From an uncultured Eubacteriales bacterium (lineage in GTDB: Bacteria > Bacillota > Clostridia > Lachnospirales > Lachnospiraceae): a stretch of 42,384 nucleotides of DNA. Below the pieces are notes generated by a model. The model saw only the letters and a list, made by a program, of their open reading frames with translations, ran no database searches and was not told the DNA's origin. The translations under genes were made by a program, and so were the position numbers. This document shows positions 1 through 42,384 of this stretch, piece by piece (position 1 is the first letter of the stretch; each line of letters opens with the position of its first letter). The stretch spans positions 1 through 42,384 of the forward strand of contig CASFBR010000153.1 in the NCBI GenBank assembly GCA_949292795.1, in the 5' to 3' direction.

Positions 1-777
1 AAATATCTTTCTAAAACCATGTCCGAAGATGAATTTGTGACTTGGCAAATCTTTGGATGTTGTACTTATCAATATGTTCTAATGGATATTTTAAAACTAA
101 AATTTTTAAAAATCCATAATCATCTATTTATATTACTTCAAGCAAATATAATAAAACCCAAAGAAATCGAAAAATATTTGCTCACAGGCAATGAACTTAT
201 TTCAAAAAAAGTCAATACAGACGAATTATATACTGAATATATTTTTTTTGAAGGTAAAAGTGAAGACATAATAAAACACTCCTGCATCTTTGGAAATTTG
301 CCATATTACTCGATAATTATTCAGCCTAGAGAAAAATGCACAGCTTCAAGCGTTACATCAAAACAAATAATGTTGTTTGAAACTCTTTATGATATTCAAA
401 ATCGTTTGCAAAACGTTCGGCATAAAATTGACCAAACTCCTTCCAATGATTTTGATGAATTATTTTCAAAAGGTAACACTATTCGGCGCATTCTCGAGTT
501 TGCACTAAAGCATTATTGTGTTTGGGCAAATATTCATATTAAAATAGAAGATAAATATGGTTATATCGAATTAGGTGACTTAAAAAAAAGCATTAAAAAA
601 TCAAATATTGAAATTCCTCAACCTCTTATCAATATGGCAAACGAGTTGTCGCATGATTCAGGTGTTCAATTTACAAAAGATGATTTACTAGAATTTTACG
701 ATAATGTTAATGCTTTGATTTCTACTCTAAGCCAAACAATTAGTCAAAATCCACATCACATGAAAACTATAATTTAG
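1..777 (+). CDS. AT-rich accessory protein, partial at the left edge; possibly the C-terminal part of a defence-type ATPase
   Basis: The frame is open from base 1, and the first ATG (base 19) has no ribosome binding site before it. The real start is therefore probably outside the window, and this is the C-terminal part of a longer protein; at least 252 residues are visible. Base composition is far more AT-rich than every other gene here, and codon use (AAA, ATT, TTT, AAT) differs accordingly, suggesting horizontal acquisition. No Walker motifs or membrane helices are visible. The C-terminal third contains NTIRRILEFALKHY and then a short ELSHDS segment before a final helix. That layout recalls the tail of AAA_13/RloC-like ATPases of defence systems, where an RR-LE helix is followed by an N/L-SH-(D/G)S motif. 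The resemblance is from memory and weak. It is convergent with guaA and ends 77 bases from the guaA stop, a typical position for an island inserted at that gene. Confidence 0.5.
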   Translation, partial: KYLSKTMSEDEFVTWQIFGCCTYQYVLMDILKLKFLKIHNHLFILLQANIIKPKEIEKYLLTGNELISKKVNTDELYTEYIFFEGKSEDIIKHSCIFGNLPYYSIIIQPREKCTASSVTSKQIMLFETLYDIQNRLQNVRHKIDQTPSNDFDELFSKGNTIRRILEFALKHYCVWANIHIKIEDKYGYIELGDLKKSIKKSNIEIPQPLINMANELSHDSGVQFTKDDLLEFYDNVNALISTLSQTISQNPHHMKTII

Positions 778-806
778 GTATCAAAAAGGTATCACACCAC
801 ACACTA

Positions 807-846
807 AGAGCCGGAAAGTCCGTTGTTTATGCGGCTTTCCGGCTCT
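807..846. terminator. Hairpin between the accessory gene and guaA
   Basis: A perfect 12-bp stem (AGAGCCGGAAAG with CTTTCCGGCTCT) and a 16-base loop lie 7 bases past the guaA stop. Neither side carries a long T tract, so termination strength is uncertain. The position between two convergent genes fits a bidirectional terminator. Confidence 0.65.
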
Positions 847-853
847 CTGTTTA

Positions 854-2395
854 CTATTCGAACTCAATCGTTGCCGGTGGCTTCCCTGTGCAGTCATACA
901 GCACCCGGTTTACCCCTTTAACTTCATTAACAATCCTGTTAGTCACCTTAGCCAGCACCTCCCATGGGATCTGTGCAGCTTCTGCGGTCATAAAGTCCGA
1001 TGTCAGAACCGCGCGCAGAGCGATGGCATAGTCATAGGTTCTGAAATCACCCATGACGCCGACGGAGCGCATGTTAGTCAGCGCGGCGAAATATTGGCCG
1101 AGGTCCTTGTCTACGCCGGCTTTGTGAAGCTCCTCGCGGTAAATATAATCAGCATCCTGAACAATACGCACCTTTTCTTCGGTCACTTCGCCGACAATAC
1201 GAACGCCAAGTCCCGGGCCGGGGAAGGGCTGTCTATACACGAGATATTCGGGCATCCCAAGTTCAAGACCGGCCTTGCGCACTTCATCCTTAAAGAGCAT
1301 ACGAAGCGGCTCTACGATCTCTTTGAAATCCACAACATCCGGCAGGCCGCCGACATTGTGATGGGACTTGATAACTGCGGATTTGCCGAGACCGCTTTCG
1401 ATGACATCCGGGTAGATTGTCCCCTGGACAAGGAAATCCACAGAACCGATCTTTTTTGCCTCTTCCTCAAACACACGGATAAATTCCTCACCGATAATTT
1501 TGCGCTTGGTCTCGGGATCGGTTACGCCTTTGAGCTTGCTGTAATAGCGCTGTTGGGCGTTGACACGGATGAAGTTCAGCTCATAGGGACCGTCCGGTCC
1601 GAAAACAGCTTCCACCTCGTCGCCTTCATTTTTGCGGAGAAGGCCGTGATCTACAAAAACGCAGGTCAGCTGCTTACCTACGGCCTTAGAGAGAAGAACG
1701 GCTGCCACAGAGGAGTCCACGCCTCCGGACAGGGCGCACAGCACCTTGCCGCTTCCGATCTTTTCACGGAGCGACTGGATTGTCGTTTCTACAAATGAAT
1801 CCATTTTCCAGTCGCCGGCACAGCCGCAAACGTTATGGACAAAATTTGCAAGCATCTTCATGCCTTCTTTTGTATGCATCACTTCCGGGTGAAACTGTGT
1901 GGCGTAAAGCTTTTGTTCAGGGCAGGACATCGCTGCGACCGGGCAGACTGGTGTGTGGGCAGTGATTTTAAAGCCCTCAGGAACCTGAGCAATGTAATCG
2001 GTATGGCTCATCCAGCAGACTGTGTTTTCGGACACTCCTTCAAAAAGAACATCTGAAGGATCAACGGTCACTTCAGTGTGGCCATATTCGCTGACCGGGG
2101 CAGTTTCAACACGTCCGCCGAGGGTGTGGGCCATCAGCTGTGAACCGTAGCAGATACCTAAAATAGGGATGCCAAGATCAAAGATTTCTTTTTGATAACG
2201 GGGAGAGGTTTCGTCATAGACACTGTTAGGGCCTCCGGTAAAAATAATGCCTTTAGGGTTTAATGCTTTGATTTCATCCAGCGACATTGTGTAAGGCTTT
2301 ACTTCACAGTAAACATTACATTCTCTGACACGACGGGCAATGAGCTGATTGTACTGGCCGCCAAAATCCAAAACAATAATCATTTCGTTTTTCAC
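854..2395 (-). CDS. guaA: GMP synthase (glutamine-hydrolysing)
   Basis: Converts XMP to GMP using ATP and glutamine, the last step of de novo guanine nucleotide synthesis, in the cytoplasm. The N-terminal class I amidotransferase domain has the nucleophile motif GICYGSQ and the FHPEV His/Glu pair. It is followed by the ATP pyrophosphatase domain with the P-loop SGGVDSS and the C-terminal dimerisation domain ending PPATIEFE. I place the start at the GTG at 2395, because GGAGG at 2408-2404 sits 8 bases upstream. The ATG five codons earlier overlaps that site and has no Shine-Dalgarno sequence of its own. The resulting 513 residues match the usual family length. The gene is monocistronic, divergent from the helicase gene, with a leader of about 108 bases. 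No purine riboswitch consensus is visible in that leader. Confidence 0.96.
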
Positions 2396-2509
2396 AGAAT
2401 TTTCCTCCATCTCAAATGGTTATAATTGGGAAATAATATACCCGCCGTGAGCAGCGAAATACTGTCCGCGGAGGGCTTTCCTGGTGTGCAAACATACATC
2501 TGATAGTTT

Positions 2510-2539
2510 ATTGTACAATACTTTCATTGCCTGTGACAA
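2510..2539 (-). promoter_or_regulatory. Sigma-A-type promoter of guaA
   Basis: On the minus strand TTGTCA (2539-2534) is followed, 18 bases later, by TACAAT (2515-2510). Transcription would begin near 2503, giving a leader of about 108 bases before the GTG start. The roughly 310-base gap between guaA and the helicase gene holds this promoter, a weaker plus-strand promoter and no evident gene. Confidence 0.6.
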
Positions 2540-2545
2540 TACCTT

Positions 2546-2574
2546 TTTAGAGATTTCGCCTCGATTGATATAAT
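2546..2574 (+). promoter_or_regulatory. Probable promoter of the UvrD-family helicase gene
   Basis: A perfect TATAAT lies at 2569-2574, and TTTAGA (4 of 6 to consensus) at 2546-2551 is 17 bases upstream. It overlaps the divergent guaA control region and leaves a leader of about 125 bases. Confidence 0.45.
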
Positions 2575-2705
2575 AGTTCTGTGAAACTGACGATGACATA
2601 AGGCAGATTTTGTGTTAATCTAATAACAAATGCTGGTCGTCATGGACGGATTATCATGGCAGTATTGAAATGTTTGAGAATATATAAAGGGATAGAAGGA
2701 GATGT

Positions 2706-4898
2706 ATGGCTGTGGATGAATGGCTTGCTGACCTGAATCCGTCTCAGCGCGAGGCGGTGATGACAACTGAGGGGATGGTGCGGGTGATTGCCGGAGCTGG
2801 ATCAGGAAAGACCAGGGCACTGGCGGCACGATTTGCCTATCTGGTTAATGAACTGGGGATTTTGCCTGGAAATATATTATGCGTGACATTTACAAACAAG
2901 TCGGCCAATGAAATGCGTCAGCGCATCCACCGTCTTACAGGTGATAATGATACGGGTTATATCAATACGTTTCATGGTTTTTGTGTTTCTGTGCTTCAGG
3001 AAGACAGCCATGCGATCCAGTATCCCAAGAGCTTTCTTGTCCTTGATAATTCGGATATTGATGCGATGCTCAAAATGATTTATGAAGAGCGGGGGCTTAC
3101 GCTTCGGGAGATGACGTTTGCCCGGGCAAGAGATATGATCGAGATGATTAAGCTTAAGGAACGCCCGGATTACTATAAGGACATGCTTACGATGTCTCTG
3201 GATGTACTCCATCAGAAATTTACGGACGCGGTTTTAGTGAAGGATATTATTTTCTACGGCTATCTTTATCAGGAAAAGAAATGCTTTGGACTGGATTATA
3301 ATGATCTGATCGTTCTGACCCTGCATATTTTTGAAATGCATGAGCAGATCCGGCAGAAATGGCAGAAGCGCTTGGAATATATTATGATTGATGAGTTTCA
3401 GGATATTGATGAGCCGCAGTACCGGTTGATGGAGGTGCTATGTGCCTGGCATAAAAATCTGTTTATTGTCGGTGACCCGGATCAGACAATTTATACATGG
3501 CGCGGAGCCAATGTCCGCTATCTTTTAGATTTTGATAAAAAATTTCCGGATGTGCAGACGATCATGATGATGGAAAATTACCGGTCAACACCTCAGATTC
3601 TTGCAGCAGCCAATGATCTGATTGATAAGAATACAAACCGTATAAAAAAATCTTTAGTGCCAATGCTTGGCGATGGGCGTGCAGTTGTTTATTTTCATGG
3701 GAGCAGCGGAGCCGGGGAGGCGGACTGGATCGCGCAGGAAATTATCCGCCTCCGCGAACAGGGCGCGGACTATTCGGATATAACGATTTTATACCGGGCT
3801 CATTATGTGACCCGGGTCATTGAGGAAGCGCTGCAGAAAGCGAAGCTTCCATATACTATTTACAGCGGCGTCCAGTTTTTCGGGCGTGCGGAAATTAAAG
3901 ACGCTTTGTCTTATTTGCGTATGATTGCTTATCAGGATGATCTGTCGTTTCAGCGTATTGTAAATGTACCCAAGAGAAATATAGGGCAGAGACGTATGAA
4001 ATTTCTGGAAGATTATGCCCGGGAGCATTCATGTACTTTATACCGGGCACTTTGCGAGACAGTGGAAGAGCCTATATTTAACGGTACGAGGGCTGCAGAT
4101 TTTTTGCGGCTGATCCGCAATTATACAGCGGTATTCCAGGAATACCGTGTCTCTGAACTGCTGGCATCGGTACTTAGCGACAGCGGCTATGAGACGATGC
4201 TTCGGACCGAGGGCGCTCAGGATCGTCTGGATAACCTGGCGGAGCTGAAGCAGTCGATTTATGAATATGAAGTAAGCTGCGGCGAAGAAGCAATGCTGGA
4301 GGACTATCTGGCTCATGTGGCATTGTTCTCCAATAGTGATGCGGCCAATCCTCAGGACAAAATCCGCCTGATGACCGTCCACTCAGCTAAAGGCCTGGAA
4401 TTTCCTTTTGTTTTTTTGTGCGGCATGAATGAGGGGATTTTTCCGTCGCGCAAAGTGCGTACTGCGGACGGGATGGAGGAAGAACGGCGTCTGGCTTTTG
4501 TAGCCATGACCCGGGCAGAGAAAGCGCTGTATCTGACGGAATCTGAAGGCCGCAATATTGACGGCTCCATGCGCTATCCGTCACGCTTTGTGCTGGATAT
4601 TGATGAGAAACTTCTTGAGATTGTGGCAGCTCCGGCTAAGAGGCTCATTAAAGAAGCCAGAGATTACAGCCGCCTGTCAGACTTACAGATTAAGGCCGAC
4701 GAAGCCGCCGCACGTTTTTTGACAGGAACCCGTGTCCGTCACCGTGTGTTTGGATGCGGAACCGTAGTTGCCATAGAACCAGAGCGCAAGGCGTATCAGA
4801 TACAGTTTGACGGTATGGAGACAACACGGGCCATTTCCTTTAAAGCGCCATTGGAACAGGTGTATCAGGAGACGGCCGCGCAGGATGCGGACACCTGA
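2706..4898 (+). CDS. pcrA: ATP-dependent 3'-5' DNA helicase, UvrD/PcrA family
   Basis: A superfamily 1A helicase that unwinds DNA in repair and in removal of blocked replication or transcription complexes. All family motifs are present in order: Walker A (GAGSGKT, around residue 30), DEFQDID (Walker B), GDPDQTIYTWRGA (motif III), ENYRS (IV), MTVHSAKGLEF (V) and VAMTRAEKAL (VI). The C-terminal end has a small beta-rich segment (RHRVFGCGTVVAIE) like the Tudor-type domain that PcrA uses to bind RNA polymerase. Length, 730 residues, is normal. AAGGAG lies 4 bases before the ATG, a little close. The gene is not accompanied by its common clostridial partner ligA. UvrD/PcrA/Rep naming is partly arbitrary; I chose PcrA because of the Gram-positive context and the Tudor-like tail. 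Confidence 0.93.
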   Translation: MAVDEWLADLNPSQREAVMTTEGMVRVIAGAGSGKTRALAARFAYLVNELGILPGNILCVTFTNKSANEMRQRIHRLTGDNDTGYINTFHGFCVSVLQEDSHAIQYPKSFLVLDNSDIDAMLKMIYEERGLTLREMTFARARDMIEMIKLKERPDYYKDMLTMSLDVLHQKFTDAVLVKDIIFYGYLYQEKKCFGLDYNDLIVLTLHIFEMHEQIRQKWQKRLEYIMIDEFQDIDEPQYRLMEVLCAWHKNLFIVGDPDQTIYTWRGANVRYLLDFDKKFPDVQTIMMMENYRSTPQILAAANDLIDKNTNRIKKSLVPMLGDGRAVVYFHGSSGAGEADWIAQEIIRLREQGADYSDITILYRAHYVTRVIEEALQKAKLPYTIYSGVQFFGRAEIKDALSYLRMIAYQDDLSFQRIVNVPKRNIGQRRMKFLEDYAREHSCTLYRALCETVEEPIFNGTRAADFLRLIRNYTAVFQEYRVSELLASVLSDSGYETMLRTEGAQDRLDNLAELKQSIYEYEVSCGEEAMLEDYLAHVALFSNSDAANPQDKIRLMTVHSAKGLEFPFVFLCGMNEGIFPSRKVRTADGMEEERRLAFVAMTRAEKALYLTESEGRNIDGSMRYPSRFVLDIDEKLLEIVAAPAKRLIKEARDYSRLSDLQIKADEAAARFLTGTRVRHRVFGCGTVVAIEPERKAYQIQFDGMETTRAISFKAPLEQVYQETAAQDADT

Positions 4899-5011
4899 GA
4901 CAGAGATTCGTGCCGTGTGCAGAGTGACAGCGTGCAGACAGAGCTTCGTGCCGTGTGCACAGTGACGGCGCGCAGAGAAAGTTTCGTGCTGTGTGCAGGA
5001 GTGGCGGCATG
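4899..5011 (+). repeat. Three imperfect 38-bp tandem repeats
   Basis: Units start at 4899, 4937 and 4975. Each carries the core CGTGC(C/T)GTGTGCA followed by AGTG. The first base after the helicase stop codon begins unit 1, and the third unit decays just before the LysR ribosome binding site, so the array fills this intergenic gap completely. There are no unique spacers, so it is not a CRISPR array. Confidence 0.8.
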
Positions 5012-5028
5012 GTAGGGGAGGTATTGGG

Positions 5029-5925
5029 ATGCTGGATTTTCAGAAAATACACTATTTTTTAAAGGTTGCCGAAACACTGAACTTTACGAAGGCAGCAGGG
5101 GAGCTGTACATTTCGCCGCAGGCGCTTAATAAGCAGATCGCCCGGCTGGAGGAGGAACTGGGCGGCCGCCTGTTTGAACGCACAACACGCAAGGTGGAGC
5201 TGACAGAATTTGGTGTATTTGTGCGGAAGCAGTTTGAAAAGGTAAGCCGCCAGTATGAGGAGGCTTGCCTGGCAATCCGTCAGTACCGACAGGATGCGCT
5301 TGGAACGCTGAAGGTGGCATTTTTTCAGGCAATTTCCAAAAAAGAGGTGGTGCATCCCCTTGTACAGTATCTTCAGGCGGCGGCTCCGGGACTAAAGGTA
5401 GAGCTTATTGGCGGTGAGATCGATGAAGTTAATGACTGGCTTAGAGATGGCCGGGCAGACCTTTTGCTGACCAATGTTCACGAGTATGAGCAGTGGCCGG
5501 GAATGACCGTGATCCCTTTTATGACTGTACCCGCCCAGGCGATCGTTTCACTGTATCATCCATGGGTCGTTTTAGACAAGATTTCATGCGAGGACATGGC
5601 CAGGTATCCGATCTTGCTGTTGGAGCGTAAGAAGGAGCTTGAGGCTGACAGCTTTTACCGCCGTGTTAAAAGCCGTGGCCGGCACTATGCGCCGAATTTC
5701 AGCTCGCTTTTAGCGAATCTGGAAAATGACGAGCATTACGCCGTATTTCCAAGAATGTTTGAAAGTATGCGCTGGGAAGGCTATAAATACTTTGATCTTC
5801 CGAAGGAGTATGCCTTTTCATTTTCTATGGTAGCGATGTACCGCTCAGACAGCCGGTTTAAGCCGCTGTTTAAAGTATTGGAAAATCTTGCGGCAGAGGG
5901 GCTGATCCCGGTGGAACCATCATAA
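5029..5925 (+). CDS. LysR-family transcriptional regulator
   Basis: The N-terminal winged helix-turn-helix is complete and typical (FLKVAETLNFTKAAGELYIS, then QALNKQIARLEEELGGRLFE). It is followed by a periplasmic-binding-protein-like effector domain of about 200 residues, giving 298 residues in total. The ATG at 5029 is the start: GGGGAGG ends 7 bases before it, and the protein then begins MLDFQKIHYF as expected for the family. An earlier in-frame ATG at 4993 lies inside the repeat array and lacks a binding site. It precedes, in the same direction, the uroporphyrinogen-decarboxylase-like gene, with a terminator between them. By analogy with other LysR proteins it may control that gene; the effector is unknown. 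Confidence 0.9.
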   Translation: MLDFQKIHYFLKVAETLNFTKAAGELYISPQALNKQIARLEEELGGRLFERTTRKVELTEFGVFVRKQFEKVSRQYEEACLAIRQYRQDALGTLKVAFFQAISKKEVVHPLVQYLQAAAPGLKVELIGGEIDEVNDWLRDGRADLLLTNVHEYEQWPGMTVIPFMTVPAQAIVSLYHPWVVLDKISCEDMARYPILLLERKKELEADSFYRRVKSRGRHYAPNFSSLLANLENDEHYAVFPRMFESMRWEGYKYFDLPKEYAFSFSMVAMYRSDSRFKPLFKVLENLAAEGLIPVEPS

Positions 5926-5989
5926 AGCAAAAACACAATGAGGCGCCTGCGATAGAAAAATGCCGGAAATGGGTAAGATGCCGGATGAG

Positions 5990-6029
5990 CTGATTATCAA
6001 CCTTGTGTTGATGATCAGTTCTTTTTTTC
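5990..6029 (+). terminator. Rho-independent terminator of the LysR gene
   Basis: An 11-bp stem with one G-U pair (CTGATTATCAA at 5990-6000 with TTGATGATCAG at 6008-6018) encloses a 7-base loop and is followed by TTCTTTTTTT. The arm sequence is related to the palindrome at 6029-6039 just downstream. Confidence 0.8.
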
Positions 6030-6107
6030 TGATTATCAGTATGACGGGGCAGTGCTATACTGTTGCTGTACGATAACGAACACCCCTCTCGGCAGCCGAC
6101 GGAGGGG
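6029..6107 (+). promoter_or_regulatory. Promoter, possible LysR operator and leader hairpin of the UroD-like gene
   Basis: CTGATTATCAG (6029-6039) is a perfect palindrome around its central base. It covers the -35 element TTATCA (6033-6038), which stands 17 bases from TATACT (6056-6061). An operator over the -35 would fit LysR-type control. The leader then holds a hairpin (CCCCTC at 6083 with GAGGGG at 6102, and TCGGC/GCCGA inside). Operator function is inference. Confidence 0.5.
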
Positions 6108-6154
6108 CACGAAAAAGAATCGGCCGATATATGAAAGGAGAAGGGAGCAGCTTT

Positions 6155-7120
6155 ATGACAGAACGAGAGAATATGCAGCTTGTATGGGATCACAGGCAGC
6201 CGGAATGGGTTCCGATGATGACAAAGGCATCGCGTATGCTGATTACGCCGGAGGTTAATGACCGGCCGTTGTTTTCCAATGATAAGGATTGGTTTGGCGT
6301 TCCATGGGAGCTTGACCCGGAAAATCCGCAGCTCATGACACATGTAAAACCAGGCTTTTCAATGTTTGATGATATTACCCGCTGGAGAGAGTATGTGACA
6401 TTTCCCAAAATGAAGGATTTAAACTGGGAGATGATCGGAGGCCGCACAAAAGCAATGTGGACGGACAAAGAGCAAACTATGGGCTATATTGTGGGAAATA
6501 TGGGCGCCTTTGAAAAAATCAATGCGATCATGGGCTTTGAAAACGGTCTGTGCGCACTGTATGATACCGAAGATTACATTGATTTTGTAAATGCATATGC
6601 AGATTACCGGATCGATGAAATGTATTATGTGAAGAAATATATGGATGCTGATTTTGTGATGATGCATGATGACTGGGGAAATCAGAACAATATGTTTTTA
6701 TCGCCTGAGCTTTGGCGGGAAATCTTTAAGGAACCGGAACGGCGCATGGTGGAAGCCTGCCGGAATCTGGGAATGCATTACATGCATCATTCCTGCGGAT
6801 ATATTGCGCCGATTATCGGAGATCTGGTGGAGATTGGTGTGGAGTCATGGCATTCTGTATCCCCGGTCAATCCTCTGGAAACGATCAAGGCGCAGTATGG
6901 TGATCAGATGATCTTTGCCGGAGGCGTGGATCCTCAGGTGACGGACCGGCCGGACGCAACGGAAGCACAGATTCGGCAGGAAGTCCGCCGGTGTATTGAT
7001 GTTCTTGGAAAGAACGGCGGACTTCTGTGCGGTTCCGCAGTTATGTTCTCTTCTGTGGAAGGCGTTGACGCAATCATTGAAGATGAAGGGACAAAATACG
7101 GAAAATATACATGTGATTAA
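6155..7120 (+). CDS. Uroporphyrinogen decarboxylase-like protein, MtaA/CmuA type (putative corrinoid:cofactor methyltransferase)
   Basis: The sequence matches the UroD superfamily barrel, but in the branch that moves methyl groups between corrinoid proteins and cofactors rather than making haem. It shows the zinc-type ligand pattern H212-x-C214 in HHSCGY and a later C292 in GGLLCGS, the usual third ligand region. No haem biosynthesis gene and no corrinoid-binding protein lies nearby, so the substrate is open. Start: AAGGGAG lies 7 bases before the ATG at 6155. The earlier ATG at 6131 overlaps that binding site and adds only MKGEGSSF. Length is 321 residues. It has its own promoter after the LysR terminator and overlaps the end of the convergent SDR gene. 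Haem-type decarboxylation cannot be excluded but seems unlikely given the zinc motif. Confidence 0.78.
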   Translation: MTERENMQLVWDHRQPEWVPMMTKASRMLITPEVNDRPLFSNDKDWFGVPWELDPENPQLMTHVKPGFSMFDDITRWREYVTFPKMKDLNWEMIGGRTKAMWTDKEQTMGYIVGNMGAFEKINAIMGFENGLCALYDTEDYIDFVNAYADYRIDEMYYVKKYMDADFVMMHDDWGNQNNMFLSPELWREIFKEPERRMVEACRNLGMHYMHHSCGYIAPIIGDLVEIGVESWHSVSPVNPLETIKAQYGDQMIFAGGVDPQVTDRPDATEAQIRQEVRRCIDVLGKNGGLLCGSAVMFSSVEGVDAIIEDEGTKYGKYTCD

Positions 7121-7935
7121 ATCCATCCTCCGTCCAGAGTGATGACCTGTCCGGTGAGGTAATCATGGCCCGTGGCGAGGTCGTAGATCAAAGCGGCGAC
7201 CTCCTCGGGCCGGCCCATGCGGCAGGATGGAATCTCATCGATAAGCCCGGCGTAATCGTCCGGTGAAAGGCTTTTGTTCATTTCTGTATCAATGAGCCCG
7301 CAGGCGATAGCATTGACCTGGATATGACTTGGAGCCAGCTCTTTAGCCATGGCCTTTGTAAAGGCATTGACGGCGCCTTTTGAGGCAGAGTAAACGGCTT
7401 CGCATGAGGCGCCGGCATTTCCCCAGACTGAAGAGATATTGATGATCTTTCCGGACTGCCGATGTACCATGTCAGGTACGGCAAGATGGGTACAGTTAAG
7501 AACCGAGCCCAGGTTTGTGGAAAGCAGGCGGGCCCACTGATCGGGAATCATATCTGTGAAAAGACCGATATGGGCTGCGCCTGCATTGTTGACAAGAACA
7601 TCGACCGGGCCAAAGACCTGGCGGATCGTTTCAAACATCGTACGGCATGCTTCATAGCTGCCGGTATCGGCCTGAAGGGCAAGGCAGGACGCGCCGGGAA
7701 TGGAAAGAATCTGAGCCCTTGTGTCCTCAAGCTCATCGGCGCGGTGTCCGTTATTGATGACAATATTCCATTGGCCGGCGTTCTGAGCTGCAAAGTAAAG
7801 CGCGGCAGCCTGGCCAATCCCGCGGCTGCTGCCGGTGATGAGCACCGTTTTTCGCGGGGACAGCGAAGCCTTGCACGGCTCATTGTGGATCGTATTCATT
7901 GTCTGCATTTCTTTTTTTTCTTTAATAATATTCAT
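7117..7935 (-). CDS. Short-chain dehydrogenase/reductase (SDR), FabG-like
   Basis: A classical SDR oxidoreductase using NAD(P)H. It has the cofactor motif TGSSRGIG (residues 34-41), NNAG (116-119), the catalytic Asn in STNLGSV and the Ser/Tyr/Lys set (ISSVWG, then YSASKGA with Tyr182 and Lys186), and ends in DGGWI. The start at 7935 is supported by GGAGG 5 bases upstream; a GTG four codons earlier overlaps that site. About 28 residues precede the Rossmann fold, a slightly long lysine-rich lead. It is convergent with the UroD-like gene, and the two stop codons overlap. It sits behind a long structured leader. Its substrate is unknown. No fab genes are nearby, so fatty acid synthesis is less likely than a catabolic or secondary role. 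Confidence 0.88.
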   Translation of the reverse strand: MNIIKEKKEMQTMNTIHNEPCKASLSPRKTVLITGSSRGIGQAAALYFAAQNAGQWNIVINNGHRADELEDTRAQILSIPGASCLALQADTGSYEACRTMFETIRQVFGPVDVLVNNAGAAHIGLFTDMIPDQWARLLSTNLGSVLNCTHLAVPDMVHRQSGKIINISSVWGNAGASCEAVYSASKGAVNAFTKAMAKELAPSHIQVNAIACGLIDTEMNKSLSPDDYAGLIDEIPSCRMGRPEEVAALIYDLATGHDYLTGQVITLDGGWI

Positions 7936-7956
7936 TATATCCTCCACGTCATACTA

Positions 7957-7985
7957 TTTATCATTTACAGGTTTATCATTTACAG
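7957..7985 (-). repeat. Two 14-bp direct repeats upstream of the SDR gene
   Basis: TTTATCATTTACAG (plus-strand reading) occurs at 7957-7970 and again at 7972-7985, with one base between, a 15-bp period. They lie between the structured leader and the SDR ribosome binding site, so they could be a protein or RNA binding site. Function is unknown. Confidence 0.6.
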
Positions 7986-8114
7986 AACATAGCGCCAGTG
8001 TATAGGGGGCAACACGCCTTAAACCGGGCGTAAAGCCATGTCTTTCATATGGGGAACAGGGCTGGGCTTCTCAGGCAGCTATGCAATGCAGGCTATGCCC
8101 CTTTGTGTCCTGCA
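7981..8114 (-). ncRNA. Candidate structured RNA leader of the SDR gene, class unknown
   Basis: Read on the minus strand, bases 8114-8106 (TGCAGGACA) pair with 7989-7981 (TGTTCTGTA) through 9 bp including G-U pairs. Just inside, GGGGCA (8101-8096) pairs with TGCCCC (8011-8006). The interior has at least two small hairpins (CCAT/ATGG, and ACGCC/GGCGT at 8031-8014). A sigma-A-type promoter ends five bases before the first paired base, so the transcript would begin at the closing stem. I compared it by eye with TPP, SAM, lysine, FMN, glycine, cobalamin, c-di-GMP, SRP and 6S RNA features and found no match. Confidence 0.4.
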
Positions 8115-8118
8115 ATTT

Positions 8119-8147
8119 AGTGTATCATGGAACAAAAATGGAAACAA
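8119..8147 (-). promoter_or_regulatory. Probable promoter of the SDR leader transcript
   Basis: On the minus strand TTGTTT (8147-8142) and TACACT (8124-8119) are separated by 17 bases. The predicted start near 8112 coincides with the closing helix of the structured leader, which makes the pair more credible than either hexamer alone. Confidence 0.45.
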
Positions 8148-8233
8148 TACTTAAGTAAAGCCATAACACCAGGATCGTAGGCATAATTCACAAGTTTTTC
8201 GCAGATAAATTATACAAAATCAAGGATTGCATC

Positions 8234-8262
8234 TTGACAAATCATAGAAACGCAATTATTAT
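8234..8262 (+). promoter_or_regulatory. Strong sigma-A promoter of the CdaR-like/ftsEX operon
   Basis: A perfect TTGACA at 8234-8239 is followed 17 bases later by TATTAT at 8257-8262. The transcript would carry a leader of about 158 bases, AT-rich at first, with a small hairpin (8360-8366 with 8370-8376). The 490-base gap between the SDR and this operon holds the SDR leader, its promoter and this promoter; I see no gene in it. Confidence 0.75.
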
Positions 8263-8426
8263 GTAACATAAATGTAAAATATTCGACTGTTCCATAAAAA
8301 AAATCCATTTTTACTCTTTATTTTTTGTCGTTATTGCATTAATATATAGGTATGGTGTGCTCCTGCGTTGCAGGGGGACGGGGAATGGGACTCGTAACAA
8401 AAAATATATGGATAGGGGAGTAATAT

Positions 8427-9515
8427 ATGATTTCAAATCAGATTCTTCAAAACACAATGGAAGGCCTGAAGGCTATTACGCGCGTTGATTTATGCGTTAT
8501 GGATACAGAAGGAAAGGCGCTGGCGTCCACCTTTGAAAATGCAGAAGAATACGAAGGAGCAGTTCTTGATTTTGTTAATTCGCCGGCGGACAGCCAGGTG
8601 CTCCAGGGCATCCAGTTTTTTAAAGTTTTCGACGAGCATCAGCTTGAGTTTGTCATTCTTGCCCGGGGGGACAGCGAGGATGTTTATATGGTCGGAAAGA
8701 TCGCATCCTTCCAGACCCAGAATCTTCTTGTTGCCTATAAGGAGCGTTTTGACAAGGATAACTTTATTAAAAATCTGCTGCTTGATAACCTGCTGTTAGT
8801 CGATATTTATAACCGTTCCAAAAAGCTTCATATTGAGACCGATGTGCGCCGGATCGTGTTGATTATTGAGACAAACAGTGACCGCGAGCTGAACGCGCTC
8901 GAGATTGTCCGCTCAATTTATTCCAGCAAGACGAAGGATTTTATTACGGCGGTCGATGAAAAGTGTGTGATCCTTGTAAAAGAGGTCGCTCCGGGAGAAG
9001 GCTACGAGGAACTGTCCAGATCGGCGAAGGGGCTGCGGGATATGCTTGCCGGAGAAAATCTTCCGGATGTCCGTGTGGCACTGGGAACGATTGTCAATGA
9101 GATCAAGGATGTTTCCCGCTCTTATAAGGAAGCAAAGATGGCGCTGGATGTAGGAAAGATTTTTTACAGTGAGCGCAATGTTGTTGCATACAGTAACCTT
9201 GGTATCGGACGTCTGATCTATCAGCTTCCGATCCCTCTGTGCAAGATGTTTATCCGGGAAATTTTTGACGGCAAATCTCCGGATGATTTTGACGAGGAAA
9301 CATTGACGACGATCAATAAGTTTTTTGAAAACAGCCTGAATGTTTCAGAGACGAGCCGTCAGCTCTATATTCACAGAAATACGCTTGTATACCGTCTGGA
9401 TAAGCTGCAAAAGAGCACCGGGCTTGACCTGCGTATTTTTGAAGATGCCATTACCTTTAAGATCGCCCTGATGGTGGTCAAGTATATGAAGTATATGGAA
9501 AACTTTGAATATTAA
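8427..9515 (+). CDS. CdaR/PucR-type transcriptional regulator
   Basis: The C-terminus is a clear PucR-type helix-turn-helix (LNVSETSRQLYIHRNTLVYR, then LDKLQKSTGLDLR), as in sugar-diacid and purine regulators of the CdaR/PucR group. It is preceded by a GGDEF-like/CdaR central region (residues about 120-260). The N-terminal 110 residues look like a small sensory alpha/beta domain (VDLCVMDTEGKALAST) but I cannot name it. GGGGAG lies 6 bases before the ATG. The gene is 33 bases upstream of ftsE with no terminator, so it is almost certainly in the same operon. That suggests it controls division or cell-wall genes rather than sugar acid use. The ligand is unknown. 362 residues, normal for the group. 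Confidence 0.85.
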   Translation: MISNQILQNTMEGLKAITRVDLCVMDTEGKALASTFENAEEYEGAVLDFVNSPADSQVLQGIQFFKVFDEHQLEFVILARGDSEDVYMVGKIASFQTQNLLVAYKERFDKDNFIKNLLLDNLLLVDIYNRSKKLHIETDVRRIVLIIETNSDRELNALEIVRSIYSSKTKDFITAVDEKCVILVKEVAPGEGYEELSRSAKGLRDMLAGENLPDVRVALGTIVNEIKDVSRSYKEAKMALDVGKIFYSERNVVAYSNLGIGRLIYQLPIPLCKMFIREIFDGKSPDDFDEETLTTINKFFENSLNVSETSRQLYIHRNTLVYRLDKLQKSTGLDLRIFEDAITFKIALMVVKYMKYMENFEY

Positions 9516-9548
9516 TGGAAACCTTTAAGATTATAAGGAGGAAACACT

Positions 9549-10235
9549 ATGATTGCTTTGGATAATGTCTATAAGACTTATTCCACCGGCGTGTCTGCAC
9601 TCAACGGAATAAGCATGAGAATCAAAAAAGGCGAGTTTGTTTTTGTTGTAGGCAGCAGCGGTTCCGGCAAGACGACATTATTTAAGCTTTTGTTAAAGGA
9701 GCTGGAGCCAACCTCCGGCACGATTTACATTAACAATAAAAATATCGGCCGATTAAGACGCCGCAAAATTCCACGAATGAGACGCGGTATCGGCGTGGTA
9801 TTCCAGGATTTCAGACTTCTGAAGGATCGCACGGTTTATGACAACATTGCCTTTGCCGAGCGTGTAGTGGGCAAGTCCGCCCGGCAGATACGGGAGAGTG
9901 TTCCGGGGCTGCTAAGTCTTGTCGGATTATCGGATAAGGCCAAAGCCTATCCCAACGAGCTTTCCGGCGGTGAGCAGCAGCGTGTGGCGCTGGCCCGGGC
10001 GCTTGCCAATAATCCCCCGGTGCTTCTAGCTGATGAGCCTACGGGAAATCTGGACCCGAAAAATGCATGGGAGATCATGAAGCTTTTGGAAGAGATCAAT
10101 CTCCGCGGAACGACGGTGATCGTGGTCACACATAATAAAGATATTGTGGAGCAGATGCAAAAACGAGTGATCACACTGAGCAATGGTGTGATCGTCAGCG
10201 ATGAACAAAAAGGCGGGTATTACGAGAATGAGTAA
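9549..10235 (+). CDS. ftsE: Cell division ABC transporter ATP-binding protein FtsE
   Basis: The cytoplasmic ATPase of the FtsEX complex, which relays ATP hydrolysis across the membrane to activate peptidoglycan hydrolases. It has Walker A (GSSGSGKTT, around residue 40), the signature LSGGEQQRVALARAL, Walker B with LLADEPTGNLD and the switch His in VVTHN. The 228-residue length is typical. AAGGAGG stands 8 bases before the ATG. The stop overlaps the start of ftsX by 8 bases, so translation is probably coupled. Confidence 0.97.
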   Translation: MIALDNVYKTYSTGVSALNGISMRIKKGEFVFVVGSSGSGKTTLFKLLLKELEPTSGTIYINNKNIGRLRRRKIPRMRRGIGVVFQDFRLLKDRTVYDNIAFAERVVGKSARQIRESVPGLLSLVGLSDKAKAYPNELSGGEQQRVALARALANNPPVLLADEPTGNLDPKNAWEIMKLLEEINLRGTTVIVVTHNKDIVEQMQKRVITLSNGVIVSDEQKGGYYENE

Positions 10236-11133
10236 CTTTTTTTACTGTATAAGACAAGGCCTGAAAAATATTTTCAGAAATCATACATTTTCGCTGGCCT
10301 CCATTGGTACAATCACCTCATGTTTGTTCCTGTTTGGCCTGTCCTTCTGTATTCTTGTGAATTTTCAGGGGATGATGAAAAATCTGGAAACCTCTGTGGG
10401 GGTTACAGTATTTTTTAAGGAAGGCGTCACGGAGGAGCGTATTTTGGAGATCAAGGACACGGTGGAGCTGCGGGAAGAAGTGGCTTCGGTCACTTATGTT
10501 TCCGAGGATGAAGCCTGGGATGAATTTAAAGAGGATTATTTCCCAGACGGCGATATGGGTATCCTGACCAATCTGGATCAGGATAATCCGCTGGCGGGAC
10601 TGGCAAACCTTGAGATTTCCCTTCAGGATACATCGAAGCAGCAGGAACTGGTCGATTATCTGGAGTCCTTTGAGGAAGTCGATCATGTAAATTCCCTGGA
10701 TTCCGTGGCGGACAGCTTTACCGACATCAGCCGGCTTGTAAGCTATGTAGCGCTGGGGATTATTATCATCCTGATCCTTGTTGCAATTTTCCTGATCAGC
10801 AACACCGTGCGTATCGGTATTGCGGTGCGGCGGGAAGAAATCGCCATTATGAAATATATCGGAGCGACGGATATTTTCGTCCGGGGACCATTCCTTGTAG
10901 AAGGTATTGTGATCGGACTTTTGGGCGCAGCAATCCCGGTAGTGCTCATCCGTTTTATCTATGTGGAAATTGTCCGGTTTATTACAGGACAGTTCCCGGT
11001 GGTGAATGTGTTCCTGACATTTGTACCGGTCAATCAGATTTTTAATATCCTTCTTCCGGTATCGTTAGCCATCGGCCTTGGTATTGGTTTTATCGGCAGT
11101 TATATTACACTGCGCAAGCATATCCGGGTCTGA
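10228..11133 (+). CDS. ftsX: Cell division ABC transporter permease FtsX
   Basis: The membrane partner of FtsE. The protein begins MSNFFYCIRQGLKNIFRNHT, as FtsX proteins do, with one helix near the N-terminus and a large extracellular loop of about 110 residues. Three further helices follow in the C-terminal FtsX/MacB-type domain (IIIILILVAIFLISN, FLVEGIVIGLLGAAIPVVL, LLPVSLAIGLGIGFI). I chose the ATG at 10228, overlapping the ftsE stop by 8 bases; the ATG at 10201 would add nine residues and a longer overlap. The extracellular loop is where an amidase or endopeptidase would dock; the S41 protease encoded next may belong to the same process. Confidence 0.95.
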   Translation: MSNFFYCIRQGLKNIFRNHTFSLASIGTITSCLFLFGLSFCILVNFQGMMKNLETSVGVTVFFKEGVTEERILEIKDTVELREEVASVTYVSEDEAWDEFKEDYFPDGDMGILTNLDQDNPLAGLANLEISLQDTSKQQELVDYLESFEEVDHVNSLDSVADSFTDISRLVSYVALGIIIILILVAIFLISNTVRIGIAVRREEIAIMKYIGATDIFVRGPFLVEGIVIGLLGAAIPVVLIRFIYVEIVRFITGQFPVVNVFLTFVPVNQIFNILLPVSLAIGLGIGFIGSYITLRKHIRV

Positions 11134-11164
11134 ATCGATAATAAGCAAATAATAATAAGCAAAT

Positions 11165-11229
11165 AAAACCCTCTGAGGGAATCACAGCCGTTCCTTTTGG
11201 AATCCGTGAAAATGCCTTCAGGGGGTTTT
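11165..11229 (+). terminator. Terminator after ftsX
   Basis: AAAACCCTCTG (11165-11175) pairs with CAGGGGGTTTT (11219-11229), 11 bp with one G-U. An inner hairpin (GTTCC TTTT GGAAT) lies between the arms. The T-run is part of the stem. It separates the ftsEX operon from the protease gene. Confidence 0.7.
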
Positions 11230-11316
11230 GTGAATTTATGGTGAAGCCGCTTTCATTCTTCCGGCGTTTGTGGTAACATGGTAAGTAGTATTTGCAAAGA
11301 AAGAAGAGGCTTGATC

Positions 11317-12567
11317 ATGGGTAAAAAAAGAATATTGTATGTGGTTCTGGCGGTATCGCTGATCTTAAACTGTACTTTTTTATTTGCCGGCTGCATAGGA
11401 AGCTGGGACTTATCCACTTTCTTTGAGAAGGATTCAAAGGGCAGCGCTCAGGACAGCGTCACGGATCAATCGGGGGCATCCGAAGGGGCCGATGCTTCCA
11501 GCCATATGGCGGAAATTGAAGAAAAGCTCGGACTGATCGACGAAGTGATTAATTCCTACTATCTTAATGATTCAGAAATTGACGAGCAGGAGATGATCGA
11601 AGGCCTTTATTCCGGTTATGTATCAGGACTTGGAGAAGCCTATACGACCTATTATACGGCAGATGAATATGCGGCGCTGATGGAGTCGTCCTCCGGGGAG
11701 TATTCGGGGATCGGCGTCAGCGTGAGCCAGAATCTGAACACCGGCGTGATCACGATCGTCAATCCGTTTGAAAACGGCCCGGGCTATGAGGCCGGGATGC
11801 GTAAGGATGATATTTTATATGCTGTGGAAGGCGAGGAAGTGACCGGAGTCGATATTAATCAGGTAGTTGCAAAGATTAAGGGCGAGGATGGGACATCGGT
11901 TAATCTTACAGTTTACCGGCCGTCCACAGACGAGTATATTGATATGACCGTAGAGCGCCGGGTCGTTCAGAATCCCACAGTGACCTGGGAAATGAAGGAT
12001 GACGGGATCGGCTATATCCAGATCACAGAGTTTGACGAGGTGACGATCGAACAGTTTGACCAGGCGGTCGGTGAGCTTAGCAGTCAGGGAGCAAAAGGGC
12101 TGATCTTTGATCTCAGAGATAATCCGGGCGGCAGACTGGACAGTGTGTGCCAGATGCTTGACCGTTTGCTTCCGGAAGGCGAGCTGCTTGTATATACGAT
12201 GGACAAAGACGGCAATAAAGAAGAGTACTATGCCGAGGACGAAGATACGCTGGCACTTCCGGCAATCGTTCTTGTCAATGGTAACAGTGCAAGCGCCTCT
12301 GAAATTTTTACGGCGGCGCTCCAGGATTATGGTGTGGCAACGATCATGGGTACGACGACTTTTGGCAAGGGAATCGTACAGGTGATTCTGCCGCTGGGCG
12401 ATGGTTCGGCGGTGAAGGTCACCCAGTCGCAGTATTATACCCCTGATGGCGTGTGCATTCACGGTGAGGGCGTAACGCCGGACATTGAAGTGGAGGCGGA
12501 TACGTCATCGGAAAATGACAGTCAGCTTGAGGCAGCCATAGAGCAGATGGAAGCGATGATTCAATAG
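11317..12567 (+). CDS. S41-family C-terminal processing peptidase with PDZ domain, membrane-anchored
   Basis: A CtpA/CtpB-type serine protease acting outside the membrane. It has an N-terminal hydrophobic segment (residues 5-25) ending FAGC, which could be a lipobox with a less usual Phe at -3, so lipoprotein or simple anchor are both possible. A Ser/Asp/Glu-rich linker follows, then a PDZ domain (about 128-205) and the S41 catalytic domain (about 225-395). Catalytic features are the SASAS serine cluster at 324-328 (NGNSASASEIF) and Lys351 in TFGKG. The ATG at 11317 is preferred over that at 11278, giving 416 residues with a proper signal sequence. It follows ftsEX with a terminator between. 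In other bacteria such proteases trim cell-wall hydrolases or sporulation factors; which applies here is unknown. Confidence 0.92.
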   Translation: MGKKRILYVVLAVSLILNCTFLFAGCIGSWDLSTFFEKDSKGSAQDSVTDQSGASEGADASSHMAEIEEKLGLIDEVINSYYLNDSEIDEQEMIEGLYSGYVSGLGEAYTTYYTADEYAALMESSSGEYSGIGVSVSQNLNTGVITIVNPFENGPGYEAGMRKDDILYAVEGEEVTGVDINQVVAKIKGEDGTSVNLTVYRPSTDEYIDMTVERRVVQNPTVTWEMKDDGIGYIQITEFDEVTIEQFDQAVGELSSQGAKGLIFDLRDNPGGRLDSVCQMLDRLLPEGELLVYTMDKDGNKEEYYAEDEDTLALPAIVLVNGNSASASEIFTAALQDYGVATIMGTTTFGKGIVQVILPLGDGSAVKVTQSQYYTPDGVCIHGEGVTPDIEVEADTSSENDSQLEAAIEQMEAMIQ

Positions 12568-12581
12568 CCCGTTAAAGGCAT

Positions 12582-12632
12582 AAAATTCCCCGCATCCCGT
12601 GGAAATATGTTCCGGGATGCGGGGAATTTTTT
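12582..12632 (+). terminator. Strong terminator of the S41 protease gene
   Basis: A perfect 18-bp stem (12582-12599 with 12613-12630) with a 13-base loop ends in a T tract, 14 bases after the stop codon. The sequence is nearly symmetrical (AAAATTCCCC... and ...GGGGAATTTTTT), so it can work on both strands. Confidence 0.92.
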
Positions 12633-12759
12633 GGCTGCATAGGGAACTGTGCTCCTATGCAATAAAAACGCTTCGCTTAAGATGCGCACGCGCGATAAGA
12701 AAATTGTCGCTGAAGCGACCGCGCTTGGCGCTTAAGTTCCGCAGGCGGAACTCTTTTTT
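12633..12759. repeat. Palindrome-rich intergenic element
   Basis: Between the protease terminator and the convergent membrane-protein gene lie nested inverted repeats: GCATAGG/CCTATGC, GTCGCT/AGCGAC with a two-base loop, two CTTAAG copies that can pair, and AGTTCCGC/GCGGAACT (12735-12752) followed by six T, a second plus-strand terminator. The whole resembles a dispersed palindromic element inserted between convergent genes. No open reading frame. Confidence 0.5.
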
Positions 12760-13240
12760 ATTTTTTCGTGACTTTATTTTTCAGGCGTTTAAAGAAACCA
12801 GCCTTTGGCGGAGCAACTAAAGCCGGGCCGCGGAGACTGCGTACTTTCGTGAGATAGATGCCGCTGACGGTGGCCTTGACCTCCTGCTTCACAGGGATCA
12901 TATCAAAAATCTTGTCGTCAGCGATGAGCACCATGATTCTCGGTCCGACCTTGGCCTTAACCACAGGCACCTTGGAGCGGCGCAGCAGCCGGGGCGTGCT
13001 GTCGATTACGATCTGCGGTACGCCGGATTTGTTGAGAGGCAGTTTCTTTTTATCAATGATCAGCATCGTTATATTTTGCGAGTTCGCTTCAATCTGTGCC
13101 TGATTTTCGTCCATTTTTTTCTGCTGTTTCTTTCCCCAGATCGTCAGGAAGATAATACCGGCGATCAATATCACCAGGACAACGATCAGAACGATGATCC
13201 ATGGAGATATGGAAAATAATGTTAGTGGTGTTAATGTCAC
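12758..13240 (-). CDS. Small single-pass membrane protein, function unknown
   Basis: The 160-residue protein starts with GTG at 13240; AAGGAGG lies 7 bases upstream. It has one transmembrane helix (residues about 13-35, WIIVLIVVLVILIAGIIFL) followed by a basic KKQQKK stop-transfer. A globular, mainly beta cytoplasmic part rich in Val/Ile/Lys follows, with a very basic tail (KRLKNKVTKK). I do not recognise a named domain. It lies downstream of malQ-plsC on the same strand but has its own promoter, so it may or may not belong to that unit. The topology would put about 120 residues in the cytoplasm near the membrane, compatible with a regulatory or scaffold role, but this is not shown. Confidence 0.75.
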   Translation of the reverse strand: MTLTPLTLFSISPWIIVLIVVLVILIAGIIFLTIWGKKQQKKMDENQAQIEANSQNITMLIIDKKKLPLNKSGVPQIVIDSTPRLLRRSKVPVVKAKVGPRIMVLIADDKIFDMIPVKQEVKATVSGIYLTKVRSLRGPALVAPPKAGFFKRLKNKVTKK

Positions 13241-13259
13241 AATAGACCCTCCTTAGTTG

Positions 13260-13274
13260 CCGCGCATAGCGCGG
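13260..13274 (-). other. Leader hairpin before the membrane-protein gene
   Basis: CCGCGC and GCGCGG form a 6-bp stem with a 3-base loop, 12 bases upstream of the AAGGAGG site. Such a hairpin could limit ribosome access or stabilise the mRNA. Confidence 0.4.
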
Positions 13275-13325
13275 ATAAAATATAAGTAACGATTTGGCCC
13301 GCTTTAAAGAAGCGGTGCACCTCTG

Positions 13326-13334
13326 ATTGTAGCA
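13326..13334 (-). promoter_or_regulatory. Extended -10 promoter of the membrane-protein gene
   Basis: On the minus strand TGC followed by TACAAT (13331-13326) forms an extended -10; no good -35 is seen. It lies just past the plsC stop codon. Confidence 0.45.
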
Positions 13335-13362
13335 TTTTTTTACTGAAAAGGAAATAGCTGCT

Positions 13363-14088
13363 TTATGAATTTTTCTCAACCATATCTTTAATGATTGCCT
13401 GAACATGGGCGCCGAGATGCTTTCGGGCGGCGCGGTCCATGGAGGCGACATCGACAGGAGCGCCAAACTCGAAGGTCACCCGGGTGCTTTTTATGCGCGG
13501 CATATGATTTTCAAAAATTTCTTCGGTATTATTGATCGCTACCGGAATGATCGGGCAGCCGGTCTTTTCGGCAATCTTGAAGCTGCCCTCCTTAAAGGAA
13601 AGCATTTCGTTTCCGGGAGTGCGTGTGCCCTCCGGGAAAATCCAGATCGATGTGCCGCCCTTTACAAGGTCAATGCATTTTAAAACCGTTTTAAGCCCTT
13701 CTTTAATATTTTCACGGTCAAGGAACTGGCAGTTGATAAATTTCATCCATACGCTGACAAAAGGCAGCTTTTCCATGGACTTTTTTGCGACAAAGCCTGT
13801 GTTATTTTTGGCAAGCGTGTAGCCGATGATAATGTCAAAATAGCTGCGGTGGTTGCCGACATATAAAACAGGCACATCCTTTGGAACATTTTCCAGACCT
13901 TTAACCGTCAGCCGGACGCCGGAGAGAAAAAGGATCGGTTTAAATCCAAGCTTGCACACAAGCCACTGGGAGCTTCGGACCTTTGCATCCTTTGAAATAA
14001 GACCGATGATCAGCTCGATCAGGTAGGCGGGTATGCTCAAAAGGCAGTAAATAATTAAAAACAGGGCAACAAGAATCAGACGTATCAT
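13363..14088 (-). CDS. plsC: 1-acyl-sn-glycerol-3-phosphate acyltransferase (PlsC family)
   Basis: Transfers an acyl chain to lysophosphatidic acid to give phosphatidic acid at the cytoplasmic face of the membrane. It shows the catalytic NHRSYFD (HX4D) box and the FPEGTR box, a hydrophobic N-terminal helix (LILVALFLIIYCLLSIPAYLI) and a total of 241 residues, all typical. Its ATG overlaps the malQ stop as ATGA, so the two are translationally coupled. There is no evident metabolic reason for pairing a glucanotransferase with a lipid enzyme. Confidence 0.93.
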   Translation of the reverse strand: MIRLILVALFLIIYCLLSIPAYLIELIIGLISKDAKVRSSQWLVCKLGFKPILFLSGVRLTVKGLENVPKDVPVLYVGNHRSYFDIIIGYTLAKNNTGFVAKKSMEKLPFVSVWMKFINCQFLDRENIKEGLKTVLKCIDLVKGGTSIWIFPEGTRTPGNEMLSFKEGSFKIAEKTGCPIIPVAINNTEEIFENHMPRIKSTRVTFEFGAPVDVASMDRAARKHLGAHVQAIIKDMVEKNS

Positions 14089-15620
14089 GGGCGCCGCCTT
14101 CTTCCGTAAAGTACCGTGAGCTCATTGAGGTCCTTTGCAAGGCCGGGAGTGAGCATTTCTTCGGTATAACGCCATGACCAGTTACCCATAGCTGTTCCCG
14201 GGGTATTCATCCGTGAATCACTGTCAAGGCCGAGGGCATCCTGGAGCGGGAAAATCGCGTAGCGGGCCACACTTCCCATGGCTGTGCGGATAAAGTCGCG
14301 GGCCACCATACCGCCGTCACAGTTCATATAACGGCGTACCTTATCCCGGGAAGCCTCGCTGGCAGTCATATACCAGCCGACGGTTGTATCATTGTCGTGG
14401 GTACCGGTATAGCAGATACAGTTTTCGGGGTACATATAAGGCAGGAAGTTATTTTCTTCCACATTATCAAAGGCAAACTGGAGTACCTTCATTCCGGGGA
14501 AATGGAACGCATCGCGCAGCGCTTCCACTTCCGGTGTGATGATCCCGAGGTCCTCGGCAAAAATCGGCAGATCGTTGCCAAGCGCAGCCTGGATCGCATT
14601 AAATAAATCCGCGCCCGGGCCCTTGACCCATTTGCCGCGCTGCGCCGTTTTCCGGCCATAAGGTACGGACCAGTAGGCTTCAAAGCCGCGGAAATGATCG
14701 ATGCGCAGATAGTCTACAAGGCTCAGCTGGTTTTTGATGCGCTCAATCCACCAGGCATAGCCGGAGGCTTTGTGCGCTTCCCAGTCATAGAGCGGATTGC
14801 CCCACAGCTGGCCTGTGGCAGAAAAATAGTCGGGCGGAACACCGGCAACTGCCAGGGGGTAGCCTTTTTCATTGAGCTGGAAAAGCTGCTGATCGGCCCA
14901 TACATCGGCACTGTCCGGCGAGACAAAGATCGGAATGTCACCGATGATGCGGATGCCGTTTTCGTGGGCGTATTGCTTCAGCTCATTCCACTGCTTAAAG
15001 AAAATGAACTGGATAAATTTGTAATAACCGGTTTCGTCCGCAAAGCTGCGGGACAGGGCACGGCGGGCTTTGGCGTCGGTGTATTTGTGCGCATCGGGCC
15101 ACTCCAGCCATGCCACTCCGCCATTGGCATCCTTAAGCGCCATAAACAGCGCATAATTATCCAGCCAGGATTTATTGCGCCGGCAGAAGGTGCTGTATGC
15201 TTTGTGCATGGCCTCATCTTCGGAAGCCTTAAAATGTCCGTAGGCTTTTTTTAACAGCGCTGTTTTGTAGATAATGGCCGGGCCGTAGTCCACGGCAGCT
15301 TCGTCCCATTCGGGAATATCTTCCAGGTCTTTTGGCGTGAGCAGATGCATTAATGCCAGCTTATCCGGGCTGATGATGAGCGGCTGCCCCGCAAAGGATG
15401 AAAAGGACTGATACGGTGAATCGCCGTAGCCGGTAGGCCCTAAGGGCAGACATTGCCAGAGACTTTGTCCGGCTTCTTTTAAAAAGTCGATAAATTTGTA
15501 TGCGCCCTCCCCAAGGTCGCCGATCCCGTAAGGACTGGGAAAGGAAGTGGGGTGGACTAATATACCGGAAAAGCGCTTTTGAACCTGGGCAGCGGATTTC
15601 CGTCTGGATGGTGTTTTCAT
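14085..15620 (-). CDS. malQ: 4-alpha-glucanotransferase (amylomaltase)
   Basis: Rearranges alpha-1,4-glucans, releasing glucose and lengthening maltodextrins. It is a GH77 enzyme: the N-terminus GILVHPTSFPSPYGIGDLG binds acceptor, and the barrel shows IIGDIPIFVSPDSADVWA, LRIDHFRGFE (nucleophile Asp), IFAEDLG (acid/base Glu) and YTGTHDNDT. 511 residues from the ATG at 15620, which has GGGAGG 8 bases upstream. An open extension to 15914 is without a binding site and has no homology signal. A TATAAT (minus strand, 15653-15648) gives a likely -10, without a clear -35. In glycogen metabolism it would cooperate with the glgC/glgD products encoded 16 kb away. Confidence 0.96.
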   Translation of the reverse strand: MKTPSRRKSAAQVQKRFSGILVHPTSFPSPYGIGDLGEGAYKFIDFLKEAGQSLWQCLPLGPTGYGDSPYQSFSSFAGQPLIISPDKLALMHLLTPKDLEDIPEWDEAAVDYGPAIIYKTALLKKAYGHFKASEDEAMHKAYSTFCRRNKSWLDNYALFMALKDANGGVAWLEWPDAHKYTDAKARRALSRSFADETGYYKFIQFIFFKQWNELKQYAHENGIRIIGDIPIFVSPDSADVWADQQLFQLNEKGYPLAVAGVPPDYFSATGQLWGNPLYDWEAHKASGYAWWIERIKNQLSLVDYLRIDHFRGFEAYWSVPYGRKTAQRGKWVKGPGADLFNAIQAALGNDLPIFAEDLGIITPEVEALRDAFHFPGMKVLQFAFDNVEENNFLPYMYPENCICYTGTHDNDTTVGWYMTASEASRDKVRRYMNCDGGMVARDFIRTAMGSVARYAIFPLQDALGLDSDSRMNTPGTAMGNWSWRYTEEMLTPGLAKDLNELTVLYGRRRRP

Positions 15621-15907
15621 TGTAAAAACCTCCCTGTATTGGTAATCATTATAATCATACACGATTTTGAACCGAAAGCATAGTAAAAAATCCGATTTTT
15701 CACAAAGAAATGGCAACTGTGCATGTAACTGTCCGGCCATTTTGCGCAGCCGGACGCGCATGTTCGGGCCTGCCGCAGTAAAAAAATGAAACGCGGCTGC
15801 ATATACTAGGATAAAGCCGTCATCCGGGCAGGGCAAAATCGATATTGGTGCCGGATTTTGTCTTGCAGTAAAAACGGCGGCATATTTAAAATCAGGAGGA
15901 TGATAGG

Positions 15908-16372
15908 ATGGCATTTGATGAAGAAAGGATGGGGGAAGCCCTTAAAGGCAGCTATGAGATGGATGAAAGCCGCCGGACAGAGCCCTTTGATGACGTCAGG
16001 TACCGGGCAGACGCCGCATATATGAAAACGTTTTATCCGCCCATGTGCCGGGAGCTTCTGGCTTATGTCGGCGATGTATGCGATCAGGCAGAATACGAGG
16101 GAAGTCCGATGTTTGATGAATTTCCGGATAAGGTGCGTATATGGGAAATGATCGATAAGGTTTATGCGAAGGCCTCCTATATGGAAAATATGTACCGGCC
16201 GGTTTTAGAGGAGGACGAAGGGCTTAATACTGGAGGGCATTGTGTGAGCTGCCGGGGGGCCGATAGCTGGCTTAAAAATCTCATCAGCGCTCTGATGGTC
16301 AACGAGCTGCACTACCGCCGTTATCGATATTTCAGACGCCGCCGCCCCGCGTTCTCCCCGGCATGGCGCTGA
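15908..16372 (+). CDS. Conserved-looking small acidic protein with Tyr/Arg-rich tail, function unknown
   Basis: A 154-residue protein with AGGAGG 8 bases before its ATG. The middle has a compact pattern (YMKTFYPPMCRELLAYVGDV, then CDQAEYEGSPMFDEFPDKVR) that I recall from uncharacterised Lachnospiraceae proteins. The last 30 residues are basic and aromatic (LHYRRYRYFRRRRP), a composition seen in spore-coat-type proteins. Five cysteines or so could bind metal or crosslink. No signal peptide or membrane helix. A spore-related role is only a guess, and no clear mother-cell promoter is present: upstream, CATATACT at 15800-15807 resembles a sigma-E -10, but its -35 does not fit. Confidence 0.7.
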   Translation: MAFDEERMGEALKGSYEMDESRRTEPFDDVRYRADAAYMKTFYPPMCRELLAYVGDVCDQAEYEGSPMFDEFPDKVRIWEMIDKVYAKASYMENMYRPVLEEDEGLNTGGHCVSCRGADSWLKNLISALMVNELHYRRYRYFRRRRPAFSPAWR

Positions 16373-16409
16373 ATCACCTCGGACTTTCGCCAAAAATCCC
16401 CCATCGCCC

Positions 16410-16438
16410 TTGTCTCACAAAAAAAAATGGGATATAAT
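16410..16438 (+). promoter_or_regulatory. Promoter of the structured leader and methyltransferase gene
   Basis: TTGTCT (16410-16415) and a perfect TATAAT (16433-16438) are 17 bases apart. The transcript would begin at about 16445, exactly where the closing helix of the structured leader begins. Confidence 0.6.
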
Positions 16439-16445
16439 GTTCACG

Positions 16446-16595
16446 ACAGCAATGAGCCAGGCGTGAAGGAACAGATAAAAATCGTCTGCTGGCAGGCGGA
16501 TTTTTATCTGAGACTGAACATCGGGCGAAGCCCGTGACCCCGCAAAGCAAATGCTTTGCGGGGTTGGCCTGGCGGAGCCGGCGTCCGGCTGCTGT
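16446..16595 (+). ncRNA. Candidate structured RNA (multi-helix junction) before the methyltransferase gene
   Basis: Directly visible pairings: closing helix ACAGC (16446-16450) with GCTGT (16591-16595); second helix GCCAGGC (16456-16462) with GCCTGGC (16567-16573). Inside it are three hairpins: 16472-16483 with 16499-16510 (12 bp, extended by GTCTG/CAGGC), CGGGC GAA GCCCG (16522-16534), and 16538-16549 with 16552-16563 (CCCCGCAAAGCA arm). A fifth hairpin, AGCCGG CGT CCGGCT, fills 16576-16590. Almost every base is explained by one fold. It starts at a predicted promoter and ends about 35 bases before the ribosome binding site. I match it to no known riboswitch. A dispersed palindromic repeat is the alternative. 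Confidence 0.55.
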
Positions 16596-16641
16596 ATGAA
16601 GCGTTTATGATTTGCAGTCATGATAGACAGGAGAAATCTTG

Positions 16642-17862
16642 ATGGAAGAACTTCAAATATTATTGGAAGAATTGTTAAATATTGATCTTATAAATATAAT
16701 TATCAGCGGCCCGCGCAGGGATGGCGCGGCCGCGAAAATAAAGATACGGCCGGTTTACTTAAAGCAGACGCTTAAGTTTCAGGCGACCCGCTATGTAGAT
16801 ACGAAGGTGTTCCATGAAAATTATGAGAAGGAACCTATGGAGGAAGCAATTATCGGATGGATGTCCGGCGATTACCGCCAGATGCAGCTTCAGGCCCGAA
16901 GCGGGAATGCAACGGTCCTTGTAAGTAAGAAAGGGAAGGTGACGATCCGGCGGCAAAAGCCATGCGCGGCGTGCAGCCTGCCAGAGCCGGACACGTCCGG
17001 CCCGATGGCGGCTGTGGCGGCCCATAACCGGGAGAAACGCTATATTTTAAAAGAGGGGACGCCGGTGGATTTTCTGGTGGATCTTGGGGTCATGACCAGG
17101 GAAGGGAAGGTTGTGAAGGCCAGATATGATAAATTCCGGCAGATCAACCGCTTCCTTGAGTTTATTGAAGATATACTCCCTGCCCTGGATCAGGGGCGGA
17201 AGCTGCATATTATTGATTTTGGCTGCGGAAAGTCGTATCTGACGTTTGCCATGTACTATTATTTAAAGACGATCTGCGGCTATGATCTGGAAATAACCGG
17301 GCTTGACCTTAAAAAGGATGTAATCGAGCATTGCAGCCATCTGGCCCGGCGCTATGGTTATGACGGCCTGAAATTTCTGCACGGCGACATTGCCGGTTAT
17401 GAGGGCCGCGGCCCGGTAGACATGATCGTTACGCTCCATGCCTGCGATACGGCGACCGATGCGGCGCTTTATAAAGCGGTGCTCTGGGATGCGCGTGTAA
17501 TCCTGTCCGTACCGTGCTGCCAGCATGAGCTTAACCGTCAGATGAAATGCCCGGCGCTGTCCGCGGTGTTCCAGTACGGGCTGCTGAAGGAGCGTATGGC
17601 CGCGCTGGTCACAGACGGACTGCGGGCAGAGCTCTTAAATGCTGCGGGGTATAAAACACAGGTATTAGAGTTTATTGATATGGAGCATACGCCCAAAAAC
17701 ATATTGATCCGGGCGGTACGGGGCAATGGGCCAAAGCATTTTGCGCTTACTGAAAAATATCTGGCGGCAAAAGCGCTCCTTGGAGTGACGCCAACGCTTG
17801 AAACGCTGCTTTTGGAGCAGTTTGGCGAAAAAGACGGCGCACATGAGGAGGGCTGCCGATGA
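16642..17862 (+). CDS. SAM-dependent methyltransferase (METTL25/RRNAD1-like)
   Basis: A Rossmann-type methyltransferase: IIDFGCGKSYLTFAMYYYL (SAM-binding glycine motif, around residue 190-208), GLDLKKDVIEHC (acidic loop) and, later, SVPCCQHELNRQ, the Cys-Cys motif characteristic of this family. The N-terminal 130 residues form a separate region with a CAAC pair. The ATG at 16642 is chosen: AGGAG lies 8 bases upstream; an adjacent TTG is too near. 406 residues. The substrate of bacterial members is not established; RNA or protein are possible. Its stop overlaps the next gene as ATGA, so both are expressed together, behind the structured leader. Confidence 0.85.
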   Translation: MEELQILLEELLNIDLINIIISGPRRDGAAAKIKIRPVYLKQTLKFQATRYVDTKVFHENYEKEPMEEAIIGWMSGDYRQMQLQARSGNATVLVSKKGKVTIRRQKPCAACSLPEPDTSGPMAAVAAHNREKRYILKEGTPVDFLVDLGVMTREGKVVKARYDKFRQINRFLEFIEDILPALDQGRKLHIIDFGCGKSYLTFAMYYYLKTICGYDLEITGLDLKKDVIEHCSHLARRYGYDGLKFLHGDIAGYEGRGPVDMIVTLHACDTATDAALYKAVLWDARVILSVPCCQHELNRQMKCPALSAVFQYGLLKERMAALVTDGLRAELLNAAGYKTQVLEFIDMEHTPKNILIRAVRGNGPKHFALTEKYLAAKALLGVTPTLETLLLEQFGEKDGAHEEGCR

Positions 17863-20372
17863 AAAATGCAAGGATGAAACTGATCCTGGCAGGCGCCTAT
17901 ATCCTTACCTTCATTGCAGCCCTGGCTGCGACATGCTTTATTCAAAATTTTGGCGTGACCGGCGGCAGAACAGACGCCGAATGGTCACGGCTTCCGGAGC
18001 TGTATATCAGCTATGACGGTTCTGTACTCAACCGGATGGATGCTTATGTTCAGGAAATCGACTGCGGTTATCTGAGGGAAAGTGTGTCCGTGATGGAGGA
18101 CACCGGACAGATGCACATCGGTATCAATGCCAATGGACATACGGTTTTGGACATACGTTATCGGATTACCGATGCGGCCAACACATACACGGTGGAGGAG
18201 GGCGCGCTTTCCCCGGCCGCCGATGGCAGCGGGCTGTATGTGCTTGCATTAAATACCCCGCTGGTCAGCGGGAAAGAGTACTGTCTGACACTGATCCTTA
18301 CAGATGACGGTACACAGCAGTATTACTATTATACCCGCATCCTTTACGGAGAGGACTACCGGCTTTCGGATAAATTACAGTTTGTCTGGGATTTTAACCA
18401 AAATACAATGGACCCGGATATGAGCGCTGTGATCAAAAACTATCTTGAAACGTCAGGCCTGAATGATAATACAAGCTTTACAAACATTGATATTTATTCC
18501 AGCGCGGATGCGGTGATGTGGGGCGGGCTGACGCCATCGGTAACCGGAAGCATTTCCACAAATATTAAGGCAATGAGTGTCGATGCGGCAACGATCCAGC
18601 TTTTGTATAAAGTGCAGATTTACGAAGATGCTCAAAACTATAAACAATATTATGTCAATGAATACTATACGATCCAGCTGGATAATGATGTATGGCATCT
18701 GAAAGATTTCCACCGGTCGATGAACGAGATACCGGGAAGCACATTTGATGTTTCCCAGGGGATGCTTCGTCTTGGCGTCGTGCCGGAGGCATCGCTTGGA
18801 TGGCTTTCTGAGACAACCGATACCGGTGATGCGGCGGTGTTTGTACAGGATGGCCGTCTGTGGTACTACGATGTTCCCAATAATATGATGACCTGTGTTT
18901 TTGATATGGACAGCACGCAGGCAGACCGTTACTCCGGGGACTATCCTTATGGCATTAAGGCTCTGGATATTGACGCGGACGGAACATTGTATTTTATTGT
19001 GTACGGCTACATGACCGGAGGTGTTCACAGCGGTGAAAACGGCATTGCTGTTTATGTCTATGATCTGGAACAAAATACGCTTCAGGAGCAGGCATTTATT
19101 CCGTCGGACCGCGGCTATGAAGTGCTGAAAATGGACGTGGACAAGCTGGCCTTTATGAATGATGAGCATCAGCTTTATCTGTGTCTTAATGATATTGTTT
19201 ACCGCATCGATTATGTTAGCGGACAGGCCCGGGAGGTCATCGAGCAGTTAGATATTAACAATTACAAGCTCAGTGCCGATGGCACGATACTGGCAATGCC
19301 CAATGCGCCGGAACCTGAGAATGCCACACAGATACAGGTCTATTATCTGGACAGCTCAGATACAAAGACGATCTCAGAATCCGGAAAGGTTGTAAGGCTC
19401 CTTGGCTTTTTCAGAAATGATATTGTGTATGGAACGGCGGATCCATCGCTTGTCTATGTGGACAGCGTCGGTTCTCAGATCGTTCCGATGGATAAAATAT
19501 ATATTGCGGACCGTCAGCTTAATGTGGTGCGGGAATATGCCGCAGAGGGAAAATATATTATGGATGTCCGTATGGAGTCCGCCACGCTGAACATTACTCT
19601 GGCGACACAGACAGTGCAGGATGGAAAGACGGTCTATCAGCTTGAGGATGGCGATTATCTCGTCAATAATGAAGCGCCGGATACGTCGGAGCTTACCCTG
19701 ACAACCGTTTATGATGATACCATGCGCAATGAGCTTTATATGCAGCTTCCGTCGGCAGTATACGAGGCGCCGCTCGGGCGGTCTGCGATTATCCGTGATT
19801 CGGGGGAATCGGTTTTTGAGATCGAAGCCCCGCAGGACACTGCGGAAAAATATTATTTGTACACCGGGGAAGGCCTGTTTGGAGACTATACGACACTGGT
19901 TGATGCGGTGGAGGCATGCACACAGCCGACCGGGCTCATTGTCAGTGAGAGCAAGGCAGTCGTATGGCAGAAGTCGATTAGGAGCGAGGAATACCGCATC
20001 GATTTTAACAGTATTGCCAAGGGGGACATCATTCCGTCGGTTGTTCAGGCCATATGCAGTTATGCGGAAGGCAATAGTGCCCCTTCCGTTGACCCGGATA
20101 TGACGCTGATCGAGGCGCTTCGTGCGAATCTGAAGGAGCATACGGCGGTAAGCCTGCGCGGGCTGTCCCTGGAAGATGTGCTGTATTTTGTTTACAGTGA
20201 CCGCCCGGTAGTCGCTCAGCTCAGAGAAGGCGAATTTGTCATCATTGTCGGCTATAACGACTTTTATTTGCAGATCGCCGACCCGACAACCGGACAGATC
20301 AGCGACTGGAATTACGAAGTATATAAAGAAATTTTTGAGGATGAGGGCAATATCTTCCTAAGCTATTATTAA
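17859..20372 (+). CDS. Large membrane-anchored extracellular protein with a degenerate C39-like C-terminal domain
   Basis: The 837-residue protein has one N-terminal transmembrane or signal-anchor helix (residues about 8-29), so the bulk is extracellular. Residues 50-170 form a beta-rich region. Residues about 330-640 hold repeated short strand patterns with Gly/Asp turns (LWYYDVPNNMMTCVFD, LDIDADGTLYFIVYGY, LYLCLNDIVYRIDY) that suggest a beta-propeller. The final 70 residues (SLEDVLYFVYSDRPVVAQLR, EFVIIVGYNDFYLQIADP, NIFLSYY) align with the end of peptidase C39-like domains, but the His that normally precedes VIIVGY is Glu-Phe and no catalytic Cys motif is evident. It is translationally coupled to the methyltransferase. 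I cannot name a function; a structural or ligand-binding role at the cell surface is plausible. Confidence 0.8.
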   Translation: MKNARMKLILAGAYILTFIAALAATCFIQNFGVTGGRTDAEWSRLPELYISYDGSVLNRMDAYVQEIDCGYLRESVSVMEDTGQMHIGINANGHTVLDIRYRITDAANTYTVEEGALSPAADGSGLYVLALNTPLVSGKEYCLTLILTDDGTQQYYYYTRILYGEDYRLSDKLQFVWDFNQNTMDPDMSAVIKNYLETSGLNDNTSFTNIDIYSSADAVMWGGLTPSVTGSISTNIKAMSVDAATIQLLYKVQIYEDAQNYKQYYVNEYYTIQLDNDVWHLKDFHRSMNEIPGSTFDVSQGMLRLGVVPEASLGWLSETTDTGDAAVFVQDGRLWYYDVPNNMMTCVFDMDSTQADRYSGDYPYGIKALDIDADGTLYFIVYGYMTGGVHSGENGIAVYVYDLEQNTLQEQAFIPSDRGYEVLKMDVDKLAFMNDEHQLYLCLNDIVYRIDYVSGQAREVIEQLDINNYKLSADGTILAMPNAPEPENATQIQVYYLDSSDTKTISESGKVVRLLGFFRNDIVYGTADPSLVYVDSVGSQIVPMDKIYIADRQLNVVREYAAEGKYIMDVRMESATLNITLATQTVQDGKTVYQLEDGDYLVNNEAPDTSELTLTTVYDDTMRNELYMQLPSAVYEAPLGRSAIIRDSGESVFEIEAPQDTAEKYYLYTGEGLFGDYTTLVDAVEACTQPTGLIVSESKAVVWQKSIRSEEYRIDFNSIAKGDIIPSVVQAICSYAEGNSAPSVDPDMTLIEALRANLKEHTAVSLRGLSLEDVLYFVYSDRPVVAQLREGEFVIIVGYNDFYLQIADPTTGQISDWNYEVYKEIFEDEGNIFLSYY

Positions 20373-20435
20373 AAAGCTGTAACGATTAGCCATGCATCCT
20401 GCGCCGCACTGCTTTTAAATGCCTGATGATAGGGC

Positions 20436-20464
20436 TTGGAAAATGGCGGAAGATGTGGTAATAT
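20436..20464 (+). promoter_or_regulatory. Promoter of asnS
   Basis: TTGGAA (20436-20441) and TAATAT (20459-20464) are 17 bases apart, leaving a leader of only about 45 bases. The leader is too short for a T-box, and no T-box motif (AGGGTGG-type) is present. Confidence 0.5.
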
Positions 20465-20513
20465 TATAGAATCCCTGAAAAAACGGGAACTATCTTACAA
20501 GGAGGAATAACAG

Positions 20514-21905
20514 ATGCAATTAACAACCGTGCGGGAACTGTACAAAGACCGCGACAAGTATGTCGGCCAGAGCGTAGAGATTGGCGGCTGGCTGCGCAAT
20601 ATCAGAGATTCAAAGACTTTTGGGTTCCTTGTAATTAATGACGGAAGCTATTTCCAGACCCTTCAGGTGGTCTATACGGATAAATTGGATAATTTTAATG
20701 AAATCTGCAAATTAAATGTCGGTGCTGCCGTTATTGTCCGGGGAACACTGGTGGCAACGCCGAATGCAAAGCAGCCCTTTGAAATCCAGGCGGACAGCGT
20801 GACGGTGGAGGGTATGTCGACGCCGGACTATCCGCTCCAGCCGAAACGCCATACGTTTGAATATTTAAGAACAATCACGCATTTAAGACCGAGAACCAAT
20901 ACGTTCCAGGCGGTATTCCGCGTGCGTTCTCTGATCGCCTATGCGATCCATAAGTTTTTCCAGGAGCAGGATTTTGTCTATGTGCATACGCCGCTGATCA
21001 CCGGAAGCGACTGTGAGGGCGCCGGAGAGATGTTCCAGGTGACGACGCTGGATTTAAACAACGTGCCAAAGACAGAGGACGGCGCTGTGGATTACAAGCA
21101 GGACTTTTTCGGAAAGCCGACCAATCTTACAGTGAGCGGCCAGCTTAACGGAGAAACCTATGCGATGGCATTCCGCAATATTTATACCTTTGGCCCGACC
21201 TTCCGTGCGGAAAATTCCAACACGACCCGCCATGCGGCGGAGTTCTGGATGATCGAGCCGGAGATGGCTTTTGCCGACCTGGCAGACAATATGGATGTGG
21301 CAGAGCGCATGATTAAGTACATCATCAACTATGTTCTGGAAAACGCGTCTGAGGAGATGGCCTTTTTCAATCAGTTTGTCGATAAAGGGCTTCTTGACCG
21401 CCTGCATCATGTCGCAGCTTCGGATTTCGCCCATGTGACCTATACAGAGGCTGTGGATATTCTGATGAAGAACAATGATAAGTTTGATTATAAGGTATCC
21501 TGGGGAACGGACCTTCAGACCGAGCATGAGCGTTACCTTACCGAGCAGGTGTTTAAGCGTCCGGTCTTTGTCACCGACTATCCGAAGGAGATCAAGGCTT
21601 TTTATATGAAGCTCAATGAGGATAATAAAACGGTTGCAGCAATGGACCTTCTTGTACCCGGTATTGGCGAGATCATCGGCGGAAGCCAGAGAGAGGATGA
21701 TTTTGATAAGCTTTCGGCGCGTATGGACGAGCTGGGGCTGAACAAAGACGATTACGGATTTTATCTGGATTTGAGAAAGTACGGCTCTGTGCGCCACTCC
21801 GGTTTCGGTCTTGGCTTTGAGCGCTGTGTGATGTACCTGACCGGTATGTCCAACATCCGTGATGTGATTCCGTTTCCGAGAACGGTTAACAACTGCGATC
21901 TTTAA
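20514..21905 (+). CDS. asnS: Asparaginyl-tRNA synthetase
   Basis: A class IIb synthetase charging tRNA-Asn. It has an N-terminal OB-fold anticodon-binding domain ([20 protein letters not shown]), then class II motif 2 ([20 protein letters not shown]) and motif 3 ([15 protein letters not shown]). [12 protein letters not shown] and the absence of aspartyl-specific features favour AsnRS over AspRS. AAGGAGG lies 8 bases before the ATG. 463 residues, normal. Single-gene unit bounded by its own promoter and terminator. Confidence 0.97.
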
Positions 21906-21913
21906 TAAAGTGC

Positions 21914-22001
21914 CCCGTATCCCGGCGCGCCTGGGATACGGGCAGTAAGCTGCCTGAAATTTTGCGGTTTATGCCCGCCAAATTTCAGGTATTTTGCTTT
22001 T
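21914..22001 (+). terminator. Two hairpins after asnS, the second a terminator
   Basis: Hairpin 1: CCCGTATCCC (21914-21923) with GGGATACGGG (21933-21942), no T tract. Hairpin 2: CCTGAAATTT (21953-21962) with AAATTTCAGG (21980-21989), extended by GCGG/CCGC, then TATTTTGCTTTT. The second is a convincing rho-independent terminator. Confidence 0.85.
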
Positions 22002-22003
22002 AT

Positions 22004-22142
22004 CTGCAAACTGGCGTCAGTGCGGGCCGGGGAAGGAAGCTTCCTCTACCCGATCGATACGCCCTGAGGGCGGTACTGCGTGCCGGCGGCACGCGCCCTG
22101 CACCGGCTGAAGCATAAACGAAGACCCGCCGGATGATTGCAG
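22004..22142 (+). other. Palindrome-rich structured region before the YhaO-like gene
   Basis: CTGCAA (22004-22009) can pair with TTGCAG (22137-22142), and GCGGG (22022-22026) with CCCGC (22125-22129). Between are AGGAAGCTTCCT (flanked by CGGG/CCCG), CGCCC TGA GGGCG (22060-22072), and GCGTGCCG/CGGCACGC (22078-22094). No promoter of good quality is seen in front. It may be a structured leader or a palindromic repeat. Confidence 0.45.
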
Positions 22143-22170
22143 GAAGTGTATTGGAAAGGGGGAGAAGAAT

Positions 22171-23238
22171 GTGAAATTTTACCATGTAGCAGACGTACAT
22201 CTGGGCGCTGTGCCGGACCGGGGGATGCCATGGAGTACGATGAGAGAAAAGGATATGTTTGAAAGCTTTTACCGGCTGCTGGCGCAGGCGCACCGTGAAA
22301 GGATCGACGCGGTACTGATCTGCGGTGATTTATTTCACCGGCAGCCGTTAAAGAAGGAGCTTAAGGAGCTTGCCTATTATTTTGAGAAAGCTGCGCCGGT
22401 GAAGATTTTTATAATTGCCGGCAACCACGATTATATTAGTGCAGAGTCGAATTATGTAAACTTTCCGTGGAGTTCCAATGTGATTTTTATTGCTTCCGGG
22501 GAATGCCGGCGCATTGTCTGGAAGGAGCAGCAGGTGTGCATTTACGGCTTTAGCTATCATAGCCGGGAAATCACAGAGCCGCTGTATGACCATCTTACTC
22601 CCCGGGATGCGTCCGCGCACATTTTAATGGCTCACGGCGGTGATGAAAAGCATATCCCGATCCATTGGGAAACGCTGGCCCGGGCTGGTTTTGATTATGT
22701 AGCCCTCGGGCATATACATAAGCCCTGGCTGTCGGCGGACGGGCGTATGGCCTATTGCGGGGCTTTGGAGCCGGTCGATAAAAATGATGAAGGCCCACAC
22801 GGTTTTATAGAAGGAGAAATCTGCGGCCATCAGGTGCGTACGCGGTTTGTGCCGTGGGCAAAGTGGAGTTATGTAAATCTGGAAGTAGAGACGGTGCCGT
22901 CGATGCCCTGGGGAGCCATTAAGGATCAGACGTCAAAGCTTATGTCACAGGCTCAGCATAAGAATGGAGAAGCAATTTATAAAATTATGCTTAAAGGCAG
23001 TAAGGATGCACAGACAGCCGGAGAATTGCAGGAGCTTTATACACTGGGACGTGTTGTGTCGGTGACCGACGCGCGGACGTATGATTTTGATTTTGACAGC
23101 CTGTATGAAGCCAACCGGGGAAATCTGCTGGGCCGTTATATTGAAAAGGTCCGGGCACTTGACGTGGATGAAGAAACCCGGAAGAAAATTTTATATTATG
23201 GCTTTAATGCCTTATATCAGACGGGGGAGCAGCCATGA
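22171..23238 (+). CDS. SbcD/Mre11/YhaO-like metallophosphoesterase (putative DNA exonuclease subunit)
   Basis: Calcineurin-type phosphoesterase with the full motif set: DVHLG, GDLFHR, GNHD, the MAHGG histidine and GHIH, binding two metal ions. The C-terminal 100 residues form the cap region that contacts the partner ATPase. Size (355 residues) and the partner gene make it closer to Bacillus YhaO than to classical SbcD. GTG start with GGGGGAG 6 bases upstream. The stop overlaps the partner's ATG as ATGA, so the two proteins are likely made in fixed ratio. Together they probably act as a nuclease on DNA ends or hairpins in repair. Confidence 0.9.
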   Translation: MKFYHVADVHLGAVPDRGMPWSTMREKDMFESFYRLLAQAHRERIDAVLICGDLFHRQPLKKELKELAYYFEKAAPVKIFIIAGNHDYISAESNYVNFPWSSNVIFIASGECRRIVWKEQQVCIYGFSYHSREITEPLYDHLTPRDASAHILMAHGGDEKHIPIHWETLARAGFDYVALGHIHKPWLSADGRMAYCGALEPVDKNDEGPHGFIEGEICGHQVRTRFVPWAKWSYVNLEVETVPSMPWGAIKDQTSKLMSQAQHKNGEAIYKIMLKGSKDAQTAGELQELYTLGRVVSVTDARTYDFDFDSLYEANRGNLLGRYIEKVRALDVDEETRKKILYYGFNALYQTGEQP

Positions 23239-25304
23239 TTATTAAAGAGCTAAATCTGATCCATTTTGGAAAGTTTCATCATTTTTGCATTGAACTCGGG
23301 CCGCATATGAATCTGATTTTCGGGCCGAATGAAGCGGGCAAATCAACCGTGTATGCGTTTATTTATGCGATGCTTTTCGGAATGCGCAGAGCCCGGGGGC
23401 GGGCTGCGGCCAACGATATGTACACCCGCTACCAGCCATGGGATGCACCGGGAAGCTATGAGGGGACAATGACCTTTGAATACGCCCATCAAACGTACCG
23501 GCTGTACCGCAATTTTTATAAAGAGGACGTCCGTGCGAGCCTGATCTGCCTGGACACTCAGAAGCAGGTGCCGCTGCCCCACGGCGTTATCGGCGATCTG
23601 ATCCCGGGACTTACGGAGGAAAATTATAAAAATACCGTAGGCGTTGCCCAGGCGCACAGTGAGACAGATGCAGCGTTTGCCCGGTCACTTCAAAGCCAGG
23701 CTGCCAATATGGCAATGACCGGGAGCCAGAACCTCCATCTCGGCCGCGCTCTGGACTACTTAAAGAAAGAGCGCCGGTCGTTAAAGGAAACAAAAACCTC
23801 CGCTTCGGCACAGCAGTGCCGTGAACGCCTGTCTGAGCTGATACAGACCCGGGATAAACTAAAAGCAACGCTGAAAAAGTCGCCATCGGGTGAGGCGGAG
23901 CTGACGGCGCAGCTTGCAAAGCTTGATCTGGCGCTCGGGCAATGTTCTGTGGAGCTGGGGATGATTTTAGGGGAACTGCGCCCGATGCAGGAGCGTTTGG
24001 AGCAGGAATATAAAGCGCAGGCACATGAGACGGGGGCGCGCGAAGGGCGGGTATATGAGACGCAGGAACGCAAAGTGCGTACGCATGAGGAGCAGGCGCA
24101 TGAGGCGCAGGAAGGAAAAGCGCGGGCGCGCGAGGAGCAGGCATATGAGCCGCAGGGACGCAAAGCGCGTACGCATGAGGAGCGGGCGCATGAGGCGCAG
24201 GAAGGCAAAGCGCGGGCGCGCGAGGAGCAGGCATATGAGACGCGGGGACGTAAAGCGCGTACGCATGAAGCGCAGATGCGCGTGCATGGAAAACGTGCTT
24301 TCTCAGATGAACCGGAGCGCAGGCGGCCGGTAATCGTTTTGGGATTTACGGCGGCTGTGCTGGGGGTGATTCTTGGTATTTTTGCGCTTACCCATTGGGA
24401 AAAGCTTTCGGGGCCTGCGGCAGCTGCCATTTTTGCCGGCTGCATAGTGCTGCTCATTTTCGGAATTACCGGCTGTATATTTGATTTTGCCGGCCGTCGG
24501 GGCAGGGGAGTGGAAAGCGGAAGTAAAACCACCCATCATGCAGCCGATGATACAACCGATGATAAAAACGGCGATACAACCGATGATACAGCCGGTGCCG
24601 GAAATACGTCACAGACGCAGCAGCTGCTTCAGCGCATCGATGTCCTGAAGGCGCGGCAGGCGGGAAAGCTTGAACAGCGGCAGCAGCTTGAACAGAAAAA
24701 GCAGGAGCTTACGGCACGTCTTGCCAGGTGCCGTCAGACGCAGGCACATCAGGCATCTGTACTGGAGCAATATAACGAGACTGTGAATATGATTGAGGAC
24801 TGTCAGGAAATGCTGGATCAGATGACCGCGCAGCTTCAGGAGCAGCAGTGGGAGCTGACCTGTATCGATCAGGCTTCACAGCTCATTGAGACGCTGGCAG
24901 GAGAAATACATGAGCATTTTGGCGGCCGCCTGTGGGAAGCGTCCGCCCGTTTGATGCAGGAGCTTACCGGTCAGGACAGAAGCTTTAAGGTACAGCCGGA
25001 TTTGAAAATTTTAGTGGATAATTCCAGAACGCTGATCCCTCTGGAGCGGTTAAGCCGGGCTGCAATGGAGCAATTCTATCTGGCAGTGCGGCTTGGGGCA
25101 GCCAGCCTGCTGTTTGGCGATGAAGCAATGCCCCTTGTGCTCGATGACACCTTTGCCTATTATGACGATGAGCGTCTGAAAACGCTCCTTTCCTGGCTGG
25201 CGGAGCGCAGGCCGGGGCAGCTGCTTTTATTTTGCTGTCAGCACCGGGAAGAGACACTGCTGGATCATATGAATATAGATTATAATTATGTCAACCTTAC
25301 ATAA
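23235..25304 (+). CDS. SMC/Rad50-like ATPase of the YhaN type, with internal membrane helices
   Basis: ATPase partner of the upstream nuclease. The N-terminal lobe has Walker A (FGPNEAGKST, around residue 30). A first coiled coil follows (about 190-270), then a five-fold 15-residue repeat. Two hydrophobic helices come next (VIVLGFTAAVLGVILGIFAL and AAAIFAGCIVLLIFGITGCIF), then an acidic Thr/Asp linker, a second coiled coil and a C-terminal lobe. That lobe holds the signature LSRAAMEQFYLAVRLG, Walker B (LVLDDTFAYYDD) and a final FCCQHRE His switch. The membrane helices in the middle of the coiled coil are a YhaN hallmark and anchor the machine to the membrane. At 689 residues it is shorter than Bacillus YhaN, mainly through shorter coiled coils. 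Confidence 0.9.
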   Translation: MIIKELNLIHFGKFHHFCIELGPHMNLIFGPNEAGKSTVYAFIYAMLFGMRRARGRAAANDMYTRYQPWDAPGSYEGTMTFEYAHQTYRLYRNFYKEDVRASLICLDTQKQVPLPHGVIGDLIPGLTEENYKNTVGVAQAHSETDAAFARSLQSQAANMAMTGSQNLHLGRALDYLKKERRSLKETKTSASAQQCRERLSELIQTRDKLKATLKKSPSGEAELTAQLAKLDLALGQCSVELGMILGELRPMQERLEQEYKAQAHETGAREGRVYETQERKVRTHEEQAHEAQEGKARAREEQAYEPQGRKARTHEERAHEAQEGKARAREEQAYETRGRKARTHEAQMRVHGKRAFSDEPERRRPVIVLGFTAAVLGVILGIFALTHWEKLSGPAAAAIFAGCIVLLIFGITGCIFDFAGRRGRGVESGSKTTHHAADDTTDDKNGDTTDDTAGAGNTSQTQQLLQRIDVLKARQAGKLEQRQQLEQKKQELTARLARCRQTQAHQASVLEQYNETVNMIEDCQEMLDQMTAQLQEQQWELTCIDQASQLIETLAGEIHEHFGGRLWEASARLMQELTGQDRSFKVQPDLKILVDNSRTLIPLERLSRAAMEQFYLAVRLGAASLLFGDEAMPLVLDDTFAYYDDERLKTLLSWLAERRPGQLLLFCCQHREETLLDHMNIDYNYVNLT
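24051..24275 (+). repeat. In-frame 45-bp minisatellite, five units
   Basis: Five consecutive 15-codon units encode A(Y/H)E-Q--KAR(T/A)(H/R)EE-type segments (for example AHEAQEGKARAREEQ). Units alternate in a 90-bp higher-order pattern, suggesting that a pair was duplicated. The repeat lies between the first coiled coil and the first membrane helix of the YhaN-like protein, where a change in copy number would only alter linker length. Confidence 0.92.
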
Positions 25305-25350
25305 CGGCAATATATAACAGTAATATACATAACGGCAATATATAACAGTA
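25299..25350 (+). repeat. 28-bp direct duplication at the end of the YhaN-like gene
   Basis: A 24-base identical block (starting ACATAACGGC) occurs at 25299-25322 and 25327-25350. The first copy contains the stop codon of the YhaN-like gene, so it looks like a slippage duplication of the gene's own end. Confidence 0.8.
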
Positions 25351-25358
25351 TATAAAAC

Positions 25359-25386
25359 ATCAGCCATGGCAGATACCATGGCTGAT
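25359..25386 (-). terminator. Terminator of prs
   Basis: A perfect 11-bp stem (ATCAGCCATGG with CCATGGCTGAT) and 6-base loop; on the minus strand it is followed by GTTTTATATA. It is oriented to end transcription from prs. Confidence 0.7.
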
Positions 25387-25395
25387 ATGCGGTCG

Positions 25396-25420
25396 GGGCT
25401 GCGCTGCTGCGCAGCCCTTT
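25396..25420 (+). terminator. Terminator of the YhaO/YhaN-like operon
   Basis: GGGCTGCGC (25396-25404) pairs with GCGCAGCCC (25409-25417), followed by TTT and an A/T-rich stretch. The short T tract makes it moderate, but it faces the convergent prs gene. Confidence 0.6.
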
Positions 25421-25461
25421 AATGATACAAAAGTATATTTTGCAAAGCGGCCGTTGTTTCT

Positions 25462-26643
25462 TTATTCAACCTGGCCCTTGCGGTACTTTTCCAGAAGACT
25501 GTCGATCTTGTCGTATGGGTCAAGAAGCTGGCTGATGGAATGATCGTGGTTGATGGAGTCGATGAGCAGGGCAATGTATTTGCTCAGGTCAACGCTGACA
25601 TAGTATTCACGGCTTAACAGCTCTGGTGTCTGATAAATGACGTTGGAGGTAAGCACCTTATCGATCAGGCCGTTTTTATAGTACTCATCAAAAGAAGCCA
25701 TACCATTGGTGAAAAGGCCAAAGGTAGCGGCAACGAAAACTCTTCTGGCTTTGCGTTTTTTCAGCTCTTTTGCCACATCAAGCATACTTTCACCGGAGGA
25801 AATCATATCGTCAACGATCAGAACGTCCTTTCCTTCCACCGGCGCGCCGAGAAATTCATGGGCAACAATGGGGTTGCGGCCGTTGACGATCGTTGTGTAA
25901 TCGCGGCGTTTATAGAACATACCAACCTCAACACCGAGAACCGTTCCGTAGTAAACGGCGCGGCTCATAGCGCCTTCATCGGGGCTGATGACCATCAGAT
26001 GTCCATTGTCAATTCCCATATCCGGAACATTGCAGCACAGTGCCTTGATAAACTGATAGGTCGGCTGAATATTGTCAAAGCCGCTTAACGGGATTGCGTT
26101 CTGAACTCTGGGGTCGTGTGCGTCAAAGGTAAGGATATTCTCAACACCCATATCATAGAGCTCCTTTAAAGCAAGCGCACAGTCAAGAGATTCTCTCTTG
26201 GAGCGCTTGTGCTGGCGGCTTTCATAGAGGAAGGGCATAATAACGTTGATACGGCGGGCCTTGCCTGCGGCTGCGGAAATAATACGCTTCAGGTCTGCAA
26301 AATGATCGTCCGGGGACATGCGGTTTTCATAGCCGCAGAGAGAGTATTTGATACTGTAATTAGTGACATCCACAAGAATATACAGGTCTTTACCGCGGAC
26401 AGACTCATTGATCGTACCCTTGGCTTCGCCGCTTCCAAAACGGGAGCACTTTGCGTCGATGATGTAGTTATCCCGCTGATAGCCTTCAAAATGAATAGAT
26501 GACATATGCTTTCCTGTTCTTTCCCGGCGCCAGGAAACGATATAGTCGTTGACGCGCTTTCCAAGAGCGCTGCAGCTTTCAAGAGGGATGATTCCCAGTT
26601 CACCTGCCGGAATAGTTTCTTTGAAATTGTCCGTTTGATTCAT
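25462..26643 (-). CDS. prs: Ribose-phosphate pyrophosphokinase, long variant
   Basis: Makes PRPP from ribose 5-phosphate and ATP, feeding purine, pyrimidine, His and Trp synthesis. The PRPP loop is VLIVDDMISSGESM, where the canonical form ends in TGGT, and the catalytic-loop region reads FLYESRQHKRSKRE. The DLH-x-Q region is replaced by FDAHDPRVQN. At 393 residues it is about 75 longer than standard Prs, the extra being mainly N-terminal (residues 1-70) with a short C-terminal helix. Start: the ATG at 26643 has GGAGG 6 bases upstream. Such variants occur in Clostridia and are annotated as PRPP synthetase; regulation may differ from the classical type. It is preceded by a 350-base gap with a structured leader. 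Confidence 0.88.
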   Translation of the reverse strand: MNQTDNFKETIPAGELGIIPLESCSALGKRVNDYIVSWRRERTGKHMSSIHFEGYQRDNYIIDAKCSRFGSGEAKGTINESVRGKDLYILVDVTNYSIKYSLCGYENRMSPDDHFADLKRIISAAAGKARRINVIMPFLYESRQHKRSKRESLDCALALKELYDMGVENILTFDAHDPRVQNAIPLSGFDNIQPTYQFIKALCCNVPDMGIDNGHLMVISPDEGAMSRAVYYGTVLGVEVGMFYKRRDYTTIVNGRNPIVAHEFLGAPVEGKDVLIVDDMISSGESMLDVAKELKKRKARRVFVAATFGLFTNGMASFDEYYKNGLIDKVLTSNVIYQTPELLSREYYVSVDLSKYIALLIDSINHDHSISQLLDPYDKIDSLLEKYRKGQVE

Positions 26644-26722
26644 AGTTAACCTCCATGGTATGTGTGCGCTGTCACGATACAATACTGCGCGATATATGAT
26701 ATTTTGTAACTATTCAGCCATG

Positions 26723-26800
26723 TGTCTGACAGAACGAAAGACGGTGCAGGCCGCTTGCCTGGAGTTTTCGGTTCTGCCGGGCATACGGCCGACAGAGACA
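26723..26800 (-). other. Candidate structured leader in the 351-base gap upstream of prs
   Basis: On the minus strand TGTCT (26800 side) can pair with AGACA (26723 side). Inside, GGCCG pairs with CGGCC, and TGCC with GGCA. The rest of the 26644-26994 gap is AT-rich with no confident promoter. Near dnaC (26917-26939) a 5-bp GGCTC/GAGCC hairpin could be a weak terminator for the dnaC operon. I see no gene in the gap and no known PRPP or ppGpp riboswitch consensus. Confidence 0.35.
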
Positions 26801-26994
26801 TTTATATTTTCATTTTAAACAAGATGTTCCAATAAAACAAGAGAAAAAATCACTTTTGTAAAGTTTTGTCGTATTTTGTAAAGCGGCTGGCGAAACTCTG
26901 TTAAATGTAACGAAATGGCTCGCCTCAAATGCCTGAGCCAGGCCAATCTGCACATTCCCGTTGGGGCAGCCGGCCATTTTTGCTGTTTATTCGT

Positions 26995-27993
26995 TTATGG
27001 AGCAATGGCTTTTTTTACACGGATGTCCTCGCCGAGCACGGGAAGGATGGTATAGTCGCTGACAATGCGCGAAAAAATACGTTCGCTGTATTCGGTCTGA
27101 AGCTGCTCCACGGACATATTCGTGGAAATGATCGTCGATTTTTTGCAAAGGAGCCGTTCATTAATGCACAGGAACAGCTGGGAAGTAATAAAGCTGTTAT
27201 TTAACTCCGTGCCAAGATCATCAATGATGAGCAGGTCGCAGTCCAGGATGTAGCTAAACATATTTTCAGCGGTATCGTCATCGTCATTTTTTCCAAACGT
27301 ATTATTTTCAAGAATATCCACAAGGCCGAAGGCTGTCAGGTAGATGACCGTATATCCCTTGTTCAGAAGCTCCCGGGCAATGCAGTTGGTGAGAAATGTT
27401 TTGCCGACGCCGGTATTGCCGCAAAACAAAAGATTTTCACTGTTCTCGCTGAATGTATCGATGAAATGATGGCATTGTTCCACGATCTTGAGGATATTTT
27501 CTCTGGGGCTGATGCCAAGACGCGCATCCTTTTCATCGGAATAATAGCTGATCTTAAATGTATCAAAATTTTCTTCACTGAGCCGCTCGCGGATATTGGA
27601 CTGAGCATAGACAAGATCCACGACAGCCTGCATAAAGCAATGGCATTTTTTTGCGCCTATAAATCCGGTATCCTTGCAGTCCGGACAGTGATAGTGTGGC
27701 TTAAGATAATCGGCAACGTATCCGTTGCTTTGTAAAAGCGCGGCCTTTTCATCATTAAGCTGCTTCATAGCCGTTTTAAAGGCTTTAAGCTGTTCAGCTG
27801 CGGCTCCCTTTTTTAAGACCGCGCTGCGGGCGCAATCGGCAGCTGTCCGGGCAATCTGCTCATCGATTTCCCGGATTTTTGGCACTGAGGAATAGACCTC
27901 CTGGCGGCGCTGCTCAAGGCGTCGGTTATTGTCGAACTGGAGCTGGTCATATCTGCGTAAAATGGCGTTATACTGTGAATTTTTCAGGGGCAT
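26995..27993 (-). CDS. dnaC: DnaC/DnaI-type replicative helicase loader (AAA+ ATPase)
   Basis: Loads the replicative helicase onto DNA at origins and restarting forks. It has an N-terminal helicase-interacting region with a zinc-binding pattern (HCPDCKDTGFIGAKKCHC). The AAA+ core shows Walker A (GNTGVGKTFL), Walker B (LLIIDDLGTE), a sensor region (STNMSVEQL) and the arginine-finger segment (YSERIFSRI). 332 residues, close to Bacillus DnaI and other Firmicute loaders. GGAGGG lies 8 bases before the ATG. The start overlaps the end of the DnaD-like gene by 10 bases, so the two are coupled. Naming dnaC or dnaI is a matter of convention. Confidence 0.93.
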   Translation of the reverse strand: MPLKNSQYNAILRRYDQLQFDNNRRLEQRRQEVYSSVPKIREIDEQIARTAADCARSAVLKKGAAAEQLKAFKTAMKQLNDEKAALLQSNGYVADYLKPHYHCPDCKDTGFIGAKKCHCFMQAVVDLVYAQSNIRERLSEENFDTFKISYYSDEKDARLGISPRENILKIVEQCHHFIDTFSENSENLLFCGNTGVGKTFLTNCIARELLNKGYTVIYLTAFGLVDILENNTFGKNDDDDTAENMFSYILDCDLLIIDDLGTELNNSFITSQLFLCINERLLCKKSTIISTNMSVEQLQTEYSERIFSRIVSDYTILPVLGEDIRVKKAIAP

Positions 27994-29516
27994 GACGGCT
28001 TCCCTCCATCGGTTTTATTTTCGCTTTTATTTAGTGATTTTTTAAAAAGTGCCTGTTCAAGCTTTCCATAGTCATAAGAGCGCTGCTCAAAATTGTGAAA
28101 CTTGTTTGTGCTGCGTGGGCGCTGGCTGCCCAGGACATTTGTTCCGGCGTAAGCACCGGACTTTCCGGCCGGTGCGCTGCCAGCGGGCTTTCCAGCCGGT
28201 GCGTTGCCAGCGGACTTTCCGGCCGATACGCTGCCGGCGGACGGATAGCTGCCCGGTGCGGCTTTTGCGGAAGGCGCGCCGGTACTCTGGGCGGCCTGCT
28301 TTTTCCGGGCGTGGATTTCGTCCAGCCTGCGCACATCATCCAGACTTCCCACCTTATTTTCATACCAGCCCTTCAGGATAGACTGTGCATAGGAAAAGCT
28401 GGGGGCATGGGTAGCTTCAATGGTTCTTTTACATGCTTCAAGGATGATTGGCATCGGAAATCCGTATTCCCGCGTCCAGCGGCGGATATGCTCCATTTCC
28501 GAGGGGGCCGGGTTGCGGTTGGTGATGCCAAAGGCTTTGAGGATGTCGAAGCATGTCTTATTATAGTAGGTTGACCGGGCGCGGGCCTTGGCCACCGTAT
28601 CGATGCCGTCTCTGGCCCAGGCCAGGGCGGTCTGTTCAATGTAGTGTATACTGTAATGATTATTTGATACACAATATTCAAAGAGATATTCGATCAGCTC
28701 GGAGGAAAAGCCGAGCCCCTCTCCGAAGTAGACGATCTTATTGACATCGGTGGGCCCAAGCGGCTTGCCAAGATACTGTTCAATGACAAAAAAGAGCTGA
28801 TCATCATTGACTTTTTTAAAATGCTCCATCTGTGCGGCTGTGTAGGCCGGTGTCCCGTTATACATATTTGGCTTTTGGGGGACGGCTGCCGGGCCGGCCT
28901 GTAAGGCCGCCGCATCCGGCACAGAGGCTGAACCCGCCGCAGCGCCTGCCTGGGAGCCGGAAGATACCGCGGAGAAGGGGGCTGCTCCCGGCGCGGAGCC
29001 TGATTGGGCGCCGGAAGATACCGTAGAGAAGGAGCCTGAACCCGCCGCGGAGCCTGATTGAGCGCCGGAAGATACCGCGGAGAAGGAGGATGAACCCGCC
29101 GCGGCGCCTGCCTGGGCGCCGGAGGGCAGCGCAGATGAGCGGTTTGCGGCAGCGGCCCAGGTCGCAGCCGCTGCCTGAGCGGGCAGCGGCACCGGCGCGG
29201 CTGCGCTTTGGGAGTGCTTTTGGGGAAGCGGGAGCAGCTGGATGCCCAGGAGCGTGTTTCCTTCAAAGCGAAGCGCCATAAGTCCCTCGCGCTCCCAGTA
29301 TTTCAGCGCGCGGAGAATGTCGTTTTCGGTCATACAAAATGTATCAGCGGCGCTGGCTAAGCTGACGCCGGACGCCGGACATGTACAGTAGCGGAGAAAA
29401 TAAAGATAGACCTTGACAAATTCACCGCTGGCCTTTGGCATATAGTAATCAAGAAATTCATTGGAAAGGATGGTCACCGCCGTATCCGGTGCCCCGAAAA
29501 GTGTCAGTGTATTCAT
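27984..29516 (-). CDS. DnaD-domain replication initiation protein with two repeat linkers
   Basis: The N-terminal 100 residues are a winged-helix DnaD/DnaB-type domain (LSNEFLDYYMPKASGEFVKV, MTENDILRALKYWEREGL). The C-terminal DnaD domain (about 275-410: FVIEQYLGKPLGPTDVNKIV, HYIEQTALAWARDGI, YAQSILKGWYENKVGSL) binds DNA. They are separated by about 150 residues of Ala/Ser/Gly-rich sequence with four 18-residue repeats, and the tail carries 9-residue AGK-type repeats. 510 residues, far longer than Bacillus DnaD (about 230) because of these linkers. The ATG at 29516 has AGGGGA nearby. Located with dnaC as in helicase-loading operons, it probably recruits or remodels DNA for helicase loading. 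Confidence 0.87.
   Translation of the reverse strand: MNTLTLFGAPDTAVTILSNEFLDYYMPKASGEFVKVYLYFLRYCTCPASGVSLASAADTFCMTENDILRALKYWEREGLMALRFEGNTLLGIQLLPLPQKHSQSAAAPVPLPAQAAAATWAAAANRSSALPSGAQAGAAAGSSSFSAVSSGAQSGSAAGSGSFSTVSSGAQSGSAPGAAPFSAVSSGSQAGAAAGSASVPDAAALQAGPAAVPQKPNMYNGTPAYTAAQMEHFKKVNDDQLFFVIEQYLGKPLGPTDVNKIVYFGEGLGFSSELIEYLFEYCVSNNHYSIHYIEQTALAWARDGIDTVAKARARSTYYNKTCFDILKAFGITNRNPAPSEMEHIRRWTREYGFPMPIILEACKRTIEATHAPSFSYAQSILKGWYENKVGSLDDVRRLDEIHARKKQAAQSTGAPSAKAAPGSYPSAGSVSAGKSAGNAPAGKPAGSAPAGKSGAYAGTNVLGSQRPRSTNKFHNFEQRSYDYGKLEQALFKKSLNKSENKTDGGKPSCP
28157..28237 (-). repeat. In-frame 27-bp tandem repeat, three units
   Basis: Units at 28157, 28184 and 28211 encode the 9-residue AGKSAGNAP-type motif in the C-terminal tail of the DnaD-like protein. 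The units differ at a few positions each. Confidence 0.85.
28929..29144 (-). repeat. In-frame 54-bp tandem repeat, about four units
   Basis: A GCCGG landmark recurs at 28956, 29010, 29064 and 29118, exactly 54 bases apart. Units encode the 18-residue SGAQSGSAAGSGSFSTVS-type motif in the linker between the two DnaD domains. Confidence 0.85.
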
Positions 29517-29550
29517 GGTTTCCCCTGTCCTTTTGTAAGCTGTGATGCAC

Positions 29551-29621
29551 AGCCCGCCGGCGTTTTTGCCGTGAGCTGTGCGCCTTTGCCGGATAGGAGG
29601 GAAGAATGCTCTCCTATCCGG
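29551..29621 (-). other. Two hairpins in the leader of the dnaD-like operon
   Basis: A perfect 11-bp inverted repeat (CCGGATAGGAG at 29589-29599 with CTCCTATCCGG at 29611-29621) lies just after the predicted transcription start. A second stem (GCACAGC with GCTGTGC, and CGGC/GCCG within) follows nearer the gene. No T tract follows on the minus strand, so this is more likely an RNA-stability or regulatory structure than a terminator. Confidence 0.5.
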
Positions 29622-29635
29622 ATTATACTGACGAT

Positions 29636-29644
29636 AGTATAGCA
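29636..29644 (-). promoter_or_regulatory. Extended -10 promoter of the dnaD-like/dnaC operon
   Basis: On the minus strand TGC precedes TATACT (29641-29636), an extended -10. No clear -35 exists. It lies 58 bases downstream of the triple DnaA-box array, so DnaA bound there could act on it. Confidence 0.5.
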
Positions 29645-29701
29645 CATAACCGAAAAAAAGAGAATAGGAGCGGCCGGAAGGTGGATTGTGCATGACTTTT
29701 T

Positions 29702-29728
29702 TGTGGATAATGTGGATAATGTGGATAA
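29702..29728 (+). promoter_or_regulatory. Three tandem perfect DnaA boxes
   Basis: TGTGGATAA (the complement of the consensus TTATCCACA) occurs at 29702-29710, 29711-29719 and 29720-29728, head to tail without spacers, upstream of the dnaD-like/dnaC promoter. Confidence 0.88.
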
Positions 29729-29829
29729 ATAGTGGACATAATAAGTCGGATATATTGCGGCAGACGTTGTAAAATGGGGAAAAACAGCAGATTATGACGA
29801 CAGGTTTCGGATTTGTTATGTAAATGAAA

Positions 29830-29886
29830 ATATCCACAAATTTATAAACGTTTTATTGTTTATAAATTTGTGGATAATGTGGATAA
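29830..29886. promoter_or_regulatory. Second DnaA-box group: two perfect boxes and one inverted near-match
   Basis: TGTGGATAA lies at 29869-29877 and 29878-29886, tandem without spacer. ATATCCACA (8 of 9) lies inverted at 29830-29838. The last box ends one base before the murC stop codon. With the triple array this makes six sites in 185 bases. Confidence 0.82.
29832..29875 (-). terminator. Long AT-rich hairpin, probable terminator of murC
   Basis: A perfect 18-bp stem (29832-29849 with 29858-29875) with an 8-base loop, 11 bases past the murC stop; on the minus strand it is followed by ATTTTCATTT. The stem includes parts of two DnaA boxes, so terminator and DnaA site overlap. Confidence 0.65.
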
Positions 29887-31266
29887 CTAGGACTGAATCA
29901 GGTTTTCTCCAATATTTACAACGTCTCCGGCACCCATAGTTATCAACAAATCGCCGTGGGTACAATTTTTTTGAAGAAAATCCTCGATTTCTGCAAATGA
30001 TGGAAAATACCAGACATCCTTGCCGGCCTGTGCGAGCAGTCTCTGGATGTCTTTGGAATGAATGTCGCCAGGGTCTGTCTCCCTGGCCGGGAAAATATCT
30101 GCCAGCACAATTTTGTCTGCCAGGCTCAGCGCCTTTGCAAAGTCGTTTAAGAAGGCTTTTGTGCGGGTGTAGGTGTGAGGCTGGAATACGCACCAGAGTG
30201 TCTTATGGGGACATTTCTGGGCGGTTGTCAGTGTGGCGGCAATCTCTGTCGGGTGATGGGCATAGTCATCAATGACGGTAGTGCCGTTAAAGCTGCCCTT
30301 GTATTCAAAGCGCCGGTCCGTGCCGTCATAATTTAAAAGCCCCTGCTTAATATCTTCAAGAGAAAAGCCCATGGTCACGGCGGCAGCGATGGCGGCAAGG
30401 GCATTGGTGATGTTGTGCATGCCGGTGACATTTAAAGAAATCCGGCCGATCTGTTCGCCGCGGATATTTAAGTCAAAGCTGCCGTTGGCCCGGTCGTCAA
30501 AGGTGATATGACTGGCCGAAAAATCATTGGACGGATCAAGGCCGAAGGTAATGACCCTGCAGGCCAGTCCATCGGTGATCTCTGTGTAATGGTCGATCGC
30601 TCCGTGAATGATCAGTGTTCCGTCTGCGGGAAGCCTGCGGGCAAACTCCCGGAAAGAATGACGGATGTCATAAATATCTTTGAAAAAGTCCAGATGATCT
30701 TCTTCGATATTAAGGATAACCTCCATCTTCGGATGAAATTTTAAGAAGCTGTTCGTATATTCACAGGCTTCTGCGACAAAATAGGAGGACTGTCCGATGC
30801 GGATATTGCCGTGGATGGCTTTTAAAATACCGCCAACAGAAATCGTCGGATCACATTTGGCCTCAAGCATGATCTGTGAGATCATTGATGTCGTTGTTGT
30901 TTTTCCGTGGGTTCCGGCAACCGCCACAGAATTTTCATAGTGGCGCATGATCTGGCCGAGAAGCTCTGCCCGGTCCATCATCGGAATATTGCGGGCCTTT
31001 GCGGCGATAAATTCCGGGTTGTCGGGATGGATAGCGGCAGTATAAACGACCAGATCGATCTGATCGGTGATATTTTCGGCGCACTGTCCGTAATGGATGA
31101 CAACGCCCTGAGCTTCAAGATGCCGGGTGATTGCGCTGGAATGGCTGTCAGAGCCGGTAATGATAAAACCGCGGTCCAGAAGGATTTCAGCAAGGCCGCT
31201 CATACTGATGCCGCCGATACCCATAAAATGAACGCGGATCGGTTCGTCAAAATTTAACTGATACAT
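29887..31266 (-). CDS. murC: UDP-N-acetylmuramate--L-alanine ligase
   Basis: Adds L-alanine to UDP-MurNAc, the first amino acid of the peptidoglycan stem, in the cytoplasm. The N-terminal Rossmann-like domain starts VHFMGIGGISMSGLAEIL; the ATP loop GTHGKTTTTSM is around residue 113. The central domain has EEDHLDFF and the C-terminal domain has DDYAHHPTE and QPHTYTRT. 459 residues from the ATG at 31266. The upstream extension to 31317 has no homology. The binding site is weak (AGGA, 9 bases away). It is monocistronic, far from the usual mur cluster, next to replication genes. Confidence 0.96.
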   Translation of the reverse strand: MYQLNFDEPIRVHFMGIGGISMSGLAEILLDRGFIITGSDSHSSAITRHLEAQGVVIHYGQCAENITDQIDLVVYTAAIHPDNPEFIAAKARNIPMMDRAELLGQIMRHYENSVAVAGTHGKTTTTSMISQIMLEAKCDPTISVGGILKAIHGNIRIGQSSYFVAEACEYTNSFLKFHPKMEVILNIEEDHLDFFKDIYDIRHSFREFARRLPADGTLIIHGAIDHYTEITDGLACRVITFGLDPSNDFSASHITFDDRANGSFDLNIRGEQIGRISLNVTGMHNITNALAAIAAAVTMGFSLEDIKQGLLNYDGTDRRFEYKGSFNGTTVIDDYAHHPTEIAATLTTAQKCPHKTLWCVFQPHTYTRTKAFLNDFAKALSLADKIVLADIFPARETDPGDIHSKDIQRLLAQAGKDVWYFPSFAEIEDFLQKNCTHGDLLITMGAGDVVNIGENLIQS

Positions 31267-31332
31267 AATTACACATCCTGTTCTGTTCCTGTGAAAGCCC
31301 CGCAGGTGCGGAGCCACTATTTAGCTACATCC

Positions 31333-31361
31333 ATTATAAACACAGTTTCTGAAAAAATCAA
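31333..31361 (-). promoter_or_regulatory. Promoter of murC
   Basis: On the minus strand TTGATT (31361-31356) and a perfect TATAAT (31338-31333) are 17 bases apart, about 60 bases before the murC start. Confidence 0.7.
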
Positions 31362-31444
31362 AGGCTTTATGGCAAAACATCAAAGACAGCGCTGCTGCTG
31401 GGGAAAAACGTTTTTGCCCCACATGTGCAGATTTTTATGCGTTT

Positions 31445-31527
31445 TGTCGAAAAAGGTAAAAATATATAAAAAACAAAGAAAAACACGATATAAATATATT
31501 CAAAAAAACGAACTGAAAAATGTCGAA
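31445..31527 (+). promoter_or_regulatory. Two Spo0A-type boxes upstream of glgC
   Basis: TGTCGAA, the consensus 0A box, occurs at 31445-31451 and 31521-31527 in the same orientation, 76 bases apart, in an AT-rich part of the 470-base murC-glgC gap. They lie about 180 and 105 bases upstream of the predicted glgC start point. The gap holds these, the two divergent promoters and the glgC leader; a 94-codon frame in it lacks gene features. Confidence 0.5.
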
Positions 31528-31594
31528 ATTGTACGAAAAATAGTTAGTTTGCATAGAAGTTATGGTTTATATTAAAAAATAATTAGTAAAACTA

Positions 31595-31623
31595 TTCACA
31601 TTTCTGGTAATTGGTGCTATAAT
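31595..31623 (+). promoter_or_regulatory. Promoter of glgC-glgD-spoVG
   Basis: TTCACA (31595-31600) and a perfect TATAAT (31618-31623) are 17 bases apart, and TGC directly before the -10 makes it extended as well. This is among the best promoters in the window. Confidence 0.78.
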
Positions 31624-31638
31624 GACCACATAGTAACG

Positions 31639-31698
31639 GCTGGCGCATCCGAAAGGACTGCGCGGCTGTGAAGGATGAGAAAAGGCCATGAGGCCAGC
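31639..31698 (+). other. Structured leader of glgC
   Basis: GCTGGC (31639-31644) pairs with GCCAGC (31693-31698). Inside, GCATCC and GGA-C-TGC form a hairpin closed by a GAAA tetraloop (31645-31661). The leader is about 107 bases. I do not recognise the class. Confidence 0.4.
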
Positions 31699-31736
31699 AC
31701 ATTGAGTACATTTTAATAACAACAAGAGGTGATTGC

Positions 31737-33008
31737 GTGATTAAGAAAGAGATGATAGCAATGCTTCTGGCAGGAGGCCAGGGGAGCAGATTGGGTGTGT
31801 TAACAGCCAATGTCGCCAAGCCTGCCGTTGCATTTGGAGGCAAATATAGAATCATTGATTTCCCGTTAAGCAACTGTATTAATTCCGGTATTGATACCGT
31901 GGGGGTTCTGACCCAGTACAGGCACTTAAAGCTCAATACTCATATCGGTATCGGCGTGCCGTGGGATTTAGACCGTAATTATGGCGGCGTGACTTTGCTT
32001 CCTCCCTACGAAAAGACGGAACATTCCGACTGGTATTCCGGAACAGCCAATGCCATCTATCAGAACATTGAATTTATCGAGAACTATAATCCCGATTATG
32101 TGCTGATTCTTGGCGGCGACCATATTTATAAGATGGACTATGAGGTTATGCTCGATTATCATAAGGCAAGACATGCGGATATTACGCTGGCATGTATGCC
32201 TGTGCCGTGGGAGGAGGCCAGCCGCTTCGGCGTTGTGGTGGCGGACGAGAACGGCAATATCCAGGAGTTTGAGGAAAAACCGGAAAAACCAAGCAGCAAC
32301 CTTGCAAGCATGGGTATTTACATTTTTAACTGGAGTGTTCTTAAAGAGGCGCTTCTTAAGCTTAAGGATGTACCGGGCTGCGACTTTGGCAAGCATGTCA
32401 TTCCTTATGTCCATGACCGGTCGCATAACTGCTATGTATATGAATTTAACGGCTACTGGAAGGACGTAGGCACCCTTGGCTCTTACTGGGAAGCCAATAT
32501 GGAACTTATTGATATTATCCCGGAATTTAATCTTTACGAAGAGTTCTGGAAAATTTATACAAATAATGATATAATTACCCCGCAGTATTTTGGCAGTGCT
32601 TCCCGTGTGGAGCGGTGCATCATCGGCGAGGGCGCTGAAATCTACGGTGAAGTCGTAGGAAGTGTTATTGGAGCCGGCGTGACCATCGGTGAAGGCGCTG
32701 TGGTGAGAAACTCAATTATTATGAGGGATGCCGAAATCGGCGAAGGCTGTGTGATCGATAAGGCTATTATTGCTGAAAATGTGAAGGTCGGCAGCCATGT
32801 GACCATGGGGGTCGGCGAATATGCCCCTAGCGTTTTAAATCCCAAGGTATACGCCTTTGACCTTGTGACGGTTGCCGAGAACTCGGTCATCCCTCCAAAT
32901 GTTTCAATCGGAAAGAATACAGCTATTGTCGGGGAGACGACAGCTTCAGATTATCCCAATGGATTACTGGCAGGCGGACAGGCGATCGTTAAGGCAGGTG
33001 AGATGTGA
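31737..33008 (+). CDS. glgC: Glucose-1-phosphate adenylyltransferase
   Basis: Makes ADP-glucose from glucose 1-phosphate and ATP, the committed step of bacterial glycogen synthesis. It has the N-terminal nucleotidyltransferase domain with [13 protein letters not shown] (nucleotide loop), [20 protein letters not shown] (regulatory and substrate lysine region), [13 protein letters not shown] and [12 protein letters not shown]. The C-terminal left-handed beta-helix has isoleucine-patch repeats ([19 protein letters not shown]). The start is GTG at 31737 with AGAGGTGAT before it. 423 residues. It is followed by glgD with a TGATG overlap, the Firmicute arrangement in which GlgC and GlgD form a heterotetramer. 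Confidence 0.96.
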
Positions 33009-34132
33009 TGAGAGCAGTAGGAATTGTATTAGCAGGCGGAAGCAATAACCGGATGGGCGAGATGTCTAAGCGCCGGGCAGTGGCGGCGATGCCGGTGGCA
33101 GGCAGCTACCGGTGCATCGATTTTGCACTGAGCAACATGACCCATTCTCATATTAAAAAAGTAGCAGTGATGACTCAGTATAATGCCAAATCACTGAACC
33201 ATCATTTAAATTCGTCAAAATGGTGGGATTTTGGCCGCAAGCAGGGCGGGCTTTTTGTACTGACGCCGACGATTACCGATGAGAACAGCGATTGGTACCG
33301 CGGCACGGCCGACGCCATTTATCAGAATCTGGACTTTTTAAAGGACTGCCATGAGCCCTATGTGATCATCACCTCCGGTGACTGTATCTACAAGCTGGAT
33401 TACAATAAGGTCCTTGAGGCCCACATTGCCAAGAAGGCAGATATTACCGTTGTCTATAAAGAGATGGCGGCCGATGAAGATGATCTGACCCGCTTTGGCA
33501 TCCTTAAGCTGGCTGACGACGGGCGTGTCATTGCTTTTGAAGAAAAGCCGCTGGTGGCTAAGGAGAATCTTGTGTCTACCGGTATTTATGTGATCCGGCG
33601 CAGACATTTGATCGAGCTGATTGAAAAGGCTCACGAGGAGCGGCGCAACGATTTTGTTTCAGACATCCTTGTGCGTTATAAGGAGCAGAAACGGATTTAT
33701 GGTTATAAAATGGAAGGCTACTGGAGAAATATCGCTACATTGGATTCCTATTTCAGGGCCAATAAGGATTTCCTTAAAAAAGAAGTCCGGGACTATTTCT
33801 TTAAAGAATATCCGAATGTTTTATCAAAGATTTCCGACCTGCCTCCGGCAAAATTTAATCCGGGCGCCAATGTGAAGAACAGCCTGATTTCCAGCGGCTG
33901 TATCGTCAACGGCAGCGTGGAGGATTCGATCCTGTTTAAAAAGGTGTATGTGGGCAATAATTGTGTCATCCGTAATTCGATCATTTTAAATGATGTTTAT
34001 ATCGGTGATAATACATGCATTGAAAACTGCATCGTGGAAAGCCGGGATACGATTCGCGCCAATATGTCATACATAGGCGAAAAGGACCGCATAAGAGTCG
34101 TTATCGAAGATAACGAACGCTACATTTTATAA
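33008..34132 (+). CDS. glgD: Glucose-1-phosphate adenylyltransferase regulatory subunit GlgD
   Basis: A GlgC paralogue that lacks a good active site and raises GlgC activity in the GlgC/GlgD complex of Firmicutes. The nucleotide loop is degenerate (VLAGGSNNRMGEMSKRRAVA), while DWYRGTADAIYQN and TSGDCIYKLDY are kept. The C-terminal beta-helix repeats are present (VNGSVEDSILFKKVYVGNNC). The ATG at 33008 overlaps the glgC stop by one base (TGATG), preceded by AGGTGAG. 374 residues. Confidence 0.93.
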   Translation: MRAVGIVLAGGSNNRMGEMSKRRAVAAMPVAGSYRCIDFALSNMTHSHIKKVAVMTQYNAKSLNHHLNSSKWWDFGRKQGGLFVLTPTITDENSDWYRGTADAIYQNLDFLKDCHEPYVIITSGDCIYKLDYNKVLEAHIAKKADITVVYKEMAADEDDLTRFGILKLADDGRVIAFEEKPLVAKENLVSTGIYVIRRRHLIELIEKAHEERRNDFVSDILVRYKEQKRIYGYKMEGYWRNIATLDSYFRANKDFLKKEVRDYFFKEYPNVLSKISDLPPAKFNPGANVKNSLISSGCIVNGSVEDSILFKKVYVGNNCVIRNSIILNDVYIGDNTCIENCIVESRDTIRANMSYIGEKDRIRVVIEDNERYIL

Positions 34133-34152
34133 ACTAAAGGGGGACCTACATT

Positions 34153-34428
34153 ATGCAGATTACGGATGTAAGAGTACGAAAGGTGAGCAAAGAGAGTAAG
34201 ATGAAGGCAGTGGTATCGATCACACTGGACAATGAATTTGTCGTTCATGACATTAAAGTGATCGAAGGCGAAAAGGGCCTGTTTATCGCTATGCCGAGCC
34301 GCAAGGCCGCAGACGGTGAGTACAGAGATATTGCTCATCCGATCAATTCTGAGACACGCGAGCGTATTCAGAGCATTATCCTGCAAAAATACGAGATCGC
34401 TGCGCTGGAAAGTGAGAATGAAGAATAG
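34153..34428 (+). CDS. spoVG: Septation/regulatory protein SpoVG
   Basis: A small conserved DNA/RNA-binding protein that affects sporulation, division and capsule or enzyme expression in Firmicutes. [20 protein letters not shown] and the ...HDIKVIEG...[10 protein letters not shown] segment are diagnostic. 91 residues. GGGGGA lies 8 bases before the ATG. It is only 20 bases behind glgD with no terminator, so it is co-transcribed with the glycogen genes, unlike Bacillus where it follows purR/yabJ. Its sharing of the glgC promoter ties it to any Spo0A control there. Confidence 0.96.
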
Positions 34429-34483
34429 ACCAATACCGTCCTGCCCCTGAGGGGCTTTCAGAGTAAACGGTAGATGAATAAGA

Positions 34484-34531
34484 ACAAAAATGAGTTTTGA
34501 CCGGGGATTCCCGGCCAAAGCTCATTTTTGT
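34484..34531 (+). terminator. Terminator after glgC-glgD-spoVG
   Basis: ACAAAAATGAG (34484-34494) pairs with CTCATTTTTGT (34521-34531); an inner CCGGG/CCCGG stem extends it. The symmetrical A/T ends allow action in both directions. A smaller GCCCC TGA GGGGC hairpin stands just upstream (34443-34455). Confidence 0.85.
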
Positions 34532-34543
34532 GTGCGCAAAAGC

Positions 34544-34573
34544 TTGTCAAAAACGATGATTTATGCCTATAAT
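34544..34573 (+). promoter_or_regulatory. Promoter of pth-mfd
   Basis: TTGTCA (34544-34549) and a perfect TATAAT (34568-34573) are separated by 18 bases; the start would be near 34580, immediately before the tandem repeat. Confidence 0.65.
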
Positions 34574-34583
34574 AACGAATGCA

Positions 34584-34640
34584 AGATAAGTTTGACAAAT
34601 GCAGATAAGTTTGACAAATACAGATAAGTTTGGAAAGCAG
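34584..34640 (+). repeat. Three 19-bp tandem repeats in the pth leader
   Basis: Units AGATAAGTTTGACAAATGC start at 34584, 34603 and 34622; the third diverges at its 3' end, where it becomes the AGCAGG ribosome-binding region. Each complete unit contains TTGACA, but no -10 lies at the right distance. Confidence 0.82.
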
Positions 34641-34648
34641 GTTAAAGC

Positions 34649-35227
34649 ATGTTTATTATTGCAGGTTTGGGAAATCCGACAAAAACCTATGAGGGAACGC
34701 GCCACAATGTTGGCTTTGAAGTGATCGATGTTCTGGCCGGGCGCTGCGGGATCGATCTTGGTATAAAAAAAGACAGAGCCCTCTGCGGAAAGGGTGTGAT
34801 CGAGGGCGCCCGTGTGCTCCTTGTCAAGCCGCAGACCTATATGAATCTGTCCGGCGAGGCCGTGGGCGCGCTGGCATCCTACTATAAGGTGGAGCCGGAA
34901 GATATTATCGTTGTTTATGACGACATCAGTCTGGAGCCGGGGCAGCTCCGTATTCGGGCCAAAGGCAGTGCCGGCGGCCATAATGGCATTAAAAATATCA
35001 TCGCCCATCTCGGAACCCAGGAATTTCCCCGGGTCAAGGTTGGCGTAGGCGAAAAGCCCAAAGGCTGGGACCTGGCGGATTATGTGCTGTCCCGGTTTGG
35101 AGGGGAGGAGCGAAAAATTATGGACACGGCTGTGAGCGAGGCGGCGGACGCGGTGATTTCTGTGATCCGCGACGGTATCGGCGCAGCTATGAACCGGTAT
35201 AATATGAAAAAGAGGGAGTCAAGTTGA
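34649..35227 (+). CDS. pth: Peptidyl-tRNA hydrolase
   Basis: Frees tRNA from peptidyl-tRNAs that drop off ribosomes; essential in bacteria. Catalytic and binding residues are all in place: N9 (GLGNP), H19 (TRHNVGF), N66 (TYMNLSG), D92 (VVYDDISL) and N112 (GGHNGIKNI). 192 residues. The binding site before the ATG is weak (AGG 7 bases away). Its stop overlaps the TTG start of mfd, so the pair is coupled, an arrangement common in Firmicutes. Confidence 0.97.
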   Translation: MFIIAGLGNPTKTYEGTRHNVGFEVIDVLAGRCGIDLGIKKDRALCGKGVIEGARVLLVKPQTYMNLSGEAVGALASYYKVEPEDIIVVYDDISLEPGQLRIRAKGSAGGHNGIKNIIAHLGTQEFPRVKVGVGEKPKGWDLADYVLSRFGGEERKIMDTAVSEAADAVISVIRDGIGAAMNRYNMKKRESS

Positions 35228-38200
35228 GAGCATTTTTTGAACCGCTGAAGGAAATGTCCGAATATGTGCATATGTTGGAGGACATCGGGAAGGACCGATT
35301 TCCGATCCATGTGGATGGCTGTATTGATTCCCAGAAAAGCCATCTGATCTGTGCGCTGTCAGAAGGTGTAAAATATAAGCTGATCATTACCGAAAGCGAG
35401 CGCAAGGCCCGGGAAATATATGAAGATTACCGGTTTTTTGACCGGACAGCCTGCCTGTACCCGGCAAAGGATGTGATCTTTTATAATGCCGATATTCACG
35501 GCGGCCTGATCGTCAGTGAGCGGCTGCGCGTTCTGCGCCGCCTGCTTGACGGTGAGCCGGTAACGGTCGTTACGACCATTGACGCACTGATGGACCGGGT
35601 GCTGGATTTAAAATGGATTACGGAGCAGGTTTTTACTGTGGAAGAAGGCGTGGTGCTTGAGCTGGATGCCTTAAAAGCAAAGCTGATCAACATGGGCTTT
35701 GAGCGGGTCGGCCAGGTGGAAGGCCCCGGCCAGTTTGCCATCCGCGGCGGTATTGTGGATATTTACAATATGTCCGATGACTGCCCGTACCGCATCGAGC
35801 TTTGGGACACCGAGGTCGACAGCATCCGCAGCTTTGACGTGGAAAGTCAGCGCTCCATTGAGCGGTGCGAACGTCTGACTATCTATCCGGCATCGGAATT
35901 TGTCTTTTCGCGCCGTGTGATCGCGCATGGGCTGGAGCGTATTCAAAAAGAGGCAGACGCAGTTTTAAAAAAGCTGAAAGCCGAAGGAAACGGCGAGGCG
36001 GCGGCCCATTTAAGCCAGGTGACCGATGAGCTGGCCCAAAATCTCAGCGAATCGTTTGGCGATACAAATATTGACAGCTTTATCCCGTATTTTTACAGCG
36101 ATACCTGTTCCTTTTTAGATTATTTTCCAAGAGAGGAGACAATGCTCTTTTTGGATGAACCGATTCGGCTTAAGGAACGGGGCGAGGCTGTGGAGTTGGA
36201 GTTTCGCGAGGGCATGACCGCACGTCTGGAAAAGGGCTACATCCTTCCGGGACAGATGGACGTGCTTTTTATGGCGAAATCGATATTTGCCCGTCTGGAA
36301 ATGGGCCGGACGATCATGCTCTCCACGCTTGCACAGAAGATCAGGGAGATTTCAGCGCAGGAAAAATATAATATTACCGTAAAATCGATTAATCCCTATA
36401 ACAGTAATTTCGAGTTTCTTGTAAAGGAGCTCAGACAGTGGAAGGCCGGAAAATACCGGGTGATCCTTGTGTGCCGTTCACAGACAAGGGCACAGCGGCT
36501 GGCGAAGGACCTTCAGGAATATGAGCTGAATGCCTTCTGCACGCAGGACACAGACCGTCTTGTAAAAAACGGTGAAATCATGATCGTCCATGGCAGCCTG
36601 CACAGAGGCATGGAATACCCGCTGATCAAGCTTGCCATTGTGGCGGAGAGCGATATTTTCGGCGAGGAAAAGAAAAAGAAGCGCCGGACGAAGCAGTACA
36701 GCTCAGAGAAGGTCCGGCATTACATGGATTTGTCGCCCGGCGACTATGTTGTCCACGAAAATCATGGTCTTGGTATTTACCGGGGCATCGAAAAGGTGGA
36801 AGTGGAAGGTGTTGTCAAAGACTATATTAAGATTGAGTATGCCGGAGGCGGCAATCTTTATGTCCCGGCAGGACAGCTTGATCTGATCCAGAAGTATGCC
36901 GGCTCCGATGCAAGGCGGCCGAAGCTTAATACACTCGGAGCGCCGGAATGGCGAAAAACCCGCGGAAAGGTGCACAAGGCGGTGAAGATTCTGGCCGCAG
37001 ACCTGATCCGGCTGTACGCGGCAAGAGCGTCCAAAACCGGCTATGCGTTCAGTCCGGATACGGTATGGCAGCGGGAATTTGAGGAAATGTTTCCGTATGA
37101 GGAGACGCAGGATCAGCTTTCGGCTATCGAAGCAACCAAAAAGGATATGGAAAGCACGAAGATTATGGACCGGCTGATTTGCGGCGATGTCGGCTACGGG
37201 AAAACGGAGGTGGCGATACGGGCGGCGTTTAAAGCCGTTCAGGACGGCAAGCAGGTCGTCCTGCTTGTGCCTACAACGATTCTGGCACAGCAGCATTACA
37301 ATACATTTGTACAGCGGATGAAGGATTATCCCATCGTGATCGATCTGATGTGCCGTTTCCGCACGCCTGCCCAGCAGAAAAAGACACTGCATGAATTAAA
37401 GCGGGGCATGGTCGATATTCTTATCGGCACCCACCGGGTACTTTCAAAGGATGTGGAATATAAAGACCTCGGCCTGCTGATTGTGGACGAGGAGCAGCGC
37501 TTTGGTGTGACACATAAAGAAAAGATTAAAAAGCTTAAAGAAAATGTGGATGTACTGACGCTGACGGCGACGCCGATCCCGCGTACGCTCCATATGAGCC
37601 TGATCGGTATACGGGATATGAGTATTCTCGAGGAACCGCCGATGGACCGGATGCCGATCCAGACGTATGTCATGGAATATAATGAAGAAATGGTCCGTGA
37701 GGCGATCAGCCGTGAGCTTGGCAGGGGCGGACAGGTATACTATGTATTTAACCGCGTCAACGGCATTGCCGAGATGGCGCTTCAGATTCAGAAGCTCGTG
37801 CCGGAGGCGGCTGTGGCTTTTGCTCACGGGCAGATGAGCGAGCGTGAGCTGGAAAAGCAGATGTATCGTTTTATTAACGGAGAGATCGATGTGCTCGTGT
37901 CCACGACAATCATCGAGACAGGGCTTGATATTTCCAATGTCAATACGATCATCATCCACGATGCCGACCGTTTTGGCCTGTCCCAGCTTTATCAGCTCCG
38001 CGGCCGTGTCGGCCGCTCCAACCGGACCGCGTATGCCTTTTTGATGTACCGGAGAAATACGATCCTGCGTGAGGTGGCGGAAAAGCGCCTGGCAGCGATC
38101 CGCGAATTTACCGAGCTGGGCTCCGGCTTTAAGATTGCCATGCGTGACCTTGAGATACGCGGGGCCGGAAACCTTCTCGGAGAGCAGCAGAGCGGCCATA

Positions 38201-38739
38201 TGGAGGCGGTCGGCTATGATTTATATTGTAAGATGCTCCATCAGGCAGTGCAGGAGGAGATGGGCGAGACGCCGGAGGAAAGCTTTGAGACGGCCATTGA
38301 TCTGGATATAAGCGCCTACATTCCGGCAACCTATATTCGCAGTGAATTTCAGAAGCTGGAAATTTACAAGCGCATTGCAGCTATATCCAATGAAGAGGAA
38401 TATGAGGAAATGGCGGATGAGCTTATGGACCGCTACGGCGAACTGCCACGGCCGGCACAGAATCTTCTGGCGATCGCGCTGCTTAAGGCTCAGGCCCATG
38501 CGGCCGGTATCGTGTCTGTAACGCACCGGAAAAATGAGACAAAGATTGCCATGTTCCCGCGGGCCAATGTGAAGGGGGAACGTATTCCGTTGCTTCTGCA
38601 AAAATATCGTAATGCCATGAAATTTACCGGTGGCGATGCACCCTGCTTTACGGTACGCACAAAAAGCGGCGCCGGGTTTGATCTGATTAAATGTGAGAAA
38701 ATGCTGATCAATGATATAAAATCGTTGCTTGGCGCTTAA
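35224..38739 (+). CDS. mfd: Transcription-repair coupling factor
   Basis: Removes RNA polymerase stalled at DNA damage and recruits UvrA. Domains in order: UvrB-homologous N-terminal module, the RNA polymerase interaction domain ([20 protein letters not shown] to [13 protein letters not shown]), and the RecG-like translocase with Walker A ([15 protein letters not shown]), DEEQRFGV and the motif VI region ([11 protein letters not shown]). The C-terminal regulatory domain comes last. 1171 residues, full length. It uses a TTG start at 35224 overlapping the pth stop (TTGA), with GAGGGAG 5 bases upstream; this non-ATG start probably keeps its level low. Confidence 0.97.
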
Positions 38740-38753
38740 AAATCAACTATAAT
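38725..38753 (+). promoter_or_regulatory. Promoter of the PrsA-like gene
   Basis: TTGCTT (38725-38730, inside the end of mfd) and a perfect TATAAT (38748-38753) are 17 bases apart. Downstream, GAGGCCGC and GCGGCCTC can form an 8-bp stem enclosing about 35 bases in the leader. Confidence 0.55.
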
Positions 38754-38848
38754 ACTTCAAAAAGACGAGGCCGCCTGAAAATGCCAGAAAGGATGGTTTG
38801 GATGTGCGGCCTCTCAAAAAGGATTTTAATTCAGGAAAGGATTTAAAA

Positions 38849-40198
38849 ATGAAAGGTAAATTACTGAAAAAGGCGGCTGTACTTGTGCTGGCCTTAAGTC
38901 TTTGTGCTGCAACGGTAACCGGGTGCAGCAGCAGCCAGAATGAAACAAGCGCAGCCGCACAAAGCGGCGCGCAGGATGAGACCGGGGCGTCCCAGGAGAG
39001 CAGCTCAGAAAGTGATGCTTCTGAAGAAACTGAGGAAGTAACGGAAAATGAACCGGTGAATCCGGATGACGTGGCGCTTGATATTGACGGTGTACAGATT
39101 TTAGCGCCGGAAGTGTATTATCATTATCTGGCCTTCCGTGTACAGACAGAGTACAGCATGGGCGGTATGATGGACTGGAGCGCCGCCATCAGCAGCGACG
39201 GTACGACTTATGGCGAATATCTTAAAAGTCTTGTAGAAAATCAGGTGCTCCAGAATGCATTCTGGAACAGTATGGCTGAGGAGGACGGCATTACGCTGTC
39301 CGATGATGATCAAGAGGAGATTGCCGAAAATCTGGCATCCTTTAACGACAGTATTGCCGACGAGGATAAGGCGCTGTACGGCTTCAATGATGAAACAGTG
39401 ACAAAGGCGCTGGAGCATATCGCCATTGCAGGCAAGGTGCTTGACGCGGAGGTGGAAAAGCAGATCGCCCAGCTGACCGATGAGGAAAAGGAAAGCTGCG
39501 TGTTCCGCACGGTTCAGCATATTTTGCTGAAAACCGAAAAGACTCCGGAGACAAATGAATCCGGCGAGATAAAGGAAGTGTCTGAATCTGAGGCTGAAAG
39601 CTATCGGCAGTCCCAGAAAGCAAAGGCCGAGGAGGTGCTTGAGCGGGCTTTGGCCGGCGAAGATTTCGGGACACTTGCGGATGAGTATAACGAGGACAGC
39701 GGTTTTGAATATTCTTTAAACCGGGATGGACAGAGCCCGGACGGCGTATCCTATGTTCAGGAGTTTACAGACGGCGCGTGGAAGCTTGCCGAGGGCGAGA
39801 TGGCGATCGTGGAAACCGAGTACGGCTATCATGTAATGAAATGCGTGTCTGAAAATGACGAGGCGCTTGGCGAGTCCGCTTTAAGAGAGCTTGCAGTGAG
39901 CAAATATAATGATACCTATCAGCAGTGGCTCAATGACAATGACGCGACGTTTTATGACGGCTGGCAGAAGTTTGTTGTTTTAAATACACCGGCCCTTCCG
40001 GCAACCGAGGCGGCGGCCGCAGCGGCTGCTGAAGAAAGTGGTGCGGCGGATGAGAGCGCGGCGTCAGACGACAGCGCGGCGGATGAGAGCACGGCGTCAG
40101 ACGACAGCGCAGCGGATGAGAGCGCGGCGTCAGACGACAGCGCAGCGGATGAGAGCGCGGCGTCAGAAAGCGGCGCGTCCGATACACAGGGCGCTTAA
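38849..40198 (+). CDS. PrsA/SurA-like peptidyl-prolyl isomerase lipoprotein
   Basis: A foldase anchored on the outer face of the membrane that helps secreted proteins fold. It has a signal peptide with lipobox TVTGC (Cys26), an acidic Ser/Glu linker and an N-terminal SurA-like helical region (about 65-210). A PpiC-type rotamase domain follows (about 225-345: FRTVQHILLKTE, DFGTLADEYNED, TEYGYHVMKC). The tail ends in four 11-residue DESAASDDSAA-type repeats. The ATG at 38849 has AGGAAAGG upstream; the earlier ATG at 38798 lacks a site and would bury the signal peptide. 449 residues, long because of the two acidic linkers. A sortase gene follows, so client proteins may be surface proteins. Confidence 0.88.
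   Translation: MKGKLLKKAAVLVLALSLCAATVTGCSSSQNETSAAAQSGAQDETGASQESSSESDASEETEEVTENEPVNPDDVALDIDGVQILAPEVYYHYLAFRVQTEYSMGGMMDWSAAISSDGTTYGEYLKSLVENQVLQNAFWNSMAEEDGITLSDDDQEEIAENLASFNDSIADEDKALYGFNDETVTKALEHIAIAGKVLDAEVEKQIAQLTDEEKESCVFRTVQHILLKTEKTPETNESGEIKEVSESEAESYRQSQKAKAEEVLERALAGEDFGTLADEYNEDSGFEYSLNRDGQSPDGVSYVQEFTDGAWKLAEGEMAIVETEYGYHVMKCVSENDEALGESALRELAVSKYNDTYQQWLNDNDATFYDGWQKFVVLNTPALPATEAAAAAAAEESGAADESAASDDSAADESTASDDSAADESAASDDSAADESAASESGASDTQGA
40043..40174 (+). repeat. In-frame 33-bp tandem repeat, four units
   Basis: Units start at 40043, 40076, 40109 and 40142 and encode 11 residues (AADESAASDDS) in the C-terminal tail of the PrsA-like lipoprotein. The last unit is partly degenerate. 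Confidence 0.92.
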
Positions 40199-40201
40199 AA
40201 T

Positions 40202-40225
40202 CCGGGGATGGGCAGCCATCGCCGG
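40202..40225 (+). other. Hairpin between the PrsA-like and sortase genes
   Basis: CCGG-G-GATGG and CCATC-G-CCGG form a 9-bp stem with one G-G mismatch and a GCAG loop. It lacks a T tract, so it may only protect or attenuate the upstream mRNA. Confidence 0.45.
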
Positions 40226-40244
40226 AGCTTAAGTAAGGGGTGAA

Positions 40245-41060
40245 ATGTCTATGGAGAAAAAACGAAAAAAGAAAAACTGGATTTTAAACATCATCCTGAT
40301 TATTGCGGTGTTGTGCTTTGTGGGCAGCGGCGGCTATCTCCTGAAATATTACTGGGATGGCTGGCAGAAGGAAAAGGATATGGGCAGGCTGCACGATCTG
40401 ATCCTGACGGATGAGGAGCTTTCCGGTGTATCAGAGAGTACCGGGACAGCTGGCGCGGACGATCAGGGCGGACAAAAGCAGACGGCTTCGAACCGTTATG
40501 CCCGCCTGCTGGAACAAAATCCGGATTTTATCGGCTGGATTGAGATTGAAGGCACAAAGATCAGCTATCCGGTCATGTATACGCCGGACGATCCGGAGTA
40601 CTATCTGCACCGTAATTTTGAGGGGGATTATGAGTACAGTGGCCTTCCTTTTGTGGACGGCGCCTGCTCCATAGAGCCCCGCAGCACCAATGTGATCATT
40701 TACGGCCATAACATGAAAAACGACACGATGTTCAGCCATCTTTTAGATTACCGGGATGAGGATTTTTATAAAGAGCATCCGTACATCACGTTCAATACGA
40801 TTTACGGCGATGGCGACTATGAGATCGTATCGGTGATTCTGGCCAGGGCGCTGTATGAGGATGAAGATGGCTTCCGTTATTATGGCATGATCGATGCGGC
40901 TTCTGAGGAAGAATTTGACGATTACATGGATCATATCCATGAGCTGGAGCTGTATGATACCGGCGTGGATGCTTCCTATGGCGACGAATTGCTGACCTTA
41001 TCGACCTGCGAGTATTCCCAGGAGAACGGGAGACTGGCGGTCATCGCAAAAAAAAGATAG
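40245..41060 (+). CDS. srtB: Class B sortase
   Basis: A membrane-bound transpeptidase that attaches proteins to the cell wall or pilus. It has an N-terminal anchor helix after a basic start (NWILNIILIIAVLCFVGSGG). The catalytic triad is His155 (IYGHNM), Cys255 (LSTCEYS) and Arg263 (NGRLAVI). Class B features are the extra helix (EEEFDDYMDHIHEL) and the NPDFIGWIEIEGTKISYPV opening of the barrel. 271 residues. AAGGGG is 4 bases before ATG 40245 and 10 before ATG 40251, so the start is uncertain by two codons. No LPXTG- or NPQTN-type substrate gene is in the window. Confidence 0.92.
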   Translation: MSMEKKRKKKNWILNIILIIAVLCFVGSGGYLLKYYWDGWQKEKDMGRLHDLILTDEELSGVSESTGTAGADDQGGQKQTASNRYARLLEQNPDFIGWIEIEGTKISYPVMYTPDDPEYYLHRNFEGDYEYSGLPFVDGACSIEPRSTNVIIYGHNMKNDTMFSHLLDYRDEDFYKEHPYITFNTIYGDGDYEIVSVILARALYEDEDGFRYYGMIDAASEEEFDDYMDHIHELELYDTGVDASYGDELLTLSTCEYSQENGRLAVIAKKR

Positions 41061-41086
41061 ACTTCCCTGTAAATGTGTGTTACAAT
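41058..41086 (+). promoter_or_regulatory. Possible promoter of ackA
   Basis: TAGACT (41058-41063) and TACAAT (41081-41086) are 17 bases apart. The Rex-type palindrome lies about 27 bases after the predicted start, where a bound repressor could block elongation. An alternative pair, TTGTCA (41100-41105) with TAATAA (41123-41128), would be overlapped directly by the palindrome. Confidence 0.4.
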
Positions 41087-41118
41087 ACATTCATCGATAT
41101 TGTCAGAAATAACCAATA

Positions 41119-41136
41119 ATGTTAATAAGTTAACAT
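41119..41136. promoter_or_regulatory. Rex-type operator upstream of ackA
   Basis: TGTTAATAAGTTAACA is a perfect inverted repeat (TGTTAA, 4 bases, TTAACA). With its flanks it matches 16 of 18 positions of the Rex consensus TTGTTAANNNNTTAACAA. Rex senses NADH/NAD+ and represses fermentation genes in Firmicutes. Confidence 0.72.
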
Positions 41137-41227
41137 ATTTTATTGTGTGAATTGACAAATGTTTAACGGTGTTTTTGCCTGGATGGCATGTGCCAAGCCA
41201 TAGGGTGTTAATCCTGGAGGTATTGTG

Positions 41228-42384
41228 ATGAATGTATTTGTTGTGAATTGTGGAAGCTCGTCGTTAAAATATCAGCTGATCGATGCAAAGTCCGAGGTTG
41301 TGCTTGCCAAGGGGCTGTGTGAGCGCATCGGGATCAGCGGCAGCCGTATTGTTTATAAGCCGTCGGCAGGAGAACGGGCCGGGGAGAAGATTACTATTGA
41401 AGAGCCAATGCCGGATCATACAAAGGCGATTGAGATGGTTTTAGCCTGTCTTGTGCATAAGGACTATGGCGTGATCCGCTCTCTGGAAGAGATCGGCGCT
41501 GTCGGCCATCGTGTCGGACACGGCGGGGAAAAGCTGACCTCATCCGTGGTGATTGATGACGAGGTGATCAAAGACATAGAAGAATGCTGCGAACTGGCGC
41601 CGCTTCATAATCCGGCAAATCTCATCGGCATTAACGTATGCCGGAGCCTGATGAAGGATGTTCCGATGGTGGCGGTGTTTGACACAGCTTTTCACCAGAC
41701 GATGCCGGAAAAGGCTTATCTCTATGGACTGCCCTACCGTTATTATACAGATTATAAGATTCGCCGCTACGGTTTCCACGGAACCTCTCACAGCTATGTG
41801 TCCAGGCGTGCAGCCGAGCTGCTGGGCGTTCCTTACGAGTCTTTAAAGACCATCGTCTGCCATTTAGGCAACGGCGCCAGTGTATGCGCTGTGAAAAACG
41901 GAAGGTCTGTGGATACGAGCATGGGCTTTACACCGGTGGCAGGTCTTGTGATGGGAACACGGTGCGGCGATATTGACCCGGCGATTGTGGATTATCTGAC
42001 CCACAAGGAGCATAAGAGCGTGGACGAGATTAATACGATCCTCAATAAGGAATCCGGTATTTACGGACTGTCCGGCGGTCTTGTGGATTTCAGAGATATA
42101 CGCAAGGGCTGTGCGGAGGGCGATGAAAAGTGCCAGCGGGCGATGGATGTGTTTATGTATCATATTGCGACCCGTGTCGGCGCTTATGCGGCAGCGATGA
42201 ATGGCGTCGATGTGATCGTCTTTACGGCGGGCATCGGTGAAAACGGCGATCAGATGCGCAAGGACATCTGCGAGCAGTATTGGGGCTACCTCGGCATTTC
42301 CATTGACGATGAGAAAAACCGCCTTTCCGGGGAAGATGTTGTGATTTCTACGCCGGATTCCCGTGTGAAGGTGATGGTTATCGG
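41228..42384 (+). CDS. ackA: Acetate kinase, partial at the right edge
   Basis: Transfers phosphate from acetyl phosphate to ADP, the ATP-yielding step of acetate fermentation. It starts MNVFVVNCGSSSLKYQLID (phosphate and magnesium site), with GHRVGHGG, RYGFHGTSH (catalytic His region), HLGNGASVCAV, DTSMGFTPVAGLVMGTRCGD and FTAGIGENG. GGAGG lies 7 bases before the ATG. 385 of about 397 residues are present; the reading frame is open to the end of the window. No pta gene precedes it within the window. A Rex-like operator precedes it, fitting redox control of fermentation. Confidence 0.96.
   Translation, partial: MNVFVVNCGSSSLKYQLIDAKSEVVLAKGLCERIGISGSRIVYKPSAGERAGEKITIEEPMPDHTKAIEMVLACLVHKDYGVIRSLEEIGAVGHRVGHGGEKLTSSVVIDDEVIKDIEECCELAPLHNPANLIGINVCRSLMKDVPMVAVFDTAFHQTMPEKAYLYGLPYRYYTDYKIRRYGFHGTSHSYVSRRAAELLGVPYESLKTIVCHLGNGASVCAVKNGRSVDTSMGFTPVAGLVMGTRCGDIDPAIVDYLTHKEHKSVDEINTILNKESGIYGLSGGLVDFRDIRKGCAEGDEKCQRAMDVFMYHIATRVGAYAAAMNGVDVIVFTAGIGENGDQMRKDICEQYWGYLGISIDDEKNRLSGEDVVISTPDSRVKVMVI

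Follow-up and report, generated by a model that had tools for sequence, protein, structure and literature searches.

Both the action of DnaA as a transcription factor and the occurrence of DnaA-box clusters are already known. The closest described systems include the B. subtilis clusters, groups of 9-mers away from oriC, several of them upstream of promoters, with DnaA-regulated examples at sda, ywlC, ywcI, yydA, trmE and gcp (PMC4447404). In that report sda is activated and the others are apparently repressed. Unlike the locus described here, the named peaks do not lie at a helicase-loader operon, the words murC and yvyD (hpf) are absent from the main text, and promoter phasing does not come up in the portions of the report drawn on here (PMC4447404). 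In the Caulobacter DnaA regulon, predicted DnaA boxes are likewise found upstream of dnaA-responsive replisome genes, namely the dnaB helicase gene and dnaQ; however, it is the helicase itself rather than its loader that is controlled, the group is very distant, and the sections of the review used here describe no spacing (PMC8203912). The datA and DARS elements of E. coli are also non-coding DnaA-box loci outside oriC, but they act on the nucleotide state of DnaA together with IHF or Fis, and the corresponding part of a second review does not mention promoter phasing (PMC5295017).

A likeness of a different kind is offered by class-I CRP sites, which are positioned at -61.5, -71.5, -82.5 and -92.5, that is, upstream of the promoter at whole-turn steps, and from which activation proceeds through polymerase contact, according to the part of the source consulted (PMC11894529). 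The protein is a different one, and for the DnaA array at our locus polymerase contact is proposed. As for DnaA itself, it activates nrdAB by stabilising polymerase and may contact the polymerase beta subunit at ori-lambda, according to the sections of the review used here (PMC8203912). The share of the open-access literature that we searched yielded no DnaA site at a Firmicutes helicase-loader operon and no phasing of this kind.

The window, by which we mean the entire 42,384-nucleotide stretch that was analysed, comes from an uncultured bacterium of the Lachnospiraceae and contains five perfect copies of TTATCCACA, a 9-mer that equals the DnaA-box consensus. All five lie on the minus strand (at 29702, 29711, 29720, 29869 and 29878, 9 bp each), and an inverted 8-of-9 box, ATATCCACA, occupies positions 29830-29838 of the plus strand. 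The original prediction of five perfect boxes and one inverted box at these positions was therefore accurate, and their number is far above chance, with 5 perfect boxes in the window as compared to 0.21 expected and none of 100 shuffles yielding 5. The boxes are contiguous within each of two sets. Set A consists of A1 (29878-29886, minus strand), directly 3′ of the murC stop codon, and A2 (29869-29877, minus strand); set B consists of B1 (29720-29728), B2 (29711-29719) and B3 (29702-29710), all on the minus strand. Several near-consensus 9-mers are thus gathered within a few hundred base pairs, as in known DnaA-box clusters outside oriC. Across the window's own assembly (2.89 Mb, 171 contigs) there are 89 perfect boxes as compared to 8 matches to the reversed pattern, and exact head-to-tail box doublets occur in only three places: the murC-dnaD locus, the dnaA region (C161:18329) and a site near hpf (C25:1372). 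The dnaA and dnaN genes sit together on contig C161, away from the cluster, in keeping with the original decision not to call the locus oriC for want of these genes in the window.

Three minus-strand genes frame the element, within a four-gene minus-strand group that has plus-strand genes on both sides. These are murC (UDP-N-acetylmuramate--L-alanine ligase, 29887-31317), a dnaD-like gene of 510 amino acids with two DnaB_2/DnaD domains (PF07261, TIGR01446; 27984-29516) and, overlapping the end of the latter, a gene for a 332-amino-acid ATPase that resembles the DnaC/DnaI helicase loaders (26995-27993). The spacer between murC and the dnaD-like gene measures 370 bp. The loader role of the AAA protein rests on resemblance and position, since the DnaC and DnaI models match it below their cut-offs and its only curated NCBIfam match above cut-off is 'ATP-binding protein' (NF005304). 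Within the dnaD-like gene, near-repeated units can be seen by eye in the stretch that precedes the first DnaB_2 domain (window 29000-29240). The dnaD leader also contains an inverted repeat with an 11-bp stem (CCGGATAGGAG..CTCCTATCCGG, window 29589-29621); in three same-genus relatives (L007-L009) the spacers from set B to dnaD are 71-89 bp shorter and this repeat is, by eye, absent.

The original prediction had named conservation of the boxes in related genomes as one of its checks, and their absence there as a refutation; it came through this comparison well, for the element recurs 3′ of murC. We read the regions downstream of murC in 34 of 37 family genomes (murC was split or not found in G004, G023 and G036) and in 16 of 24 genomes from other families of the order. 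At least two perfect same-strand boxes were present in 23 of the 34 and 7 of the 16, while tandem set A and tandem set B were each found in 24 of the 34 and 4 of the 16. No tandem sets appeared in 200 rounds of mononucleotide shuffling applied to the 34 family regions, and the tandem boxes were kept while murC itself diverged to about 53-82% identity. A strict pattern (box-N125..155-box-box) matched 38 of 299 family genomes, with 0 matches for the reversed control; 33 new genomes from this search provided 34 loci, 33 of which had murC beside the match. These loci were picked by their boxes and are uninformative on the frequency of the element, the promoter having played no part in the choice. 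Allowing at most one mismatch, we found doublets in 48 of 61 relatives (reversed control 0 of 61) and in 49 of 99 genomes of the class, where the reversed control was positive in 2. Among the matches listed, 29 class-level doublet loci included two at murC-dnaD, both from the window's family, five near hpf and one at dnaA, and the remaining 21 matched none of four query proteins. Of 17 loci sought by PF07261 (L104-L120), neighbouring boxes on the same strand, neither with more than one mismatch, were present only in L106, L107, L114 and L119; in L107 dnaD lies 1.3 kb from murC, and the boxes stand upstream of dnaD at roughly 200 bp from the -10, a distance beyond the phased range described below.

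Conservation within the family is incomplete, as tandem set B is missing from 10 of the 34 genomes. In G013 and G020 the dnaD start lies either at the murC stop or no more than 64 bp from it, and the spacer and boxes are lost; in G033 set A still follows murC, another gene is inserted and there is no set B; and G008 and G057 contain weak versions of the element only. Two loci without tandem set B (L023 and L032) nevertheless retain the dnaD promoter, by eye. Because of these cases the control considered below appears to be dispensable in places, and DnaA control at this locus, as judged from the genomes, is not universal in the family.

Set A is closely associated with a hairpin. An inverted repeat with an 18-bp stem and a T-rich 3′ side spans 29832-29875 on the minus strand, just after the murC stop codon, the order of features expected of an intrinsic terminator, and the AT-rich palindrome of the original prediction is thus a probable murC terminator, a reading that replaces its candidacy as an unwinding element. 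The boxes do not simply flank the palindrome, since A2 overlaps its 5′ arm and the inverted box overlaps its 3′ arm. Across 91 regions, 33 of them loci chosen by box pattern, a hairpin and T-run follow murC in 65; the stem reaches at least 11 in 58, and in 62 a stretch of 10 contains at least 6 T. Set A mostly begins at offset 3-5 from the first base of the murC stop, the second set-A box overlaps the 5′ arm, and the 3′ arm has the sequence TGTGGAT, with T's after it. The hairpin interior varies among genomes and the arms still pair, while the first set-A box and the 3′ arm are 46-49 bp apart in all 50 loci for which both were found; this length constraint of the terminator may also reflect the boxes. 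Two further motifs were noticed in the neighbourhood. The motif TTTACATA(A) lies just 3′ of the terminator (window 29816-29824) and recurs in the spacers of relatives: of 32 intervals between set A and set B, 12 contain TTTACATA, as compared to 0.40 expected in shuffles. Similarly, TTCGACA, which resembles a Spo0A box and might indicate a sporulation input, occurs in 7 of 32 such intervals of relatives as compared to 0.25 expected, with no exact copy in the window. A known RNA leader was considered and set aside, as Rfam gave no hit of any kind in the window at gathering thresholds.

Downstream of set B, an extended -10 element (TGCTATACT) with the hexamer TATACT at 29636-29641 was taken as the promoter of the dnaD operon. 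It is preceded, across a 17-bp spacer, by the non-consensus -35-like hexamer TTCTCT (29659-29664), and both elements are on the minus strand. B1 begins 87 bases before the first T of the -10, and 60 bases separate B3 from that hexamer. The same architecture is found in relatives, which contain TGnTATA(A/C)T, a 17-bp spacer and TT(T/C)TC(T/A) where TTGACA would be expected. The best match to TTGACA at spacers of 16-19 had one, two, three and four mismatches in 1, 22, 31 and 6 of 60 loci, respectively, as compared to 1.3, 9.1, 25.9 and 20.9 expected from shuffles. The -35 is therefore weak, as in a class-I-type promoter, although partial rather than absent.

The position of set B relative to this promoter proved to be highly constrained. 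An extended -10 lies within 130 bp in 60 of 69 loci with a tandem set B (9 lack one), and in these 60 the number of bases between the last box and the -10 falls at 48-50 (16 loci), 58-60 (11), 67-70 (21) and 79 (7), with single loci at 81, 94 and 101, two at 87, and none at 51-57, 61-66 or 71-78. Successive spacing classes thus differ by roughly one turn of DNA, and the gaps between them are almost empty. Because two- and three-box arrays mix two series shifted by 9 bp, spacing was remeasured from the first box in 57 loci, the 60 minus three same-genus rows. This gave 76-78 (17), 85-88 (13), 96-97 (18), 66-67 (2) and 105-108 (3), with four off phase at 112, 114, 119 and 233; counted over all 60 loci, the number off phase by this measure is likewise four. 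The best period was 10.4 with R of 0.84; R was 0.83 for the last-box measure, and uniform random distances reached at most 0.44 (2000 draws, periods 8.5-12). Control distances gave lower values: set A to -10, 0.30 at period 10 and 0.53 at the best period; set B to the dnaD start, 0.28 and 0.37 (n=33); -10 to the dnaD start, 0.16 and 0.32 (n=33); and set A to set B, 0.40 and 0.72, the latter at 11.35. Set A to set B measures mostly 153-158 or 164-169 bp, within a range of 88-201. Looping between the two sets by helical phase was considered on account of the period near 11.35 and is not claimed, because independent pairs gave no support.

To extend this observation beyond the loci from which it came, spacing bins were fixed beforehand from the 60 loci and the pattern TCCACATTATCCACA-N43..73-TGnTATAmT was run over 397 family genomes. 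There were 75 matches in 71 genomes, with none of the 397 matching in the reversed control; merging of overlapping matches left 72, of which 49 are in genomes new to the analysis. These 49 are pattern matches, adjacency to dnaD being no part of the count; at least five of the new genomes (G457, G460, G461, G466, G482) are congeners of earlier ones, and some may equal loci L037-L045. Of the 49, 41 fell in the preset bins 48-50, 58-60 and 67-70, which make up 10 of 31 bins; the other 8 fell at 57 (3), 71 (4) and 72 (1), with none at 51-56, 61-66 or 73-76. On a murC tree (60 rows, quick method, four classless rows uncounted) there were at least 17 changes of spacing class as compared to a shuffled mean of 29.4, and the rows are not independent, because spacing class is clustered on the tree; some of the changes (L013, L020) concern box number rather than position. 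Of 27 non-overlapping pairs, first-box spacing differs by more than 2 bp between the members of 11, with differences of 3, 9, 9, 11, 12, 16, 19, 21, 21, 22 and 32. Nine of these differences lie no more than 2 bp from a whole multiple of 10.5, and each of the two 9s corresponds to one box width; hence the phylogeny-corrected phasing signal is modest. Set B therefore behaves as a site held on a fixed helical face, with whole-turn steps allowed, and does so more weakly in independent pairs.

We consider it probable that DnaA exerts phased control, whichever its sign, over the promoter of the dnaD-like/dnaC-like operon. The original prediction had offered either DnaA control of the loader operon or titration by it; conservation of the element and the phasing of set B to the dnaD promoter strengthen the former, whereas titration, still a lesser contender, does not predict phasing. 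DnaA would assemble as a short array on the tandem boxes of set B and, so bound, would touch RNA polymerase from a fixed helix face at the extended -10 promoter. Contact with polymerase is suggested by the fact that the boxes hold one face of the promoter through repeated whole-turn shifts, and the phasing points to such contact because neither titration nor origin models predict it. With the -10 hexamer numbered from -12 to -7, the centre of the last box would fall near -66, -76, -86 and -96, the start site being placed by the -10. Activation is the favoured sign, because these centres are near those of class-I CRP sites and because stabilisation of polymerase by DnaA, and a possible contact with it, have been described in the review introduced above. 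DnaA would then most likely activate the operon in the manner of a class-I activator, with set A and the murC terminator insulating or assisting. The operon products, a protein with two DnaD domains and a DnaC/DnaI-like ATPase, are the partners that would be expected to act right after DnaA, and the initiator would in this way set the supply of its own helicase-loading partners. DnaD of B. subtilis is reportedly an inhibitor of cooperative DNA binding by DnaA, and inhibition of this type would close a feedback loop.

Phased sites can also repress, and the same phasing data would be compatible with DnaA repressing the dnaD operon, either by trapping polymerase or through a repression loop between sets A and B, and thus with negative feedback on loader supply. 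The presence of two box sets 88-201 bp apart would suit such a loop, and in B. subtilis, as far as the consulted portion of the report goes, DnaA activates sda and appears to repress its other named direct targets (PMC4447404). The boxes are nevertheless clear of the core promoter, the -35 is of the poor kind found in activator-dependent promoters, and the set A-set B spacing is unphased in independent pairs. Repression, which forms part of the probability that we assign to phased control as a whole, is accordingly a real possibility but a minority one.

Somewhat less probable still, and in our judgement unlikely, is that the array serves as a site for DnaA titration or nucleotide exchange near the origin, as in datA/DARS or the B. 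subtilis clusters, with the proximity of dnaD being incidental. The locus does tend to be origin-proximal. In five genomes in which dnaA shares its contig, the distance is 287 kb (G073, 6.9 Mb in one contig), 277 kb (G175), 156 kb (G153), 139 kb (G008) and 47 kb (G057), a choice of cases that is biased toward short distances. Moreover, deletion of six B. subtilis clusters leads to early initiation, although the same review, in the part used here, denies these clusters a significant role in initiation (PMC5295017). Against titration, it would not predict a rigid helical spacing to the dnaD promoter, and the boxes are gone where dnaD closely follows murC (G013, G020). Only the weak element is present in two of the five genomes with a near-origin locus (G008, G057), and in three others dnaA is off the contig, which places the locus at least 206 kb (G170), 279 kb (G178) and 230 kb (G205) away.

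It is quite improbable that the TTATCCACA arrays are targets for some protein other than DnaA or that set A is mainly a feature of the terminator. The case for DnaA binding is built on sequence, and box A2 does overlap the terminator stem; but the 9-mer, which equals the DnaA-box consensus, recurs around dnaA in the same genome, and set B lies outside the hairpin.

Two lines of evidence, GC skew and the layout of the genes, led us to reject the secondary origin raised in the original prediction. When the 42,384-nucleotide stretch is divided into 20 overlapping 4-kb windows, the skew is positive in every one, so that no turn is found at the box cluster; it turns instead from about -0.15 to +0.16 around dnaA on C161. 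As dnaA and dnaN flank one side of the latter region and a YidC-type gene (60KD_IMP) the other, it is identified as oriC. Thus, although its tandem boxes adjoin AT-rich DNA, a secondary or cryptic origin at the murC-dnaD locus is extremely improbable given the uniform skew, the plus-strand genes that border the four-gene minus-strand group on either side and a palindrome that resembles a terminator; the locus tends to lie near the origin and is not the origin.

A second conserved DnaA-box cluster was observed about 190-430 bp upstream of hpf, a gene for ribosome hibernation, with its boxes pointing toward hpf and often consisting of a single box 40-50 bp ahead of a tandem pair. In the window's own genome it corresponds to the doublet at C25:1372 (L073:1372-1389), 355 bp upstream of the called hpf start. 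Adjacent box pairs are found in 19 of 30 hpf loci, and hpf is close by in 12 of 20 other doublet loci and 2.5 kb away in one (loci L134-L153 and L154-L183). Separately, the dnaA region of one genome (G019, L082) is exceptionally dense, with 29 perfect boxes in 3.6 kb as compared to 0-8 in the other 29 dnaA loci.

To our knowledge, the matching of helicase-loader supply to DnaA activity has been little studied outside model species, and the present setting is a large family of gut bacteria. If the proposed reading is correct, the spacing record of many genomes would indicate that DnaA acts on RNA polymerase from one and the same side of the helix, and an experiment that varies this spacing could separate transcriptional control from titration. 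We would tentatively go further and suggest, as a possibility that falls somewhat short of an even chance, that DnaA of the Lachnospiraceae is a class-I-type activator of its own loader operon. It would then form a conserved feed-forward switch with feedback, in which loader supply is tied to active DnaA, and the hpf cluster would extend this regulon to ribosome hibernation.
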